Positions 1-64,000 of a stretch of DNA of 64,000 bases are shown piece after piece (the first letter of the stretch is position 1; each line of letters starts with the position of its first letter). The notes under the pieces were generated by a model that was not told where the DNA came from, did no database searches, and was given only the letters and a program-made list of their open reading frames with translations. Source of the DNA: Chloroflexota bacterium (GTDB taxonomy: Bacteria > Chloroflexota > Anaerolineae > UBA1429); assembly GCA_012729455.1 (NCBI GenBank), contig JAAYDC010000019.1:1-64000 (forward strand), read 5' to 3'. A program made the position numbers and the translations under genes.

Positions 1-12
1 GCATGCCCCGAT

Positions 13-33
13 AACTGCCTATAATAGGCAGTT
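13..33 (+). promoter_or_regulatory. Hairpin containing the -10 box of the tRNA-Ser gene
   Basis: A perfect 9-bp inverted repeat (AACTGCCTA, loop TAA, TAGGCAGTT) lies just before the tRNA. TATAAT at 20-25 straddles the loop and is well placed as a -10 box for the tRNA starting at 39. Any -35 box would sit at or before the window edge. The repeat could alternatively be the terminator of a gene upstream of the window, but no T-run follows. Confidence 0.5.
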
Positions 34-38
34 GTCGC

Positions 39-127
39 GGAGAGGTCGCATAGCCCGGTCGAGTGCGCACGACTGGAAATCGTGTAGGCGATGAGCCTCG
101 CGGGTTCAAATCCCGCCCTCTCCGCCA
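39..127 (+). tRNA. tRNA-Ser (anticodon GGA)
   Basis: This is a complete class II tRNA. The acceptor strands GGAGAGG (39-45) and CCTCTCC (117-123) pair, followed by discriminator G and an encoded CCA (125-127). The anticodon stem CACGA/TCGTG (68-72, 80-84) encloses loop CTGGAAA with anticodon GGA at 75-77. A long variable arm follows, then the T-loop GTTCAAATC. It reads UCC/UCU serine codons. Confidence 0.97.
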
Positions 128-128
128 G

Positions 129-155
129 AAAGCTCCTCCATGTGAGGAGCTTTTT
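129..155 (+). terminator. Rho-independent terminator after tRNA-Ser
   Basis: A 10-bp stem, AAAGCTCCTC paired with GAGGAGCTTT, is closed by a short loop and runs into five Ts. It starts immediately after the tRNA CCA end. Confidence 0.93.
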
Positions 156-166
156 CTAAAACACAA

Positions 167-195
167 TTGACGCTGCCTGGCAGCCTCGTTAGAAT
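167..195 (+). promoter_or_regulatory. Sigma70-type promoter for the ResB-like gene
   Basis: TTGACG (167-172) and TAGAAT (190-195) are separated by 17 bases, 28 bases upstream of the ATG at 223. It would drive the cytochrome biogenesis pair and probably the glycosyltransferase run behind it. Confidence 0.65.
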
Positions 196-222
196 GCGTA
201 CAGACCGTCAACAGGAACACGC

Positions 223-1494
223 ATGACCCCTGCTGCCCCTGCAACCAAACCCAGCGTCCGAGCCTGGCAACTGATCTGGCGTACGCTTACCTCGCCAACC
301 GCCGAACTCGTGCTGTTGGCGGCGATGGCGCTATTGTTGCTCGCTGCTTCTGTTGTGCCGCAGCTGCCCTCCGAGATCGCGGCAGATGCCATGCAGAGCG
401 AGATCTGGCTCTCCGAGTCGCCCGTGTTGCGCTCATCCCTCGGCCAGGTTATGGTGCAACTGGAGCTGCATAGGATGGCGAGCTCGCGCTGGGTGGTGCT
501 GTTGATGCTGCTGGCGGCTGGCTTGTACACCTTGCGTGCACTCAGCAGCTGGCTGCCCGCCTGGCAGGCGCCAGGAGCCGCCCTGATCCCTACGGACCTC
601 GCTGGGGTGAACTCGCCTCCGGAGGCGGGCTGGCATCCGCTACATGCGCACGCGGGAAAGTGGTGGGTGCGTGGTGCTCCGCAGAATTACCGCTGGGGCA
701 CCCTGCTGCGCGCGCTGGGGCTGGCGCTGCTGGTGGCTCTGTGCCTGGCCCATAGCCTGCAGCCGCCTCAATCGGCTCGGATCGCCCCCGGCGAGCAACT
801 CGTCCTCGCGGACAGCCAAGTAATCTCGCTCACAAGCATATCCGCCGAGACTGATACGCCGCAACAGACTAGCTCGTTATGGCGCGCGGCTGACCAGGGA
901 TCCGGCGAGTTCACCTTGTGGCGCGGCTGGCCGATGCTGCGCGCCGGGCAAGCCATTTATCTGGTGGGCACACGCCGTTCGGCGGCGATAACGGTGCTTG
1001 GCCCTGATGACACCGCGGTGCCGTTGAACGCCATCGCCAGTACCAACGAGGCCCACCAGCGCCTGATAGTGGCATTGGATCGCGCCCCTGGCGAGCAACT
1101 CGTAGCCGCTACCGACGCCAACCTGATACTACGCCTGACTTCCGCGGCGAGCCAGCCGCCTGATGAGCCCATCCTGGAAGTGCAGGCTTTTCGCGCCGAT
1201 AGCGGTGAACGCTTGCAACACGCCCAGTTCAGCGGCGCCGGCACGCTCGTGGTGGGCGACTATCGCATCGTGCTTGAGCGCCAGCGCGACGCCGCTATCA
1301 CCATCATCCCGTTGGACTACCTGGCACTCGGCCTGCTCGGGATGCTCTGTCTGGCGCTCGGTCTGGTGCTGTGCACCTGCTTCCGCCGGGGCACCGAGTG
1401 GCTCTGCCACAACGCCGACGCCAATACCTGGACGTTATGGCGCAGCGTCTCCCCCACTAACTCACCGTTGGGTCGACCCGATGCCAACTTCTGA
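223..1494 (+). CDS. ResB-like cytochrome c biogenesis membrane protein
   Basis: A 423-residue protein resembling the ResB partner of system II cytochrome c maturation, which with CcsA carries heme across the membrane. It has an N-terminal membrane segment (about residues 26-47, ending in the VVPQ turn typical of ResB-like proteins), a second at about 88-108, a third near 163-180, then a mostly extracytoplasmic domain and a last helix at about 363-387. This is the helix layout expected of ResB. The next gene, a CcsA-like protein, overlaps it by 14 bases, which supports the call. No c-type cytochrome lies nearby. Similarity is at the level of topology and short motifs, so the family call is moderate. 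Confidence 0.55.
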   Translation: MTPAAPATKPSVRAWQLIWRTLTSPTAELVLLAAMALLLLAASVVPQLPSEIAADAMQSEIWLSESPVLRSSLGQVMVQLELHRMASSRWVVLLMLLAAGLYTLRALSSWLPAWQAPGAALIPTDLAGVNSPPEAGWHPLHAHAGKWWVRGAPQNYRWGTLLRALGLALLVALCLAHSLQPPQSARIAPGEQLVLADSQVISLTSISAETDTPQQTSSLWRAADQGSGEFTLWRGWPMLRAGQAIYLVGTRRSAAITVLGPDDTAVPLNAIASTNEAHQRLIVALDRAPGEQLVAATDANLILRLTSAASQPPDEPILEVQAFRADSGERLQHAQFSGAGTLVVGDYRIVLERQRDAAITIIPLDYLALGLLGMLCLALGLVLCTCFRRGTEWLCHNADANTWTLWRSVSPTNSPLGRPDANF

Positions 1495-2182
1495 GCTGGT
1501 ACTGCTGGCGTTCTACAGCTCCGCTGCTGCGGTATGCTTGATAATGCTATGCTTGCCGGAAGAAAAACCCGACTGCCGGCAGCTACGTTGGGCGGCTCTG
1601 GGTTTGGCTGCCCTGGCATACATACTGCTGCTGGTAATTGAACCCTTTGTTTACGGTGATACGCGCAGTTTGGGTGCTGTTGTGCTGGGACTGCTGGGCT
1701 GGTGGGCGGCATACCCGTTACGTGGCCGCAAACGCCTGGTGGGCAGCCTGCTGTTGGTAGTGTTGGTCGGCGGCATGTGGCTGCCATTTTGGCGTATGCA
1801 TCCCGCCTGGCAAGGGGTCGGTTTTGGTGCCGCCCAGTTGACAGTGGCGTTGGCAGCCTCCAGCTGGATATTCGCCCTTTTTACAGATGCATCGCTGGTC
1901 TCTAGGCGCGCCGCACGCGCTGCTCTGCTGGCGCAGTCGCTCGCCATCGGGATCTGGCTGGCCTCGTCGTGGCTGGCGTGGGGTACTGGTTTTGTGTTTG
2001 ACCCCATCGCAGCCTGGTGGCTCTGGACGGGCGTGATGCATGCCCTGGCTGCCTGGATTATGCAGCACCACACTCGTCCGAGGCTGGCCGCATGGTTAGG
2101 GCTCTGTACCAGCCTGATGTTGCTCCTGCTTTCGTGGCCCCTGACCCTGGCCCTGCACATTTCGACGGTATTTCTTCCCTGA
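1481..2182 (+). CDS. CcsA/CcmC-like cytochrome c assembly protein, divergent
   Basis: A 233-residue polytopic protein with about seven hydrophobic segments. The ATG at 1481 lies inside the end of the ResB-like gene. Residues around 167-185 read WGTGFVFDP then WWLW and an MHALAAW helix, matching the position of the tryptophan-rich heme-handling loop of the CcsA/CcmC/CcmF family (WGxxWxWDxxE). Two consensus positions differ: the central W is F and the acidic E is A. The pairing with a ResB-like gene supports a heme delivery role, but the degenerate motif leaves activity open. The stop codon overlaps the ribosome site of the next gene. Confidence 0.6.
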   Translation: MPTSELVLLAFYSSAAAVCLIMLCLPEEKPDCRQLRWAALGLAALAYILLLVIEPFVYGDTRSLGAVVLGLLGWWAAYPLRGRKRLVGSLLLVVLVGGMWLPFWRMHPAWQGVGFGAAQLTVALAASSWIFALFTDASLVSRRAARAALLAQSLAIGIWLASSWLAWGTGFVFDPIAAWWLWTGVMHALAAWIMQHHTRPRLAAWLGLCTSLMLLLLSWPLTLALHISTVFLP

Positions 2183-2193
2183 GGATGAGCAAC

Positions 2194-3312
2194 ATGGCAC
2201 CGATCCCGATCGCCTTTATCGATGCCGCCACTGCCATGGGCGGCGCCGAGGCGGTGCTGCTTGGGATCGTCCAGCACATCGACCGCCAGATGGTCACCCC
2301 ACACCTGATCTGCCATCCTGGCCCGATGGCGGTAGCGTTCGAACCCTGGTGCCAGGTACACCAGATCGAGCTGCCCAGATTGCGCAATTCGCTCAAGGCG
2401 CCTGTCGACCTCTTGCGGAGCAGCCGCGCCATCAGGCGCGTGCTCCACGAGGCGGATATCCGCGTGGCGATCAATATGGGAGTACGCTCATCGCTGTATG
2501 CCGCGCTGGCCAGCGGTAAAATCCCGCTAATATGGTATGTACAGGATATTCTGGCCTCAGGCTGGTACACCCACTTTATGGCACGCCGCATCTGCCTGGC
2601 GCTGGCGCCATCCCGGGCTGTGGCGGATGCCTTGCCACCCGAGGTGCCCTGCGAGGTGGTCCCCAACTTTGTCGACCTGGCCACCAGCGATGCCCAGATC
2701 GCCGCAGCCCCCTCGCAGCGCGAGAGGCTGCAGATCAGCCCGAGTGCACCATTGGTGGGTATGGTGGGGTCGCTCAGGCCGTGGAAAGGGCATGCCGATT
2801 TTATTGAGGCCATGGCGAAGGTGCACCAACGCCTGCCCAGCGCGCGCTTTGTGATCGCGGGCGGTGATATCTTCAACCTTGGGGCGCATTATGAGGCTGA
2901 CCTGCGCAACCTGGCCAAGCAGCATGGGCTCGAGGATGCCCTGATCTTTACCGGCCAACTGGCTGAACCCCAGCAGCTCGTGCACGCCTGCGACGTGCTG
3001 GTACATTGTTCGCTGCAGCCCGAGGCCTTTGGGATAGTCATCATCGAGGCATTGGCAGCCAGCCGGCCGGTGGTGGCCTACGACCGCGCCGGCCCGCATG
3101 AGATCATTCGCCACGATGTTGATGGCCTGCTCGTCGCGCCCGATGATGCTGCGGCGCTGGCGGAGGGGGTCATCGCGCTCCTGCTGAACCCAGCCCACGC
3201 GCGCGAACTGGGACGCCATGGGCGTCAGCGGGTTGCCGCCCATTACAACAGCCACCGTAGCGTTGACCTGTTCACTCAGCTTGTGCTTGGCTGTGTTCGA
3301 GGCACGCAATGA
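2194..3312 (+). CDS. GT4 family glycosyltransferase
   Basis: A 372-residue GT-B fold glycosyltransferase. The N-terminal acceptor domain begins with IPIAFIDAAT and the GGAE turn. The C-terminal nucleotide-sugar domain carries GSLRPWKGH (start of the glycosyl transferases group 1 domain) and the EAFGIVIIE donor-binding E-x7-E motif. ATG at 2194 is preferred over 2185 because GAGGA at 2181-2185 is then properly spaced. It is the first of three consecutive GT4 genes, with the next starting inside its stop (ATGA). Such runs usually build surface glycans or exopolysaccharide. Donor and acceptor cannot be read from sequence. Confidence 0.85.
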   Translation: MAPIPIAFIDAATAMGGAEAVLLGIVQHIDRQMVTPHLICHPGPMAVAFEPWCQVHQIELPRLRNSLKAPVDLLRSSRAIRRVLHEADIRVAINMGVRSSLYAALASGKIPLIWYVQDILASGWYTHFMARRICLALAPSRAVADALPPEVPCEVVPNFVDLATSDAQIAAAPSQRERLQISPSAPLVGMVGSLRPWKGHADFIEAMAKVHQRLPSARFVIAGGDIFNLGAHYEADLRNLAKQHGLEDALIFTGQLAEPQQLVHACDVLVHCSLQPEAFGIVIIEALAASRPVVAYDRAGPHEIIRHDVDGLLVAPDDAAALAEGVIALLLNPAHARELGRHGRQRVAAHYNSHRSVDLFTQLVLGCVRGTQ

Positions 3313-4430
3313 GAATTGCCTTTGATGGACGCTATATCACCGACCACTACCCCGGAGTCGGGCGCTACGCCTACAACCTGGTCAAGGCGCTCGCCGATGG
3401 TTGGCCGCAGCACAGCTTTCTGGTACTTGCTCCAACCGCTGGCAACTCGCGCTATGTCCTTGAGGCGCTGGCAGTACTGCCGAATGTCACCCTGACAACG
3501 GTTGGCGGGCCTCACGGCCAGTGGAAAGCAGCTCGAGCGGTCAACCGCTGGCACGCCGACGTGCTGCATCGGCCGCATTTTGGGCTTGCGTTGCTGGCTC
3601 GGTGCCCCGCGGTGGTCACCCTGCATGACCTCACCCCCCTGGCGGTGCCCGAGACGATGCCCAGTCTGTTGGCGCGCTCGGTGTTTCGCACGCTGGTACA
3701 GCTCTCGGCGCGCGGCAGTGCGGTCATCACCGGTTCACAAGCGGCTGCCGACGAGCTGCTCCGCCTGCCAATCCAGGCGCGCGAGCTGACCGTGGTGCCG
3801 CATGGCGTCGAGGCGCGCTTCCAACCGCCCAGCCGTCAGCAGACAGCAGCACTGGCAGACCAGCTAGGGCTGCGGCAGCCCTACTTTTTACACATGGGCA
3901 CCAACAAACCCCACAAGAACATCGCCAACCTCGTAGCTGCCTGGGAGCAGCTGCCGGAGGTATTGCGCCGGCGCTACAGCCTGGTGTTCGGGGGCACGCC
4001 CGATGTGCGCTATCCGACAGCAGCTGCCCTGGCGGCGCAATATGGCGTCTCCGAGAGCGTCCACGAGCTGGGGGCTATCGCCGAGGCCGACCTGCCGGCA
4101 CTTTATGGCGGCGCGAGCGGTTTTATCTTTCCATCGCTGGCGGAAGGCTTTGGTTTGCCCGTGCTGGAAGCGATGGCCTGTGGCTGCCCGGTAGCGTGCT
4201 CGAACGTCTCGTCACTGCCCGAGGTCTCCGGCGAGGCCGCGCTGCTCTTTGATCCTTACAACGCGAGTGCAATCGCGCGCAGCCTGTTGTTGCTGGCAGA
4301 AAAACCCGAGTTGCGCAGCACCCTGCGCCAGGCAGGCCTGGAGCACGCCGCCCGCTACACATGGCAGACTGCGGCTACCGCGACCCTGGCCGTTTACCAG
4401 CGCGCCATCCAACCCAGGCAAGAGGTATAG
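3309..4430 (+). CDS. GT4 family glycosyltransferase (mannosyltransferase-like)
   Basis: A 373-residue GT-B glycosyltransferase. The N terminus reads FDGRYI then [11 protein letters not shown], the glycine-rich acceptor-domain signature of the subgroup that contains many mannosyltransferases. The C-terminal domain has [10 protein letters not shown] and the [10 protein letters not shown]-x7-E motif followed by ACGCPV. It overlaps the preceding glycosyltransferase by 4 bases and is followed after 2 bases by a third GT4 gene, so the three are translationally coupled. Mannose specificity is inference from subgroup resemblance. Confidence 0.85.
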
Positions 4431-4432
4431 GC

Positions 4433-5545
4433 ATGCACATCCTGCACATTTACAAGGATTATTACCCGGTAGTCGGCGGTGTCGAGAACCATGTGCGCGT
4501 GCTGGCCGAAGCCCAGGCTGCGGCAGGACACCAGGTAACCGTCCTGACGACCAACACCTCCTGGCGCACGCAGCGCATGACACTCAACGACGTGCAGGTG
4601 ATCAAGTGCGGACGTCTGGCCAAGTTCGCCTCTACCCCACTTTCGCTGCGCCTGATAGCGGCGCTGGCCCAGCTTAGACCCGACCTGACGCACCTGCACT
4701 TCCCTTACCCTTTTGGTGAGGTCGCCCAGCTGCTGGTGGGACGCAGCCGTTACACCGTGGTCATGTATCATAGTGATATCGTGCGACAGGCACGCCTGTT
4801 GCGCCTATACAAGCCCTGGCTACGGCGCATCCTAGCCAAGGCCGACCGCATCATTGCCACAAGCCCGGCTTATCTGGCGAGCTCGCCATATCTGGCTGAA
4901 TTCGCCGAAAAATGCCGCGTGATCCCGCTCGGGATCGACCTGGCGGCCATTTCACGCCCTGACCCTGCCGGCGCGGCGGCCCTGCGCGTCCTGGCAGGCA
5001 GCCGACCGCTGGTGCTGTTCGTGGGGGTGCTGCGCTACTACAAGGGCCTGCAGTACCTCATCCAGGCCTTACCGCAGGTGCCGGCACACCTGCTGATCGT
5101 GGGCGATGGCCCGCAAAAGGCGGATCTGATGGCTCTGGCTGACCAGCTGGGCGTGCGCAACCGCATCACCTTTGCCGGGCGCGTCTCAGATGCCGCCCTG
5201 CCGGCTTGCTATCAGGCTGGTGATTGCTTTGTGCTGCCCGCCAGTGAACGCAGTGAGGCTTTTGGTCTGGCGCAAGTCGAGGCTTTGGCCAACGGTCTGC
5301 CAGTAGTCTCGACAGAGCTGGGTACCGGTACTAGTTATGTTAACATGGATGGCATCTCTGGGCTAGTGGTGCCCCCCAAGGACCCCGCCGCGCTGGCAGA
5401 AGCGCTCAACCACATCCTCGGCGACGATGCCCTGCGCGCTCGACTGGCACAGGGCGCCCGGGAGCGTGCCCAGCTCTTTAATGCCGAGCGCATGATGGCA
5501 CAGATCCAGGCGCTGTATGATGAGCTGTTAACCGAGCGGCGTTAA
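4433..5545 (+). CDS. GT4 family glycosyltransferase (rhamnosyl/mannosyl-type)
   Basis: A 370-residue GT-B glycosyltransferase starting at ATG 4433, two bases after the previous stop. The N terminus has YYPVVGGVENHV, a typical GT4 acceptor-side glycine loop. The C-terminal domain contains FVGVLRYYKG, EAFGLAQVE (E-x7-E) and the GTGTSYVNMDGISGLVVPP stretch often seen in enzymes annotated as rhamnosyl/mannosyltransferases. It is the last of the coupled glycosyltransferase genes. The following gene has its own promoter. Confidence 0.85.
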   Translation: MHILHIYKDYYPVVGGVENHVRVLAEAQAAAGHQVTVLTTNTSWRTQRMTLNDVQVIKCGRLAKFASTPLSLRLIAALAQLRPDLTHLHFPYPFGEVAQLLVGRSRYTVVMYHSDIVRQARLLRLYKPWLRRILAKADRIIATSPAYLASSPYLAEFAEKCRVIPLGIDLAAISRPDPAGAAALRVLAGSRPLVLFVGVLRYYKGLQYLIQALPQVPAHLLIVGDGPQKADLMALADQLGVRNRITFAGRVSDAALPACYQAGDCFVLPASERSEAFGLAQVEALANGLPVVSTELGTGTSYVNMDGISGLVVPPKDPAALAEALNHILGDDALRARLAQGARERAQLFNAERMMAQIQALYDELLTERR

Positions 5546-5553
5546 AGACACAA

Positions 5554-5582
5554 TTGCGGTTCGCGCTCCAACGGCATACAAT
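5554..5582 (+). promoter_or_regulatory. Sigma70-type promoter for the CNBD-bPH2 gene
   Basis: TTGCGG (5554-5559) and TACAAT (5577-5582) are separated by 17 bases. The start codon at 5602 lies 19 bases downstream, with GAGGAG between. Confidence 0.55.
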
Positions 5583-5601
5583 GGGGCCAACGAGGAGTGG
5601 C

Positions 5602-7293
5602 ATGAACCTGGAAGCCCTGTTACACAAAACACGCCTCTTTCGGCGTTGCAACCAGCAACAGATTCGCGCCATCGCAAGTGTGTGCGTCGAGCACGACCTC
5701 GAGCCCGGCACCCTGATCAGCCGTCAGACCTATCTGGGCAGCACCTTTTTCGTGGTGCAAGCCGGCGAGGCGCTGGTGCGGCGCATCAACGAGAACGGCG
5801 AGGATCGCCCTGTAGGCGTGCTGCGTCCGGGAGACTCATATGGCGTCACGTCGCTGTTTGTGGGCGAACCGCGCGATGCCTCGGTGCTGGCTACCAGCCC
5901 GATGCGCATCTGGTCGCTGCGCCGCGACGATTTCGAAGAGCTGCTGCGCGAATACCCCGAGCTGTGGCGCACCCTCACCATCCCTCCCGAGTTGGTTGCT
6001 CGTCTGCGCACGCCCACTGCTGACTGGCTGGAAGCGGACGAATCGCTGGTCTTTATAAGCAGGCGGCACTGGATAGTGCCGGCCAAGCCGATGCTGGTGA
6101 CCAGCCTGGCCTTTATCCTGCTGATGGTGGTGCTGGTAACGACAGCCTGCGCTGCCGGCGAGTTCCCTGCCTTTACAGTGCCCGTCACGGCGTTATATTT
6201 GCTGGTGTTGATCTGGTTTTGGCTGGATTGGCGCAACGACTATTTCGCCGTTACCACGCGCCGCATCGTGCACCACGAACACGTGCTGTTCCTGTTCGAG
6301 GCCCGCGAAGAGGCCCCGATCGACCGCGTGCAGAACGTACACCTCATCCGCGGCTTTTTCGCCAACCTGTTCAACTATGGCGATGTAGAGATCGAGACAG
6401 CCGCCAGTGCCGGCATGATGCTGATCACGCGCATCCCTGCCCCCGAGGCAATGCGCGATGCCATCTTTGCGCAATCGAGCCGCTGGCAGGCTGTCAACCG
6501 CGCTGCGCACCGCCTGCAGATCCAGGACGAACTGGCAGCCAAGCTGGGCGCCAGCCTGGCCAGCCCCGATTCAATGCCGGTGCCCGAGGTGCCCTTTGCC
6601 CTGAGCGACCAGAACGCGCTGCAGTTCCGACGCCGCGGATTGGCGCACCTGCTCGACAAACTCGCCAGCTGGGGGTTGATCCCGCGTACGCGTGCCGTCA
6701 GCCGCGACGGCGTGATCTGGCGTAAACACTGGATCTTTATGCTTTCCAGTACGATAGTTCCTTTTCTGCTGGCGGGCTTCTTTGGAGCCGCCTTCCTGGT
6801 GTTGACGATCAACACGCCTGCTTGGGCGCTCGTCTTGGAGGTCTACCTCCGCATCTTGGCTGTGGTCGGCTTTGTGGCCGCCTACCTGTGGTTTTTCTGG
6901 CGCCTCAATGACTGGGCCAATGACCTTTATATTGTCACCAATGACCGCATCATCGATATCGAACGCCATCCCCTGTTTCTGGCGGAATCTCGCCGCGAGG
7001 CCAGCTTGGGCGTGATACAGAACGTCGCGTTTCGCCAGGGAAACCTGGCCTCCAAGGTGTTTAACTATGGCGATGTGCTGGTACAGACTGCCGGGCCTGG
7101 CACTTTTACCTTTACACGAGTCGCCAATCCGCGCGAGGTACAGCGCGAGGTTTTCCGCCGTATGGAACTCTTTCGTCGGTTAACCAAGGAGCGCGAAGCA
7201 CGCGAGCTGCGCGGTGAACTGAGCGACTGGTTCGGCGTGTACAGCCAGATGCCTACCTCGCAGAGCGACCGCCCAATCCGTATCGCCGACTAG
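5602..7293 (+). CDS. Membrane protein: cyclic-nucleotide-binding domain plus two bPH2 domains
   Basis: A 563-residue protein started at ATG 5602, behind GAGGAG. Residues 7-120 form a cyclic-nucleotide-binding-like beta barrel (GTLISRQ, FFVVQAGEALV, GDSYGVTSLFVGEPRDASV). Then comes a transmembrane hairpin at about 163-209 and a bacterial PH (bPH2, YdbS-like) domain at about 210-290. A second hairpin lies at about 377-434 and a second bPH2 domain at about 440-525. The repeat is visible in paired motifs: NDYFAVTTRRIV with NDLYIVTNDRII, and FNYGDVEIETA with FNYGDVLVQTA. No catalytic domain is present. It may be a nucleotide-responsive membrane scaffold, but the ligand and role are unknown. Confidence 0.8.
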   Translation: MNLEALLHKTRLFRRCNQQQIRAIASVCVEHDLEPGTLISRQTYLGSTFFVVQAGEALVRRINENGEDRPVGVLRPGDSYGVTSLFVGEPRDASVLATSPMRIWSLRRDDFEELLREYPELWRTLTIPPELVARLRTPTADWLEADESLVFISRRHWIVPAKPMLVTSLAFILLMVVLVTTACAAGEFPAFTVPVTALYLLVLIWFWLDWRNDYFAVTTRRIVHHEHVLFLFEAREEAPIDRVQNVHLIRGFFANLFNYGDVEIETAASAGMMLITRIPAPEAMRDAIFAQSSRWQAVNRAAHRLQIQDELAAKLGASLASPDSMPVPEVPFALSDQNALQFRRRGLAHLLDKLASWGLIPRTRAVSRDGVIWRKHWIFMLSSTIVPFLLAGFFGAAFLVLTINTPAWALVLEVYLRILAVVGFVAAYLWFFWRLNDWANDLYIVTNDRIIDIERHPLFLAESRREASLGVIQNVAFRQGNLASKVFNYGDVLVQTAGPGTFTFTRVANPREVQREVFRRMELFRRLTKEREARELRGELSDWFGVYSQMPTSQSDRPIRIAD

Positions 7294-7301
7294 CCCTCTA
7301 T

Positions 7302-7330
7302 TTGACGCTGCCGCACGAAACATTTATAAT
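7302..7330 (+). promoter_or_regulatory. Strong sigma70-type promoter for the L25 gene
   Basis: TTGACG (7302-7307) and a perfect TATAAT (7325-7330) with a 17-base spacer. About 65 bases of leader follow before the GTG start at 7404. Confidence 0.85.
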
Positions 7331-7403
7331 GCACGACGCCTTTGAGGCGGAAAGCGCAGACTTTGGCCCTGCATGCGCCTGGAGTACCTGACGGAGGATC
7401 AAC

Positions 7404-8027
7404 GTGAACGACTTTACAATTGAAGCGCAGATGCGCAAAGCTCAGGATACACCACGCGCGTTGCGGCGTGCTGGCTACACACCCTGTGTCATGTACGGGC
7501 GTGAAAGCGCACCCGAGAGCATCCAGATCGCAACGGCGCCATTGGCGCGTCTGATCAACCGGGCAGGCTCAAGCCTGATTAACATCACTATCGATAACAG
7601 CGACCAGCCGGTTAACGTGCTGATCCGCGATGTCCAGCGTGATCCTGTCACCCGCAGGTTGCTGCATGTCGACTTTTTAACGGTTCAGGCCGACCAGGTC
7701 GTACGTAACACCGTGCCGATCGTTCAGCACGGCGATGCCCCCATCGAGTTGCACGGCGGTACGCTGGTGCAGCTTCTGGATACTCTGGAAATCGAGTGTT
7801 TGCCGGCTGACCTGCCGCACTCGATCATCGTAGATGTCTCGGGCCTGGACTCTTTTAGTGCCCAAATCGCCGTCTCCGATTTAAAGATCCCCGAGCGCGT
7901 GACGGTGCTGACCGCCCCGGATACCTCAGTCATACATGTGATGGCGCCCATGCGTGAAGAGGTTGAGGAAGCCCCGGAGACCGAAGAAGAAGAGGCAGAA
8001 GAGGCAGAGGCCGACGAGGAATCGTAA
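7404..8027 (+). CDS. rplY: 50S ribosomal protein L25 (Ctc/TL5 type)
   Basis: A 207-residue two-domain L25, as in CTC/TL5. The N-terminal 5S-rRNA-binding beta barrel is at about residues 1-90 (RALRRAGYTPCVMYG, VLIRDVQRDPVTRRLLHVDF). The C-terminal TL5 beta domain is at about 95-185. The protein ends in a very acidic tail from about 183 (EEVEEAPETEEEEAEEAEA). The GTG start is set by GGAGG at 7393-7397. It is monocistronic, between its own promoter and a strong terminator. Confidence 0.93.
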   Translation: MNDFTIEAQMRKAQDTPRALRRAGYTPCVMYGRESAPESIQIATAPLARLINRAGSSLINITIDNSDQPVNVLIRDVQRDPVTRRLLHVDFLTVQADQVVRNTVPIVQHGDAPIELHGGTLVQLLDTLEIECLPADLPHSIIVDVSGLDSFSAQIAVSDLKIPERVTVLTAPDTSVIHVMAPMREEVEEAPETEEEEAEEAEADEES

Positions 8028-8058
8028 GCTGCTTTATCAACCGGTTCGAGGCAAGTTT

Positions 8059-8090
8059 AAATCCCCTGATGTACATCAGGGGATTTTTTT
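8059..8090 (+). terminator. Rho-independent terminator after L25
   Basis: A perfect palindromic stem (AAATCCCCTGATG and its complement, closing at TAC) is followed by seven Ts. It lies 31 bases after the L25 stop. Confidence 0.95.
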
Positions 8091-8147
8091 GCGATTCACG
8101 GGCTTTCAGGCACGCAGATGTGCGCCGCAGAGGACAATTCCGCCGCC

Positions 8148-8438
8148 TTAGTAGTCGTCGTGGTGCGCAGCGGGGCGCGGGCGCGAAGTTGGTCGTTCTT
8201 TGGCTTCGGCAACCTTGAGGGTGCGGCCGCCAACTTCAGCCCCGTTCATGGTCTCCAGGGCGGTCGCAGCAGCAGCTTCGGTCGCCATTTCGACAAAACC
8301 AAACCCGCGTGAGCGTCCCGTTTCACGATCGATCACGATCGTGACATCAGCCACAGTGCCCGCCTGGCTGAAAGCAGTGGCGAGTTCCTCATCGGTCATA
8401 CGATAAGGAAGGTTGCCGACATACAGTCTCTTACCCAT
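8148..8438 (-). CDS. RNA recognition motif (RRM) RNA-binding protein
   Basis: A 96-residue single-RRM protein like the small bacterial Rbp proteins of cyanobacteria and Chloroflexota. RNP2 is LYVGNL (residues 4-9) and RNP1 is RGFGFVEM (about 44-51), with aromatic residues in both for base stacking. The short basic tail ends HHDDY. The start ATG at 8438 follows a GGGAGAGAGAG purine run. Longer upstream reading is rejected because it lacks a ribosome site. It probably binds single-stranded mRNA. Cold induction is known for relatives but nothing here shows it. Confidence 0.9.
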   Translation of the reverse strand: MGKRLYVGNLPYRMTDEELATAFSQAGTVADVTIVIDRETGRSRGFGFVEMATEAAAATALETMNGAEVGGRTLKVAEAKERPTSRPRPAAHHDDY

Positions 8439-8799
8439 ACTCTCTCTCCCTGGGCGGTCCTTGCCGCCAATACTAATGATAAACGGACCGGCCTCCGAAG
8501 CGATACGCACACTCTGACCTGGTCTGCCTACGGCTGAACCAGGATACCCACTAATTGTAACGAAATGGGCATAGACCCAGTATTAAACGGGAGACGAGAG
8601 CTTGTTATACCGAATGAGACACTCGCCGCATCTTTGCAGCAGCTCATCCCGGCCTGCTCAAGACACAATATAGTATCACGAATCAGAAATGACGTCAATA
8701 GGTTTTGTACAAATCGCCCATTTATGTGCGACTTTTTTCACGCCAGCTTGCTGAATCACCGCCGTCGCAACCGAAACCACATCCGGTTCAAATCATATG
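8439..8799. other. Intergenic gap between divergent RRM and bcp genes
   Basis: This is about 360 bases without a convincing gene. It must hold the RRM promoter on the minus strand, but no clear -35/-10 pair was found. An 80-codon plus-strand reading frame at 8565-8807 has no ribosome site or recognisable domain and runs into the bcp promoter, so it is not called. Confidence 0.5.
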
Positions 8800-8828
8800 T
8801 TGACTAAGTTTCTCAAGTTTTGTATAAT
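8800..8828 (+). promoter_or_regulatory. Strong sigma70-type promoter for bcp
   Basis: TTGACT (8800-8805) and perfect TATAAT (8823-8828) with a 17-base spacer. The short leader carries CGGAG at 8841-8845 before ATG 8853. Confidence 0.88.
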
Positions 8829-8852
8829 AGGGCAAATAGTCGGAGACTAACC

Positions 8853-9305
8853 ATGCTAAAGGAAAATGACCCCGCTCCCGAATTCAACCTGATGTCTGAT
8901 AGCGGTGAACAGGTTTCACTCGATACATTCCGCGGTAAAAAGATAGTGCTCTACTTTTACCCCAGAGATAATACGCCTGGATGCACGGCAGAGGCTTGCG
9001 CCTTTCGCGACGATGAAAGCAAATACCTCGAAAAGGGTGCTGTGGTGGTGGGCGTCAGCCCGGATAGCGCCGCTTCGCACCAGAGGTTCAGAATAAAGTA
9101 CAACCTGCCCTTTTACCTGGTGAGCGACCCCGACCTTGCTGTCGCCAAGGCATATGGCGCCTGGGGAGAAAAGATGGTTGACGGTAAAGCCAAGGGCAAA
9201 CTGATCCGCTCGACCTTTGTGATCAACGAAGACGGCCACATCATCAAGTCCTTTTACCGGGTCAATCCGCGCGGCCACTCTGCCGAGGTACTCGAATACC
9301 TCTAG
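8853..9305 (+). CDS. bcp: Thioredoxin-dependent peroxiredoxin, Bcp/PrxQ type
   Basis: A 150-residue AhpC/TSA-fold peroxidase that reduces hydrogen peroxide and organic hydroperoxides at the expense of thioredoxin. The active-site stretch TPGCTAEACAFRD has peroxidatic Cys44 and a resolving cysteine five residues later, Cys49, the atypical 2-Cys pattern of E. coli Bcp. The catalytic Pro/Thr (T41, P42) and the later RSTFVI strand are present. The start at ATG 8853 is fixed by the promoter ending near 8828 and by CGGAG. It is monocistronic and followed by a GC-rich hairpin. Confidence 0.95.
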   Translation: MLKENDPAPEFNLMSDSGEQVSLDTFRGKKIVLYFYPRDNTPGCTAEACAFRDDESKYLEKGAVVVGVSPDSAASHQRFRIKYNLPFYLVSDPDLAVAKAYGAWGEKMVDGKAKGKLIRSTFVINEDGHIIKSFYRVNPRGHSAEVLEYL

Positions 9306-9333
9306 GACCTATCTCAGCCTGTTAACAGAACCG

Positions 9334-9356
9334 CCCCCGCTCTTCTCGAGCGGGGG
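9334..9356 (+). terminator. GC-rich hairpin between convergent bcp and GTPase genes
   Basis: A 9-bp stem, CCCCCGCTC with GAGCGGGGG, and a 5-base loop. No clean T-run follows on either strand, so termination strength is uncertain. Confidence 0.6.
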
Positions 9357-9383
9357 TGTGTATATGTGTGCGGGGCGTGCTGT

Positions 9384-10691
9384 TTATTTGAACGGTGCCA
9401 GCACATCCGCCAGCACGGGTTGTCCAATCTCTTGCAGCTCGTAGCGCACCCGCTGGCTGGGCTGACTGATCTTGATCAGCTTGCCCAGGTCGATCGGCGT
9501 AGCGATCAGCACCAGGTCGCAGGGTACCTGACGGATGGTGGCTTCCAGATCAGCCACCTGAGCTGCACCGTAGCCCATCGCAGGCAAGATCGGTCCCACT
9601 GCGTATTTGCGGTAGGTTTCGGCGATCGACCCCACGGCATGCGGGCGCGGATCAACCACCTCGGCGCCAAAGCGCTCCGCCGCCACCCATCCGGCGCCGT
9701 AGCGCATCTCGCCGTGCGTAAGGGTGGGGCCATCCTCCACCACCAGCACACGTTTGCCGCGTATGGCAGCGGGATCGGGCAGCGAGATCGGTGACGCCGC
9801 CTCAATCACCACGGCGCGCGGGTTGAGCTCGCTCACCGAGCGGCGCACGGCGTTAACCGCCTCTGGCTGGGCGGTGTCGATCTTGTTCAACACCACCACA
9901 TCAGCCATGCGCACGTTGGCCTGTCCTGGGTAGTAGCTGCGTTCGTGGCCAGGGCGATGTGGATCGGCTACGGTGATGTGCATATCGGGACGGTAGAACG
10001 GCAGGTCGTTGTTGCCGCCATCCCACAATATCACGTCGGCCTCCTGTTCGGCTGCCGCCAGGATCTGGCCGTAATCGACACCGGCATACAGCACCAGACC
10101 CTTTTCGAGGTGCGGCTCGTACTCTTCGCGCTCTTCGATGGTGCACTCGTAACGATCCATATCCTCTTTGGTGGCAAAGCGCTGGCATGCCTGAGCAGCC
10201 AGGTCGCCATAGGGCATCGGGTGGCGGATCACCACCACACGCTTACCCCAGCCCTGAAGAATATCCGCCACCTTGCGCGAAGTTTGGCTCTTGCCGCAAC
10301 CAGTGCGCACCGCACACACCGCTATTACCGGCACCTTGCTCTTTAGCATGGTGGCTTCGGGGCCCATCAGGCGGAAATCGGCACCCGTCGCCAGCACGCG
10401 CGAAGCCAGGTCGTGCACGGTGGTGGATGACAGGTCGCTATATGCCAGGATCGCCTGTTCGATGTGAAAACGCTTGACGAGTTCCTCCAACTCGCTTTCG
10501 GGAAAGATCGGAATGCCAGCAGGATAGAGCGCCCCTGCCAGCTCGGGCGGATAGCGCCGATTATCGATGTTGGGGATCTGGGTGGCGGTAAAGGCGGCTA
10601 CCTGATACCGCTCGTCGTTGCGCAACGCCACGTTAAAGTTGTGAAAGTCGCGCCCGGCAGCGCCCATGATCAGGGTACGAATTGGCTGCAT
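9384..10691 (-). CDS. Cyclic 2,3-diphosphoglycerate synthetase-like GTPase (COG2403 type)
   Basis: A 435-residue protein. ATG 10691 sits behind GGAGG. Residues 1-130 form a Rossmann-like N-terminal domain (MQPIRTLIMGAAGRDFHNFN). A P-loop follows at about 142-152 (VRTGCGKSQ), then WDGGNND and a VLNKID guanine-specificity-type motif. The layout matches archaeal cyclic 2,3-diphosphoglycerate synthetase and the wider COG2403 predicted GTPases, which also occur in Chloroflexota. Archaeal homologues close 2,3-diphosphoglycerate into a cyclic anhydride that protects proteins. Whether this bacterial member makes that solute is unproven. It appears monocistronic. Confidence 0.7.
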   Translation of the reverse strand: MQPIRTLIMGAAGRDFHNFNVALRNDERYQVAAFTATQIPNIDNRRYPPELAGALYPAGIPIFPESELEELVKRFHIEQAILAYSDLSSTTVHDLASRVLATGADFRLMGPEATMLKSKVPVIAVCAVRTGCGKSQTSRKVADILQGWGKRVVVIRHPMPYGDLAAQACQRFATKEDMDRYECTIEEREEYEPHLEKGLVLYAGVDYGQILAAAEQEADVILWDGGNNDLPFYRPDMHITVADPHRPGHERSYYPGQANVRMADVVVLNKIDTAQPEAVNAVRRSVSELNPRAVVIEAASPISLPDPAAIRGKRVLVVEDGPTLTHGEMRYGAGWVAAERFGAEVVDPRPHAVGSIAETYRKYAVGPILPAMGYGAAQVADLEATIRQVPCDLVLIATPIDLGKLIKISQPSQRVRYELQEIGQPVLADVLAPFK

Positions 10692-10733
10692 GTAATCCTC
10701 CGTTTTACACCGATAGTTTCGTAACATAGCTAG

Positions 10734-10762
10734 AGTATAGTCATCCTCGCGTACAGGTGAAA
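10734..10762 (-). promoter_or_regulatory. Putative promoter of the cDPG synthetase-like gene
   Basis: Read on the minus strand: TTTCAC (10762-10757), 17 bases, then TATACT (10739-10734). The -35 is weak. It lies about 43 bases upstream of the ATG. The rest of the 10692-10912 gap shows no gene or clear terminator. Confidence 0.45.
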
Positions 10763-10912
10763 TGCCGTGACAGGAAGGGGGCAGGGTTTCTCGGCCAACT
10801 CATCGGCGGGTATCCACCACATAACACCTCGGCCGGAGGCGCAATACTCGTATGATGCACCGGGGCGGACGCAAAGCGCGCATACAGAAGGATCGTGCGC
10901 GGTAGCTGGCGT

Positions 10913-11650
10913 TCAAGCTCCGGCTTCTTCAGGCGGCTTGCGCCGCGCCAGGCGGGTAAGCAGCACACCTACCTCAAAGAGGACATAGAGCGGCACCATC
11001 ACGATCATCATGTTAACGGGATCGGGCGTGGGCGTGATCATGGCAGCGATCACTGCGGTGAGCAAAACAGCCCACTTTCTAAAGCGCCCCAGCATTTTGG
11101 CGTCCACAATCCCCAGCTTGGCCAGGAAAAAGAGCACCAACGGCAGCTGAAAGGTGATGCCCATCCAGAACATCACACGCGTCACAAACGAGACATAGTT
11201 TTCCAGGGTCCACTTGTTCTCAACAATCGATGTCAAAAAGCCCTGCATAAAGTTGATGGCAGCCGGCAGCATGATAAAACCGGCAAAGAGCACCCCAAGG
11301 ATAAAGCAGATAAACACTCCGGGCACGAGAAAATAGAGGTATTTGCGCTCTTCCGGCAGCAAACCGGGCAGCATAAAGGCAATGATCTGATAGGTAATAA
11401 TCGGCATTGCCAGCGCCACACCGAGGATCAGGGCGACGCGAAAGTACACGACGAACGACTCGGTAACGTTGATCGCCTGGGGGATCTGGTCGCCCATCGG
11501 ACGGATAATGAGCTGCAGCCCGCGCTCTGCAAAGAACATGCTCAAGCCGGTGGTAATCACCAGAGCGATAAAGGCATACATCAGGCGCTTGCGGAGCTCT
11601 TTCAAGTGCTCCATCAAGGATTGTTCGGTATCTTGCAACCTTTTATGCAT
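10913..11650 (-). CDS. tatC: Sec-independent protein translocase TatC
   Basis: A 245-residue six-helix membrane protein, the twin-arginine signal peptide receptor of the Tat translocase. The N terminus has MEHLKELRKRL, the conserved cytoplasmic segment with its essential glutamate. Helices lie near residues 24-42, 75-100, 113-135, 155-180, 192-210 and 213-230. The ATG at 11650 overlaps the tatA stop by 8 bases, indicating coupling. Longer upstream readings would run through tatA. It is the last gene of the yceD-rpmF-asp23-nusB-tatA-tatC operon. Confidence 0.95.
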   Translation of the reverse strand: MHKRLQDTEQSLMEHLKELRKRLMYAFIALVITTGLSMFFAERGLQLIIRPMGDQIPQAINVTESFVVYFRVALILGVALAMPIITYQIIAFMLPGLLPEERKYLYFLVPGVFICFILGVLFAGFIMLPAAINFMQGFLTSIVENKWTLENYVSFVTRVMFWMGITFQLPLVLFFLAKLGIVDAKMLGRFRKWAVLLTAVIAAMITPTPDPVNMMIVMVPLYVLFEVGVLLTRLARRKPPEEAGA

Positions 11651-12218
11651 CCTCGGCTCCGCTAGCGTCATCGATGACCGCGCGGGTTTCACCCAGGTCG
11701 ATCGGCGCATAGTCTTCGTCTTTTTCGATCGCCCGTGTCTCGTCCAGCTCAATCACCTCAGCCTCGGGGTCAGCCACCTCCGCTTCTGCGAGAGCGTTGC
11801 CGTCGGCGGTGCGCGTGGGGGCACCAAGCAGATCAATCACAGCCTGCGGGATGCGTTCCGGCTCGGCCGGCTTGGGGGCAGATTGCGGGGCATGCGTTTC
11901 GCCGGAGGCAATCGTCACCAGTTCGCTGGTAGCGACAGCCGCCTCGGTCTTTATATCGGCCACCTCATGAGCTGTGCCCTCTACCTCGTGCTTGACATCA
12001 TCGAGATCGGCCTTGACGCCTTCCAGTGCGTCCTTGACCTCATCGATCGCCAAGGCATCGCGGAACTCTCTGGTGGCATCGCTGGTCATATAGCGCAGTT
12101 TGGCGATCAGGAGCCCCAATTTAGTAGCAAATTCGACCAGTTTTTCCGGACCGACCACCAAAACAGCGATCACCATAATGAGGATCAGCTCGCCGGTGCC
12201 GATACCGAGAAAGTTCAT
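11643..12218 (-). CDS. tatA: Sec-independent translocase TatA/TatB with long acidic tail
   Basis: A 191-residue protein with the TatA/B layout. A short N-terminal transmembrane helix at about residues 7-22 is followed by the hinge GPEKL and an amphipathic helix (about 28-45). The GPEKL hinge and the length are more TatB-like, but it is the only A/B subunit in the operon, so it may serve both roles. The C-terminal 120 residues are acidic and low in predicted order (EAEVADPEAEVIELDETRA). It overlaps tatC by 8 bases and follows nusB by 23. Confidence 0.85.
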   Translation of the reverse strand: MNFLGIGTGELILIMVIAVLVVGPEKLVEFATKLGLLIAKLRYMTSDATREFRDALAIDEVKDALEGVKADLDDVKHEVEGTAHEVADIKTEAAVATSELVTIASGETHAPQSAPKPAEPERIPQAVIDLLGAPTRTADGNALAEAEVADPEAEVIELDETRAIEKDEDYAPIDLGETRAVIDDASGAEDA

Positions 12219-12241
12219 TCCTCTTCTTTTCCTTTATCCAG

Positions 12242-12730
12242 CTAGTCGTCCTCTTCTTCCTCGTTGGCGTCCTCGTCAACGGCCAACTGTTCGCTGACAG
12301 CTTTGAACCTGACCTCGGATGCCAGGCGCGCGCGATGCGCAAGGAGTGTGCCCAGGACGCCGTTCACAAAACGGCTGGAGCTGTCGCTGCCAAAGAGTTT
12401 GGCCAGCTCAACGCCTTCGTTGATCGCCACTTTGGCGGGTGTACCTACATCCACCATCAGCTCATACGCAGCCAACCGCAGTATGTTGCGGTCGACCGCA
12501 GCCAGCTGATCGATCGGCCAATCCGGTGCGGTCCGCCGAATGAGCTCGTCCAGAGCATCGAGGTTTTCCAGCACCCCAAAGAGCAGCGCCCGCGCAAAGC
12601 TCTCACCGACGGTTGGCAGTGCATTTTCGCGTAAACGCTCCTGCATCACAACCAGGGGATCGTGGTTGACGGTGTCAATTTCGAACAAAGCCTGCAGGGA
12701 GATGATGCGGGCGTGTCTCCTGACCTTCAC
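12242..12730 (-). CDS. nusB: Transcription antitermination factor NusB
   Basis: A 162-residue all-helical NusB. The N terminus KVRRHARIISLQALFEID matches the conserved R-x-x-A-x-x-ALY/F start that contacts boxA RNA. The middle LAAVDRNILRLAAYELM and AINEGVELAKLFGSDSSSRFVNGVLG are the diagnostic helices. The acidic tail EDANEEEEDD is an addition beyond the usual length of about 140 residues. NusB with NusE (S10) binds boxA in rRNA leaders to prevent Rho termination. It sits between asp23 and tatA in the operon. Confidence 0.95.
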   Translation of the reverse strand: MKVRRHARIISLQALFEIDTVNHDPLVVMQERLRENALPTVGESFARALLFGVLENLDALDELIRRTAPDWPIDQLAAVDRNILRLAAYELMVDVGTPAKVAINEGVELAKLFGSDSSSRFVNGVLGTLLAHRARLASEVRFKAVSEQLAVDEDANEEEEDD

Positions 12731-12748
12731 CGGGCTTCCTCGATCACC

Positions 12749-13135
12749 CTAATCCGATGGATCGCCAGCTTCTATTTCTTCGATATGCACATCGACGCCA
12801 ATGACCGGCATGCCCACCATCTCGGTAATGGCACGCGCTACGGCGGTCTGCAGCTGGATGCCGACGGTGTACAGATTATAACCGGAACGGATGACGACAG
12901 CCAGGTCGACAGCTACGGCGTCATCCACCACCTCGACGATTACGCCCTCGCCAGCCACCTGGCCTCTGAAAAAGCGGTTCATGTCGCTGGAGATGTCGCG
13001 GTACATGCGCACCACGCCCGGCACATTCAGGGCTGTCAGCCGCACGATCGTGGCCAGCACCGCTGGGGCAATGCGCACACTGCCCAGTTTTTGTGGCACG
13101 TTGACCGGCACTTCATCCTGCTGTTTGGCAGACAT
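12749..13135 (-). CDS. Asp23/Gls24 (YloU) family protein
   Basis: A 128-residue alpha/beta protein of the Asp23/Gls24 envelope stress family. The motifs are GSVRIAPAVLATIVRLTALNVPGVVRM, then AVDLAVVIRSGYNLYTVGIQLQTAVARAITEMVGMPVIGVDVHI. In Gram-positives and many other bacteria a YloU-type gene sits next to nusB or near fatty acid synthesis genes, as here. No transmembrane segment is present. The molecular role is not settled for the family. Confidence 0.88.
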   Translation of the reverse strand: MSAKQQDEVPVNVPQKLGSVRIAPAVLATIVRLTALNVPGVVRMYRDISSDMNRFFRGQVAGEGVIVEVVDDAVAVDLAVVIRSGYNLYTVGIQLQTAVARAITEMVGMPVIGVDVHIEEIEAGDPSD

Positions 13136-13160
13136 CAGCCACCTCGCTTTATGCTGCTTT

Positions 13161-13349
13161 TCAGGCGTTTTCTTCCACGCTCAGTACTTGACGGCCAGCG
13201 TACACGCCGCAGTTGGGGCAAACGCGATGCGCAAGACGCATCTGACGGCACGACTTGCAGCGCACGATCTTGACGGCTGAGAGGCCATCGTGAGCGCGAC
13301 GCTGACGGGTGCGGCTTTTACTGTGCCTGCGTTTCGGTTGAGGGGTCAT
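13161..13349 (-). CDS. rpmF: 50S ribosomal protein L32
   Basis: A 62-residue L32. The N terminus PKRRHSKSRTRQRRAHDGL is the conserved basic rRNA-binding tail. CKSC followed by CPNC forms the zinc ribbon (four cysteines). The start overlaps the end of the upstream DUF177 gene by 32 bases, an unusually deep overlap but with the classic yceD-rpmF order. Confidence 0.95.
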   Translation of the reverse strand: MTPQPKRRHSKSRTRQRRAHDGLSAVKIVRCKSCRQMRLAHRVCPNCGVYAGRQVLSVEENA

Positions 13350-13890
13350 CGTCGGTGATCCTTTCAGTTAGGCTAAAAAACTTGCCGAGCTCAGCCAGCC
13401 GCGGGTCGATGGCGTCGGGCTCGCAACGACATTCTTCGGTATTCAAGTTGGCGCCGCAGTGATCACATAATCCCTTGCAGTCCGCACTGCACAAGTGGCC
13501 TTCAGACAGCTCTACCAGCGCATATTGCCGGATAAGCTCCTCAAGGTCAAGCAAGTGATGGTCATCGATCTGCAGCACCGGGTCTGCATCTTCTTCGGGC
13601 ACGATGCGCAACCCGGTGTTGATATCGATGGTGGGCAGAAACTCTTCTTCAAAGGCGAGTTCCAAGTCCGCCCGCAGCGGTTCCAAGCAGCGGCGGCATT
13701 CCTGATAAGCGCGCATCTGCGCCTTGACCTGCGCAAGCACCCCTTGCCTGGTACGCATCAATACCACGGCGCCCTCCACACTGGTCGGCCCCGGGTTCAG
13801 CTCATCCAGATCCATCAGCTCGCCGGAAAGGTAGCGACGCTGGGTAGCGCCAATATTTTCTTTGAAAAGTTGGGCAACGTTATATATCAT
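13318..13890 (-). CDS. yceD: DUF177/YceD family protein
   Basis: A 190-residue YceD (DUF177) protein. E. coli YceD is linked to 23S rRNA accumulation and plants use a homologue for the same purpose. It shows the family CRRCL motif at about residue 72, the central acidic strand region and the C-terminal CSADCKGLCDHCGANLN cysteine cluster typical of Gram-positive-like members. ATG 13890 (MIYNVAQLFKE) is chosen because the promoter start lies at about 13906, so the longer reading frame to 13941 would not be transcribed. No good ribosome site precedes it. It is first in the operon. Confidence 0.85.
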   Translation of the reverse strand: MIYNVAQLFKENIGATQRRYLSGELMDLDELNPGPTSVEGAVVLMRTRQGVLAQVKAQMRAYQECRRCLEPLRADLELAFEEEFLPTIDINTGLRIVPEEDADPVLQIDDHHLLDLEELIRQYALVELSEGHLCSADCKGLCDHCGANLNTEECRCEPDAIDPRLAELGKFFSLTERITDDDPSTETQAQ

Positions 13891-13912
13891 GGTCGTATCA
13901 TGCCAAGCGCAT

Positions 13913-13941
13913 ATTATATGGCACGTGGGATCAAGTGTCAA
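13913..13941 (-). promoter_or_regulatory. Near-consensus sigma70 promoter of the yceD-tatC operon
   Basis: On the minus strand, perfect TTGACA (13941-13936) and perfect TATAAT (13918-13913) with a 17-base spacer. Predicted transcription start is near 13906, leaving a leader of only about 16 bases. Confidence 0.9.
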
Positions 13942-13953
13942 AACATTTGGGCA

Positions 13954-13982
13954 TTGACGCGCCGTTCAGAGTGCCATAACAT
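13954..13982 (+). promoter_or_regulatory. Putative promoter of the GH1 gene
   Basis: TTGACG (13954-13959), a 17-base spacer, then TAACAT (13977-13982), a 4/6 match to the -10. It is back to back with the yceD promoter. Confidence 0.55.
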
Positions 13983-14008
13983 GCGTGCACAACCTCGGAG
14001 GCGACAAC

Positions 14009-15349
14009 ATGAGCGACCTGCAGTTCCCGGATGGTTTCCTGTGGGGCACCGCAACCGCATCGTTTCAGATCGAGGGTGGCCGCAAAGAGCGAGGCGACTC
14101 TATTTGGGATGACTTTTGTGCCTGGCCAGGCAAGGTCGTCGATGGTGATACCGGCGACGTGGCTGATGACCACTATCACCGCTACCAGCAGGATGTTGAT
14201 CTGTTAAAGGCATTCAACGCCAACACCTACCGCTTTTCGATCTCCTGGCCTAGGGTGCTGCCGCAAGGAACCGGTGAGGTTAACCATGTTGGGCTTGATT
14301 TCTACAGCCGCCTGGTGGACGCTCTTCTTGCAGCCGGTATCGAGCCATTCATCACCCTCTACCACTGGGACCTGCCCAGCGCCCTGCAGCGCCTCGGCGG
14401 CTGGGTCAACCGCGACACCGTTTACCGTTATGTCGATTACGCCGAAATCGTGGCCAAAAAGCTGGGCGACCGCGTGCGTTACTGGATCACCCACAACGAG
14501 CCCTGGGTGGCCGCCATCCTTGGCCACCACGAAGGCGTTCACGCCCCGGGCTGGACCGATCATTCTCTGGCGCTCCAAGTTGGCCACCACCTGCTGCTCT
14601 CACACGGTCTGGCAATGCCGCTGCTGCACCAGTTGACCAAAGCCGGCAGCAGACTCGGCATCACCCTCAACCTCAGCCAGGTATACGCTGCCAGCGACAA
14701 AACCGAGGACATCGAAGCAGCCAAGCGCTACGATGGGCACCTCAACCGCTGGTACCTCGACCCGGTGCTGCTGGGCAACTACCCGCAGGATATCTGGCAA
14801 CAACTGGGCTGGCGCGTGCCGCGCATCGCCCCGCAGGATATGGATATCATCGGCACGCCGATCGACTTTTTGGGCATCAACAACTATTCCCGCGCGGTGA
14901 TCGGGCACTCGGACGAAGGCGAAAACCACATCCAGTCGATTCGCCCGAAGGGCGAGTACACCGCTATGGATTGGGAAGTCTATCCGCAAGGGATCAAAGC
15001 GCTGCTGGTGCGCGTGACGCGCGAGTATGGCGCCCCGGATCTGTACGTAACAGAAAATGGCTGCGCCTATGAGGATACCATCTCTGACGACGGCCAGGTG
15101 CACGACCCGCAGCGCGTCGATTTCTTCCGCCGCTATCTGAAGGCGTGTCATGAAGCCATCACAGAGGGTGTCCAGCTAAAGGGATATCTGGCATGGTCGC
15201 TACTGGATAACTTTGAGTGGTCGTTTGGCTACTCACGGCGGTTTGGCATCACCTATGTCGATTATGCTACCCAGGAGCGCATCCCCAAAGACAGTGCCAA
15301 ATTCCTGAGCGAGGTGTTCAGGAGTAACAGCCTGCCCCAGGAGGCCTGA
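14009..15349 (+). CDS. Glycoside hydrolase family 1 beta-glucosidase
   Basis: A 446-residue GH1 retaining beta-glycosidase with full (beta/alpha)8 length. Signatures are FPDGFLWGTATASFQIEGG at the N terminus, the acid/base in THNEP (Glu164) and the nucleophile in YVTENG (Glu349), then YLAWSLLDNFEWSFGYSRRFG. The last segment carries the glycone-binding Glu-Trp. No signal peptide, so it is cytoplasmic and acts on imported glycosides. ATG 14009 follows CGGAGG. It is coupled to the M20 gene, one base downstream. Glucosidase versus galactosidase or fucosidase specificity cannot be fixed by sight. Confidence 0.92.
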   Translation: MSDLQFPDGFLWGTATASFQIEGGRKERGDSIWDDFCAWPGKVVDGDTGDVADDHYHRYQQDVDLLKAFNANTYRFSISWPRVLPQGTGEVNHVGLDFYSRLVDALLAAGIEPFITLYHWDLPSALQRLGGWVNRDTVYRYVDYAEIVAKKLGDRVRYWITHNEPWVAAILGHHEGVHAPGWTDHSLALQVGHHLLLSHGLAMPLLHQLTKAGSRLGITLNLSQVYAASDKTEDIEAAKRYDGHLNRWYLDPVLLGNYPQDIWQQLGWRVPRIAPQDMDIIGTPIDFLGINNYSRAVIGHSDEGENHIQSIRPKGEYTAMDWEVYPQGIKALLVRVTREYGAPDLYVTENGCAYEDTISDDGQVHDPQRVDFFRRYLKACHEAITEGVQLKGYLAWSLLDNFEWSFGYSRRFGITYVDYATQERIPKDSAKFLSEVFRSNSLPQEA

Positions 15350-15350
15350 C

Positions 15351-16694
15351 ATGCAGCGCGCAGCGCTCAAGGAGCGCGCCTGTAAAGCGATCGATGCCCG
15401 CCGCGAGCAGATCATTGCGCTGGGTGAGGATACCCGCACCCATCCCGAGTTGGGCTTTAAGGAAGTGCGCACCGCCGCACTGGTGGCTGCCCAATTCAGG
15501 CAGCTGGGCATCCCCTGCCAGGAGCAGCTGGCCGTCACGGGCGTCAAGGGCTTGCTGACTGGCGCCGCAGAGCGCGTCACAGTGGCGTATGTCAGCGAGC
15601 TGGATTCCGTGCTGGTGCCCGACCATCCCCTGGCCGACCCGCAGACCGGTGCGGCGCACGCTTGCGGGCACAACGCACAGATCGCCAACCTGGCGGTAGT
15701 GGCGATCGGGCTCAAGGAAGGCGACGTGATGCCGCACCTGGGCGGTAATGTGGCACTGATCGCCGCACCGGCTGAGGAATATGTCGAGCTGGCCTACCGC
15801 ATGGGCTTGAGCGAAGCCGGCAAGATCGAATTCCTCTCGGGCAAGCAGGAGCTGTTGCGTGTAGGCGCCTTTGATGATGTCTCGCTGGTTTTGGCGACCC
15901 ACCAGGGAGGCCCGCGGGAAGGCAAAACCGTCTCGCCGGGCGGGCCGAGCAACGGCTGTATTGCCAAGGTGGTACGCTTTATCGGCAAGGCCGCCCATGC
16001 CGGCGGTGCCCCGCACGATGGTGTTAACGCTCTGCAGGCCGCGCATGTAGCCATGGCGGGCATCAACGCCCTGCGCGAGACCTTTCGTGATAGCGACCAC
16101 ATCCGCGTACACCCGATCATTACCAAAGGCGGCGACCTGGTCAACATCGTGCCGGCGGACGTGCACATGGAGATGTATGTGCGCGGTGCCAGCGTCAATG
16201 CCATGCTCAAAGCCAGCCGCGCGGTCGATCGCTGCCTGCAGGCGGGAGCCCTGGCCGCCAGTGCAGCCATCGAGATCACTTCTCTGGCTGGTTATATGCC
16301 CAAGGTAATTACCCCGGCGCTCGATGCACTTTATATGCAAAACGCCGGCGACCTGTTGGGCGCCGATGCACTGCTCGGTTCGGAATTTGGGGCCGGCTCG
16401 ACCGATATTGGCGACATCTCGATGGTCATGCCAGCGATCGAGGCGGTGGTAGGCGGCTGCAGCGGCACGGGACATGGTGCCGATTTCGCCATCGCCGACG
16501 ACGAGTTGGCCTATATCGTGCCGGCCAAGCTGGCTGTCATGACCTTGATCGACCTACTGGCGGATGATGCCGCCGGCGCGCAGACCCTTCTGGCGGATTA
16601 TCAGGCGCCCATGACGCGCACTCAGTATCTCGAGACGGTGCGCAGCCTCAACCAGACCAGCACCTATGACTATCGCGAAGCGCCAGCCATCTGA
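15351..16694 (+). CDS. M20 family metallo-amidohydrolase (AbgB/M20D-like)
   Basis: A 447-residue zinc peptidase-fold amidohydrolase. Metal-site motifs are HACGHNAQIA (about residues 103-112, the Cys-Gly-His of M20D enzymes) and the general-base pair in APAEEY (about 146). A dimerisation lid lies around 205-320 (GKAAHAGGAPHDGVNALQA). Relatives cleave N-acyl amino acids, p-aminobenzoyl-glutamate or indole-amino acid conjugates. The start is one base after the GH1 stop, so glycosidase and amidase are probably made together. Confidence 0.85.
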   Translation: MQRAALKERACKAIDARREQIIALGEDTRTHPELGFKEVRTAALVAAQFRQLGIPCQEQLAVTGVKGLLTGAAERVTVAYVSELDSVLVPDHPLADPQTGAAHACGHNAQIANLAVVAIGLKEGDVMPHLGGNVALIAAPAEEYVELAYRMGLSEAGKIEFLSGKQELLRVGAFDDVSLVLATHQGGPREGKTVSPGGPSNGCIAKVVRFIGKAAHAGGAPHDGVNALQAAHVAMAGINALRETFRDSDHIRVHPIITKGGDLVNIVPADVHMEMYVRGASVNAMLKASRAVDRCLQAGALAASAAIEITSLAGYMPKVITPALDALYMQNAGDLLGADALLGSEFGAGSTDIGDISMVMPAIEAVVGGCSGTGHGADFAIADDELAYIVPAKLAVMTLIDLLADDAAGAQTLLADYQAPMTRTQYLETVRSLNQTSTYDYREAPAI

Positions 16695-16704
16695 GATGTG
16701 TGGC

Positions 16705-16733
16705 TTGCAGCGAGTAACTGTTCTCGATATGAT
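16705..16733 (+). promoter_or_regulatory. Putative promoter of the DUF362 gene
   Basis: TTGCAG (16705-16710), 17 bases, TATGAT (16728-16733). It lies between the M20 stop and the GTG at 16765. Confidence 0.6.
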
Positions 16734-16764
16734 GCCCTGAATTAGACAGTGTGAGGCGTTGATT

Positions 16765-17817
16765 GTGAGTCTTGCAATGCACGAAATCCTGAACGACCCG
16801 CTGGCGGTCGTGATCCTGCAGCACCCTAAACCAAGCAAGCCCACCGACAGCAATTTCTATACCGCGGCACAGCAAAGCGCCGCCATCCTGCAGCTGGCAC
16901 TGGATAGCGATGTCGCATTCAAGCCCAATGCCACCGCAGCCGAGCGCTTTAAAGCGCCGGCTTCAGGGATCGGCACGCACCCGGCCTTTATGCACGGCCT
17001 GCTGGACTATTTACGCGAGCACGGCGCGCGTGACCGCAGCATGTACGTCATCGAAGACCCGGCGAACGACGATTACGGCGCGCCCCCCTCCTGGCTCGAC
17101 ACTGGCTATCTCGAGCTAGCCGAGGCTACCGGCGCGATCCTGGAGTGGCCCACCACCGCCAACTGTGTTGAGCGCGCCGTCGCCAAACCGAACACTCTGC
17201 CGACACGGCGGGTGATCAGGCATGCGGTTGATTCGGCCATGCCGTTGATCAATGTACCCAAGTTAAAGACGCATAACCTGAGCCTGACGACCTTGTGCAT
17301 CAAGAACCTGATGGGGCTGAACTATGGGCCCGAACGCCACTTTTGCTCGCAGGCTATGGGAGAAATGCCGGCCTTTTGTATAGCAGAGCCCAGGTCACGC
17401 ATCGAGTGGCTGGATGAAGAGCTGCACGAATGCTGGCAGGCCGGCCTGGCGCGCCGCCTGACCGATCTGGCGCAAGTGATCAAACCGCAGTTGAATCTGG
17501 TCGAGGGCATTGTCGGGCGCGACGGCACCGGCTTTCAGCGCGGCACTAACCATACCCTGGGGCTGGTGATCGCGGGCACCAACATGGTGGCAGTAGATGC
17601 TCTCACCAGCCATCTGATGGGCTTTGATCCGCTAAGGCTGATCTATCTGCAGGTTGCTGCTGAGGCCGGGCTTGGATCGAACCGCCTGGACGAGCTGCAC
17701 TGTTATACCAATGAAGGCGACACCCTGGTGCCGTGCCGGACGCTGGCGCCATTCATGGCCGATCCACCCTTTGTGGTCAACCGCATGCTCAAAGGCTCAG
17801 AATCCAATATCAGCTGA
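16765..17817 (+). CDS. DUF362 domain protein
   Basis: About 350 residues of DUF362. The recognisable core is INVPKLKTHNLSLTTLCIKNLMGL followed by a C-terminal GTN-MVAVDALTSHLMGFDP region. Many DUF362 proteins carry a ferredoxin domain, but no cysteine cluster is present here. The GTG at 16765 is preferred because GTGAGG at 16751-16756 is correctly spaced. An upstream TTG at 16759 and a downstream ATG at 16777 are alternatives. The function of this family is unknown. It stands alone with its own promoter and terminator. Confidence 0.75.
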   Translation: MSLAMHEILNDPLAVVILQHPKPSKPTDSNFYTAAQQSAAILQLALDSDVAFKPNATAAERFKAPASGIGTHPAFMHGLLDYLREHGARDRSMYVIEDPANDDYGAPPSWLDTGYLELAEATGAILEWPTTANCVERAVAKPNTLPTRRVIRHAVDSAMPLINVPKLKTHNLSLTTLCIKNLMGLNYGPERHFCSQAMGEMPAFCIAEPRSRIEWLDEELHECWQAGLARRLTDLAQVIKPQLNLVEGIVGRDGTGFQRGTNHTLGLVIAGTNMVAVDALTSHLMGFDPLRLIYLQVAAEAGLGSNRLDELHCYTNEGDTLVPCRTLAPFMADPPFVVNRMLKGSESNIS

Positions 17818-17842
17818 GCGGACCCAGTCGTCCTTAGGGATG

Positions 17843-17877
17843 CGGCGCCAGAGCCTGGCAGGTTCTGGCGCCGTTTT
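17843..17877 (+). terminator. Rho-independent terminator after DUF362
   Basis: A perfect 10-bp stem, CGGCGCCAGA with TCTGGCGCCG, is followed by TTTTG. The remaining bases to 18091 hold an isolated TATAAT at 18016 with no matching -35 and no gene. Confidence 0.85.
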
Positions 17878-18091
17878 GCTTCCAGGCGCTTTTCGCAGCT
17901 GTCTCGACGATCAGCTGGCGCTGGCTATGCGATAAGTTGGAGCTGTGCAGCACGCCATAGCTCAGTTCGAAGCACGTGGAGGCGCAGTTGCCGTTACGCA
18001 CACCAGACGCTTTGGTATAATAGCCAAAGTGCCTGGTCATCTCATCGGTCGCAAGGCTAACTACAGGTTGACTTTGATGCGCCGCGCTTCG

Positions 18092-19312
18092 TCAGTTGGC
18101 AGCAGATCCCCAGGCTTGCTGGATCTTGAAAGCCGCCGCGGCGATCTGGTCCATATCCTCACGGCTGCCCAGCATAACGGACTGATGCAGCCACAGACCG
18201 TTTACGCCCACTTCGCGGGCCACCGGGCAATCGGGCTGCTCGGGCACCGCCAGACCCAGTTTGCGGCACATCACCGCGATGCGGTTCATGATCGCCTCGG
18301 TGGCTCCCAACGGTTCGGGGTAGCCGGGCGTGACGGGGATGCCCTCGGCATTCATGGCGCGGATAAACTCGCTCGCTGGCTTGCCGTCAAAGGCCGCAGG
18401 CTGGTACCAAAAGCGGAACAGGTGGTTGGCGCTGCGCGTGGTATCAGCCGGCAGGGTGGTCGGCTGCAGCCCGGGCACTTGCTGCAGGACTTGAGTCAGG
18501 TATTTGGCGCTGGCGGCACGCTGCTCGGTCTGTTCTTCGATACGCTTTAGCTGCACTCTCAGCACTGCCGCCGGCCATTCGGTCATGCGATAGTTGCTGG
18601 CCACCACCGGATGATGGTACCAGGCTTTGCCGCGCTGCCGCCCGACGTTATGCACCGACCAGCAGCGGTCGGCCCACTCCTCGCTATTGGAGACGATCAT
18701 TCCGCCTTCGCCTCCGGTAATGTTCTTGGAAGCCTGGAAGCTGAAGCAGCCCATGTCGCCGATCGCGCCGACTTTGGTGCCCTTGTAGACCGCCCCATGC
18801 GCCTGGCAGGCGTCTTCGATCACCAGCAGGTTGTGCTTGCGTGCGATCGCCATCACCGCGTCCATATCGACCGGCTCGCCGCCGATGTGCACCGGCATGA
18901 TCGCCTTGGTGCGCGGCGAGATGAGCGCCTCGATCTGGGAAGGGTCCATATTCCAGGTATCGGGCAGGATATCGGTAAAAAGCGGAATCGCTCCTACCAG
19001 CAGACAGGCGGAGGCAGTCGCGATAAAGGTATAGGGCGAGGTGATCACCTCGTCGCCCCAGTCGATGCCGGCAGCGCGCAGGCAGACTTCGAGCGCGGCA
19101 GAGCCGTTGGTGACGGCCACCGCATAGTGGGCATCCTGGTAAGCGGCGAATTCGGCTTCCAGGTCGCGCACCTGATGACCGCGTAAAGACCACCACTGCC
19201 CGGATTCGAGCACGCCTAGCACAGCCGAACGCTCGGCGCCATCCCACTGAGGCCAGGACGGGAATGGTTGGGTGCGCAGAGGTTCTCCTCCATCAATCGC
19301 TAAACGTGTCAT
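18092..19312 (-). CDS. DegT/DnrJ/EryC1 family PLP aminotransferase
   Basis: A 406-residue fold-type I aminotransferase of the sugar aminotransferase family. It shows the substrate-side GGEPLRTQPFPSWP start, the TNGSAALEVCLRAAGI phosphate site, VIEDACQAHGA (PLP ring aspartate) and GCFSFQASKNITGGEGG with the Schiff-base lysine. ATG 19312 follows AAGGAG. Relatives aminate keto sugars, or act in scyllo-inosamine and AHBA-type pathways. There is no adjacent dehydratase to define the sugar. A divergent promoter separates it from the GNAT operon. Confidence 0.88.
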   Translation of the reverse strand: MTRLAIDGGEPLRTQPFPSWPQWDGAERSAVLGVLESGQWWSLRGHQVRDLEAEFAAYQDAHYAVAVTNGSAALEVCLRAAGIDWGDEVITSPYTFIATASACLLVGAIPLFTDILPDTWNMDPSQIEALISPRTKAIMPVHIGGEPVDMDAVMAIARKHNLLVIEDACQAHGAVYKGTKVGAIGDMGCFSFQASKNITGGEGGMIVSNSEEWADRCWSVHNVGRQRGKAWYHHPVVASNYRMTEWPAAVLRVQLKRIEEQTEQRAASAKYLTQVLQQVPGLQPTTLPADTTRSANHLFRFWYQPAAFDGKPASEFIRAMNAEGIPVTPGYPEPLGATEAIMNRIAVMCRKLGLAVPEQPDCPVAREVGVNGLWLHQSVMLGSREDMDQIAAAAFKIQQAWGSAAN

Positions 19313-19336
19313 TGCGTGCTCCTTGTCTTTTACATG

Positions 19337-19365
19337 AATATAGTGCACACAGCCGACTGCGTCAA
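19337..19365 (-). promoter_or_regulatory. Promoter of the DegT aminotransferase gene
   Basis: On the minus strand, TTGACG (19365-19360), a 17-base spacer and TATATT (19342-19337). Confidence 0.75.
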
Positions 19366-19369
19366 CAGT

Positions 19370-19398
19370 TTGCACATCATCCGCGCCTGCTCTATTAT
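19370..19398 (+). promoter_or_regulatory. Promoter of the GNAT-SDR-UROD-MFS operon
   Basis: TTGCAC (19370-19375), a 17-base spacer and TATTAT (19393-19398). It is divergent from the neighbouring aminotransferase promoter, with only 4 bases between the two -35 boxes, so one regulator could control both. Confidence 0.65.
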
Positions 19399-19426
19399 TC
19401 ACCAGATATTCCAGATAGGATAAACC

Positions 19427-20002
19427 ATGAACCAACCAGCCACCATCACTCTAAGAGATGGCCGCACCGCCGCAGTACGCCCCCTGCGCGCCGGCGATGT
19501 CGATGCCCTCACCACGTTTTTTACCAGCCTGTCGCAAGCCACTATCAGCCGTTACGGTCCGCACCCGTTCGACCGTGCCACCGCTGAAAAGTTGTGCGCC
19601 CAGGCGGATGACCCGCGCACCACGCGTTTTGTGGCCGAGCTGGCCGAGAGCAGCCGGCTGATCGGTTACATGATCCTGACCCGCGAGATATGGGAGGGTG
19701 ACCAAAAGCGCTACAGCTGGCTAGGATCGTTCGACGACACCGCCTGCCTGGCACCGGTGATCGCCGACGATATGCAGAACCAGGGGATCGGCTCGCAGAT
19801 GGGCCAAGTTGTGCTGGCTGCAGCGCGCGAGATGGGCATCCGGCGCGTGATTCTGATGGGCGGGGTGATCGCCGACAACAACATCGCGCGGCGCCTGTAT
19901 GAAAAGCTGGGATTTCGCCAGCTGGGCGAGTTCAAGACCCAACATGCTACCCGCGGCGATATACTCAACTATGACATGATGGTCGAGTTCGTGAAGGAGT
20001 GA
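19427..20002 (+). CDS. GNAT family N-acetyltransferase
   Basis: A 191-residue GNAT. The acetyl-CoA pyrophosphate-binding motif A lies at about residues 105-130 (VIADDMQNQGIGSQMGQVVLAAAREMG), followed by motif B NNIARRLYEKLGFRQLGEF. The N-terminal RPLRAGDVDALTTFF is typical of the family. ATG 19427 follows AGGAT. It is first of five tightly spaced plus-strand genes. The acceptor amine could be a sugar, peptide or small molecule. Confidence 0.87.
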   Translation: MNQPATITLRDGRTAAVRPLRAGDVDALTTFFTSLSQATISRYGPHPFDRATAEKLCAQADDPRTTRFVAELAESSRLIGYMILTREIWEGDQKRYSWLGSFDDTACLAPVIADDMQNQGIGSQMGQVVLAAAREMGIRRVILMGGVIADNNIARRLYEKLGFRQLGEFKTQHATRGDILNYDMMVEFVKE

Positions 20003-20003
20003 C

Positions 20004-21014
20004 ATGCGCGTTCTCGTAACGGGCGGCACGGGCAGGGTAGGGGTAGAGACCGTCCGCCAGCTGACTGCCGCCAGCCACAGCGTCCTGGTGATCGGCCGCA
20101 GCCCCGGGCACGTGATCGAGGGCGCTGATTATCAGGTGTGCGACACCACCGATTACCCAGCCCTGCTGGAAGCCACGTGCGGCTGTGAGGGGATCATTCA
20201 TCTGGCGGCCATCCCGCATCCCGGCGGCGGGCCCGGGCACGAGATTTTCCGCATCAACTGCGCCGGCACTTATAACGTCTACGAAGCCGCGGCAGCCTGC
20301 GGCATCCGGCGTGTGGTCACGGCCAGCTCGATCAACGCCTTTGGGTACAACTATGGTATCTACCCCTTTCCGATTGCTTATCTGCCGATCGACGAGGCCC
20401 ACCCCACCCATACCACGGATCCCTATTCGTTTTCCAAGCAGGTGACGGAGGCGATCGCCGATTATTACTGGCGCCGCGAGGGCATCAGCGGGGTCAGCCT
20501 GCGGTTGCCGGCTGTAATCGACCAGCAGACCGGATCAGCAGCCTGGCGCTATGGTGTACGCCAGGAGACCCTAGCCGTACTCGAGCTCCTGCGCAAGGAT
20601 CCGCCAGCCGGCGCCAAGCGGATGAATGAGATCGTGCGGTATGTGACGGATGTACGAGCTCAGCGCGGCCACGAGCGTCGCCGTTTGGCGGGCAGCGGGA
20701 TCCCCAGGGAGTACCTCTCCATGATCGGCTGGACCAACTTTTGGACAGGCCTCGACACGCGCGACACTGCCCAGGCGCTTATCAAGGGCTTGTTCGCCAG
20801 CTATGAGGGCAGCCACGCGTTGTTTGTCAACGACAGCCGCAACATCGTCGGGGCGCCATCCGCCGAGTTGGCACGCGCCTTTTTCCCCGAGGCGCACACC
20901 TTTAAAGAGCCGCTGGAGGGCGATACTGCCCTGGTGAGCATCGCCCGCGCGCGCGAACTGATCGGCTTTGAGCCGGAATATCACCTGGCGGATACGCCCC
21001 CGGAGGCGGCATAA
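20004..21014 (+). CDS. NAD-dependent epimerase/dehydratase (extended SDR)
   Basis: A 336-residue extended short-chain dehydrogenase. It has the N-terminal GGTGRVG dinucleotide loop, IHLAAIPHP after beta-4, the catalytic Ser-Tyr-Lys set with ASSINAFGYN and YSFSK (Tyr and Lys), and a variable substrate domain. It resembles UDP-sugar epimerases and uronate dehydrogenase-like enzymes. It starts 1 base after the GNAT stop and overlaps the next gene, so it is part of a coupled operon. Confidence 0.85.
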   Translation: MRVLVTGGTGRVGVETVRQLTAASHSVLVIGRSPGHVIEGADYQVCDTTDYPALLEATCGCEGIIHLAAIPHPGGGPGHEIFRINCAGTYNVYEAAAACGIRRVVTASSINAFGYNYGIYPFPIAYLPIDEAHPTHTTDPYSFSKQVTEAIADYYWRREGISGVSLRLPAVIDQQTGSAAWRYGVRQETLAVLELLRKDPPAGAKRMNEIVRYVTDVRAQRGHERRRLAGSGIPREYLSMIGWTNFWTGLDTRDTAQALIKGLFASYEGSHALFVNDSRNIVGAPSAELARAFFPEAHTFKEPLEGDTALVSIARARELIGFEPEYHLADTPPEAA

Positions 21015-22075
21015 TGGCTACCAGCATGACCAAGCGCGAGCGGGTGCTGCGCACGCTGGCGTTTGAAGAAACCGACCGCACCCCCACCTATGATATCCTC
21101 GAGAACGACTCCCTGATCGAACGCGTGACCGGCGAGCGGCTGACTACCGCCAACGGCAACCGCGTCAAGGCGCGCGCCATCGCGCTCTGCCTGGATATGA
21201 CGCGCATGCCGCACGGCCCCAACGAACCAGGCAAGGTCCACACCGCCGACGGCTTGACCTATCGCGTCGAGCGCTGGACGAGTTGGGTAACGGCACGCCC
21301 TTGGAATACTCAGGCGGAGCTGATCGAGTGGGTCAAGGGGCGCATCCGCAGCGAAAACGCGCGCACCTTTGGCCCCGCCGAATACGACCAGTTTTGCCAG
21401 AATCTCGACTATTTCCAGGGATTGTTCGGAGACGATACTGTACAGATCGTCGAATCAGGTGTGGGTCTTACCGAGATGTATTCGCCCATGGGTTGGGAGG
21501 CGTTTTCGTACCTGATCATGGACGAACCTGACCTGGTGGAAGAGTGGCTGGAGGCGCGCAACCAGGCCGAGCTGCGCCGTGTGGCCTGTATCGGCGACGC
21601 ACAGCGTATCCCGGTGGTGCTCACCTATGATGACATCGCCTACAAGACCAGTACGCACACCTCGCCGGATTGGCTGCGCCGGGTGTGGGTGCCGCGCTTG
21701 GCACGCCTCAACGCTGCCTGGCACGAACGGGGCGCCAAATGCATCTTCCATTCGGATGGCAACCTCTGGGCAGTAATGGACGACCTGGTAGCAGCCGGCA
21801 TCGACGGCATTAACCCGATCGAGGTGCAAGCCGGCATGACGGTGCCCGAACTGCGGGCGCGCTATCCGCAGCTGGTGCTGACCAGCGGCATCGATGTCTC
21901 CGCCTTGCTGCCCTTTGGCACACCCGATGAGGTGCGCCAAGCGGTGACTGAGAACATCCGCGCCACGCATGGGCGCGGTTACCTGGTGGGATCATCCACG
22001 GAGCTGCACAACAACGTGTCGGCCGAGAACGCGCTGGCGATGTATGAAACTGCCTGGCAACATTCCGGTGTCTAA
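21014..22075 (+). CDS. URO-D superfamily protein (methyltransferase-like)
   Basis: A 353-residue TIM barrel of the uroporphyrinogen decarboxylase superfamily, first of three in the window. The N terminus KRERVLRTLAFEETDRTPTYDI and the centre IFHSDGNLWAVMDDLVAAGIDGINPIE are characteristic. Inside this superfamily are true HemE enzymes and the corrinoid-dependent MtaA/MtbA/CmuA methyltransferases. The conserved arginines of HemE were not recognised here and no heme genes are nearby, so a HemE role is unlikely. It has HSDG where MtaA-type zinc enzymes have H-x-C-G. Confidence 0.8.
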   Translation: MATSMTKRERVLRTLAFEETDRTPTYDILENDSLIERVTGERLTTANGNRVKARAIALCLDMTRMPHGPNEPGKVHTADGLTYRVERWTSWVTARPWNTQAELIEWVKGRIRSENARTFGPAEYDQFCQNLDYFQGLFGDDTVQIVESGVGLTEMYSPMGWEAFSYLIMDEPDLVEEWLEARNQAELRRVACIGDAQRIPVVLTYDDIAYKTSTHTSPDWLRRVWVPRLARLNAAWHERGAKCIFHSDGNLWAVMDDLVAAGIDGINPIEVQAGMTVPELRARYPQLVLTSGIDVSALLPFGTPDEVRQAVTENIRATHGRGYLVGSSTELHNNVSAENALAMYETAWQHSGV

Positions 22076-22132
22076 CACGTATATAGCTGGCGTATGGCTG
22101 CAACACGACATCCCGATCCCAAAGGCACACAT

Positions 22133-23437
22133 GTGAAAAGACTCCCGCACTGGTATGAATATCTGAGTGTCAACGCCTACAGCTTTGGCCTCTCATTTAT
22201 GTGGAACGCCATCCACCCGATCCTGCTGCCACTCATGGTCCTGCGCACCGTCTCCGAGGCGAACAAGAACACCTCACTGGGGCTGCTCACCTCGATCGGG
22301 ATGGTGATCGCGCTCTTAGTGCAGCCGATCAGCGGCACACTCTCGGACGCTACCAAGCATCCCTGGGGACGTCGCCGGCCGTGGATGCTGCTCGGCACCG
22401 TGGGAGATGTGATCTTTTTAGGTGTCATCGCACTGGCTGACAGCTTTTGGGTCCTGGCAATCGGTTATATCGGCCTGCAGCTGTTTTCGAACCTGGCGCA
22501 CGGCGCCAACCAGGGGCTCTTGCCCGACCTGATGCCAATCCATCGACGTGGTATTGCCTCAGGCATCAAAAATGCCATGGACATTTTGGCGCTGGTGCTG
22601 TCTGCCGTCATTATTGGCCGGCTGAACGGGGGACAGGATATGCACCAGATCGCCTCGGTGCTGGTGCTGGCTCTGGTGTTGGGAGCCTCGCTGATGGCGA
22701 TGTGGATCGGCACGCAGGAAATCCCCACCTCTGAAAGCATCGAGCAGACTCCGCCGATCCCCGGCTTTCGTCGCCTGCTGAACATTTTTCGCATCGACAT
22801 CAAGGGCAACCTCGACTATATTAAGCTGCTGGTGACGCGCTTTTTGTTACTGTTTGGCACAGGTTGTATTCAGGCTTTTGGTCTTTTTTACTTTCGCGAT
22901 GTCCTGCACCTGACCAGCGCCACCATGCTGGTTTCGCGCGTGATGACGATCATCGGGGCAATCGTGCTGGTAATCGCCTTTCCATCAGGGCTGCTCTCTG
23001 AGCGCATCGGCCGGCGCACCCCCAGCATTGTGGCATGTGCGTTGGCGAGCCTGGGCATCCTGGTAATGCTGTTTGTACGCTCGCACCTGGGCGTGTACAT
23101 CGCCGGTGGGCTGGTGGGTGTGGGCATGGGTATCTTTATGACAGTAAACTGGGCATGGGCTACCAGCCTGGTGCCCATCAACGAAGCCGGCAAATACCTT
23201 GGCCTGTCCAACCTGGCCACGGCAGGGTCGGGCGTGGTTGCACGCCTGCTGGGGCCGGCAGTGGATTTCGGCAACCGCCTGATACCCAGTGCTGGCTATA
23301 TCGCCATGATCTTGCTGGCAGCAGTGGCTACCTTGATGGCCCTATGGCTGACGACCCAGTTGCCCGAGCCGCTGCCGCGCGGTAAAGAACCGATAGAATA
23401 CAATGTCTTTGTACCGCTGCCTCGAGGTTCAAAATAA
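22133..23437 (+). CDS. MFS transporter, GPH/SUC2-like sugar carrier
   Basis: About 434 residues with twelve predicted helices. The loop 2-3 motif ISGTLSDATKHPWGRRRPWMLLG is that of glycoside-pentoside-hexuronide and plant sucrose carriers (D-x-x-x-x-x-x-GRRRP). The GTG at 22133 is favoured by AAAGG at 22121-22125. ATG 22094 is a possible longer start with no ribosome site. It sits between a URO-D gene and a HEPN-like unknown, and its stop overlaps the next start by 1 base. It probably imports the glycoside or sugar acid handled by the operon. Confidence 0.85.
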   Translation: MKRLPHWYEYLSVNAYSFGLSFMWNAIHPILLPLMVLRTVSEANKNTSLGLLTSIGMVIALLVQPISGTLSDATKHPWGRRRPWMLLGTVGDVIFLGVIALADSFWVLAIGYIGLQLFSNLAHGANQGLLPDLMPIHRRGIASGIKNAMDILALVLSAVIIGRLNGGQDMHQIASVLVLALVLGASLMAMWIGTQEIPTSESIEQTPPIPGFRRLLNIFRIDIKGNLDYIKLLVTRFLLLFGTGCIQAFGLFYFRDVLHLTSATMLVSRVMTIIGAIVLVIAFPSGLLSERIGRRTPSIVACALASLGILVMLFVRSHLGVYIAGGLVGVGMGIFMTVNWAWATSLVPINEAGKYLGLSNLATAGSGVVARLLGPAVDFGNRLIPSAGYIAMILLAAVATLMALWLTTQLPEPLPRGKEPIEYNVFVPLPRGSK

Positions 23438-24456
23438 TGCCCTACAACATGGTCGCTTTTGCCAGCCTGCCCTTTGGCTTACGCAGCGGCAGCTATGAGC
23501 TGGCGCTCGGCGATGGCACCATGCAGGCTGTGCTGGTCACCCCGCTGCGCTTTAACCCCTTTGTCACTCTGGCAGCCTGCGATGTGCCGGTGCGCGGATT
23601 GCCGCAAAATGGCCAGGGTGATGGCTTTATCAGTTACACCTGGTACGACCATCCCTTTGTTCTGCGGGTAGCATTTGGCCCCAATATTGCCTCGCTGGGC
23701 TCTATTAACTCGTCGGCCACGATCGTGCAGCCGCTGGAAGCAGGCTTTGATCCACACGACAAAGCCGCCTTGCATGCCCTCAGCGAGGACTTTGCCGCCA
23801 TCAGCCTGGAGGCATTCAATACCCTCATCGCCATCGTGCGCCGCCAGGCGCGCCTCTACCAGGTGCACGACCTGATCAGGTCAGATATTCAGATCACCAT
23901 TCGAGACGAGCAGGGCGCCTTTGTGGCCGATGACCCGCGCGAGGTCGAGTTCACCGAAGAAGACCGCGTGCCCGTCAGCCTCGACCTGAGTGAACGCGAC
24001 AGCCGGTGGTATGAGGAATTAGCAGTAGCGTTGCGCGGCCACGAAGGCCCCGACCTGGCCGACGAGCTACTGATGGAGGCTGAGCGTGCCCTGGACGAGC
24101 GCTTTCCGCGCCAGGCGCTGGCGACCTGCAACACGGTCATGGAGACGGCCGTCTCGCAGCTGCTAACGGTTGGCATGAGCAAACGCGGTCTGAGCACAAC
24201 CGCCATCGACGACCTGCTGCTATCGCGCAGCCTGGCAGCCAAGCTCGATAGCCTGCTCGAGACCAACACGGGTTACAGCCTCAAACGCCACAACCGTGCC
24301 CTGTGGAACAGCTTTGACCAGCTTTCGTCGCTGCGCAACGACGCCATCCACCGCGGCGCTAACGTCTCGGTGCAGGATGCTCAGTTCGCCCTGCAGGTCA
24401 CCCGCGACGTACTGGCCTGGCTGGCCTTTGTGCGGTCAAGGCTATCCAAGTCCTAG
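23437..24456 (+). CDS. Unknown protein with HEPN-like C-terminal domain
   Basis: A 339-residue protein that I do not recognise as a whole. Residues 1-160 look like a beta-rich domain with no known motif. A short acidic linker (about 165-185) leads to an all-helical C-terminal domain (about 190-339) containing LSSLRNDAIHRG, an R-x4-H motif (Arg300, His305) as found in HEPN and DUF4145-like domains. Some HEPN proteins are RNases of defence or toxin systems, others are inert. ATG overlaps the MFS stop (TAATG). It is the last gene of the operon, convergent with an amidohydrolase 14 bases away. Confidence 0.6.
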   Translation: MPYNMVAFASLPFGLRSGSYELALGDGTMQAVLVTPLRFNPFVTLAACDVPVRGLPQNGQGDGFISYTWYDHPFVLRVAFGPNIASLGSINSSATIVQPLEAGFDPHDKAALHALSEDFAAISLEAFNTLIAIVRRQARLYQVHDLIRSDIQITIRDEQGAFVADDPREVEFTEEDRVPVSLDLSERDSRWYEELAVALRGHEGPDLADELLMEAERALDERFPRQALATCNTVMETAVSQLLTVGMSKRGLSTTAIDDLLLSRSLAAKLDSLLETNTGYSLKRHNRALWNSFDQLSSLRNDAIHRGANVSVQDAQFALQVTRDVLAWLAFVRSRLSKS

Positions 24457-24470
24457 CCCAACCAACTCGG

Positions 24471-25274
24471 TTAGTGACGCAACCGCGGCGTGATTAACCT
24501 CAACGCGGTTTCGCGCAGGATCATGCGCCGCTCACTCTCCGAGATGCGCGCAAAGATGATGCAGCCGATAGCATAGTGCGGATCAAACCACGGCAGGTCG
24601 CAGCCAAACACGACCTTGTCCGTCACGCCGCCCGCCGACATCTTTTCGATTATCCCATTGGCCGCATAGGCAGCCGTCAGTTCCAGATAGACGTTGGGCA
24701 GGCGCTTGGCCAGCGCGATGGCGCCATCCCACTCGCCATAGATCGAATGCCCGAGGATCAGATCAAGCGTCGGGTAAGCCTCCGCCACCTTGGTGACCTC
24801 TGCTACGCTGTTGAAGGGACCTTCCCAGGTATGCGAGAGTACCATCAGGCGCCGCTCGGCGGCAAACTCAAGGGCGGGTGCATAGTTGGGGCCATCCAGC
24901 GGGTAGCGATGCCCCGAGGGATGGAATTTCAAACCGACCATGCCCTTGCGCTTGTCGTAGAGCGCCAGTTCGCGGGCTGCCAACTCGGGATAGTTGGGGT
25001 TGATCACCGTGTAACCGCTCCAGCGCGTCGGATAGCGCTCGGTGAGCTCGGTGATCTCCTGATTGCCGGGCACCATATCTGCCAGTGCCATATGGCCGCT
25101 TGTAACCATGCGTTCGACCCCACAGCGATCTAGCGTGGCGATCATCTGCTCGGGGGTATGGTTGGGCATATAGATGCCCTGGTAGGGCCCGTAATGCGCG
25201 TGCAGGTCGATCACGCGGCAGGAGGCGCACTGACCGGTGGTGAGGAATTCATCGACAATCGCCGATTGGATCAT
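24471..25274 (-). CDS. Amidohydrolase family protein (Amidohydro_2 type)
   Basis: A 267-residue TIM-barrel metal-dependent hydrolase of the amidohydrolase-2 type. The N-terminal metal motif is VIDLHAHYG (H-x-H). Later ligand positions are LKFHPSGHRYP, LSHTWEG and LGHSIYGEWDGAI, with VVFGCDLPW providing the catalytic aspartate. The ATG at 25274 overlaps the stop of the upstream paralogue by 4 bases. The upstream in-frame extension lies inside that gene and is rejected. Relatives decarboxylate or hydrolyse aromatic and lactone substrates. Confidence 0.82.
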   Translation of the reverse strand: MIQSAIVDEFLTTGQCASCRVIDLHAHYGPYQGIYMPNHTPEQMIATLDRCGVERMVTSGHMALADMVPGNQEITELTERYPTRWSGYTVINPNYPELAARELALYDKRKGMVGLKFHPSGHRYPLDGPNYAPALEFAAERRLMVLSHTWEGPFNSVAEVTKVAEAYPTLDLILGHSIYGEWDGAIALAKRLPNVYLELTAAYAANGIIEKMSAGGVTDKVVFGCDLPWFDPHYAIGCIIFARISESERRMILRETALRLITPRLRH

Positions 25275-26026
25275 GAGAGTTCCGCCTTTCGTAGCAGATT
25301 CAGCAGGTTTTCGCCGGCGATCGCTCGGCGCGCCTCGGGTGTGAGGTCGCAACGTTCGATCATCAGGCGCGGCCCCCCCATCGGTGCCGCCGGATAGTTG
25401 CTGCCCATCAGCAGACACTCGTGCCCATAATAGCGCACCAGCTCGGAGACGCCCATATCCTGTTCATAACGAGAGGTATCCAGCTTAAAATTCGGATAGC
25501 GTTCGAGCAGCGGTCGAAACAGGCGGTCTTCTCCCCACGGGCCATGCGCTGCCGCCACCAGCGTCAGGTTGGGGTACTGCTCCATCAGGCGGTAGATCAC
25601 TGGCCAGCCGATCGCGCGGCGTACAAACAACGGGATGCGCCGTTCTGCCACCTCATCCAAAAAGCTGCCAAAAGTCAGGCGCTCCAGCAGGAAGCGGTGT
25701 TCCTCAGGAAAGGCCCATAGCGCGCGCACATTGGCAGCCTCCATCGCCCGAAAAAACGAGGCATCGGAGGGCAGCTCGCTCGTCTGGGGCGGCAGGATCG
25801 CCCACGAGCCGATCAGCCGCGGGTTGCCGGCGATCGCCTCTGCCAGCACACGGTTGCCCACCACAGGCGACTGGTCATGCTGCGCAGTGTGGTACACCAG
25901 GGCGCCAGAAAACCCGTGCCAATCCAGCTCCTGGACGAGCTCATCTGCGCTGGCACATACCTTTAATGCGCCGCGAGTTGGCAGTCCAAACGAGGCGTTA
26001 CAATCCCAAAAGGCTATTTTGTCCAC
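25271..26026 (-). CDS. Amidohydrolase-like protein lacking the H-x-H motif
   Basis: About 251 residues, a shorter paralogue of the following gene product. The barrel end reads LLMGSNYPAAPMGGPRLMIE, matching the region of the family aspartate, and AAHGPWGED resembles the C-terminal histidine segment. However, the N terminus reads FWDCNASFG where the metal-binding D-x-H-x-H belongs, so the first two metal ligands are missing. GTG 26026 is favoured by GGGAGG at 26036-26031. ATG 26038 is an alternative. It is sandwiched between map and the intact paralogue with overlaps on both sides, suggesting a heteromeric or regulatory partner. Confidence 0.72.
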   Translation of the reverse strand: MDKIAFWDCNASFGLPTRGALKVCASADELVQELDWHGFSGALVYHTAQHDQSPVVGNRVLAEAIAGNPRLIGSWAILPPQTSELPSDASFFRAMEAANVRALWAFPEEHRFLLERLTFGSFLDEVAERRIPLFVRRAIGWPVIYRLMEQYPNLTLVAAAHGPWGEDRLFRPLLERYPNFKLDTSRYEQDMGVSELVRYYGHECLLMGSNYPAAPMGGPRLMIERCDLTPEARRAIAGENLLNLLRKAELS

Positions 26027-26805
26027 GTTTCCTCCCACTTGGTCAGGATATCTGGCCCCTGCTCGGTAATTGCAATGGTATGCTCAAAATGGGCACACAA
26101 CGACCCATCGACGGTCGCGACCGTCCAGTGGTTGCTGGTTTTGGTATAGAGTGCATTGGAGCCGACAATCAGCATCGGTTCGAGAGCCAGGACCATGCCA
26201 GGCTTGAGCACCACGCCGCGATCGGGCTTGCCCCAGTTGGGCACATCAGGCTCTTCGTGCATATCCCGTCCGACACCGTGCCCGGTGTATTCGCGCGCAA
26301 CCTGGTAACCGCGCTCTTCGGCATAGGCCTGGATGGCGGCCGAGACATCCCCCAGGCGCTTGCCCGACACACATTGGGCGATGCCCACCTCGAGTGCCTC
26401 GGCGGTGGTGGCGATCAGCCGGCGCGCCTCATCGCTGACTGTGCCCACTGGCACGGTGATGGCCGAATCTCCCACAAAGCCGCCATGGATGGCACCGCAA
26501 TCGAGGCTGAGGATATCGCCGGTCTTGAGCCGGCGGCGCGAGGGCAAACCGTGCACCAGCTCGCCGTTGATGCTGGCATTGATCACCGCCGGGTAGGGGT
26601 GCTCGGGATAGGTGCGGTTGGGGTAATTCAGAAAAGCCGGGGTCGCCCCGTGGCGTGCCAGCACCGCGGCGGCGATGCGGTCGAGTTCGAGAGTGGTGAC
26701 GCCGGCACGCACTGCCAGCGACATCTCGTACAGTGCGCGGGCGTTGATCTGCCCCGCACGCCGCATCGCTTCGATCTCGGCCGGCGATTTGATTACGATG
26801 CCCAT
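26014..26805 (-). CDS. map: Methionine aminopeptidase, type I
   Basis: A 263-residue pita-bread metallopeptidase that removes initiator methionine. All five dimetal ligands are visible: Asp102 and Asp113 (LDCG, GDSA), His176 (GHGVGRDMHEEP), Glu209 (ALEPM) and Glu241 (FEHT). There is no N-terminal zinc-finger extension. ATG 26805 follows a GGGGG ribosome site, which rules out the longer frame. It shares a transcription unit with two amidohydrolase genes rather than the usual adk-secY-infA setting, so it may be a second copy. Confidence 0.95.
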   Translation of the reverse strand: MGIVIKSPAEIEAMRRAGQINARALYEMSLAVRAGVTTLELDRIAAAVLARHGATPAFLNYPNRTYPEHPYPAVINASINGELVHGLPSRRRLKTGDILSLDCGAIHGGFVGDSAITVPVGTVSDEARRLIATTAEALEVGIAQCVSGKRLGDVSAAIQAYAEERGYQVAREYTGHGVGRDMHEEPDVPNWGKPDRGVVLKPGMVLALEPMLIVGSNALYTKTSNHWTVATVDGSLCAHFEHTIAITEQGPDILTKWEETWTK

Positions 26806-26824
26806 ACTGCCCCCTTTGACCGGC

Positions 26825-26853
26825 AGTATAGACAAGCGCGCGGCGGTCGACAA
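26825..26853 (-). promoter_or_regulatory. Promoter of the map-amidohydrolase operon
   Basis: On the minus strand, TTGTCG (26853-26848), a 17-base spacer and TATACT (26830-26825). Its -35 box overlaps the -35 box of the divergent URO-D promoter. Confidence 0.65.
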
Positions 26854-26875
26854 GCCCGGCGCAATCCAGTATGAT
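26847..26875 (+). promoter_or_regulatory. Promoter of the second URO-D gene
   Basis: TCGACA (26847-26852), a 17-base spacer and TATGAT (26870-26875). Six bases of the -35 are shared with the divergent map promoter. Confidence 0.6.
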
Positions 26876-26911
26876 ACGCACCACGATCAGGGTTCATCCT
26901 AGGAGCCTCAC

Positions 26912-28003
26912 ATGCACAAGTTCCCGCATTTGCCCATCGAGCGCGCCCAGCCCGACTGCGAGCGCTTTATCGATGCCGTGATGGGGCGGGTACTGCCCGA
27001 GCGCCCTCCGCTGGTCGAATACCTCATCGACGACGCACTGCGCAAGCCAATTGTGACTGATCTGCTCGGGCGTACCTGGGTGGATCCGCGCCCTGGCGAC
27101 CAGCCCAGCTGGCTGGCTTACATGGATAACTTTATAGCGGTGTGGTACCAGCTCGGGTACGACTTTGTGCGCTACGAGCAAGGCCTCCCGCTGGCCGAGC
27201 GCTACATTATGGGCGATGATCCTTCGCGCTCTAACGGCATCCGCGCCTGGAACGACCTTAGCCACGGCACGATTGCCACGTGGCAGGATTTTGAGACCTT
27301 TGCCTGGCCGGAGGTAACACCCGCCTTTTTCGCCAACTACGAGTACCTCGCCAGGAACCTGCCCGAGGGCATGGGGCTGATCGTCTCGCACGGCGGCGGC
27401 ATTTATGAGCACCTCTCGGCGCTCTTTTCGTACGAAGGCTTGTGCATGGCGCTCTACGACCAGCCCGACCTCGTAGCTGCCGTAGCCCAGCGCCTGGGCG
27501 AACTGTTTTTACAGGTTTATCGCCAGTTGGTGCAGATCGAGGGGGTAGCGGCCGTCTTCCAGGGCGACGACATGGGCTTTCGTACCGCAACGCTGCTGCC
27601 GCCCGAAGCGCTCCGCACCTATACCCTGCCATGGCACGCGCGTTATGCCGATCTGGCTCACGATGCCGGGCTGCCCTATTTCCTGCATTCGTGCGGCAAC
27701 CTGACAGAGATCATGCCCGACCTGATCGACACGGTACAGATCGACGCCAAGCACTCGTTCGAAAACGCCATCGTCGCCGCCGACCAGTTTCAGGCGCTGT
27801 ATGGCTCGCACATCGGCGTGCTGGGCGGTGTGGATATCGACATCCTGGGGCGCGGCAGCGAGGCCGAGATCCGTGCCGAGACGCGCTGGCTGATGGAAAG
27901 CTGCGGAGAGCGCGGCCGTTACGCCATCGGCTCAGGCAACTCGATCCCCAGTTATATACCGCTCGAAAGCTTTTTAAGCATGCTCGACGAAGCACAGCGT
28001 TGA
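26912..28003 (+). CDS. URO-D superfamily protein with H-x-C-G-N motif
   Basis: A 363-residue member of the uroporphyrinogen decarboxylase superfamily, second of three here. The central FLHSCGNLTEIMPDLIDT contains the H-x-C-G-N segment that in MtaA/MtbA-type corrinoid methyltransferases supplies zinc ligands. GVLGGVDIDILGRG and IGSGNSIPSYIP follow as in this branch. It starts after AGGAGCC and is followed after 13 bases by the nucleotidyltransferase and then a TIM-barrel gene. Of the three paralogues it has the best case for methyl transfer, but no corrinoid-binding protein is nearby. Confidence 0.8.
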   Translation: MHKFPHLPIERAQPDCERFIDAVMGRVLPERPPLVEYLIDDALRKPIVTDLLGRTWVDPRPGDQPSWLAYMDNFIAVWYQLGYDFVRYEQGLPLAERYIMGDDPSRSNGIRAWNDLSHGTIATWQDFETFAWPEVTPAFFANYEYLARNLPEGMGLIVSHGGGIYEHLSALFSYEGLCMALYDQPDLVAAVAQRLGELFLQVYRQLVQIEGVAAVFQGDDMGFRTATLLPPEALRTYTLPWHARYADLAHDAGLPYFLHSCGNLTEIMPDLIDTVQIDAKHSFENAIVAADQFQALYGSHIGVLGGVDIDILGRGSEAEIRAETRWLMESCGERGRYAIGSGNSIPSYIPLESFLSMLDEAQR

Positions 28004-28016
28004 AAGGAGCCGTTGC

Positions 28017-28751
28017 ATGAAAGGTGTAATCCTGGCTGGAGGGTTGGGCTCGCGGTTGTATCCGCTGACGCACGCCACCAACAAACACCTCCTACCGATC
28101 TATGACAAGCCCATGATCTACTACCCGATCAACACCCTCGTCAAGGCGGGCATCACCGAGGTGATCGTAGTGACGGGCGGGCCGCATGCCGGCGACTTTA
28201 TCCGCGTGTTGAAAAACGGCAAAGAGCTGGGGCTGCGCCACCTCGAGTATGCCTATCAGGAGATGGAGGGCGGCATCGCGCAGGCTCTGGCGTTGTGCGA
28301 AGACTTTGCCGATAACGGCCCTATCGCCGTGATCCTTGGCGATAACACCACCGACGCTGATATCTCGGCCAGCGTCGCCGACTTTCGTGGGGGTGCCACT
28401 GTCTTTTTACGGCACGTGAGCGACCCGCAGCGTTTTGGCGTGCCCGTCTTTGCCGAGGATAATTCGCAGCGCATCATCGCCATCGAGGAAAAACCCGCCC
28501 AACCCAAAAGCAACTTTGCTGTCACAGGCCTGTACCTCTACGACCACGTGGTGTTCGAGTACATCCGCCGTACCAAGCCCTCGGGGCGCGGTGAGCTCGA
28601 GATCACCGATGTGAACAACCTGTATATCGAATCGGGCACGCTGAATTGGGTATCTTTGGGGGGCTTTTGGTCCGACGCGGGCACATTCGAAAGTTTGTTC
28701 CGCTCCAGCCTCTACTGGGCGGAAAAAGCCGGTTGGGACCAAAACATCTAG
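28017..28751 (+). CDS. RmlA-like sugar-1-phosphate nucleotidyltransferase
   Basis: A 244-residue nucleotidyltransferase. The N terminus KGVILAGGLGSRLYPLT and KHLLPIYDKPMIYYPINTL are the signature of glucose-1-phosphate thymidylyltransferase, with Ser in place of the usual Thr in GxGTR. GDNTTDADI holds the metal aspartate, EEKPAQPKSNFAVTGLYLYD the sugar-binding strand, and GELEITDVNNLYI plus FWSDAGTFESL the rest. It is shorter than typical RmlA (about 290), as in short RmlA homologues. It makes dTDP- or UDP-hexose. Its place between URO-D and a TIM-barrel gene is unusual since no rmlBCD genes are present. Confidence 0.85.
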   Translation: MKGVILAGGLGSRLYPLTHATNKHLLPIYDKPMIYYPINTLVKAGITEVIVVTGGPHAGDFIRVLKNGKELGLRHLEYAYQEMEGGIAQALALCEDFADNGPIAVILGDNTTDADISASVADFRGGATVFLRHVSDPQRFGVPVFAEDNSQRIIAIEEKPAQPKSNFAVTGLYLYDHVVFEYIRRTKPSGRGELEITDVNNLYIESGTLNWVSLGGFWSDAGTFESLFRSSLYWAEKAGWDQNI

Positions 28752-28770
28752 CAACACAAGGAGGCAAACC

Positions 28771-29604
28771 GTGTACAAAGCGTTATCGACCGGAGCGATC
28801 GGCGTGCGGGTGCCCTTTGAAGAGCAGGTGCGCCTGGCAAGCGCGCATGGTTTTGAGGGCGTGAGTGTCGAAAAGGCTAATGTTGACCGCTTGGGGATGG
28901 CCGAGATACGTGCCCTCCTGGCGCGCTTTAACCAGCGCCCCGCAGTGACGGGCATCCCGGTGAACTTTCGCGAAGACGACGCCACCTTCCAGCGCGATAT
29001 GGCCGGCCTGTCCGAATGGGCCAAGGTCATGAGCGACTTGGGTTGCACGCGCAGCGCCACCTGGATCATGCCGACCCTCATGGAGGGCGTGACCTTTGAG
29101 ACCGCCTACGGGCAGCTGCGCAGCCGCACGGCGGATATCTGCGCCGTACTGGCGCCCTATGGCATCCAGTATGGGCTCGAGTTTGTCGGACCCAAGACGA
29201 TGCGCGAGGGTAAAACGCCCTTCCTGTACGATCAGACCGGTATGCTGGGGTTGATCCGCGATACCGGTGCAGCTAACCTGGGGCTCCTGCTGGATTGCTT
29301 CCACTGGTATACCTCGCACGGCACCGTGGAAGACCTGGGCAAGCTCAACGACAGCCTGATCACCCTGGTACACGTCAATGATGCGACGGCTGGCCGCTCG
29401 CCCGATGAGCAGATCGACAGCCAGCGCGCCCTGCCCGGCGCCACCGGCGTGATCGACTCAGCAGGTTTCATGGGCGCCCTCAAAAAGATGGACTATAGCG
29501 GGCCGGTGGTGGTAGAGCCCTTCTGCCCGTGGCTGAGCGACCTTTCGCCCGACGAGGCCGTCGCCAAAGTGGCCGAGGCGCTAGATTCGATCTGGATCAG
29601 CTAG
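28771..29604 (+). CDS. Xylose isomerase-like TIM-barrel protein
   Basis: A 277-residue AP-endonuclease-2/xylose isomerase superfamily protein. Segments GFEGVSVEKANVDRLG, LGLLLDCFHWYTSHGT, LVHVNDATAGRSPDEQID and VVVEPFCPWL carry the Glu-Asp-His-Glu metal ligands of sugar isomerase/epimerases. The GTG at 28771 follows GGAGG. It is coupled behind the RmlA-like gene and probably acts on a keto sugar or inositol derivative. The exact substrate is unknown. Confidence 0.8.
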   Translation: MYKALSTGAIGVRVPFEEQVRLASAHGFEGVSVEKANVDRLGMAEIRALLARFNQRPAVTGIPVNFREDDATFQRDMAGLSEWAKVMSDLGCTRSATWIMPTLMEGVTFETAYGQLRSRTADICAVLAPYGIQYGLEFVGPKTMREGKTPFLYDQTGMLGLIRDTGAANLGLLLDCFHWYTSHGTVEDLGKLNDSLITLVHVNDATAGRSPDEQIDSQRALPGATGVIDSAGFMGALKKMDYSGPVVVEPFCPWLSDLSPDEAVAKVAEALDSIWIS

Positions 29605-29625
29605 AGACAGGCAAACGCCTAAAAG

Positions 29626-29656
29626 AAAGGCTCGGGCTGAACACCCGAGCCTTTTT
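29626..29656. terminator. Bidirectional terminator
   Basis: An 11-bp stem, AAAGGCTCGGG with CCCGAGCCTTT, is flanked by Ts on the plus side and by an A-rich stretch that gives Us on the minus side. It lies between convergent genes ending at 29604 and 29659. Confidence 0.92.
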
Positions 29657-29658
29657 CG

Positions 29659-30792
29659 TTATGTTGGCTGGCCGCACAACCGACGGCGCTGTTCGAGATA
29701 GTAGAGATAGTGCGCGTAAGGTACATCATCGGGCACACCGTGGTCAACCAGGGGGATAAATCCGCCATATTCGACGGCGGGGCGCAGGCGCTCGAGCTCG
29801 ATATCGATCGCCTCCGGCCCGGCGATCAGCGCACGCTTGTCGACATTGCCCCAGGTAAGGATCTCACGCCCATAGATGCGCTGCAGGGCGTTGATATCCA
29901 TATCCGAAGCCACCTCGAGGGGATAAAACCCGCGCACGCCGCCTTCCAGCCAGAGCGGGATTAGGGCGTCGATGTTGCCGTCGCAATCGACCCAGCTGAG
30001 GGTAACACCATGCTCGCGCAAGACCTCGGTAACCTGCTGATACCCAGGCAAAAAGAACTTGCGGAACATGGCCGGTGAGACCAGCGGCCCCGCCTTGTAA
30101 GCCATGTCTTCCCAGAACATGGCAAAGTCTATATCCACCTCGTGAAGGGCGCGATGCAGGACCTTGATGTAGAAATCGGCCAGGTAGGCAACCATGTCGT
30201 GGATCAGCTGCGGATCTTCAAAGAGGGTGTAGGAGATGCCCTCAACGCCCATCCAGTCGCGCATGATGCCGTAAAAACTGCCGCCATCGATGCTCAGCAG
30301 ATGGTCGCGCACCTGCCACTTGCGCTTGAGAGCTTGCCATTCGGCCTCTGGCGGGTAGCGGCCAGGATCATCGGGGTTCAGCTGAGAGGAGCGGAACTCG
30401 TCCCAATCGGCGCGCGTCTTGATCGGGTAATCCAGCCACTGGGTGCTGTGCAGCAAACCGCCCTCATTCTTGAACTGCTTGACAACCGAACCATTGCCGG
30501 TGCGATAGACGGTGTAGGTATCCGTATCTTCATAGACAACGTGCGGGTAGCCGGGGTAGACGCCGGTATTGACCGGCACGCGGTGCTCGCCCCAAAAGGC
30601 GGAAAAGATCCCCTCAAAACCAAAATAATCGCTAAACCATCGGAGCATGTGGTCGTCGGGGATCCGCGTCGGGATCGGGCAGCCTTCCGCCTGCCAGCGT
30701 TCGGCCGGGCCGACCCAGTCGCCCCAATCCGGGATGTAATCGACATCCTCGTGACGGGCAAAGCGCCAAAAGCGCGTGCGAGCGTTCAGCAC
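29659..30792 (-). CDS. URO-D superfamily protein, third paralogue
   Basis: A 377-residue URO-D superfamily protein. The N terminus MLNARTRFWRFARHEDVDYIPDWG and the C-terminal ILTWGNVDKRALIAGPEAIDIE match the branch. The central motif is SWVDCDGNIDALIPLWLEGGVRGFYPLE, with Cys but no His at the H-x-C-G position, unlike its two relatives in the window. GTG 30792 has GGAGA seven bases upstream. It follows the VOC gene on the same strand after 19 bases, so the two are probably cotranscribed. Confidence 0.8.
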   Translation of the reverse strand: MLNARTRFWRFARHEDVDYIPDWGDWVGPAERWQAEGCPIPTRIPDDHMLRWFSDYFGFEGIFSAFWGEHRVPVNTGVYPGYPHVVYEDTDTYTVYRTGNGSVVKQFKNEGGLLHSTQWLDYPIKTRADWDEFRSSQLNPDDPGRYPPEAEWQALKRKWQVRDHLLSIDGGSFYGIMRDWMGVEGISYTLFEDPQLIHDMVAYLADFYIKVLHRALHEVDIDFAMFWEDMAYKAGPLVSPAMFRKFFLPGYQQVTEVLREHGVTLSWVDCDGNIDALIPLWLEGGVRGFYPLEVASDMDINALQRIYGREILTWGNVDKRALIAGPEAIDIELERLRPAVEYGGFIPLVDHGVPDDVPYAHYLYYLEQRRRLCGQPT

Positions 30793-30811
30793 AATATGTC
30801 TCCTTGAGGCA

Positions 30812-31189
30812 TTATTTCCAGGTGATGGTCGGGCTCTTGAAGAGCTCCAGCTCTACGCCATCCGGGCCGCGGAAGAACGCCAGCCGGATATCGCCAACGC
30901 TCTTGGGCAGTACATGAAACTCGATGCCCTTTTGGGAAAGCTGTTCGTAGGCAGCGTCGACATCCTCGACCTCGAAAGCCAGGTGCATCAGGCCAAGGCC
31001 GTTTTTCGCATCGTCGGGCTCGCCGCCCATCAGCTCGATGGTGGTGCCGCCGATCTTGATAAATACGATCTCCGAGCCCGGGATGGACCCTACGATCGGG
31101 AACCCGAGCGTCTCGGTGTAAAAGGCTTTAGCAGCTGGCAGGTCAGACGCCTTGACGGCGATATGGTGGATCGCTCCGATTGGTTTCAT
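30812..31189 (-). CDS. VOC family protein (glyoxalase/methylmalonyl-CoA epimerase-like)
   Basis: A 125-residue vicinal oxygen chelate protein. The opening IGAIHHIAVKASDLPAAKAFYTETLGF and the second repeat LMHLAFEVEDVDAAYEQLSQKGIEF and FFRGPDGVELELFK give the paired beta-alpha-beta-beta-beta units. Candidate metal ligands are His8/His9, Glu53, His at 69 and the terminal Glu of the GVELEL strand. The layout fits methylmalonyl-CoA epimerase-like enzymes but also lyases and dioxygenases. ATG 31189 follows GGAGG. Confidence 0.8.
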   Translation of the reverse strand: MKPIGAIHHIAVKASDLPAAKAFYTETLGFPIVGSIPGSEIVFIKIGGTTIELMGGEPDDAKNGLGLMHLAFEVEDVDAAYEQLSQKGIEFHVLPKSVGDIRLAFFRGPDGVELELFKSPTITWK

Positions 31190-31217
31190 AGTCCCTCCGC
31201 AAACAGATATTTGGTCC

Positions 31218-31245
31218 ATTATAACGCCGGCCAGATTCTCGGCAA
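31218..31245 (-). promoter_or_regulatory. Promoter of the VOC/URO-D pair
   Basis: On the minus strand, TTGCCG (31245-31240), a 16-base spacer and perfect TATAAT (31223-31218). Confidence 0.65.
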
Positions 31246-31270
31246 TTGCATGTTGGTGTTTGTGCGTCAA

Positions 31271-31299
31271 TAGACAGTTTACGGTTGCTATGCTACAAT
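31271..31299 (+). promoter_or_regulatory. Promoter of the BMP-type ABC transporter operon
   Basis: TAGACA (31271-31276), a 17-base spacer and TACAAT (31294-31299). A leader of about 105 bases follows, with a small hairpin at 31326-31342 (GGGCAG, loop CCCAA, CTGCCC) followed by GTTTTGG. This could be an attenuator, but no riboswitch fold was recognised. Confidence 0.65.
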
Positions 31300-31411
31300 C
31301 GCGCCATCGCTCCGACATCGGGCAAGGGCAGCCCAACTGCCCGTTTTGGTGTGCCGGGTGCTGGGTCGCATGCACAGGTCTGGAACATGTTCGTATAACA
31401 GGAGGGAGAGG

Positions 31412-32596
31412 ATGGTCAGAAAGCTGTTACTCGCCGTATTTGCCTTGGTCATGGTGCTTGCCCTGGTGCTCACCGGGTGCAAACCCACAACCACTACCGA
31501 CGAGTTCAAGTTTGGTGTGATTCTCGTGGGACCCTATAACGACCATGGCTGGAGCCAGGCCCATTATGAGGGCGGCCAATATGCCGAGGAAAAAATGCCT
31601 GGCGTTACCATGATCTCGTTCGACAAGCTCAACTCAGCCGATCGCAAGGGCACCACCCTCGAGCAGGTGGTCGAAGACATGGTTGTGCAGGGCGCCAAGA
31701 TCATCTTTACCACGTCAGAAGACTTTCAGACGGATACCGACGCTGTTGCGGCCAAGTACCCCGATATCCAATTCGTGATGATCTCGGGCGACCATGCTAA
31801 GACTGGCGTTGCCCCCGCCAACGTGACCAACGTGATGGGCCGCATGGAATATGCCAAGGCCATCGCCGGCTGCGCCGCTGCGTTGCGTACCGAAACCAAG
31901 TCGATCGCCTACCTTGGGCCGCTGATCAACTCTGAGACCCGCCGCCTGACGGCCGCCACCTATCTGGGCGCACGCGACTGCTATGAAATGTACCGCGGTG
32001 GTGATCCGGATGAGCTCAAATTCACGGTCAACTGGATCGGCTTTTGGTTCAACATCCCGGGTGTGACACTCGACCCGACCCAGGTAGCAAACGACCTGTT
32101 CAACCAGGGCGCCGATGTGGTGCTCTCGGGCATCGATACCACAGAGGCAATCGTGGTGGCTGGCCAGCGCGCCGACAAAGGCGAGCAAGTCTGGGCAATC
32201 CCCTACGACTATGTGGGCGCCTGCGACCTCAAACCCGAGATCTGCCTGGGCACCCCGTACTTTAACTGGGGTCCTACTTATGTCAAGTATTTGACGGCCT
32301 TTAAGGAAGGCACCCTCAAGCAGGGCTTTGAGTGGAGCGCCCCCGACTGGAATGACATTAACAACCGCGACACCTCTGCTGTCGGCTTTGTGATGGGCGA
32401 CGCCCTGAGCGAAGAAGACCGCGCCAACCTGAACGATTACATCGCCAAGTTGGCCAGTGGTGAGGTCAAGCTCTTTAGCGGTCCGCTCAACCTGCAGGAT
32501 GGCACCGAGCTCGTGGGTGAAGGCGTGGTTGCGACCGACGACCAGGTCTGGAACCTGCCGCAGCTGCTGGAAGGTATGACCGGCGCTTCTGAATAG
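31412..32596 (+). CDS. BMP family ABC transporter substrate-binding lipoprotein
   Basis: A 394-residue lipoprotein. The signal peptide (MVRKLLLAVFALVMVLALVLTGC) has an LTGC lipobox with lipidated Cys23. The mature part matches the basic membrane protein (Bmp/PnrA) family: FKFGVILVGPYNDHGWSQAHYEGG, IIFTTSEDFQTD, VLSGIDTTEAIVVAGQ. Characterised members bind purine nucleosides. ATG 31412 follows GGAGGGAGAGG. It heads an operon of binding protein, ATPase and two permeases. A terminator after this gene should give excess binding protein. Nucleoside specificity is inferred from family. Confidence 0.9.
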   Translation: MVRKLLLAVFALVMVLALVLTGCKPTTTTDEFKFGVILVGPYNDHGWSQAHYEGGQYAEEKMPGVTMISFDKLNSADRKGTTLEQVVEDMVVQGAKIIFTTSEDFQTDTDAVAAKYPDIQFVMISGDHAKTGVAPANVTNVMGRMEYAKAIAGCAAALRTETKSIAYLGPLINSETRRLTAATYLGARDCYEMYRGGDPDELKFTVNWIGFWFNIPGVTLDPTQVANDLFNQGADVVLSGIDTTEAIVVAGQRADKGEQVWAIPYDYVGACDLKPEICLGTPYFNWGPTYVKYLTAFKEGTLKQGFEWSAPDWNDINNRDTSAVGFVMGDALSEEDRANLNDYIAKLASGEVKLFSGPLNLQDGTELVGEGVVATDDQVWNLPQLLEGMTGASE

Positions 32597-32611
32597 CGCC
32601 TGACGCTCCGC

Positions 32612-32645
32612 GAGGGGCAGGCTGCGAACCTGCCCCTCTGTTTTT
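32612..32645 (+). terminator. Intercistronic terminator after the binding-protein gene
   Basis: A perfect 10-bp stem, GAGGGGCAGG with CCTGCCCCTC, is followed by TGTTTTT. It separates the binding-protein gene from the ATPase gene and leaves only about 12 bases before the next start, whose ribosome site is not visible. Confidence 0.88.
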
Positions 32646-32657
32646 GTGCAATACACT

Positions 32658-34121
32658 ATGTTTATTGAGCTCGAAAACATCCACAAGCACTTTGGCCGCG
32701 TGCATGCCAACGCCGGCATTTCACTGACGGTACCCGAGGGCCGCATCATGGGCCTGTTGGGAGAAAACGGGGCTGGTAAGACGACTCTGGCCAAGATCCT
32801 GTCGGGCTACCAGACCCACGATGCCGGCACGATCTACCTGGATGGCAAGCAGGCCTCCTTCCGGTCGCCCGCGGAGGCGATCCGCGCCGGCATCGGCATG
32901 CTCCATCAGGATCCGCTGGATGTTCCCGCCCTGAGCGTGCTGGAGAACTTTGAGTTGGGCGGCCTGCAGAGCGGTCTGCGCAAGTCGCGCGCCAGTGCTG
33001 CCAGGCTGCAGGAGCTGTGCAAGCGTTTTGGCTTTAGCCTGGATGCCGATGCGGCCGTCAGCAGCCTGACAATCGGTGAGCGCCAGCAGCTCGAGATCGT
33101 GAGGTTGCTCGATCAGGGCGTGCAGGTGCTGATCCTCGATGAGCCCACTACCGGTATTTCGTCGCCGCAAAAAGTGCTCCTCTTCCGCACGCTGCACCGC
33201 CTGGCCAGTGAGGGCATCAGCATCATCTTTGTCTCGCACAAACTCGATGAAGTCGAGCAGCTGTGTTCGAGTGTGACGGTTCTGCGGCGCGGACAGGTGG
33301 CAGGCAGCCTCGAATCGCCCTTTTCGCCGGCTGATCTGGTGCTGTTGATGTTTGGCAAGGCACTCGACATTACCGAACGCCCGGATGTGCCACTGGGCGA
33401 TAGCCTGGTCGAGTTGCGCGATGGCACCATCCGCACCTACCGATTGACAATGGATCACTTGACGCTGGAACTGCGCGCCGGCGAAGTGGTCGGCCTGGCA
33501 GGCCTGGAAGGCAGCGGACAGCAGCTGCTGATGCGCGCGTGCGCGGGCATTCAGCCCCTGGCAGGCGGAACGCTGGCCATCGCAGGGCAGGATATGACAC
33601 GCAAAAACTATCGCGAGTTTGCGCGCCTGGGCGTGCGCTTTGTGCCTGCCGCGCGCCTCGAAGAAGGGCTGATCTCGGGGATGTCGATCCGCGAACACTA
33701 TGCCCTGATTGACCCCAACCAGGGGAACGTGATCGCCTGGGGCAATGCCCAGACACAGGCCGCTGAGAAGATCAGCGAATATAACATCGTGGGCAGCCCC
33801 GATTCACTGGTGCAGGCCCTCTCGGGCGGCAACCAGCAGCGCCTGTTGCTGGCGATGCTGCCCGAAAAACTGGCACTGCTGATCCTCGAGCACCCCACGC
33901 GCGGCCTGGATATTGGATCGAGCCGCTGGATCTGGGAGCACCTCCTGGAACGCCGCCTTCAGGGCACAGCTATCCTGTTTACCTCGACCGATCTGGACGA
34001 GCTGGTCAAATACAGCGACCGCGTCATCGTCTTTTCGGGGGGGATGATGTCAGCCCCTACACCAGCCAGTCAGGTCACCAGCGAAAGCCTGGGCTATATG
34101 ATCGGGGGAAATCTGCGATGA
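32658..34121 (+). CDS. ABC transporter ATPase with two nucleotide-binding domains
   Basis: A 487-residue double ATPase of the nucleoside/sugar (RbsA/BmpB-like) type. The first domain has Walker A GENGAGKTT, signature LTIGERQQLE and Walker B VLILDEPTT. The second has a lysine-free GLEGSGQQ in place of Walker A, signature LSGGNQQRLL and ILEHPTRGLD as Walker B. A non-canonical second site is normal for the family. ATG 32658 is assigned; GTG 32646 is in frame but falls in the terminator tail. The stop overlaps the first permease gene (ATGA). Confidence 0.92.
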   Translation: MFIELENIHKHFGRVHANAGISLTVPEGRIMGLLGENGAGKTTLAKILSGYQTHDAGTIYLDGKQASFRSPAEAIRAGIGMLHQDPLDVPALSVLENFELGGLQSGLRKSRASAARLQELCKRFGFSLDADAAVSSLTIGERQQLEIVRLLDQGVQVLILDEPTTGISSPQKVLLFRTLHRLASEGISIIFVSHKLDEVEQLCSSVTVLRRGQVAGSLESPFSPADLVLLMFGKALDITERPDVPLGDSLVELRDGTIRTYRLTMDHLTLELRAGEVVGLAGLEGSGQQLLMRACAGIQPLAGGTLAIAGQDMTRKNYREFARLGVRFVPAARLEEGLISGMSIREHYALIDPNQGNVIAWGNAQTQAAEKISEYNIVGSPDSLVQALSGGNQQRLLLAMLPEKLALLILEHPTRGLDIGSSRWIWEHLLERRLQGTAILFTSTDLDELVKYSDRVIVFSGGMMSAPTPASQVTSESLGYMIGGNLR

Positions 34122-35164
34122 GGGCGCGCACCCGTCTGACCAACCTGCCGCTGGGAGCCGCGCCCGTTGTGCTCACCTTGGTGAGCAGCAGCCTGATCCT
34201 GCTGGCCGCAGGAGCCAACCCCTTTGAGGCGTTTGCCAACATCATCGGCGGGGCATTTGAGAGCTGGCGCAAATTCGCGGATGTACTGGTAGCCTTGGTG
34301 CCGCTGATGCTGTGCGCCGCGGGGATGCTGATCACCTTTGCAGCCGCCCTGTGGAATATCGGCATCGAAGGGCAGATCATCATGGGCGCGCTGTTTACCA
34401 CCGCGGCAGTCCGGTGGTTTCCGCTGCCCTCTGCGCTGATCCTGCCGATCACCATCCTGGCGGGCATGCTGGGCGGGGCGTTATGGGGACTGCTGGTGGG
34501 CCTGATGCGCACTCACGGGCATGTCAACGAGATCTTTGGCGGGTTGGGGCTAAACTATATCGCCATCGCCCTGACCAACTATTTCATCTTTGGGCCGTGG
34601 AAATCGGTTGACGGCGCCACCATGTCGGGCACCGATCCCTTCCCCGCCGCCGCCACCATGCCGCTCATCGCCGGCACGCGCGCCAGCTGGCCGCCGCTGA
34701 TCATCGCGCTGCTTGCCATCGCAGGCGTCTATCTGGTGCTTAACTATACCCGCTGGGGATTGCATCTAAAAGCCATTGGCTTGAACGCCCAAGCCGCCGG
34801 ACGCATGGGCATCCGCACCACCGCCAACATCCTGCTGGCCTTTGCAGCCTGCGGGGCACTCGCCGGGCTGGCAGGTTCGTTCCAGACCACGGCGGTGTAT
34901 TACCGGCTGATCCCGTCCATCTCGAGCGGTTACGGCTACCTCTCGCAGCTGGTCGTGCTGCTGTCGCTTCTGCGCGCCGAATGGGTGCCGTTGATCGTGC
35001 TCTTTTTCTCGATCATCTCAGTGGGCAGCCCGCGCCTGGAGCTGCGCATGCAGTTGGATTCCTCGCTGGGCGGTATCCTGCAGGGCAGCATTGTGCTCTT
35101 TTTCCTGCTGACGCGCGGGTTGCAGCAGCGGCTGAGCCAGCGTCGGGAGCGTAAACATGGCTAA
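34118..35164 (+). CDS. ABC transporter permease (BmpC/YufP-like)
   Basis: A 348-residue permease of the branched-chain/ribose-type (BPD_transp_2) family. It has about ten hydrophobic segments, the conserved AGMLITFAAALWNIGIEGQIIMGA loop and GLHLKAIGLNAQAAGRMGI before helix six, which is the ATPase-coupling region. It overlaps the ATPase by 4 bases and the second permease by 8. With that permease it should form a heterodimeric channel for the bound nucleoside or sugar. Confidence 0.92.
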   Translation: MRARTRLTNLPLGAAPVVLTLVSSSLILLAAGANPFEAFANIIGGAFESWRKFADVLVALVPLMLCAAGMLITFAAALWNIGIEGQIIMGALFTTAAVRWFPLPSALILPITILAGMLGGALWGLLVGLMRTHGHVNEIFGGLGLNYIAIALTNYFIFGPWKSVDGATMSGTDPFPAAATMPLIAGTRASWPPLIIALLAIAGVYLVLNYTRWGLHLKAIGLNAQAAGRMGIRTTANILLAFAACGALAGLAGSFQTTAVYYRLIPSISSGYGYLSQLVVLLSLLRAEWVPLIVLFFSIISVGSPRLELRMQLDSSLGGILQGSIVLFFLLTRGLQQRLSQRRERKHG

Positions 35165-36116
35165 CTCGCTCTTGGTCGAAACGATCGCCTCGGTGATCGC
35201 CTCCGCTGCGCCGTTGGTGTTTGCAGGCGTAGGAGAGACGATTACTGAAAAGGTGGGCATCACCAACCTCTCGCTGGATGGCAGCATCCTGCTTTCGGCC
35301 ATGGCGGGCTTTGCTGCCGCCATGCTAAGCGGTTCTTTGCTGGTCGGGGTTATCACAGCCATGCTGGTGGGGGCGCTGGTCGCTGGCATTGTGGCGACCG
35401 GCAGCATCGCGCTGCGTCAGGACCAGGTGGCAGTAGGCTTTGTGCTGACGGTGCTGTGCACGGCACTGAGCTCGTTCCTGGGCAAGCCCTATGTCCGGGT
35501 GCCCGGCCCGAGCATGCCGCATTTGCCGATCCCGTATCTGGCGGATATCCCCGTGATCGGGCCGATCTTTTTTAACCACGACTTGCTCGTCTACCTGAGC
35601 TATGTGGTGATCTTTGGCACAGTCTTTCTGTTCAACCGCACCCAGTTGGGCTTGCGCCTGCGCGCAGTTGGCGAACGGCCCGAAGCCGCTTTTGCGCGCG
35701 GCATCAACGTCAACCGCTATCGCTACCTCTTCACCTGCTTGGGGGGCGCCCTGGTGGGTCTGGGCGGCGCGACGTTTTCGCTTTCCGTCAAACTGGGCTG
35801 GAGCTACCAGCACACCGCCGGATTTGGCTGGATCGCCCTGGCGATCGTGATCTTTGGCGGCTGGAATCCGCTGCGTGTGGCGCTGGGGGCATACCTGTTT
35901 GGTGCGCTCAACTCGCTGGCCAGCATCCTGCAGCCGGCCTTTCCAACCGTGCCCACCCAGGTGTTTCAGACAGCACCCTTTGCCTTTATGATCCTCACGT
36001 TGCTGATCATGAACGGGGATGTGCTGGAGCGCCTTCCGCGCGGCAGCCGCTGGCTGCGCAAGTTGCTGCAGGGCCAGGCGCCCGCCGGACTGGGCAAGCG
36101 CTTCCAATCGGATTGA
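35157..36116 (+). CDS. ABC transporter permease (BmpD/YufQ-like)
   Basis: A 319-residue second permease. It starts with VFAGVGETITEKVGITNLSLDGSILLSAM, the conserved second-permease motif, and carries LGLRLRAVGERPEAAFARGINVNRYRYLF as coupling helix. It ends the transporter operon. Its last 150 bases face the 3-prime reading frame of the convergent AEC gene remnant. Confidence 0.92.
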   Translation: MANSLLVETIASVIASAAPLVFAGVGETITEKVGITNLSLDGSILLSAMAGFAAAMLSGSLLVGVITAMLVGALVAGIVATGSIALRQDQVAVGFVLTVLCTALSSFLGKPYVRVPGPSMPHLPIPYLADIPVIGPIFFNHDLLVYLSYVVIFGTVFLFNRTQLGLRLRAVGERPEAAFARGINVNRYRYLFTCLGGALVGLGGATFSLSVKLGWSYQHTAGFGWIALAIVIFGGWNPLRVALGAYLFGALNSLASILQPAFPTVPTQVFQTAPFAFMILTLLIMNGDVLERLPRGSRWLRKLLQGQAPAGLGKRFQSD

Positions 36117-37017
36117 CGCACCAGCCAGAGCACGACTGTCAATGTAAAGCCGCTCAGCAGCGTCGAAATAAAGATCACACTGGTGACATATTCGGCATCG
36201 CCATCGAACTCGATCGCCATCAGCGCCGAGGTGACGGCAGTGGCGTGGAAGCCTCCGCGATGCCGACACTGCGCGCCAGGCCTGTCAAGCCCATCAGAGG
36301 TGCCAGCGCAAAGGCGATCGCCGCCCCCACTACCAGCCTAAGGAACACACCAATAGCCACCTGCGGATAGCGCTTACCCAGGCGGGTTTGCGAAAGCTGG
36401 ATCCCCAGCAACAGCAGCATCACCGGGATTGAGCCCTGACCGATCAGGTCAATCGCACTGGCCACCGGCGTCAGCAGGCTGGTGTGCAGCACCCTCAGCA
36501 GGATCGCCAGGAGAAAGGCGTACATACCCGGCAGTTTGAGCATCTTGATAAAGGCCGAACGCGCCCCGTGCTTGGAGCGGGCTGCAAAAAGGCCGAAAAG
36601 GTGTTGCCGATCAAGTTCGAAGCCACAAAAAAGATGGTGCCGAGTTCCAGGCCGGGTTCGCCAAAGGCCAGCAGGATCATGGAAAGGCCAAAATTGCCGG
36701 CATTGACAAAGGCCACGATGAGGATCAGGGCATCGGCAGTGGCGGGCTCCCAGCGCAACAGGCGCCCCACCAGCCAGGAAACCGCGATCAGGATGGCGGT
36801 GAACACCACCGCATAGCTGATCATGCTGACAAAAGCGCTGGCCCCGAGCTGCGAGCGCGAGATCGATGAAAAGATCAGGCAGGGGTCAGGATATAGAGCG
36901 CCATACGCGAGATGCTGTGCTTGTCGACGTGCAGCCACTTGCCCAGCATCACCCCCGCGCCGACCACCAAAAATGCCGGCAGAATGTTGTTGATAAAGAT
37001 CGAGAGGAATGCATCCA
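35966..37017 (-). pseudogene. AEC (auxin efflux carrier) family transporter, three frameshifts
   Basis: A minus-strand gene broken into four reading frames that line up as one AEC permease. The segments are MDAFLSIFINNILPAFLVVGAG to ALYILTP (from 37017), then CLIFSSISRSQLGASAFV to GNTFSAF, then AARSKHGARSAFIKMLKLPGMYAFLLAILL to EASTP, then TAVTSALMAIEFDGDAEYV to the end. Each break is repaired by adding one base: to the G4 run at 36882-36885, the A5 run at 36586-36590 and the GG at 36242-36243 (plus-strand letters). Repaired length is about 300-350 residues, normal for the family. The final frame continues antisense into the ABC permease as far as 35966. Either true decay or homopolymer sequencing error. 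Confidence 0.85.
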
Positions 37018-37029
37018 TCCGCGCAGCCC

Positions 37030-37755
37030 CTAACGTAGCACCAGATTGAGCGCCATCACAATCAAAAAGCCGATGATAATATAACGAAAGACGGCCGAAC
37101 TGATGTGCCGAAAGATGCGCGTGCCAATATAACACATCAGCATGGCCGGCACCATCAGCAAGAGCCCCAGACGCACGTCCTCCCAGACCAGCAGGCGGTT
37201 AAGCGCCATCTGCAGCAACCGCCACAGGGTGGTAAAGGTGAAATAGACCGATAACAGCCCCTTGATGCGATGCTTATCCCAGCCGCGCAGCAGGCAGTAG
37301 AGCACCACCGGCGGGCCGCCGGTTGCCACGGCACCGCCTACAAATCCGCCCACCACCCCGGCGATGTAGGCACCCGGCCAGGCACGCTTGAGCAACGCCT
37401 TTTTGGGGCTCCACAACGACACCAGGGCGCCCATGATCGTCATGGCCGCCAGGATGAACTCGAGGTAACGCGTATCGCTGCGCGCCAGCGCCCAGGTGCC
37501 CAGCGCCGAAGCCGGCAACGAGAGCGTCAGCACCGGCCAGATCTCGCGCCAGGGGATGCTGGAGCGCACGCTCAAGGCGTTTTGCACCATGAGCGGTAAG
37601 GACGAGATCGTCACCAGCGCAACCGCTTGGTACATCGGCATGAGGGTGGCGTACAAAGGGGTCGCCACCAACCCATAGCCAAAGCCGGTGATGCCCACTA
37701 CCAGGCCAGCAACCGTGGTAATCAGGATAACCCAGAGATTTTCAAGGCTCAGCAT
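37030..37755 (-). CDS. TauE/SafE family anion permease
   Basis: A 241-residue membrane protein with the two-repeat layout of TauE/SafE sulfite and sulfoacetate exporters. The first repeat is AGLVVGITGFGYGLVATPLY and the second, after about residue 125, is AGVVGGFVGGAVATGGPPVVLYCLL with the conserved GGPP. About eight helices. ATG 37755 is chosen; the frame extends to 37821 but would overlap the tyrS promoter. It lies just upstream of the AEC gene on the same strand (12 bases apart), so the two were probably cotranscribed. Confidence 0.82.
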   Translation of the reverse strand: MLSLENLWVILITTVAGLVVGITGFGYGLVATPLYATLMPMYQAVALVTISSLPLMVQNALSVRSSIPWREIWPVLTLSLPASALGTWALARSDTRYLEFILAAMTIMGALVSLWSPKKALLKRAWPGAYIAGVVGGFVGGAVATGGPPVVLYCLLRGWDKHRIKGLLSVYFTFTTLWRLLQMALNRLLVWEDVRLGLLLMVPAMLMCYIGTRIFRHISSAVFRYIIIGFLIVMALNLVLR

Positions 37756-37784
37756 TTGACCGTTCTCGACTCGGATCGTAAAAT
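37756..37784 (+). promoter_or_regulatory. Putative promoter of tyrS
   Basis: TTGACC (37756-37761), a 17-base spacer and TAAAAT (37779-37784). A leader of about 45 bases leads to AAGGAG and ATG 37835. The leader is too short for a T-box. Confidence 0.6.
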
Positions 37785-37834
37785 CGTGTTTTAATCTAGG
37801 CGCGGCGGCATTGTACGTCAAGCAAAGGAGAACG

Positions 37835-39061
37835 ATGAGCGGCGTGTTCGAGACCCTTCAGGAACGCGGTTTTGTCGAGCAGGTATCCGACGAGGCGGGG
37901 CTGCGCCAGGCCCTGCAGCAACCGATCGCGTTCTATAATGGCTACGACCCGACCGCTGCCAGTTTTCACGTGGGAAACCTACTGACAATCATGGCGCTGG
38001 CGCACATGCAGCGCGGCGGACACCGTCCGATTGCACTAGTGGGCAGTGGTACCTGCCTAATAGGCGACCCGACCGGCCGCAGCGAGATGCGCAAGATGAT
38101 GACCCTCGAGCACATCAACGCCAACGGCGAAAAGTTAAAGCTGCAGCTGCAGCGCTTTCTGGATTTCAGCGATGGCCAGGCGATCATGGTCAACAATGCC
38201 GACTGGCTGCTCGAGCTGCGCTATTTAGAGTTTCTGCGCGATATCGGGCGCCATTTTTCGGTCAACCGCATGCTGGCATCCGAGACCTATCGCGTGCGTT
38301 ACGCAAAGAACTCGCTCTCGTTTTTAGAGTTCAACTACCAGCTGCTGCAGGCCTATGACTTTTTATATCTCTACCGTAAATACGGCTGCAAGCTGCAGAC
38401 TGGCGGAAACGACCAGTGGGGCAACATCCTGGCGGGGGTTGACCTGGTACGGCGCGTGGATGGGGCCGAGGTGTATGCTATGACCTACCCGCTGTTAACA
38501 ACTGCCTCAGGCGCCAAGATGGGCAAGTCGGCCCAGGGCGCAGTGTGGCTGGATGCCGAGATGTTTTCGCCTTATGACTTTTACCAGTTCTGGATCAACG
38601 TAGCGGATGCTGACGTCGAGCGCTTGTTCAAGATCTATACCTTTATGCCGCTCGACGAGATCCGCCAGCTGGCCAGTTTACAGGGCGCCGAGATCCGCCA
38701 GGCCAAACAGGTGCTGGCGTTCGCCGTCACCGAGCTGGTGCATGGCAAAGCCGAGGCCGAAAAGGCGCGTGCCGCCTCGCAGGCGCTGTTTGCCAACGGC
38801 ATAGAGGCCAACGCGGTGCCCTCCAGCGACGTCGCCATGGACGAGCTGGCGGCGGGAATTCCGCTGCCCAAGCTCTACCAGCTGGCGGGCCTGGCCAAAT
38901 CAGCCAGCGAGGCCAGACGGCTGATCGAGCAAGGCGGTGCTTATCTCAACGACGAACAGGTCAGCGATGTCGGCCTGATCGTTACCCAGGCGTACCTCAA
39001 GGAAGGTGCCTTGCTTTTGCGCGCCGGTAAAAAGCGTTATCACCGCCTGGTGGCTGGCTGA
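37835..39061 (+). CDS. tyrS: Tyrosine--tRNA ligase
   Basis: A 408-residue class Ic synthetase that charges tRNA-Tyr. The HIGH-equivalent is FHVGNL (about residues 43-48), the KMSKS-equivalent is AKMGKS (about 225-230), and the tyrosine pocket includes NYQLLQAYDF and TGGNDQWGNI. The C-terminal S4 RNA-binding domain is at about 340-405 (SASEARRLIEQGGAYLNDEQVSD). ATG 37835 has AAGGAG at the right distance. Confidence 0.96.
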   Translation: MSGVFETLQERGFVEQVSDEAGLRQALQQPIAFYNGYDPTAASFHVGNLLTIMALAHMQRGGHRPIALVGSGTCLIGDPTGRSEMRKMMTLEHINANGEKLKLQLQRFLDFSDGQAIMVNNADWLLELRYLEFLRDIGRHFSVNRMLASETYRVRYAKNSLSFLEFNYQLLQAYDFLYLYRKYGCKLQTGGNDQWGNILAGVDLVRRVDGAEVYAMTYPLLTTASGAKMGKSAQGAVWLDAEMFSPYDFYQFWINVADADVERLFKIYTFMPLDEIRQLASLQGAEIRQAKQVLAFAVTELVHGKAEAEKARAASQALFANGIEANAVPSSDVAMDELAAGIPLPKLYQLAGLAKSASEARRLIEQGGAYLNDEQVSDVGLIVTQAYLKEGALLLRAGKKRYHRLVAG

Positions 39062-39111
39062 GCCCGCTGACCTAAGCATATATACCGGTTATATAGTGCT
39101 GGAAGCGCGCA

Positions 39112-39141
39112 TTGACGAGCTTCCGGTGATACCACTATAAT
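39112..39141 (+). promoter_or_regulatory. Promoter of the small membrane protein gene
   Basis: TTGACG (39112-39117), an 18-base spacer and perfect TATAAT (39136-39141). An imperfect inverted repeat lies upstream at about 39078-39095 (ATATACCGGTTATAT). Confidence 0.75.
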
Positions 39142-39175
39142 GCATCCACTTGGCTTGCATGGAGGCATGCTGCAC

Positions 39176-39886
39176 ATGGACCCTTCTTTGCAGAATCCGG
39201 GACCCCCCGACGGGCTGCCGCCAGTGGTTGAGCTGCAGCCGCTGCCAGATCCGGCCGGTCAGCCGATTACCACGCCCGAGCCATCCCCCGAAGCCAGGCC
39301 CGCGCCTGGAATGGACGTGCCCGATAATATCAAGCGCCTGGTATCGCTTTCGTTTACCCTGCTGGCTGCGCTTTTGTATGGGGCCATTCTTGGCGGAGCA
39401 GTAGTGATGACGCTCCTCGACAGCTCAGCCGAGTTTACCGGCGGGGCCACCAGAGCAGTGCAGATCCTCTCTGGCCTGGTAGGCACCGTCGTCACAGCCG
39501 GCTTTGCCCGCGCACGCCAGCCCAATGCGGTGACGGTGCGCCCCCGAAACCACGAGCATGCCCTCTTGAGCAAGTGGAAGATCCAAACCAAGATGCTGGG
39601 TCTGGCGGATGTACTGGGCCTCAACCTGCACGGCCTGACGCTGGACAGCGACGTCACCACCCTCGAGGATGAGCCAGTGCGAGCGGTCAAGATCAACACC
39701 GCCACCTGGGTCGGGATCGCCTACTTTGCGATCTATTTTGTGGTGGGGGCGGGCGCGTTTGCCCTGACAATGCTGCGCATGAATGTGCCCGAGATCATCT
39801 CGAACTCTGCATGGGTATGGCTGGGGACGATCATCTCGACCAGTTATACCTTTTTCGCCCTCAACGAAGATCCGAGTGCTGGCTAG
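39176..39886 (+). CDS. Hypothetical membrane protein with proline-rich N terminus
   Basis: A 236-residue protein of unknown family. Residues 1-50 are proline-rich and likely disordered. Hydrophobic helices lie at about 57-80, 90-115 (short) and 178-205, with a last one at about 212-230. No catalytic motif was seen. ATG 39176 is chosen because the promoter predicts transcription from about 39148, excluding the frame start at 39140, and because GGAGG sits at 39161-39165. Its stop is one base from the convergent P-type ATPase stop. Confidence 0.65.
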   Translation: MDPSLQNPGPPDGLPPVVELQPLPDPAGQPITTPEPSPEARPAPGMDVPDNIKRLVSLSFTLLAALLYGAILGGAVVMTLLDSSAEFTGGATRAVQILSGLVGTVVTAGFARARQPNAVTVRPRNHEHALLSKWKIQTKMLGLADVLGLNLHGLTLDSDVTTLEDEPVRAVKINTATWVGIAYFAIYFVVGAGAFALTMLRMNVPEIISNSAWVWLGTIISTSYTFFALNEDPSAG

Positions 39887-39887
39887 A

Positions 39888-42044
39888 TCACGCCAGGTCA
39901 CGATAGCGCAGCGCGCGCAGACCGTTGGCCGTCACTAAAAGTGACGAGCCAGTATCGGCTACTACCGCCATCCACAGGGTGGTCAGACCGAAAAAGGCCA
40001 GCACCAGAAAAACCAGCTTGATCGCCAGCGCCAGCACAATGTTGCTGCGCACCAGGCGCATTACCTCGCGTGCCAGGCCGATCGCCCACGGCAGGCGCCG
40101 CAGGTCGTCGCCCAGGAGGGTAACGCCGGCCGTCTCGACGGCCACATCGGTGCCCGAGCGTCCCATCGCCACGCCCACATACGCCTCGGCCAAGGCAGGG
40201 GCATCGTTGATGCCATCGCCAACCATCGCCACTTGGCCATAACGCTCGACAAGTCCGCGCACTGCCTCGACTTTCATTTCGGGCAGCAGCTCAGCGCGCA
40301 CTTGGTCGACGCCGGCCTGTTTGCTGAGGCGCTCTGCCACGGCGAAATGATCTCCCGTGAGCATGGCGGTATGCTGGATGCCCAGCGCCCGCAGATCACG
40401 GATCGCCTCAGCCGCGGAAGGCCGCAGTTCGTCCGCCACTGTCAGAAAACAACTGTCGGCGCAGCAGGTATCGCGCACTACCAGGACTGTGTTGCCCGCC
40501 TCCTGAGCACGCCGGGCGCGCTCGATCAGATCGTCGAGTTCCTCCTGGCGGCTGACGGAACCGACCGCCACCTGGTGCCCGCCGACTCGCCCGGCAATGC
40601 CGCGGCCGACCAGGACCTGCACATCTTCGGCTATCGGGTAATGTTCCGAGACGCCGCGCAGGGCAGCAGCCTCCGTTACAGCCTGCCCGAGGACGTGCTC
40701 ACTGCGCCGCTCCACCGAGGCGGCCTTGGCCAGCAGATCGAGGCAGGTGGCACAGTTTTCTTCGTCGTGCGGTCCAGCACATTCCTGCGCTACGATGCGC
40801 GGCTTGCCCAGCGTCAGGGTGCCCGTTTTATCAAAGGCCACCACCTTGAGCTGCGCGAGGCGTTCGAGGTAACTGCCGCCCTTGATGATCACGCCTGACT
40901 TGGTGGCTCGGGCCAGGCCGCTCACCATTGTGACGGGGGTCGAGATCACCAGCGCGCACGGGCAAGCCACCACCAGCGGTACCAGCGCGCGATACAGCCA
41001 CACGTGCCAGTCGCCATACCCCAAGAGGGGCGGGATAATCGCGATCGCCAGCGCCACACCCACCACGATGGGGGTGTAGACGGCGGCAAAGCGGTCGACA
41101 AAGCGCTCGGAGCGCGACTGGCGCGCCTGAGCCTGCTCGACCAGCTTGACGATGCGCGAGAGGATGTTGTCTTGCGCTAGGCAGGTCACGCGCAGTGTCA
41201 GGGCGCCCTGACCGTTGATCGTGCCGGCGAAGACCTCGTCGCCGCGTCCCTTTTCTACGGGCAGCGACTCGCCGGTGATGGCAGCCTCCTCGAGGGCTGA
41301 CTCGCCCTCCACGATCACGCCATCCACCGCCAGCCGCTCGCCCGGGCGCACCAGCACCAGGTCGCCGATCTGCAGGTCGCTGGCCTTGACGCGCCGTTGG
41401 CCATCACCCTCCAGGAGCAGAGCTTCTGTGGGGGCAGTATTGATCAGACTGGAGATCTCCTGGCGAGCGCGGTCGGCTGCCAGATGCTCAAGCAGCTCAC
41501 CGATCGTCAACAGCAGAGCGGTGGCAGCAGCCTCGGCATAGTCGCCCAGCGCGGTTGCGCCGATCACGGCGATCAGCATTAGCACGTCCATGTCGATTTT
41601 ACGCGTGCGCACCAGCGCCTTGAGCGTGCGCCAGGTCAGGGGGATGCCTCCTACAGCGATGGCCGCCAACGCCAGATAGTCGGCGAGCGTTGACTGCACC
41701 CACACCAGGTTCAGTAGCAGGGCAGCAGCGAGCAACACCCCCATCACGGCGATGGTTATCAGCGGCCGATTTCGGCTGAGCCAGTCTTGCGTATGGACTC
41801 TGGCTTCTTCGGCAGACGTGCCGCGCTCGTACTCAAGCTGGTACCCGAGCGCCTCCACGGTAGCGGCAATCTGTTCGCGCAGGGCGGGTGTCAGGTCGGC
41901 ATCCAGGTACAGGCGCCCGGTGGGGTATGTGAGCGAGGCACCCTTTACCCCCGGCAAGGTCGCCAGAGCGGTTTCGAGCTTTTTCGCGCAGTTGGCGCAA
42001 TCCATACCCAGGATCTGCAGGGCATTTTGAGTAGTGGTTGTCAT
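39888..42044 (-). CDS. Heavy-metal P1B-type ATPase (Zn/Cd/Pb exporter type)
   Basis: A 718-residue metal pump. It has an N-terminal HMA domain with GMDCANC (Cys16, Cys19), eight membrane helices, the actuator TGES (257-260), intramembrane CPC (361-363) and phosphorylation Asp405 in DKTGT. A cysteine-rich insert follows (CAGPHDEENCATC, about 422-434), then the nucleotide-domain locus SEHVLG (448-453, where most P1B ATPases have SEHPLA) and hinge GDGINDAP. CPC with an ArsR/SmtB regulator next door fits the ZntA/CadA class. It is preceded by a putative operator at 42046-42059. Confidence 0.92.
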   Translation of the reverse strand: MTTTTQNALQILGMDCANCAKKLETALATLPGVKGASLTYPTGRLYLDADLTPALREQIAATVEALGYQLEYERGTSAEEARVHTQDWLSRNRPLITIAVMGVLLAAALLLNLVWVQSTLADYLALAAIAVGGIPLTWRTLKALVRTRKIDMDVLMLIAVIGATALGDYAEAAATALLLTIGELLEHLAADRARQEISSLINTAPTEALLLEGDGQRRVKASDLQIGDLVLVRPGERLAVDGVIVEGESALEEAAITGESLPVEKGRGDEVFAGTINGQGALTLRVTCLAQDNILSRIVKLVEQAQARQSRSERFVDRFAAVYTPIVVGVALAIAIIPPLLGYGDWHVWLYRALVPLVVACPCALVISTPVTMVSGLARATKSGVIIKGGSYLERLAQLKVVAFDKTGTLTLGKPRIVAQECAGPHDEENCATCLDLLAKAASVERRSEHVLGQAVTEAAALRGVSEHYPIAEDVQVLVGRGIAGRVGGHQVAVGSVSRQEELDDLIERARRAQEAGNTVLVVRDTCCADSCFLTVADELRPSAAEAIRDLRALGIQHTAMLTGDHFAVAERLSKQAGVDQVRAELLPEMKVEAVRGLVERYGQVAMVGDGINDAPALAEAYVGVAMGRSGTDVAVETAGVTLLGDDLRRLPWAIGLAREVMRLVRSNIVLALAIKLVFLVLAFFGLTTLWMAVVADTGSSLLVTANGLRALRYRDLA

Positions 42045-42045
42045 T

Positions 42046-42059
42046 TGAGTATTGACTCA
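42046..42059. promoter_or_regulatory. Inverted repeat before the metal ATPase gene (putative ArsR/SmtB operator)
   Basis: A perfect TGAGT-ATTG-ACTCA repeat directly in front of the ATPase ATG and overlapping the end of the arsR-type gene. It shares the TTGA-N8-TCA pattern with the site at 42386-42401. Confidence 0.5.
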
Positions 42060-42371
42060 GCTGTGTGAGATATGATGCAGGCTTTGCTGATACAGCGACA
42101 TGATATGCTCGTCCGCCAGGCGGTAATACACCCGCCGGCCGTCGCGGCGAAAGGTGACTACATTCATCAACCTAAGCAGTGAGAGCTGATGTGAAATCGC
42201 GGACATACTCATCGATAGCGCCTCGGCGATCTCGCCTACCACACGTTCGCCCTCGAGCAGCACGGCGATGATGCGCACGCGCGTGGCATCTGCCAGCGCG
42301 CGATACAGCTGCGCCATCTGCTCCGCCTGAGCGGTGCTGAGCGCTTCTGAGGGAGCATCGTTAGATGACAT
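42057..42371 (-). CDS. ArsR/SmtB family metal-responsive repressor
   Basis: A 104-residue winged-helix repressor. The core LADATRVRIIAVLLEGERVVGEIAEALSMSMSAISHQLSLLRLMNVVTFRRDGRRVYYRLADEHI is SmtB/CzrA-like. The recognition helix reads SMSAISHQLSLL. The C-terminal helix DEH-x10-HH-x2-H supplies the alpha-5 zinc-site ligands (Asp, His, His, His). There is no CxC in the alpha-3 helix, so zinc or cobalt sensing is more likely than As/Cd/Pb. ATG 42371 follows AGGAG. The gene sits directly upstream of the metal ATPase. Confidence 0.92.
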   Translation of the reverse strand: MSSNDAPSEALSTAQAEQMAQLYRALADATRVRIIAVLLEGERVVGEIAEALSMSMSAISHQLSLLRLMNVVTFRRDGRRVYYRLADEHIMSLYQQSLHHISHS

Positions 42372-42385
42372 GGCTCTCCTGATTG

Positions 42386-42429
42386 TTGAACTATTGCTCA
42401 ATAATAAAACAATGATGCGGTTTAGTCAA
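42386..42429 (-). promoter_or_regulatory. Promoter and operator of the arsR-ATPase operon
   Basis: On the minus strand, TTGACT (42429-42424), a 17-base spacer and TATTAT (42406-42401). Immediately downstream is the imperfect repeat TTGAACTATTGCTCAA (42386-42401 on the plus strand), placed over the transcription start where an SmtB-type repressor would block polymerase. Confidence 0.75.
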
Positions 42430-42511
42430 TTTAGGATTCGGGCTTGGCGGTTGTACAATCAATTAAACTAGACAAGGCAGGCGCATCATTTCCAGTTCCA
42501 TCGCACGTTCA

Positions 42512-43927
42512 GTGCTACCCGCCTCAAAAAACGAGGCCCCCTTTACGCAGCCCGAACCCGCCCCCGCCTGGCGTGACGAGCTGCGAGATGTGCTGCGCCT
42601 GAGCCTGCCGGCTGTTGGCGAACAAATCCTGACCATGACGGTGACCCTGGTCAACACCATCTTTGTGGGGCACCTGGGTGCCGCCTCCATCACTGCGGTA
42701 GGGCTGGCAGGATCGCTTTCGTTCCTGGCATCGACCTTTTTTGCCGCCGTCGCTACTGGAGCCACCACCTTGGTAGCGCAGGCAGTCGGTGCGCGCCAAC
42801 ATAGGCTGGCGCAGCAAACTCTCGAGCACTCCCTGGCGATCGGGCTCCTGCTGGGGATTATCTCGCTGGTGGTGATGTATCCGCTGGCGACGATTGGTAT
42901 GTGCCTGATGGACGCCGAAGAAGAATCGGTGCGTCTGGGCGCGCTCTACCTGCGCTGGCTCTCGCTATCCTTCCCCTTTCAGTCGGTGCTGCTGATCGGC
43001 TGCGGGGTCTTGCGCGGCGCCGGCGATACCCGCACCCCCATGTTGCTCATGGGCGGAATGAACGTCGCCAACCTGCTGCTCTCGTACTGGCTGATCCGCG
43101 GCGGCCTCGGAATCGCCCCGTTGGAGGTGATGGGTGCCGGCATCGCAGCTTTTGCCGCAACCGTGCTGGGTTGCGTGGCCGTCTTGCTGACCTTTGCCGT
43201 GCCCCGCAGCCAGCTGCGCCTGTGCGCTAAAAAGTGGTCCCTGAATCGGCAAGTGCTCCAGTCGGTGGTAGCTATTGGTTTACCCGCCGGCGGAGAGATG
43301 CTGCTCTTCAGGCTAGGGTTTTTAGCCTATTCGCGCGCCATCTCGTCGCTCGGGACCACCGGATACGCTGCCTACCTCATCACCCAGCGCCTCGAAGGGC
43401 TCTTTGATATGCCGGCCTTTGGCTTTGGAGTAGCTGCCACCACCCTGGTAGGCCAAGCCTGCGGTGCCGAACAACCCAAGCAAGGCCATCGCGCCGTTTT
43501 TCTGGCGATCGGTGCCAACCTGGTGTGGTGCCTGCTGACAGGTCCGCTGATCTGGATCCTGGCTGAACCGCTGCTGCGCCTCTTTACCACCGATGCCGAG
43601 GTGATCCGCCAGGGCTTGCCGTTGATGCGCATCATTGCCGTGGGATTGCCAGTGGTCGCCGTTGCATCCTCGTTCTCCGGCGGCATTCGCGGCACGGGCA
43701 ACACGCGCGCAGTGATGATCGTCACGGGGATCGGCTCGTGGCTGCTGCGGGTACCGCTCTCGTTCGCCAGCGTGGGCTTTCTTGGCTGGGGATTGACGGG
43801 CATCCAAGTAACCATGTTCCTCGACTATGCCCTGCGCGCAATCTTGTTAGCTTTTTTGATGCGTCCGCGCGCCTGGGCGCGCCAGTGCCGTATGGGGTTG
43901 CGCCTGGGGAGCAATCCGCATGACTAA
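42512..43927 (+). CDS. MATE family efflux transporter
   Basis: A 471-residue multidrug and toxin extrusion protein with twelve helices in two homologous halves. The first half starts LRLSLPAVGEQILTMTVTLVNTIFVGHLG and the second VVAIGLPAGGEMLLFRLGFLAYSRAISSLG. GAGDTRTPM and GTGNTRAVM are paired loop motifs. The start is uncertain: GTG 42512 has no ribosome site, and an unusual ATT or ATC start near 42485-42488 behind AAGG is possible. It overlaps the dus gene by 8 bases. Confidence 0.88.
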   Translation: MLPASKNEAPFTQPEPAPAWRDELRDVLRLSLPAVGEQILTMTVTLVNTIFVGHLGAASITAVGLAGSLSFLASTFFAAVATGATTLVAQAVGARQHRLAQQTLEHSLAIGLLLGIISLVVMYPLATIGMCLMDAEEESVRLGALYLRWLSLSFPFQSVLLIGCGVLRGAGDTRTPMLLMGGMNVANLLLSYWLIRGGLGIAPLEVMGAGIAAFAATVLGCVAVLLTFAVPRSQLRLCAKKWSLNRQVLQSVVAIGLPAGGEMLLFRLGFLAYSRAISSLGTTGYAAYLITQRLEGLFDMPAFGFGVAATTLVGQACGAEQPKQGHRAVFLAIGANLVWCLLTGPLIWILAEPLLRLFTTDAEVIRQGLPLMRIIAVGLPVVAVASSFSGGIRGTGNTRAVMIVTGIGSWLLRVPLSFASVGFLGWGLTGIQVTMFLDYALRAILLAFLMRPRAWARQCRMGLRLGSNPHD

Positions 43928-44870
43928 CGCGCGTGTTTCGATCGGCGGTGTTACCCTCAGGAGCGACCTGATCCTGGCACCGATGGCCGGCTATGGCGAC
44001 CTGCCGATGCGCAGCCTGTGCGCCGAACTGGGCTCCACTGCCAGTATCATCCCCTGTATCCAGGACGATGGACTGCTGCACGATAGCCGCCATACCGCCG
44101 AACTGCTGCGCACCGCCCCGCACGAACAGCCCCGCGCCATCCAGGTGCTCAGCAAGGACGCCGAACGCCTGCGGCGCGCTGCCCCGAGCCTGATCGCCCT
44201 CCAGCCGGATTGGGTCGACCTTAACCTGGGGTGCCCGAGCAAGCACATTGTCAGCGGAGGGCGCGGCGCCGCGTTACTCCGGCAGCCGGCGCTGATCGAG
44301 CAGCTGGCATGCACCCTCGTGAGCATCCTGCCCTGCCCGGTAACGGCCAAAATTCGCCTGGGGTGGGATGACGCCACGCGCAACTATCGCGAGGTGGCCC
44401 AAAGGCTGCAGGATGCCGGCATCAGCGCCCTGGCGGTGCACGGACGCACCGCACGGCAGGGGTACAGCGGGGTTGCCGATTGGGAAGCGATCGCCGAGGT
44501 GCGCGAGCTGCTCGAGATCCCAGTGATCGCCAACGGCGATGTGCGCACGCCGGCGGATATCGATGCGATCCAGCAAGCCACAGGCTGCCAGCTGGTAATG
44601 ATCGGGCGTGCTGCAGTGGGCCATCCCTGGATATTCAGCCGGCTCTTACCGCGCGAGATCACCTGGGACGTGCGCATGGCAATGATCCGCCGGCACCTGG
44701 CACTAATGAGCGACACCTATGGGCCGCGCAACGGCGTACGGCTGTTTCGCAAGCACCTCACGCGCTATGTGCAGAGCATGCACGGCGCCACAGTGCTACG
44801 TTCACAGCTGATGCGTGCCGCCCGGCCAGCCGAGGTGCTCGAAACCCTTTACCGTTGGCGCGTGCGCTAG
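43920..44870 (+). CDS. dus: tRNA-dihydrouridine synthase
   Basis: A 316-residue FMN-dependent Dus that reduces uridines in tRNA D-loops. It has LAPMAGYGDLPMR (FMN phosphate side), DLNLGCPSKHIVSGGRGAALL with the catalytic cysteine, TAKIRLGWDD, VHGRTARQGYSG and NGDVRTPADI. A short C-terminal helical domain follows the barrel, as in the DusB branch. It overlaps MATE by 8 bases at its start and the convergent manA by 4 bases at its stop. Confidence 0.93.
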   Translation: MTNARVSIGGVTLRSDLILAPMAGYGDLPMRSLCAELGSTASIIPCIQDDGLLHDSRHTAELLRTAPHEQPRAIQVLSKDAERLRRAAPSLIALQPDWVDLNLGCPSKHIVSGGRGAALLRQPALIEQLACTLVSILPCPVTAKIRLGWDDATRNYREVAQRLQDAGISALAVHGRTARQGYSGVADWEAIAEVRELLEIPVIANGDVRTPADIDAIQQATGCQLVMIGRAAVGHPWIFSRLLPREITWDVRMAMIRRHLALMSDTYGPRNGVRLFRKHLTRYVQSMHGATVLRSQLMRAARPAEVLETLYRWRVR

Positions 44871-45868
44871 GCAATATAAGTGCGCAGCCAGGTGCTTGCC
44901 TGGTCCGATACGATGGTGTATTCCCCCATAATCGCCGGCAGCAGCACAAAACGGACCGCTCCGATCTCCATGGGTGCGCCCGACCAGCGAAGCGTGCCAG
45001 CCCCGTTCATGCAACCCAGCACCTGAAAGCTGGTACCATCACATACGCTGCTAAAGCGTGCCCCGGGCTCGAGGATGATGCGCTCGACGTTGAAATGCGG
45101 CGCTGCCACCAGCCCCTCCTGCAGCACACCCTCACCCTGCGCCAGCACTTGCGGGCTGACCACCTGTGAGGTCGCCTGCTCGAAATCGAGCACGTCCAGA
45201 GCTTGCACAATACTCAGCGGCCGCGCATGGCCATTGGCGTCGAGGTGCTGCCAATCGTATATGCGGTAGGTGATGTCCGAGCTTTGCTGGATCTCGGCCA
45301 CCACGCAGCCTTTCAGGAGGGCATGGATCGTGCCGGCAGGGATGGAAAAAGCGTCGCCAGCGCGTATCGGCAGGCGCTGCAGCACATCGGGCAGGGTCCC
45401 GCCCTGGATGGCAGCCTCGAGATCGGTGCGCTGCGTGCCGGGTTTGGTGCCCAGGATCAGCTCGGCGCCTGGCTCGGCGTGCAGCACGTACCACATCTCG
45501 GATTTACCCGAGCTGCCGTTCTCATGCTCACTGGCGTAGGCATCGTTTGGATGTACTTGCACCGAGAGGTCAGCTTGCGCATCCAGCAGCTTGATAAGCA
45601 AAGGAAAACGCACGCCAAAGCGCTCGCGCACCGTGCTGCCGATAAAATGCCCGCCCAGGTCGCCTACCACCTCCTGGAGGGTGCGCCACTTCCAGTAACC
45701 CGTCTCTGCACGCGTGCTTGAGCCGGGCAGAGCTGAGATCTCCCAGCTTTCGGCCACCACGCCATCGGGCAGCTTGCGGCCAAACAGGCGCTCGAGGTTG
45801 CGTCCGCCCCACATATAGTCGCGAAAGACGGGCTCAAAGGTCATCGGGTAGATTTCGGGCATCGCCAT
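44867..45868 (-). CDS. manA: Mannose-6-phosphate isomerase, class I
   Basis: A 333-residue cupin isomerase interconverting fructose-6-phosphate and mannose-6-phosphate. The zinc ligands fall in LSVQVHPND (Gln, His), SEMWYVL (Glu) and PAGTIHALLKG (His). It is of the short Firmicute-like ManA form. ATG 45868 follows AAGGAG. It is 20 bases downstream of the large membrane protein gene, so mannose metabolism may be linked to that gene and to the divergent GH2 mannosidase. Confidence 0.92.
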   Translation of the reverse strand: MAMPEIYPMTFEPVFRDYMWGGRNLERLFGRKLPDGVVAESWEISALPGSSTRAETGYWKWRTLQEVVGDLGGHFIGSTVRERFGVRFPLLIKLLDAQADLSVQVHPNDAYASEHENGSSGKSEMWYVLHAEPGAELILGTKPGTQRTDLEAAIQGGTLPDVLQRLPIRAGDAFSIPAGTIHALLKGCVVAEIQQSSDITYRIYDWQHLDANGHARPLSIVQALDVLDFEQATSQVVSPQVLAQGEGVLQEGLVAAPHFNVERIILEPGARFSSVCDGTSFQVLGCMNGAGTLRWSGAPMEIGAVRFVLLPAIMGEYTIVSDQASTWLRTYIA

Positions 45869-45888
45869 AGCAGGCTCCTTGGCTAGAG

Positions 45889-48336
45889 TTAGCGCGCACG
45901 CACGCGGATCGGTTGGCTCAATACTAGCATATCTGCGTGCGAGCCGTCCAGCTCGGCAACCGTCAGACGCTCAAGCGACGGCCAGCGATACATCCCCATC
46001 ACCAGCCGGTATTCGCCCGCAGGCAGGCTTTCCGGGAGCTCCAGGACGTGTGCATCGCGTACCGGCTCGCCTACCACCCAAGCTGAAGTAGGATATTGCC
46101 CGGCGTTGGGCTCACCATCGTGCTGGGCGACTAGCACGCCGCCTTGATCCAGCAGGTGCACGAACACTACCCAGTTTTCTGCGGTTGCCTGCTCAGCCTG
46201 CCAGACCAGCGTAACCTTCAGCGAATCGCCAGGTTCTACATCAACCGCCGACAGATCATAGCCAAACAAGCGCAATGTATCGCTGAACAGCGTGCTGGCA
46301 GCATAGCGAGGTGTCTCGCCAGCCCCAATCTGTGATGATTGGCCGATCAGCACCCCAACCATGTCAGGAAATTCGGCCAGTATTGCGCCATCCGTTGCGC
46401 TCACGACCACATCGATGGTGGCTGACCCCAGACTGGCCTCTTTCGGCAGATCGAGGACGACCACGGTCTTGTAGGTGCGTTCGCGCTGCCAGCCCGCCAC
46501 CGACAGACCAGCCACCAGGGCTCCCTCGCGCTCGACCAGCACATTGCCGTAGCGATCGCGCAGGATGGTGCGCACCCGCGCATCGGCCGGCGGATGCTCT
46601 TGTACGCGCCAGAACAGGCTGAGAGTAATGGTTTCCCCCGGCAAAGCCGCTGGCGGTAGCGCCTGGGCACATGTCAGCGAGAGACCTTCACCAACCGGCA
46701 GGTTCAGCGGGCTGCAGGCTGCCAGTTCTTCCTCCAGAGCCCATTCGGGAGGTACCTCAATCAGCTCGAGCAGTGCGGTCACCTGCGCATCGGCGGGTTG
46801 TGCGTTGGTAAGGTGTGCGTTTAAGTGGATAAAGCGGCAGTGGTCGAGGTCAAGCACATACACTTGCGCCTTCTCCACCAGGGCTTGCAGGTTGCTGGCG
46901 GATATCTCGTCACCGGTCGTCACCCAAGAGGGCTTGAACCCGTTATAACGCAGCGCAGCTATCTTGCGGAAGGGACCGCCGTTGCCCCATACCAGGGTCT
47001 GAGCATCGGAATATGGCGGGATCACAATATTGACGGTGCGAAACAGCGGGTAGGGGTTGCGGCGCGTCTCGTCTATACCGGGGCGCTCTGCCCAGTAAAA
47101 GGGCAGGTTGACAAAGGCCAGGTTTTCATCCGCGGGGGTGTTCAGCGCGATATCGCGCATACTGCGCACCATCAGGCTGTTGCAGGTGTCGTCAGTGAGG
47201 GTCTGGCGGATATAACCCCACGGTGTGAGCAGCGCCAGCGCCAGCACCCCAACGCCAAGCACAGTCAGAAGCACACCGCGCACCGAGCGCAGCGTCCAAC
47301 GCCAGCATCCGGCGATCAGGGCGGCCCAGAAGAGCGCCACGCCAGTCGCGCCATAATAGCCCAGATAGGTCGAGTGGCTGACATAGTCGGGATCCAGCAG
47401 GACGACCTCAGGGGCAGCGGCCAGGCCGAACCAGACAATAGCTGCCAGCCAGACGCCCATCCAACGGCTGCGCCCCAGTAACAACGCCCCGCCAACCAGC
47501 ACCAGTGCTGCCAACAGTAAAACATGCACTGGTTGGCTTCCCTCTGGCAGGAGCGGGAGGAGCGGATAGAGCAGGTATTGCAGCACGACGGGGACATTGC
47601 GCAGCGTGGCAGCCAGCGTGTTGGAATCCGTCACCTTGGGTACCCACAGCCACCACACCAGCAAATAGAGCGCCGGCACGGCGGCGTATTGCAGATCGCT
47701 CAGGATGCGGGCGCGCGGGGCGCGTTCCAGCACGTTAAAGATGAGTAGCGCCACTGGCACCACGCTGGCGTTCTCGTGCGAGAGCACCGCCAACGCCAGC
47801 ACCCCGTAGGCGACGACGCGCCAGATCCAAACCGGCTTGCGGCGCACCTGCCAATGCGCGACAAAAAAGATCAAAGTAAAAAAGAGTGCCAGATTATGGA
47901 AAAAGGGCATAAAGTTGGTAGCAACGCGCGCCGCAAATGGGTTAAGTGCCAGGATCAGGCTGACCAGCACGCCCAGCAACTGCGAGCGAGTGCGCTGCCA
48001 GACAACAAGCCCCGCCAGGAAGGTGTTGGCGGCCGCCATAAACAGCACGATGCCGTGCAGGATACCGGGCCTAAAGCTCTTGGTGAATCCGTAGACGACC
48101 CGTACCAGCAGCAGACCTACCGGGCGGTAATGCGTCCAGGCTTCGAGCGGCAATGCCAGCTGGATCACACGATAGCTGGCGGCCTGGCGAAAGTGGAGGA
48201 TCGGGTCGTCGTACCAAAAGGCAAAATGCCAGGCGCGCGCGTAAAGAACCAGCACCAGCAGGGCACCGCCCAGCAGGGTTACAACCACCGGCGCGCGCCT
48301 GAGGGCTGTCTTCAGCCGTGCCGCCCAAAAATGCAT
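45889..48336 (-). CDS. Large polytopic membrane protein, GT39/PMT-like with C-terminal beta domains
   Basis: An 815-residue protein. Residues 1-370 hold about ten membrane helices with an early FWYDDPIL motif after helix one, the position of the catalytic acidic pair in GT-C glycosyltransferases. Residues 390-540 are soluble. Residues 545-815 form two beta-sandwich-like repeats, the last with WVVFVHLLDQGGVLVAQHDGEPNAGQYPTSAWVVGE, a module I associate with Chloroflexota membrane proteins. ATG 48336 behind GGTGAG is chosen over 48372. Probable surface glycan or lipid glycosylation enzyme. Family is inferred from topology. Confidence 0.65.
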   Translation of the reverse strand: MHFWAARLKTALRRAPVVVTLLGGALLVLVLYARAWHFAFWYDDPILHFRQAASYRVIQLALPLEAWTHYRPVGLLLVRVVYGFTKSFRPGILHGIVLFMAAANTFLAGLVVWQRTRSQLLGVLVSLILALNPFAARVATNFMPFFHNLALFFTLIFFVAHWQVRRKPVWIWRVVAYGVLALAVLSHENASVVPVALLIFNVLERAPRARILSDLQYAAVPALYLLVWWLWVPKVTDSNTLAATLRNVPVVLQYLLYPLLPLLPEGSQPVHVLLLAALVLVGGALLLGRSRWMGVWLAAIVWFGLAAAPEVVLLDPDYVSHSTYLGYYGATGVALFWAALIAGCWRWTLRSVRGVLLTVLGVGVLALALLTPWGYIRQTLTDDTCNSLMVRSMRDIALNTPADENLAFVNLPFYWAERPGIDETRRNPYPLFRTVNIVIPPYSDAQTLVWGNGGPFRKIAALRYNGFKPSWVTTGDEISASNLQALVEKAQVYVLDLDHCRFIHLNAHLTNAQPADAQVTALLELIEVPPEWALEEELAACSPLNLPVGEGLSLTCAQALPPAALPGETITLSLFWRVQEHPPADARVRTILRDRYGNVLVEREGALVAGLSVAGWQRERTYKTVVVLDLPKEASLGSATIDVVVSATDGAILAEFPDMVGVLIGQSSQIGAGETPRYAASTLFSDTLRLFGYDLSAVDVEPGDSLKVTLVWQAEQATAENWVVFVHLLDQGGVLVAQHDGEPNAGQYPTSAWVVGEPVRDAHVLELPESLPAGEYRLVMGMYRWPSLERLTVAELDGSHADMLVLSQPIRVRAR

Positions 48337-48404
48337 AAGCTCACCCACTTGGTTTATTCTGGCGTACATCATAGCCTAAAATACTGCAACTCCATAACCT
48401 GCGG

Positions 48405-48433
48405 TTTACAAGCACGGGATGGACGTCCATAAT
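48405..48433 (+). promoter_or_regulatory. Putative promoter of the GH2 gene
   Basis: TTTACA (48405-48410), a 17-base spacer and CATAAT (48428-48433), followed by a strong AGGAGG at 48449-48454 and ATG 48461. Confidence 0.55.
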
Positions 48434-48460
48434 AGCCCCAGCACCCTCAGGAGGTAATGC

Positions 48461-50947
48461 ATGCCAGGAACGCTTGATCTCGGCGGTACATGGCTGATCA
48501 AGGGCATCGACGGACGGCGCGGTGCGCCCGAGAGCTTTGTAGCCGAAACAGTTGATCTGCGCACCTTTATCGAGGCGCAGGTGCCGGGCGAGGTGCACCT
48601 CGACCTGCTGCGACATGGCATCATTGCCGACCCAAGGGTCGGCACCAACGCCCTCGAGGCGCGCTGGGTCGAGGAGCAGTACTGGATCTATCGCAGAGAT
48701 CGACGTGCCCGCCGAGGCTGTGGATGCTCCGTGGGCAGAGCTGGTCTTTGAGGGTCCCGCCCTGGATGCCGAGGTTTACCTCAATGGAGTATGTGTGGGC
48801 GAGCACCTCAATGCCTTTTACCCCTGCCGCCTGAACGTAGCCGGCAGACTGCGTGCCGGGGTTAACATCCTGGCAGTGATCCTGGATGCCGGACTGCACG
48901 GGGTGGGTGAGCGCTCCGCCAGTGAATATCTGCCCGGCCGCGACGATGCCCCGCTGCACAAGCGTATGTGGCTGCGCAAGCCGCAGTACCAGTTTGCCTG
49001 GGATTGGAGTCCGCGCCTGGTGAACGTGGGCATCTTCCGCCCGGCACGTCTGGAATGCCAACCGCGCATCGACCAGGTCTCGGCGATCCCGCGCCTCTCG
49101 GCCGATCACACCAGCGCCGAACTCCAGGTGCGCGTACACCTGGTAAACCCCCCACCCTCACCAACGGCATGCTGACGCTGCACATCGACGACGAGACCTT
49201 GCCGCCGGGCAGCCGCGAGGTCGAGATAACGCCAGGCGCCAGTACCATCGAGCTGTCTGCAACGATCGCTAATCCGCGGTTGTGGTGGCCACGTCCGCAT
49301 GGCCAGCAGGCATTCTACACCCTCCGTGTGGAACTGAACGTGGCTGACGAGGAGGCCGATTGCCGCGAGGTGCGCACGGCGGTGCGCAGTATCGAGCTGC
49401 TGCGGCCGGCACATCCCGAGGGTGGTGAATACTTTACCCTGGCCGTCAACGGCACCAGGGTATTTTGCAAGGGCGGCAACTGGGTGCCGGCCGACATGAT
49501 CTATGCCGATGTGACCCCCGAACGCTACCGTGCCCTCATCCAGGCGGCTGCGGACGAAAACATGAACACGCTGCGCATCTGGGGCGGCGGGTTGTATATG
49601 GACCACGCCTTTCTGGATATCTGCGACGAGCTGGGCATGCTGGTATGGCACGACTGCATCTTTGCCCGCAGCAAGTACCCCGGCGGCGACCCGGCCTTTT
49701 TAAAGGAGGTGCGCCGCGAGGTCCGCTATGTAGCGCGCGAGCTATCCGTGCACCCCAGCCTAGCGGTGTGGTGCGGCAACAACGAACTCGAATGGGGCGC
49801 CTGGGAATGGGGCTATGACCGCGGATGCGCCCATCCCGACTATGCCCTCTTCCACCTGGAGCTGCCGCGCATCTTTAGCGCCGAAGACCCCTCGCGCCCC
49901 TACTGGCCGAGTTCGCCTTATTCGCCGGATGATACTACCCCTAACGCCACCCACATCGGCGACCAGCATCCCTGGCACGTGTCGATCGGCGTTAACCGCG
50001 AAGAGTTCTACGCTTACCGCGGCGACGACAGCCGCTTCCCCAACGAGGGCGGCGCACTGGGATGCTCAGTACCGGCCACGCTGCGCCAGTTCCTGCCAGA
50101 AGGCGAACAGCACTACCTCTCGCGCAGCTGGGAATACCACGACAACGAGATCGCTTGGTGCGCCAACAGCCTGATGGGCGAGGAATGGCTGCAGATCTGG
50201 CTGCAGCTGGATGCCAACCAGCTCTCGCTTGAGGATTACGCCTTTTACAGCGGTACGCTGCAGGCCGAAGCCCTTCTCGAGTACATCAACAACTTTAGGC
50301 GGCGCATGTGGAGCACTTCGTCAGCCATCTTTTGGATGTACAACGACTCCTGGCCCGTCACCCTGGGGTGGACCACGATTGACTATTACTTGCGGCGCAA
50401 GCTCGCCTATCACGTGGTGCGGCGCGCTTTCGACCCCATACAGGCCGTGCCGGTCGCCAGCGACGGCAAACTGAGGATCTATGGCGTTAACGATACGCTG
50501 GCGGGCTGGGAGGGCATCCTGCAGGCCGGAATGGTGCGCTACGACGGCGCCGACACTCATGAAGTGCGCCTGCCCATCACTCTGGCGCCCAACAGTGCCA
50601 CGCTCCTTACAGAGCTGGCTATCCCCAAAGACGCGCGTTACGCCCCCGACCAGGCGCTGGCCTTTAGCGTGCTGTGGCAAAATGGCCAGCCGGTGCGCCA
50701 GAACCGCGCCATGTTTTGCCGTCATCATGAGGTAACTTGGGCCAAGCCGGAGGTGCATATTCAGCGCACGCCGCAGGGCGTTGCCTTTGTCAGCAACCAA
50801 TACGTCTGGGGTGTGTGCCTGGACCCCAATGGCGAACAGGATCTGCCCGACGACATGTTTGACCTGCTGCCCGGGGTGCCCTACCACCTGCCCTGGCCGG
50901 CTGATGCAGAGCTGCCGGTTATCGCACGCTGCGCCAACCTGGCATAA
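48461..50947 (+). pseudogene. GH2 beta-mannosidase, interrupted by two frameshifts
   Basis: Three overlapping reading frames join into one GH2 enzyme of about 829 residues, the normal beta-mannosidase length. Frame 1 (48461 to about 48695) is the N-terminal sandwich LDLGGTWLIKG to EEQYWIYR. Frame 2 (to about 49150) continues EIDVPAEAVDAPWAELVFEG to ELQVRVHLVN. Frame 3 runs to 50947. The catalytic acid/base is in WCGNNELEWG and the probable nucleophile in RFPNEGG. FWMYNDSWPV also fits. The second break is mended by one extra C in the C6 run at 49148-49153. The first lies at an AGAG stretch (48695-48698) with one base too many or two too few. Either decay or sequence error. Confidence 0.88.
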
Positions 50948-50949
50948 GG

Positions 50950-50984
50950 CCACGGGGCGCGGGAGAGATTCCCGCGCCCCGTGG
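50950..50984. terminator. Long GC-rich hairpin between convergent GH2 and DegT genes
   Basis: A perfect 15-bp stem (CCACGGGGCGCGGGA and complement, loop GAGAT). No T-run follows on either strand. It sits symmetrically between the two stop codons. Confidence 0.7.
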
Positions 50985-50992
50985 TGTTAACG

Positions 50993-52282
50993 CTAGAGCA
51001 GTTGACTGGCCTGGGTAGCTACCTTGCGGAAGGCCGCCGCATAGGGTTCGATCCATTCCGCCCAGTCGTGCTTGAAATAGGGGATACCCAAGGTACGCTC
51101 ACCGATCGTTTCCGCAACCGGCAGCGACCCGGCCGGCTGGCGCAGGTCACGGTCGGCAAAGGCATTGCGCGTCGGCACGCCATCGCCATAGATATCAGCC
51201 TCATTAAAGACCGGGTGCAGATGGAGCGGTGCATTAATACCGCGCCCGCAGATGCCGCCCTCGGCATTGACCGCCTCGATGAACCTGCTCAGGGGCAAGC
51301 CGCCCAAAGCCTCGGGCTGGTAGATCCCGACCGGGTTATACCAACCGCCCATGGTGCTGCCGGAATCTTTGGGCGGGCGATGCGCCACCAGGCCCGGGGT
51401 GCCCTCGAGCAAGTCCCAGAAGCGGTTCAAGGCGCATTGGATCTCGCCCATGCGCTCGTCGTAGTGCCGCAGCTGCACGCGTGCCATGGCAGAAGCCGTC
51501 TGTATGATGCGCTGCTTGAACCCGCCCAACGGCAGGCCGCGCAGAGCCACCAACTCGGGCAAGGTCAGGCTGTCACCGTGACGCTCGTAATGCCCAAAGG
51601 CAATGGCCCGCTCATAGATGGCGCGCTCGTTGGTGCACAGCACCCCCGCCTCGCCAGCCGGAAAGCTCTTGCCCGACATCATCGACATCGCCGAGACGTG
51701 CCCGATCTTGCCGACCTGCACGCCCTTGTAGCGGGCGCCGTGGGCGTGCGAGACGTCTTCAATGACGGCCAGGTTGTGGCGCGCCGCGATCGCCATGATG
51801 GCATCCATATCGCAGGGGTATCCGCAATAGTGTACGACCACGATCGCCTTGGTGCGCGCCGTGATGCGGTGCTCGATATCGGCCGGGTCGATGCAGATGG
51901 TGTTGGGCAGGATATCGGCAAATACCACGCTGGCACCCAGGTTAAAGGCCGGCAATGCGCTGGCCCAGTATGTAAGGCTGGGGGCGATGATCTCGTCACC
52001 GCGGCCGATGCCCACGCCAAACATGGCGCTCAGCAACGCAGCGGTACCATTGTTGTGCGCCAGGGCAAACTCGGTGCCCTGCCAGGCAGCAAATTCGCTC
52101 TCAAACTGGCGGGTGATATCGGTGGCTGACATGGTACCAGCGCGTAGCACATCGGTGACTGCACTGATGTCTTCGTCGGTCACGATCGGCCAGTGAAAAA
52201 GCTCACTGGGCGGCGTCCCGGTGACGGCTTTGGGTCCGCCGTTGATAGCCAGTGGTTGGGCGATCAAGTCGTTAAAGCTCAT
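50993..52282 (-). CDS. DegT/DnrJ/EryC1 family PLP aminotransferase
   Basis: A 429-residue fold-type I aminotransferase, second of the family in the window and clearly distinct from the one at 18092. It has AINGGPKAV, HNNGTAALLSAMFGVGIG, VIEDVSHAHGARYKG (PLP aspartate) and SMMSGKSFPAGEAGVLCT with the Schiff-base lysine. ATG 52282 follows GAGGAG, 10 bases after the oxidoreductase stop on the same strand. The pair may act on one keto/amino sugar or cyclitol. Confidence 0.88.
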   Translation of the reverse strand: MSFNDLIAQPLAINGGPKAVTGTPPSELFHWPIVTDEDISAVTDVLRAGTMSATDITRQFESEFAAWQGTEFALAHNNGTAALLSAMFGVGIGRGDEIIAPSLTYWASALPAFNLGASVVFADILPNTICIDPADIEHRITARTKAIVVVHYCGYPCDMDAIMAIAARHNLAVIEDVSHAHGARYKGVQVGKIGHVSAMSMMSGKSFPAGEAGVLCTNERAIYERAIAFGHYERHGDSLTLPELVALRGLPLGGFKQRIIQTASAMARVQLRHYDERMGEIQCALNRFWDLLEGTPGLVAHRPPKDSGSTMGGWYNPVGIYQPEALGGLPLSRFIEAVNAEGGICGRGINAPLHLHPVFNEADIYGDGVPTRNAFADRDLRQPAGSLPVAETIGERTLGIPYFKHDWAEWIEPYAAAFRKVATQASQLL

Positions 52283-52292
52283 GGGATACTCC

Positions 52293-53129
52293 TCACTTTT
52301 TGGGGTTCAGTATGCGCCAATACGTAGCAATACCGGGTTGCAGCCAATCGGGTTCACCCAGTACATGGGTAGCTTTAAAGATCTCGTGCACCATCGCCAG
52401 GATGGGGGTTGAGGCGCCACTGGCGTGGGCAAAATCGAGGGCATAGATCAGGTCCTTGTAGTGTAGGGCGAGTTGGCCTCCGCCGTGAAAGTCGTCGCCT
52501 TCCAACGCCGCCGGCACGGGGAACTCTAAATAGTCGCGCAGCAGGGCAGCGTCCAGCCCAGCCTGGCGGGTGAACTCGACCGTTTCGGCCTGCACCGCCA
52601 GCTGTCCAGCCAGGATCATCTGGTTGGCAAGTTTGAGCACCTGGCCGGTGCCAATGGCACCCACATGGCGCACCTTGGATCCGACCGTCTCGAGCACCGG
52701 GCGCACCCGTTCGAACGCCTCAACCTCACCGCCAACCATGATGATCAGCCCATGGCTGCGCCAGGTGATGGGCGCGTCCAGATAGCTGGCGCCCAGCGCG
52801 GCACATTCAGCGGCGTACAGCACTTCGGTCTCGGGGCGAGTGGTGCCGGTATCGACGACCGCCTGTTCGGCGCGTAATCCCTTCAGGATGCCCTGCTCAC
52901 CCGACATGACCTGTTCGACGTTGGGAGAAGCCGGCAGCGAGAGCAGGATCACGTCGCTTTCGCGCGCCACCTCAGCCGGGTTAGCACGCCCCACTGCTCC
53001 GATGTTCTCGGCGGCTGCTACGCGGGCTGGATCGAGGTCGTAGACACTGAGCGGATAGCCCGCTGCCACCAGCTTGCCGGTATAGTAGCTGCCGATATTG
53101 CCCAAGCCTATCAGCCCGATGCGTTCCAT
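52293..53129 (-). CDS. 3-hydroxyisobutyrate dehydrogenase-type oxidoreductase
   Basis: A 278-residue beta-hydroxyacid dehydrogenase. It has the Rossmann GLIGLGNIGSYYTGKLVAAG, the LLSLPASPNVEQV and VDTGTTRPE substrate loops, YLDAPITWRSHG (usually D-APVSGG), and GTGQVLKLANQMI with the catalytic lysine. The Asp in VYDLDPAR after beta-2 favours NAD. ATG 53129 follows AGGAG. It is cotranscribed with the downstream aminotransferase and preceded by an inverted repeat at 53144-53163. Confidence 0.88.
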   Translation of the reverse strand: MERIGLIGLGNIGSYYTGKLVAAGYPLSVYDLDPARVAAAENIGAVGRANPAEVARESDVILLSLPASPNVEQVMSGEQGILKGLRAEQAVVDTGTTRPETEVLYAAECAALGASYLDAPITWRSHGLIIMVGGEVEAFERVRPVLETVGSKVRHVGAIGTGQVLKLANQMILAGQLAVQAETVEFTRQAGLDAALLRDYLEFPVPAALEGDDFHGGGQLALHYKDLIYALDFAHASGASTPILAMVHEIFKATHVLGEPDWLQPGIATYWRILNPKK

Positions 53130-53143
53130 AGCGATCTCCTGCA

Positions 53144-53163
53144 CTAGACCTGTACCAGTCTAG
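53144..53163. promoter_or_regulatory. Inverted repeat upstream of the oxidoreductase gene
   Basis: CTAGAC, 8 bases, GTCTAG, perfect arms, 15 bases before the minus-strand ATG. The inner bases CTGTACCA extend the dyad imperfectly. This size and spacing fit a GntR- or LacI-type operator, but no such regulator gene is adjacent. Confidence 0.4.
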
Positions 53164-53197
53164 CGCAAAAGAGCCGCTTAGTAAACCCCTTAAACGG

Positions 53198-53226
53198 TTG
53201 AAATAAGCTCGTTGACGGCTTATACT
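53198..53226 (+). promoter_or_regulatory. Promoter of the ion-channel-like gene
   Basis: TTGAAA (53198-53203), a 17-base spacer and TATACT (53221-53226). The leader is very short, with CGGAGG right before ATG 53246. Confidence 0.72.
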
Positions 53227-53245
53227 AGTTGTCGGAGGTTGACCC

Positions 53246-55144
53246 ATGCGCAGATGGCGTGAAAACTTGTGGTACCGCTTTGATAACCTGCTTTCGCGCG
53301 GCACCGGCGCGATGATTCTCTCGCTGGCAGTGCTTTCGGGGCTGATCATCCTGGTCTCGGGCATCATGCTGGTGCTTTTGCGCATAGCGCCGGATGGCGA
53401 ACATCCGGTTGGCCTGGCGGAGGGCATCTGGATCTCGCTGATGCGCACCTTGGATGCCGGCACGATGGGGCAGGATGAGGGTTGGCCCTTTCGGCTGCTC
53501 ATGTTCGGCACCACTATGGGCGGTGTGCTGGTGATCTCCAGCTTGATCGGTGTGCTCTCGACGGGCATACAATCCAAGCTGGAGGACCTGCGGCGCGGCA
53601 AGAGCCGCGTGGTCGAGACAGGGCACGTGATCGTGCTCGGCTGGGGCGAGGAGGTCTTTACGATCGTCTCAGAGCTGATCGAGGCTAACCTCAACCAAAA
53701 AGACCAGTGCGTAGTGATCCTGGGTGAACCGCCCAAGGACGAGATGGAGGCGCAGCTGCGCCAGCACGTGCCCTATTGGAAGACTACCCACATTGTCTGC
53801 CGCAGCGGTAATCCACAGGAAGTCAGCGACCTGGAGATGCTGGCGATTAACGACTCGCGTGCCATCCTGGTGTTGCGCCCGTCCAGCGAGGAGGCGGATG
53901 CCGAGGTCATAAAAACGGTACTGGCGATTGTCAACCTGCCGAACCGTCGTGCCGAACCCTTTCACATTGTGGCCGAGCTGGGTGACAACCTGAACCTCGA
54001 GACGGCCCGCCTGGTGGGCGGCGACGAGACCGAATGGGTCGTGGTGAACGATGTCATCGCAAGGGTGATCGCCCAGACCAGCCACCAATCCGGACTTTCG
54101 GTGATCTATACCGACCTGCTGGATTTCAGCGGCGACGAGATCTATCTCACCCGGCAGCCTGAGCTGGTTGGCGCCACCTACCGTCAGGCGCTGAGCGCCT
54201 ACCGCACTAATGCGGTGATGGGGCTGTACCGCGATGGCTGTCAGCTCAATCCGCCGATGGATACGCTGATCAGTGCCGATGACCAGCTGGTGGTGCTGGC
54301 GCAGGATGACGACCAGATTGTATACGCACCTTCTTCTGTACCTGCTATGCCGGAGGCGCTATCCGCCGTTACCGGCAGCGAGACATCATCCGCCAAAAAA
54401 CTGCTGATCCTGGGCTGGAATGCCCTCGGCCCAGCAATTATCACCGAACTGACCTATTACCTCGCCCCGGGCAGCGCCATCACAGTGGTCAGCTCCGAGG
54501 CCAACGTCCTGCAAGCCCTGCAAGCACACGGCACGGAGTGGGATGACGCAGCCCTGAGCATCCAGCACATCTACGGTAACATTTCTGACCGGCGCACCCT
54601 TGATGCTCTGGATGTGGGCAGCTATGCGCATATCATTGTGCTGAGTTATAACGACCTGCACAGCTACCACAAGGCGGATGCCATCACCCTGGTGACGCTC
54701 CTGCACCTGCGCGACCTGGCCGACCGCAACGGTTATACCTATACGATCGTCTCGCAGATGATGGATGTGCGCAACCGCGACCTGGCGGTGCTCACGCGCA
54801 GCGATGACTTTATCGTCAGCGACCGTATTATCAGCCTGCTGATGACCCAGATCGCCGAGAACCGCGCCCTTAACACGATCTTTGAGGACCTCTTTAACCA
54901 GGAAGGTGCCGAGTTGTACCTCAAACCGATCAACAACTACCAGCTGGCCGATGGCGACCGCAGCGACTTTTATCGGGTGGTCGAGGCAGCCGCCCAGCTG
55001 GGCGAGACGGCGGTGGGTTATCGGATCGCGGCACATACCGGCGAGCGTGAAGCCAATTTTGGCATCCACCTGAACCCCGATAAGGCGGAGAGCGTGACCT
55101 GGCGCGCCGACGATCGCATTATCGTTCTGGCAGAATCTGGCTAA
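53246..55144 (+). CDS. CASTOR/POLLUX-like ion channel with two RCK-type domains
   Basis: A 632-residue protein with two membrane helices (about 20-46 and 84-110) flanking a pore-like segment. The pore reads LMRTLDAGTMGQDEGW, resembling the A-D-x-G-type filter of CASTOR/POLLUX rather than the potassium TVGYG filter. Two Rossmann RCK/TrkA-N units follow: HVIVLGWGEEVFTIVSEL (about 128 on) and KLLILGWNALGPAIITEL (about 388 on), each with a TrkA-C-like region. Probable nucleotide- or calcium-gated cation channel. Ion selectivity is unknown. It has its own promoter and a monocistronic layout. Confidence 0.82.
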   Translation: MRRWRENLWYRFDNLLSRGTGAMILSLAVLSGLIILVSGIMLVLLRIAPDGEHPVGLAEGIWISLMRTLDAGTMGQDEGWPFRLLMFGTTMGGVLVISSLIGVLSTGIQSKLEDLRRGKSRVVETGHVIVLGWGEEVFTIVSELIEANLNQKDQCVVILGEPPKDEMEAQLRQHVPYWKTTHIVCRSGNPQEVSDLEMLAINDSRAILVLRPSSEEADAEVIKTVLAIVNLPNRRAEPFHIVAELGDNLNLETARLVGGDETEWVVVNDVIARVIAQTSHQSGLSVIYTDLLDFSGDEIYLTRQPELVGATYRQALSAYRTNAVMGLYRDGCQLNPPMDTLISADDQLVVLAQDDDQIVYAPSSVPAMPEALSAVTGSETSSAKKLLILGWNALGPAIITELTYYLAPGSAITVVSSEANVLQALQAHGTEWDDAALSIQHIYGNISDRRTLDALDVGSYAHIIVLSYNDLHSYHKADAITLVTLLHLRDLADRNGYTYTIVSQMMDVRNRDLAVLTRSDDFIVSDRIISLLMTQIAENRALNTIFEDLFNQEGAELYLKPINNYQLADGDRSDFYRVVEAAAQLGETAVGYRIAAHTGEREANFGIHLNPDKAESVTWRADDRIIVLAESG

Positions 55145-55168
55145 GCTTGGTTGGCCCTGAAAGCCCTT

Positions 55169-55198
55169 TTGACAAAACCACGGCCGCTGCGCTATAAT
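55169..55198 (+). promoter_or_regulatory. Strong promoter of the rplU-rpmA-rpmE operon
   Basis: Perfect TTGACA (55169-55174), an 18-base spacer and perfect TATAAT (55193-55198). Confidence 0.9.
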
Positions 55199-55219
55199 CA
55201 GCCCTTGGTCAACTTGGAG

Positions 55220-55252
55220 CCTGTGCGCCTGCGTCTCAAGCGCTGGTGCAGG
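55220..55252 (+). promoter_or_regulatory. Possible leader hairpin of rplU
   Basis: CCTGTGC (55220-55226) can pair with GTGCAGG (55246-55252) with G-U pairs in the 70-base leader. Leader hairpins are used for L21 operon control in some bacteria. This one is only a candidate. Confidence 0.3.
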
Positions 55253-55274
55253 TTATATATCGGAGGGTGAATCC

Positions 55275-55586
55275 ATGTACGCAGTCATCGAGACGGGTGG
55301 AAAGCAGTATAAAGTCGCCGTGGGCGACAAGGTCGAGGTTGAGCTGCTTGCCGGCGAAACGGGTGAGCTGATCGAACTGCCGCGCGTCTTGATGGTTGTG
55401 GATGACAATAACATCCAGGTGGGCAAACCCACCCTCGAGCAGGCCAAGGTGACGGCGACTGTGCTGGGCACCAAGCGCGGGCCCAAAGTGGTGTTCTTTA
55501 CCTATCGCGCCAAAGAGCACAGCCGGCGCAAGCGCGGGCATCGTCAGAACCTGACGCAGCTGCGCATCGAATCGATCCAGGCCTAA
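55275..55586 (+). CDS. rplU: 50S ribosomal protein L21
   Basis: A 103-residue L21. MYAVIETGGKQYKVAVGDKVEVELL and the C-terminal KVVFFTYRAKEHSRRKRGHRQNLTQLRI are diagnostic. It is first gene of a compact rplU-rpmA-rpmE operon behind a near-perfect promoter, with GGAGG before the ATG. Confidence 0.97.
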   Translation: MYAVIETGGKQYKVAVGDKVEVELLAGETGELIELPRVLMVVDDNNIQVGKPTLEQAKVTATVLGTKRGPKVVFFTYRAKEHSRRKRGHRQNLTQLRIESIQA

Positions 55587-55604
55587 GCGGCCAGGGAGGC
55601 AGAT

Positions 55605-55871
55605 ATGGCACACAAAAAAGGCAGCGGTTCCAGTGTCAACAACCGGGATTCCAAGGCCAAGCGTTTGGGCGTCAAGCTCTACGACGGCGAGCTGGTCCCG
55701 GGCGGCTCGATCATCGTGCGCCAGCGCGGCACGCGCATTCAGCCCGGCAAGAACGTGGGCATCGGCAGCGATGACACGCTCTACGCCATGGTTGAAGGTT
55801 ATGTAAAATTCGAGCACGCACGCGCCGGTAAAAAGCGCGTTTCGATCTATACCGAAAAGGTTTCAGAATGA
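55605..55871 (+). CDS. rpmA: 50S ribosomal protein L27
   Basis: An 88-residue L27. The N terminus [25 protein letters not shown] reaches toward the peptidyl transferase centre. There is no cleavable Firmicute-type extension. [23 protein letters not shown] follows. It overlaps rpmE by 4 bases. The usual partner obg is absent from this position. Confidence 0.97.
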
Positions 55872-56206
55872 AAGAAAAAATCCATCCGCAATACTATCCG
55901 AATGCCACGGTGGTGTGCGCCTGCGGCAACACCTGGCAGACTGGTTCTACCAAGGAACAGCTGAATACCGATATCTGCAGCAAATGCCATCCCTTCTTTA
56001 CTGGCCAGCAGCGCATCGTGGATACGGGCGGTAAGGTGGAGCGTTTTACCAGCAAGGTCGAGCGCGCCGCCAAGCTCCGCAGCCAGGTAAAAGAGATGAG
56101 TGTGGCGCGCGAAGAGCGGCGCCGTGCGCGTGCCCTGGTCGAGATCGTCGACACGGATGAATCCGTCGAGCCGATTGAGGGTTTGGCTGAGGACGCCAAC
56201 AGCTAG
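55868..56206 (+). CDS. rpmE: 50S ribosomal protein L31 with C-terminal extension
   Basis: A 112-residue L31. The zinc-type core [23 protein letters not shown] to [11 protein letters not shown] has four cysteines (Cys17, Cys19, Cys37, Cys40), so it is the zinc-containing C+ form. Residues about 72-112 are an extra charged tail ([19 protein letters not shown] and an acidic end), beyond the usual 66-75 residues. The ATG overlaps the rpmA stop. Confidence 0.95.
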
Positions 56207-56235
56207 TTTCGCGCGGCTCAACTGCGTGGTACTAT

Positions 56236-56267
56236 AAGGCAGAGACGCTCCAGCGCTCTGCCTTTTT
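56236..56267 (+). terminator. Rho-independent terminator after rpmE
   Basis: AAGGCAGAG pairs with CTCTGCCTT across an 11-base loop and is followed by a T-run (56263-56267). Confidence 0.9.
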
Positions 56268-56287
56268 CGTTCAAACATGAGGATAAC

Positions 56288-57205
56288 GTGAAACGATTCG
56301 ATTACGGCGGCCAGGCCGTCATGGAAGGCGTGATGATGCGCGGCGACAAAGCCTATGCCGTGGCTGTGCGCCGGCCGGATGGCACGCTTGCGCTGCATAC
56401 CGAGCCGCTCAACCCGAGCATTTACCAGAACCGCCTGCTCAAGCTGCCTGTGCTGCGGGGCTTGCGCATGCTGGCGGATTCTTTTGGCATTGGCCTGCGC
56501 GCCCTGTTCTGGTCGGCCGAGGTAGCCGGCGGCGATGAAACCGGCACGCCGGTCTTTACCGGGCCGCTCGCCTGGGGCACGATCGCCTTTTCACTGGCAC
56601 TGGGCGTGGGCTTGTTTTTCCTGCTGCCCGCCTTTATCAGCAGCCTGTTGGACACCTGGATCAAGCCCGGTATCCTCAGCAACCTGCTGGAGGGCGTCAT
56701 CCGCCTGGTGATCCTGATCGCCTACCTGGCTCTCACCGGCCTGCTGCCCGATATCCGGCGCGTGTTTGGTTATCATGGCGCCGAACACAAGACCATCAAC
56801 GCCTATGAAGATGGTGCAGAGCTGACACCTGAGGCAGTCGAGCGCTATTCGACTGCCCACACACGCTGCGGTACCGGTTTTTTGCTGGTGGTAGTGGTGA
56901 TCTTTGTCCTGCTGACTACCCTGCTGGGACCGATGTCATTGCCGTTGCGGCTGCTTTCGCGGCTGCTGCTCTTGCCGGTGGTCTCTGGCATTGCCTATGA
57001 ATGGATCAAATTCAGCGCCCGGCATTATAAGACCAGCGCGCTGATCCGTGCCCTGGCCGCGCCCGGCCTGGCCTTGCAGCGCCTGACCACGCGCACCCCA
57101 GACCGCGGTATGCTCGAGGTTGCCATCCATGCCCTGCAGGCCGTGCTGGCCTCGCAGAAGCCCGTCGCTGACGAAACACCCGTCTCAGAAGCCATCTCAG
57201 CCTAA
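56288..57205 (+). CDS. DUF1385 family membrane protein (YqhQ-like)
   Basis: A 305-residue DUF1385 protein. The N-terminal YGGQAVMEGVMMRG is the family hallmark. VFGYHGAEHKTINAYEDGAELT contains the conserved HGAEHK histidines and acids, facing a membrane pocket, followed by RYSTAHTRCGTGFL. About five helices. The GTG start has weak purines upstream and immediately follows a terminator. It leads a run with malic enzyme, a ThiS-like protein, a queuosine precursor transporter and era, all within 4-18 bases of each other. Function unknown. Confidence 0.88.
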   Translation: MKRFDYGGQAVMEGVMMRGDKAYAVAVRRPDGTLALHTEPLNPSIYQNRLLKLPVLRGLRMLADSFGIGLRALFWSAEVAGGDETGTPVFTGPLAWGTIAFSLALGVGLFFLLPAFISSLLDTWIKPGILSNLLEGVIRLVILIAYLALTGLLPDIRRVFGYHGAEHKTINAYEDGAELTPEAVERYSTAHTRCGTGFLLVVVVIFVLLTTLLGPMSLPLRLLSRLLLLPVVSGIAYEWIKFSARHYKTSALIRALAAPGLALQRLTTRTPDRGMLEVAIHALQAVLASQKPVADETPVSEAISA

Positions 57206-57220
57206 CCAGGAGTATCGCAC

Positions 57221-58573
57221 GTGACCAACCAAGACGAACGCCTCGCCAAAGCCAACCAGCCCGCTATTGACGCCCTGCGACTGCACCCATTGTACCGCGG
57301 CAAGATCCAGACGGCGCCCAAGTGCGCCATCCGCGGCCTGGACGACTTTTCGATCTGGTACACCCCGGGTGTGGCCGCGCCGTGCAAGGCGATCCAGGCC
57401 GACGAGGAGCTGGTGTTTGAATACACCAACCGCGCCAACTCGGTTTCGGTGGTGACGGACGGCACAAGAGTCCTGGGTCTGGGTGATATCGGCCCCAAGG
57501 CCGGTATGCCGGTAATGGAAGGCAAGGCGCTGATCTTTAAATACCTGGGCGGAGTGGATGCCATCCCACTGTGCCTCAAGACCACCTCAGCCGACGACAT
57601 AATCAACACCGTACGGCTGATCCAGCCCACCTTTGGAGGCATCAACCTCGAGGATATCTCGCAGCCCAAATGCTTTAAAGTGCTCGATACCCTGCGCGCC
57701 GACCCGGATGTCGAGATCCCTGTCTTTCACGATGACCAGCAGGGCACCGCCACAGTGCTGCTGGCGGGCCTGATCAACGCTCTCAAACTGACCAAGCGCG
57801 AGATACACAACACGCGTTTTGCGTTAGTCGGTATGGGAGCCGCCAACGTAGCCACCCTGCGCCTGCTGCTGGCCAGCGGCGTCTCGATGGAGCAGATCGT
57901 CGCTACCGACAGCCGCGGTATCCTGCACCGCGAGCGCAGCGATGTATATGCCCAGCGCAAGGACTACCCCGACAAGTGGCGCCTGTGTCTTGAATCCAAC
58001 GCCGACGAACGGCGCGGCGGTATCGCCGAAGCTCTGCAGGATGCCGATGTGTGCATCGCCTTTGCCACGCCTGGCCCGGGCGTAATCAAGCCCGAGTGGG
58101 TCAAGACGATGGCGCGCGATGCGATCGTCTTTCCGTGCTCCAACCCAGTGCCCGAGATCTGGCCGTGGGAAGCCCTTGAAGCGGGGGCGCGGATTGTTGG
58201 CACCGGCCGCTCGGATTTCGCCAACCAGCTTAACAACTCGCTGGGCTTCCCGGCGATTTTCCGCGGGGCGCTGGATGTGCGCGCGCGCACCATCTCGGAC
58301 GAGATGTGCCTGGCGTGCGCCGCGGAACTGGCCCTCTTTGCCGAAGAAAAGGGGCTGGATGAAGAGCACATCATACCAACCATGAGCGATTGGGATGTCT
58401 TCCCGCGCGAAGCCACTGCGACCGGCATGAAGGCGCAGGAGCAGGGTTTGGCGCGCATCACGATCAGCCGCGACGACCTGTACGCCATGACCAGCCAGAA
58501 AATGCGTGAAGCCCGCGAGATGGTCGAGCTGCTGATGCGCGAAGGCGCCATCCAGCCGATTCCGGATGCCTAA
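57221..58573 (+). CDS. NAD(P)-dependent malic enzyme
   Basis: A 450-residue malic enzyme (malate to pyruvate plus CO2). N-terminal domain: IWYTPGVAAPCKAI with the catalytic Tyr, SVVTDGTRVLGLGDIGPKAGMPVMEGK with the catalytic Lys, then FHDDQQGTATVLLAG for divalent metal. The Rossmann domain has LVGMGAANVATLRLLLASG, where the usual GAG(x)A fingerprint reads GMGAAN. The short bacterial form without a phosphotransacetylase domain. GTG 57221 follows CAGGAG. Confidence 0.94.
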   Translation: MTNQDERLAKANQPAIDALRLHPLYRGKIQTAPKCAIRGLDDFSIWYTPGVAAPCKAIQADEELVFEYTNRANSVSVVTDGTRVLGLGDIGPKAGMPVMEGKALIFKYLGGVDAIPLCLKTTSADDIINTVRLIQPTFGGINLEDISQPKCFKVLDTLRADPDVEIPVFHDDQQGTATVLLAGLINALKLTKREIHNTRFALVGMGAANVATLRLLLASGVSMEQIVATDSRGILHRERSDVYAQRKDYPDKWRLCLESNADERRGGIAEALQDADVCIAFATPGPGVIKPEWVKTMARDAIVFPCSNPVPEIWPWEALEAGARIVGTGRSDFANQLNNSLGFPAIFRGALDVRARTISDEMCLACAAELALFAEEKGLDEEHIIPTMSDWDVFPREATATGMKAQEQGLARITISRDDLYAMTSQKMREAREMVELLMREGAIQPIPDA

Positions 58574-58590
58574 AATACTGAGCAAGTAAT

Positions 58591-58791
58591 ATGGACGAGC
58601 GCGCGAGCATCAAATTCTATCGCCAGGAATGGCATTTGGCCGCTAACCGGCCGCTGCGCGAACTGCTGGAAGAAGCCGGCGTCGCGCCTGACCATGTGGT
58701 GGCGATCCGCGAAAAGCGCGTGATCTCGGCCGATACGCTGGTTCTGCCTGGCGACAAGATCCGGCTCGTGAATGCGATCTCCGGCGGATGA
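58591..58791 (+). CDS. ThiS/MoaD-like ubiquitin-fold sulfur carrier
   Basis: A 66-residue beta-grasp protein. RPLRELLEEAGV and the ADTLVLPGDKIRLVNAISGG ending match the ThiS/MoaD fold. The exposed C-terminal Gly-Gly is what such carriers use for adenylation and thiocarboxylate formation. No ThiF/MoeB activating enzyme, thiazole synthase or molybdopterin gene is nearby. The stop overlaps the next start (GGATGA), tying it to a queuosine precursor transporter gene. Target pathway unknown. Confidence 0.78.
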   Translation: MDERASIKFYRQEWHLAANRPLRELLEEAGVAPDHVVAIREKRVISADTLVLPGDKIRLVNAISGG

Positions 58792-59483
58792 GCGATAAAC
58801 CGGCAGAGGTGCCGCGTACACTGACGCGCTACTATGATCTGGTGATGGCCACCTTTGTGGCAGTGCTGCTGATCAGCAACGTGGCCTCGACCAAGTTCGT
58901 CGCCCTGGGCCCCTTTACCTTCGATGGTGGCACTCTGCTTTTTCCGCTCAGCTATATCTTTGGCGATGTTCTCACCGAGGTGTATGGCTACGCGGCAGCG
59001 CGCAGGGTTATTTGGGTTGGTTTTGGCGCCGCTGTGCTGCTGGCCGGGGTCCTGATGCTGGTGGGGGCTCTGCCGGCCGCATCCGGCTGGGAACACCAGG
59101 CCGCCTACCAGGCGATCCTCGGCAGCACACCGCGCATCGTGCTGGGCAGCCTGCTGGCGTATTGGGCCGGCTCGTTCAGCAATGCCGCGGTGATGGCCAG
59201 ATTCAAGGTGCGCACGCATGGACGGCTGTTGTGGCTGCGCACCATCGCCAGCACCCTGGTGGGCGAGCTGGTCGACACGATCCTGTTCCTGCTGGTGGCG
59301 TTCTATGGCGTGATTCCGCTCGACACCTTGCAGCAGGCAGCCATCTCGAACTATGTGTTCAAGTGCGCGGTTGAGGCGGCTATGACACCCGCCACCTACT
59401 GGTTGGTTGGGCGGCTCAAACGCCTGGAAAGGCTCGACCCCTTTGATCATGCCACCGACCTCAACCCATTTGCGCATCAATAA
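58788..59483 (+). CDS. Queuosine precursor transporter (YhhQ/VUT family)
   Basis: A 231-residue membrane protein with about six helices. ISNVASTKFVALGPFTFDGGTLLFPLSYIFGDVLTEVYGY is the signature of the QPTR/YhhQ (VUT_1) family that salvages preQ0 or preQ1 or queuine. Later SFSNAAVMARFKVRTHGR and TLVGELVDTILFLLVAFYG also fit. No queuosine synthesis genes are in the window, which is compatible with salvage. Confidence 0.9.
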   Translation: MSDKPAEVPRTLTRYYDLVMATFVAVLLISNVASTKFVALGPFTFDGGTLLFPLSYIFGDVLTEVYGYAAARRVIWVGFGAAVLLAGVLMLVGALPAASGWEHQAAYQAILGSTPRIVLGSLLAYWAGSFSNAAVMARFKVRTHGRLLWLRTIASTLVGELVDTILFLLVAFYGVIPLDTLQQAAISNYVFKCAVEAAMTPATYWLVGRLKRLERLDPFDHATDLNPFAHQ

Positions 59484-59497
59484 TAAGGACAACGGTT

Positions 59498-60427
59498 ATG
59501 ACTGAACAATCAGCCCCGCTGCTGCAGCCGGCCAGCCCCAACCAGCGCAGCGGTTTTGTAGCGATCATCGGCAAGCCCAACGTGGGCAAATCGACGCTGT
59601 TGAACGCCTGGGTGGGCCTGCGTATCGCCGCGGTGACGCCCAAGCCGCAGACTACCCGCAACCGCCTGTTAGGGATCATCACGCGTGAGGATGCCCAGGT
59701 GATCCTGGTAGATACCCCCGGCATCCACGAACCGCGCACCAAACTGGGCAGCTATATGCTCGAGACAGCCTTGAGCGCCCTGCGCGATGCCGATGTGGTG
59801 CTGTTCCTGGTGGATGGCAGTGAGCCGCCCACGCGCGCCGACGAGGCGATTGCCGAGACCCTCCGGCACATCAGCGCGCCGGTGGTACTGGTGATCAACA
59901 AGGCCGACTTGAAGCCAAGCCCCGATTTCATCCAGGCCTACAGCGCCCTGGGTGAGTGGCGCGAGATAGCACACATCAGCGCGTTAAAAGCCCAAGATAC
60001 CGACGAGCTTCTAGAACGCGTCGTGGCGTTATTACCTTATGGGCCGCGTTACTACCCCGAAGACCAGACCACCGACCAGCAGGAAAGATACATCGCTGCC
60101 GAGCTGATTCGTGAGCAAGCCCTGCTGCTGCTTGACCAGGAAGTACCGCATGGCCTGGCGGTGGCGGTAGACGAATTCAAGGAGCGCGAGAACGGCGACG
60201 TGTTCATTGCTGCCACGATCGTGTGTGAAAAGGATTCGCACAAGGGCATTATCATTGGAAAGGGCGGCGCGCGCTTAAAGACGATCGGCAGCCGTGCCCG
60301 TAAGGAACTCGAGCAACTGCTGGATACGCGTGTGTTCCTGGAGCTGTGGATCAAGGTGCGCCCGAACTGGCGCAAGAACGAGCATATCCTACGCGAACTG
60401 GGATACGCCCTTGATAAGGACCGATGA
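59498..60427 (+). CDS. era: GTPase Era
   Basis: A 309-residue Era, the 16S rRNA 3-prime-end binding assembly GTPase. G1 is GKPNVGKST (from residue 25), G2 the TTRNRLLG switch, G3 DTPG, G4 NKAD, with SALKAQDTDELLE around G5. The C-terminal KH domain has IIIGKGGARLKTIGSRARKELE and a closing KVRPNWRKNEHILRELGY. The N-terminal extension of about 16 residues (MTEQSAPLLQPASPNQ) is longer than in E. coli. Terminal gene of its run. Confidence 0.96.
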   Translation: MTEQSAPLLQPASPNQRSGFVAIIGKPNVGKSTLLNAWVGLRIAAVTPKPQTTRNRLLGIITREDAQVILVDTPGIHEPRTKLGSYMLETALSALRDADVVLFLVDGSEPPTRADEAIAETLRHISAPVVLVINKADLKPSPDFIQAYSALGEWREIAHISALKAQDTDELLERVVALLPYGPRYYPEDQTTDQQERYIAAELIREQALLLLDQEVPHGLAVAVDEFKERENGDVFIAATIVCEKDSHKGIIIGKGGARLKTIGSRARKELEQLLDTRVFLELWIKVRPNWRKNEHILRELGYALDKDR

Positions 60428-60436
60428 TGCCATCAC

Positions 60437-60465
60437 TCGACAAGTACTGTCGAGCTGCCTATACT
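60437..60465 (+). promoter_or_regulatory. Promoter with embedded inverted repeat before the CBS-ACT gene
   Basis: TCGACA (60437-60442), a 17-base spacer and TATACT (60460-60465). The -35 box is also the left arm of a perfect repeat TCGACA-AGTAC-TGTCGA (60437-60453), so a dimeric regulator bound there would cover the -35. Confidence 0.65.
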
Positions 60466-60508
60466 GCCCTCAACTAACCGCTCGAACAACCTGGCAAGGA
60501 GGCCACCG

Positions 60509-61153
60509 ATGTTAGTCAGAGAACGCATGTCGCGGCATCCCATCACCGTGACGCCCGATACGTCGCTTTATGACGCGCTTGCGATCATTCGTGAAGAAAA
60601 GATTCGCCGGCTGCCTGTGGTTGATCCATCTGGCAAGCTGGTGGGGATTGTCTCTGAAAAAGATATGCTGTACGTTTCTCCCTCCCCTGCCACAACCCTC
60701 TCGGTGTACGAGATGAACTATCTGATCGCCAAGATCAAAATCAAAGAGCTGATGACCACCGAGGTGATCACCGTCGAAGACGACTGCCCGGTCGAAGAAG
60801 CGGCGCGCATTATGGCAGATAACAGCATCTCGGGCTTGCCAGTAATGCGCGCGGGTACGCTGGTGGGTATGGTCACCGAAAGCGACCTGTTCAAGGTCTT
60901 TATCGAGCTGCTTGGGGCGCGCATGCATGGTATGCGCGTGTCGCTGCGGATCACCGAAGGGGTAGGCGTACTGGCGCGCCTGACAAGTGCCCTGGCCAGC
61001 CTCAACGGCGATATTGTCACCCTGGGGACCTTTCAGGATGACAACCAGGATTCACGCATCATCACCATTAAACTAACAGGCCTCGATGAAGCACAAATCC
61101 GCCAGGTTGCGGCCGATTTGCACGCCGAGATCCTCGATATCCGCTATATCTAG
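60509..61153 (+). CDS. Tandem CBS plus ACT domain protein (AcuB-like)
   Basis: A 214-residue regulatory protein. CBS 1 is at about residues 6-55 (MSRHPITVTPDTSLYDALAIIREEKIRRLPVVD). CBS 2 is at about 77-128 (LMTTEVITVEDDCPVEEAARIMADNSISGLPVM). An ACT-like domain is at about 140-214 (VSLRITEGVGVLARLTSALASLNGDIVTLGTF). CBS pairs bind adenine nucleotides and ACT domains small ligands. The arrangement is that of AcuB-type proteins. ATG 60509 follows GGAGG. Its stop overlaps the convergent rdgB stop. Confidence 0.87.
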   Translation: MLVRERMSRHPITVTPDTSLYDALAIIREEKIRRLPVVDPSGKLVGIVSEKDMLYVSPSPATTLSVYEMNYLIAKIKIKELMTTEVITVEDDCPVEEAARIMADNSISGLPVMRAGTLVGMVTESDLFKVFIELLGARMHGMRVSLRITEGVGVLARLTSALASLNGDIVTLGTFQDDNQDSRIITIKLTGLDEAQIRQVAADLHAEILDIRYI

Positions 61154-61731
61154 GGTACCAGCTGGCAGCGCAGTTGTGCCGCCGCCTTGGCGCGATGGCT
61201 GATGCGGTTTTTGGTGGCGCGCGGTAGCTCGGCCATGGTGGCATCGTACTCGGGCACATAAAACAACGGGTCAAAACCAAAGCCGTTGCTGCCCCGCGGT
61301 GCGCTGGTGATGCGCCCATCGCAAACGCCTTCTGCCAGCTGTTCACGGCCATCCTGCCATACCAGAGCAATCACGCAGCGAAAGCGCGCCGTGCGATCCT
61401 CAGGCGCCACCTGTGCAAGAGCCTCCAGGAGCCGCGCGTTGCGCTCAGCATCCGATAGCCCCCCACCATAGCGCGCAGAGTGCACCCCTGGGACACCATT
61501 CAAAGCATCCACCTCGAGACCCGAGTCATCTGCTAAAGTCGGCAGACCAGCCAACGCGCCATATCCGCGCGCCTTGGCCAGGGCGTTATCGGCATACGTC
61601 TCGCCATCCTCGATAATGGTCGCTTCGATGTGCACGTCATCCAGGCCGACAAGTTCGAGGCCGGGGATATCGAGCAACTCGGCCAACTCGCGCACTTTAC
61701 CCTTGTTATGGCTGGCAATCAGCAGTTTCAT
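61150..61731 (-). CDS. rdgB: RdgB/HAM1 XTP/dITP pyrophosphatase
   Basis: A 193-residue non-canonical purine NTPase that cleans ITP, dITP and XTP from nucleotide pools. SHNKGKVRELAELL (phosphate-binding N terminus), TYADNALAKARGYGALAGLPTLADDSGLEVDALNG, GVHSARY, then GSNGFGFDPLFYVPEY and ISHRAKA are the family motifs in order. ATG 61731 follows GGAGG. Cotranscribed with comF, 13 bases upstream. Confidence 0.96.
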   Translation of the reverse strand: MKLLIASHNKGKVRELAELLDIPGLELVGLDDVHIEATIIEDGETYADNALAKARGYGALAGLPTLADDSGLEVDALNGVPGVHSARYGGGLSDAERNARLLEALAQVAPEDRTARFRCVIALVWQDGREQLAEGVCDGRITSAPRGSNGFGFDPLFYVPEYDATMAELPRATKNRISHRAKAAAQLRCQLVP

Positions 61732-61744
61732 TGAGAACCTCCGT

Positions 61745-62437
61745 TCATTGCGTATGAGTGCGCACCAGGGCGCGTGCCAGGGTCAGTCCGCGCAGCTCAC
61801 CAGCGCCGGCAGCCTGCAGCGCGGCCGCACAGGCTTCGAGAGTGGCAGCTGTGGTACAGACGTCGTCAACGAGTAAAACGCGCTTGCCCACCAGTGTGTG
61901 TCGGCAGCGAAAGGCATCCGCCATGTTGGCGTGGCGCTCGCTGCGAGAAAGCCCCACCTGGGGCGGGGTGTTACGCGCGCGCTCCAGACAGTCGCAGCTA
62001 CAAGGCACGCCGAGGGAGCGGCTCAGAGCGCGCCCCAGCAGCGCGCTTTGGTTGTAGCCGCGCTGGCGTTCGCGCGCCTTGTAGAGCGGCACTGGCATGA
62101 TGATATCACAGGTATAGCCAGTAGCCACCCAAGCATTAGCCAGCAGCTCCGCCAGCGGTTCGGCCAGTACCTGCATACCACCATATTTCAGGTCATAGAT
62201 AGCCTTGCGTAGCGGCTGTCGGTAGACGCCATACGAGTTTACCGAAGCCAACCGCGTGGGTATATCCTGACAGCGCCGGCAACGCGCCGAGTTGCTGAGC
62301 CTGCCGCAATGCACACAGCTCGGGGATGGCTGGCGCACGATGGCAGCTGTACACCCCTCACAGAGCCATGTACCAAGGGCGCCGCATGCCACGCAATGCG
62401 GCGGGAACAATAAATCCAAAGCGCCGTTGAGTATCAA
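61745..62437 (-). CDS. comF: ComF family phosphoribosyltransferase-like protein
   Basis: A 230-residue ComF. The N-terminal zinc-ribbon pairs are CVACG, CEGC, CVHCG and CRRC. The PRTase domain has IMPVPLYKARERQRGYNQSALL and the PRPP loop VLLVDDVCTTAATLEACA. ComF proteins are implicated in DNA uptake or purine metabolism. The start is given as TTG 62437, but weak purines upstream make it uncertain. Coupled to rdgB. Confidence 0.9.
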   Translation of the reverse strand: MILNGALDLLFPPHCVACGALGTWLCEGCTAAIVRQPSPSCVHCGRLSNSARCRRCQDIPTRLASVNSYGVYRQPLRKAIYDLKYGGMQVLAEPLAELLANAWVATGYTCDIIMPVPLYKARERQRGYNQSALLGRALSRSLGVPCSCDCLERARNTPPQVGLSRSERHANMADAFRCRHTLVGKRVLLVDDVCTTAATLEACAAALQAAGAGELRGLTLARALVRTHTQ

Positions 62438-62454
62438 GCGTCCACTCTCATCAC

Positions 62455-62483
62455 TTGGATAGCCTATATTGCTATGTTATACT
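62455..62483 (+). promoter_or_regulatory. Promoter of the zinc ribbon protein gene
   Basis: TTGGAT (62455-62460), a 17-base spacer and TATACT (62478-62483). It sets the start at ATG 62520 rather than an earlier in-frame codon. Confidence 0.6.
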
Positions 62484-62519
62484 CCACGAAAAGCAAACGT
62501 GCATCATGGAGTGGGGCCG

Positions 62520-63221
62520 ATGAACCGCGTGCTGAAACTGCGCCAGCTCGCCACCGCCGACGCCGAGTTTGAGACCAAAAGCCGGCGCTATAATGCCATC
62601 CGCGCGGCTCTTTCGGATACCTCGGCGATCGACCAACTGCAGCAAGCCGAACAAACCAGTGCCGCCGAACTAAAGATACTGCGCAGCACCCTGCGCGATC
62701 GCGAGCTCGAACTGGGTACTCTCCAGGCCAAGTACAAGGACGTCTACCAGAGTCTCTACAGCGGAGCGATCACTCTGCCCAAGGATCTCGATAACCTCCA
62801 TAAGGAGAGCAAGTCGCTCGAGCAGCGTATCGGCAAGCTGGAAGAAGAGGTCCTGAGCCTGATGGCCAGCGTTGAAGAATACGAAGCCAGCCACGCCGTC
62901 CTCGCCCAGGAAACCCAGGAAAAACTCGCCTGCCAGAATACAGAGCGCGCCGAATTGCTGCGCGAGGGGCGCGAACTGCAGCCCCTTTTGGTCGAGCTGC
63001 AAAAAGAGCGCCAGACACTGCGCACCGTCGTCGCCCCGGGCGATCTCAAACTCTATGAAGAACTGCGCGCCAAGAAGCGTGATACTCCCATGGCAGAGAT
63101 GATAGATGCCACCTGCCAGGTCTGCCGGGTGTCTGTGCCGAGCCACCAGGCCAGCCAAGTGCAAACTGGTGATAAAGTCGTGCTGTGCATCGGCTGCGGC
63201 CGGATCTTGTACCACGCCTGA
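62520..63221 (+). CDS. Coiled-coil C4-type zinc ribbon protein (COG1579-like)
   Basis: A 233-residue protein. Residues 1-175 are a long heptad-rich coiled coil (LQQAEQTSAAELKILRSTLRDRELELGTLQ and onward). Residues 195-228 form a zinc ribbon with CQVC and CIGC (four cysteines). This is the COG1579/zf-RING_7 family, predicted to bind nucleic acid. Neighbours rdgB and comF are divergent. The partial ATPase follows after 21 bases. Confidence 0.88.
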   Translation: MNRVLKLRQLATADAEFETKSRRYNAIRAALSDTSAIDQLQQAEQTSAAELKILRSTLRDRELELGTLQAKYKDVYQSLYSGAITLPKDLDNLHKESKSLEQRIGKLEEEVLSLMASVEEYEASHAVLAQETQEKLACQNTERAELLREGRELQPLLVELQKERQTLRTVVAPGDLKLYEELRAKKRDTPMAEMIDATCQVCRVSVPSHQASQVQTGDKVVLCIGCGRILYHA

Positions 63222-63242
63222 GCAATAGCCACGGAGAAGGCG

Positions 63243-64000
63243 TTGAATAATCCATATATCATCGATCGGCCGCTGACCACCCGAGATTGGTTTGTCGGCC
63301 GCGAACAAACCTTTAGCCTGCTGATCAAGCGCCTCTCTGAGGGCGAGCGCATGGTGATCTTGTGCGGACGGCGCTACAGCGGTAAAACCTCGTTCATCAA
63401 CCAGCTGCCCAACTATCTGAGCGAGAGCTACCGCCTGGCGATCATCGACCTGAGCCCGTCAGAGGCGATCGAAGACCCGCTGTGGACCATCTTTGAGCAG
63501 ATCGCTGCGATCACCCAAAAGCCCCTGCCCGACAAGGACGGCTATCTGCAGGATGCCTACTCCTTTGGGCTGAACTATTTACGGCAGGTGTGCGGCCAGG
63601 GCACGCGTAATGTGATGCTCTTTTGTCTGGATGCGGTGAGCGTCAAGGCATTCACACCCGGCAGCCGCTGGGAAGCGATCGTCAACACCCTGCTAGATAT
63701 CATCGCCAGCCTGCCTTCGGCGGCTTTTCTGCTGGTGGTGGAAGGGCATCACCTCGACATCAAATCAGCGGTTATCCAGGCGCTGCCCATCCTGACGCTG
63801 CACCCGCTCGACAACCAGGAAGTCGAAGACCTGGTGGGGGTGCCGGCGCGCTCGAACGTGGCTTACGATTTTGAGCTGATCCGTCAGGCGGGTGTGCTAG
63901 CGGGCAACGACCCCTTTATATTGCAGATCATCGCCAGGCTGCTTTACGAAAACCGCGCCAACAACAGCTGGCTGGGGCCCAATGCGCTCGACAAGGTAGT
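63243..64000 (+). CDS. P-loop ATPase (AAA/STAND-like), cut by window end
   Basis: The first 252 residues of a longer protein. A TTG start at 63243 is set by GGAGAAGG at 63233-63240. The next ATG (63351) would remove conserved residues before the P-loop. NPYIIDRPLTTRDWFVGREQTFSLLIKRL and Walker A CGRRYSGKTSF (about residues 44-54) are typical of GREx-type ATPases such as STAND and Orc1-like AAA proteins. NVMLFCLDAV may be Walker B. Effector or partner domains would lie beyond the window, so function cannot be called. Confidence 0.75.
   Translation, partial: MNNPYIIDRPLTTRDWFVGREQTFSLLIKRLSEGERMVILCGRRYSGKTSFINQLPNYLSESYRLAIIDLSPSEAIEDPLWTIFEQIAAITQKPLPDKDGYLQDAYSFGLNYLRQVCGQGTRNVMLFCLDAVSVKAFTPGSRWEAIVNTLLDIIASLPSAAFLLVVEGHHLDIKSAVIQALPILTLHPLDNQEVEDLVGVPARSNVAYDFELIRQAGVLAGNDPFILQIIARLLYENRANNSWLGPNALDKV

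Follow-up and report, generated by a model that had tools for sequence, protein, structure and literature searches.

The AEC-family (PF03547) gene at positions 37018-36116 on the minus strand of the window, the 64,000-nucleotide stretch of Chloroflexota contig JAAYDC010000019.1 that was analyzed, is most probably a real and very recent pseudogene, provided that sequencing reads agree. The loss is dated as very recent because the gene carries three frame breaks and lacks its stop codon, yet the encoded pieces are about as conserved as the corresponding parts of intact relatives. An earlier reading of the same DNA, made from the sequence only, had left the choice between an assembly error and a very recent pseudogene; the second option is supported by the lost stop, by multi-base lesions elsewhere in the genome, by a k=127 assembly signature, and by the clustering of the breaks.

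The gene is not a single open permease frame but is spread over four frames. A tblastn search with the open reading frames (ORFs) of relatives recovered four pieces in succession, in frames -1, -3, -2, and -1, and overlapping pieces are also present in the ORF listing. The AEC ORFs of 15 relatives were aligned to the window in a frame-aware manner; these relatives are uncultured Chloroflexi/Anaerolineae MAGs from a set of 40 genomes, none of which belongs to the same genus. Piece 1 (36887-37018, minus strand, as are all pieces) encodes the N-terminus in 44 codons from an ATG and, like piece 4, was delimited by tblastn and the frame-aware alignment. It is followed by piece 2 (36591-36878, 96 codons), piece 3 (36244-36585, 114 codons), and piece 4 (36116-36238, 41 codons), which ends at the C-terminus found in relatives. 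In a profile scan of pieces 1-3, piece 2 matched positions 43-133 of PF03547 with 32.5 bits (match at 36591-36884) and piece 3 matched positions 195-297 with 34.8 bits, both above the cut-off of 25.7, and piece 1 (45 aa) had no match. Family membership is thus established by the profile cut-off for pieces 2 and 3 and by collinear, full-length likeness to the 15 relatives. Across the genome, PF03547 matches were found in three places, namely the two pieces in the window, which exceed the cut-off in this search too, and one gene on contig C11.

Gene order around the locus is conserved. On contig C38 of relative G001, an ABC permease gene, an intact AEC gene, and a TauE/SafE-family gene occur in the same order as in the window, so that the inactivating lesions described here are seen against an intact orthologue in the same setting; relative G007 likewise keeps the permease-AEC order. 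Of the 299 residues aligned between the window AEC gene and the syntenic G001 protein, 205 are identical, and the break sites are the only gaps. The flanking genes are both intact, as the sequence-only reading had stated: the convergent ABC permease gene is open at 35157-36116 (plus strand) and encodes 319 aa with 75% identity along its length to the G001 counterpart, and the TauE/SafE-family gene (PF01925, 119 bits) is open directly upstream at 37030-37761 (minus strand) and likely shares a transcript with the AEC gene. The permease gene is part of a set of ABC importer genes (an ATPase and two permeases) at 32646-36116 on the plus strand, for which NCBIfam "putative B6 ABC transporter" models scored best, far below their cut-offs.

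The frame-aware alignment to relatives located exactly three breaks in the AEC gene, each with a net change of -1. Break 1 (36879-36886) was recovered with all 14 relatives that cover it, nine of which place it at 36885/36886 and five at 36879/36880. Break 2 (36586-36593) was recovered with 15 of 15 relatives and is placed at 36589/36590 by ten, at 36586/36587 by three, and at 36592/36593 and 36574/36575 by one each. All 15 relatives place break 3 (36238-36243) at 36239/36240. Stops within the aligned frames were searched for in the same alignment and none were found. A homology-free, order-4 coding HMM also switched frames near all three sites. The claim that four frames line up as one AEC permease was therefore borne out by both tblastn and the alignment to 15 relatives, as was the claim of three one-base losses of the same sign; the comparison with AEC relatives that had been proposed as a check gave collinear pieces and returned the same three breaks. 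Relatives do not tell which base was lost at each break, because all three sites vary between genera.

The sequence-only reading had also placed every break in a same-base run, and this holds in part. An 8-nt stretch of the AEC gene contains a run of four or more at 8.5% of positions, of five or more at 2.3%, and of two or more at 85.7%. The G4 and A5 runs at the first two breaks are accordingly above chance for this gene, which holds 14 runs of four or more, and the GG at the third is not.

A fourth lesion of the AEC gene is the loss of its stop codon. In 14 of 14 checked relatives the AEC ORF ends at the equivalent of 36115-36110, within a codon of ~36115, whereas the frame in the window stays open for 49 codons beyond that point and closes at 35966. 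The resulting read-through tail (35966-36115, 49 codons and a stop, minus strand) lies antisense to the 3' end of the permease gene. The end of the gene, earlier given as 35966, should consequently be moved to the family end at ~36116. The spacer to the permease stop is shorter in the window by ~6 nt relative to G007 and by ~7 nt relative to G001, and a small deletion that removed the AEC stop would be the simplest reading.

The encoded protein has retained the hallmarks of constraint. Eleven relatives share 64 invariant residues, 61 of which are kept in the AEC pieces; in leave-one-out comparisons among the relatives themselves, the corresponding values lie between 67/75 and 67/67. In relative-rate comparisons, the five outgroups used gave 24/27, 34/28, 37/17, 23/25, and 22/22 changes specific to the window gene and to G001, respectively. 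No consistent acceleration of the AEC pieces was seen, as only one of the five outgroups indicated an excess (chi2 7.4), and the intact TauE gene has a similar excess with one of three outgroups. Values of pN/pS were 0.17-0.40 for the individual AEC pieces, compared with 0.24 for the permease and 0.44 for TauE. Relaxed constraint on the AEC protein, a mark of pseudogenes, was looked for in these comparisons and not seen, and there is no missense excess. If the gene is a pseudogene, its conserved pieces are compatible only with a very recent loss. More missense changes would be expected had three or four indels arisen neutrally, so that either the loss is very recent, or indels are unusually frequent, or some of the breaks are errors.

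Other genes of the genome are broken as well. The coding HMM, which detected 200 of 200 simulated losses, was run on the window and 37 further stretches (778,418 nt, or 29.5% of the genome, with 709,445 coding nt). It reported 264 same-strand frame switches, of which 55 were flagged; in all genomes the breaks were judged by eye among flagged switches, and some unflagged switches in the first 381 kb of the window's own genome were seen as well. This resulted in 16 breaks judged to lie within one gene, distributed over 11 genes. The same procedure yielded no gene judged broken in G008 (359,596 coding nt; 13 of 103 switches flagged) or in G010 (296,516 coding nt; 21 of 81 switches flagged, counted after three of 20 stretches that read as N were left out). 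Among the relatives, the HMM scan was confined to G008 and G010. In a homology-only scan of 281,079 nt of the window's genome, seven candidates were found, three in the AEC gene, two in a GH2 gene, one in ParB, and one weak candidate in stretch L071. The homology-only scan of relatives returned nine candidates, of which three came from using the broken pieces of the window as queries, four had net changes of +5 to +19, and two were taken to come from a spurious window ORF used as a query.

The lesions in these genes are of many sizes. A DapA (DHDPS)-family gene (L071 19146-19993, contig C6, plus strand) has lost 46 nt relative to four of four references. The gene for KorB, the beta subunit of a 2-oxoacid:ferredoxin oxidoreductase (L079 11534-12434, C15:75534-76434, plus strand), has lost 5 nt relative to four of four relatives; this broken copy is the only one in the genome, and relative G005 has no copy at all. 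The second AEC-family gene (L090 8903-9794, contig C11, minus strand) carries a deletion of ~26 nt near 9600 according to two of four references; the third gave -29 at low identity, probably with the wrong ORF, and the fourth only matched a wrong ORF over 28 columns. The two AEC genes detected in this genome are thus both broken, and the assembly has no intact one. An abhydrolase gene (+1) and an Fe-dependent alcohol dehydrogenase gene (-1) were each called with four of four references, a UxuA-like gene (-1) with three of four (the fourth giving +2), ParB (-2) with one reference, and a GH-like gene (+1) with one reference that is an adjacent paralogue. Within the window, a GH2 mannosidase-like gene (48461-50941, plus strand) has breaks near 48695 and 49149 of -2 and -1 (-4 by tblastn), and its G001 counterpart is intact with 860 codons. 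Finally, a membrane glycosyltransferase-like gene (L097 6691-8157, contig C21, plus strand) has several breaks and a stop; three breaks were called by the HMM and entered the count, six and a stop are seen in alignment to a 43% identical relative, and this gene appears to be an older pseudogene. Taken together, the lesion sizes look like a mutational spectrum, not like one type of base-calling error.

An intact gene from whose consensus three bases were dropped, by homopolymer undercalling or thin coverage, is the strongest rival, and on the evidence it is unlikely. In its favor, the three losses share one sign, two of them lie at G4 and A5 runs above the chance level of the gene, and the encoded pieces are free of missense decay; indeed, the lack of a missense excess and the placement of two of three breaks at runs of four and five speak against real decay. 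That a single-copy KorB gene is broken by 5 nt, which is odd for an anaerobe even if G005 does without the gene, speaks against it as well. Errors throughout the genome were at first favored as the main cause because housekeeping-like genes (KorB and the DapA-family gene) are broken, and this explanation was dropped in view of the -5 lesion in KorB, the -46 lesion in the DapA-family gene, and the k=127 contig ends.

The contig ends bear on how the assembly was made. A comparison of 54 of the 60 ends identified six overlap pairs and four same-orientation pairs, always of exactly 127 nt, and the single other contig-end match was the masked contig C14. The constant overlap points to a k=127 de Bruijn assembly, very probably of short reads with few indel errors, which would argue against dropped bases. 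The value 127 is a common maximal k of SPAdes, for which Illumina reads are the usual input, and Ion Torrent reads can likewise enter a de Bruijn assembly. One comparison of platforms puts the indel error rate of Illumina much below that of Ion Torrent or PacBio and has error rising with run length on platforms except PacBio (PMC4719071). In another study, a phage SPAdes contig with 127-bp terminal repeats was read by its authors as a complete phage genome (PMC9009655). Positions 1-127 of the window match the end of contig C26 without a difference.

The distribution of lesions over runs also disfavors undercalling. The 778,418 nt sampled contain 7,783 runs at least four bases long, including 307 of six to eight, and almost all are unharmed. 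Few breaks touch runs, and both of those at runs of six are gains of a base, not losses. Errors driven by runs would not be expected to spare the long runs and yet hit the AEC gene, with its 14 runs, three times. An artefact of this kind would consist only of single-base losses in runs and be worst in long ones; what was found are lesions of -46, -26, -5, -2, and +1, with runs of six to eight spared, and a lost stop that is not a run error. A locally thin stretch could cluster errors, but the neighboring genes are clean. Three independent breaks in one gene are, moreover, improbable, with P = 0.001-0.005 for some gene to receive at least three of 13-20 independent breaks among 720 gene-sized pieces. 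The homopolymer undercalling proposed by the sequence-only reading is therefore not supported.

Two further explanations keep the locus functional, and both were rejected on the frame-aware alignment to relatives. That the pieces are separate small genes whose products act as split subunits would fit the start codons present near some breaks in the piece frames, and it is very improbable given that each break interrupts a conserved segment, that adjacent pieces join without the loss of a residue, and that the AEC gene is undivided in every relative compared. Programmed ribosomal frameshifting at three sites to give one full protein would fit collinear, conserved pieces and is extremely improbable, as it would require three successive shifts and a 49-residue tail without counterpart in relatives, in a gene that occupies one open frame in all 15 relatives compared and in a genome where many unrelated genes are broken too.

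For a very recent pseudogene, the course of events may be sketched as follows. Selection on the AEC gene would have been relaxed, and replication slippage and small deletions would then have hit it. A ribosome starting at the ATG at 37018 would depart from the family frame at break 1, and the frame closes at 36875, so that the product predicted from the ORF table has 47 residues, nearly all family-like, and no complete permease would be made. The upstream TauE gene and the convergent permease gene would presumably keep working, and the AEC loss would be one of a larger number of fresh breaks across the genome, which also struck the only other AEC gene. The 11 freshly broken genes, among them both AEC genes and the only KorB gene, lie in 29.5% of the genome, and extrapolation suggests ~37 in total, whereas no gene was judged broken in the scanned parts of the two relatives of the family. 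On a more speculative view, which is less likely than not, the lineage would be at an early stage of genome-wide gene loss, a Chloroflexota of the free-living type on its way to a reduced genome or to dependence on a host.

A literature search joining AEC, pseudogene, and Chloroflexi found no paper; a recent pseudogene of this sort is an ordinary finding. Several one-base losses in a gene are not automatically a sequencing artefact, and contig-end overlaps together with the genome-wide lesion spectrum can weigh on that question without reads. The concern of the sequence-only reading that the locus matters for the scoring of gene loss was fair, and its direction is the opposite: the gene should be counted as lost unless reads disagree. 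Work on gene content in this family should, pending read support, score the genome as without an intact AEC gene.

Compared with known systems, the window gene resembles AEC permeases (PF03547) in profile match and collinearity and differs from them in not being one frame and in having lost its stop. It shares with 454, Ion Torrent, or nanopore undercalling the single-base losses, two of them at runs of four to five, and departs from it in that the assembly looks like a short-read de Bruijn product, long runs are spared, and lesions are of many sizes. Recent bacterial pseudogenes are described as having a deletion bias, with small deletions (PMC4224334). The window gene differs from such pseudogenes in its little or no missense decay and in its host, an uncultured Chloroflexota and not an endosymbiont, and it is like them in its several small deletions, its intact neighbors, and the other fresh pseudogenes in the same genome.
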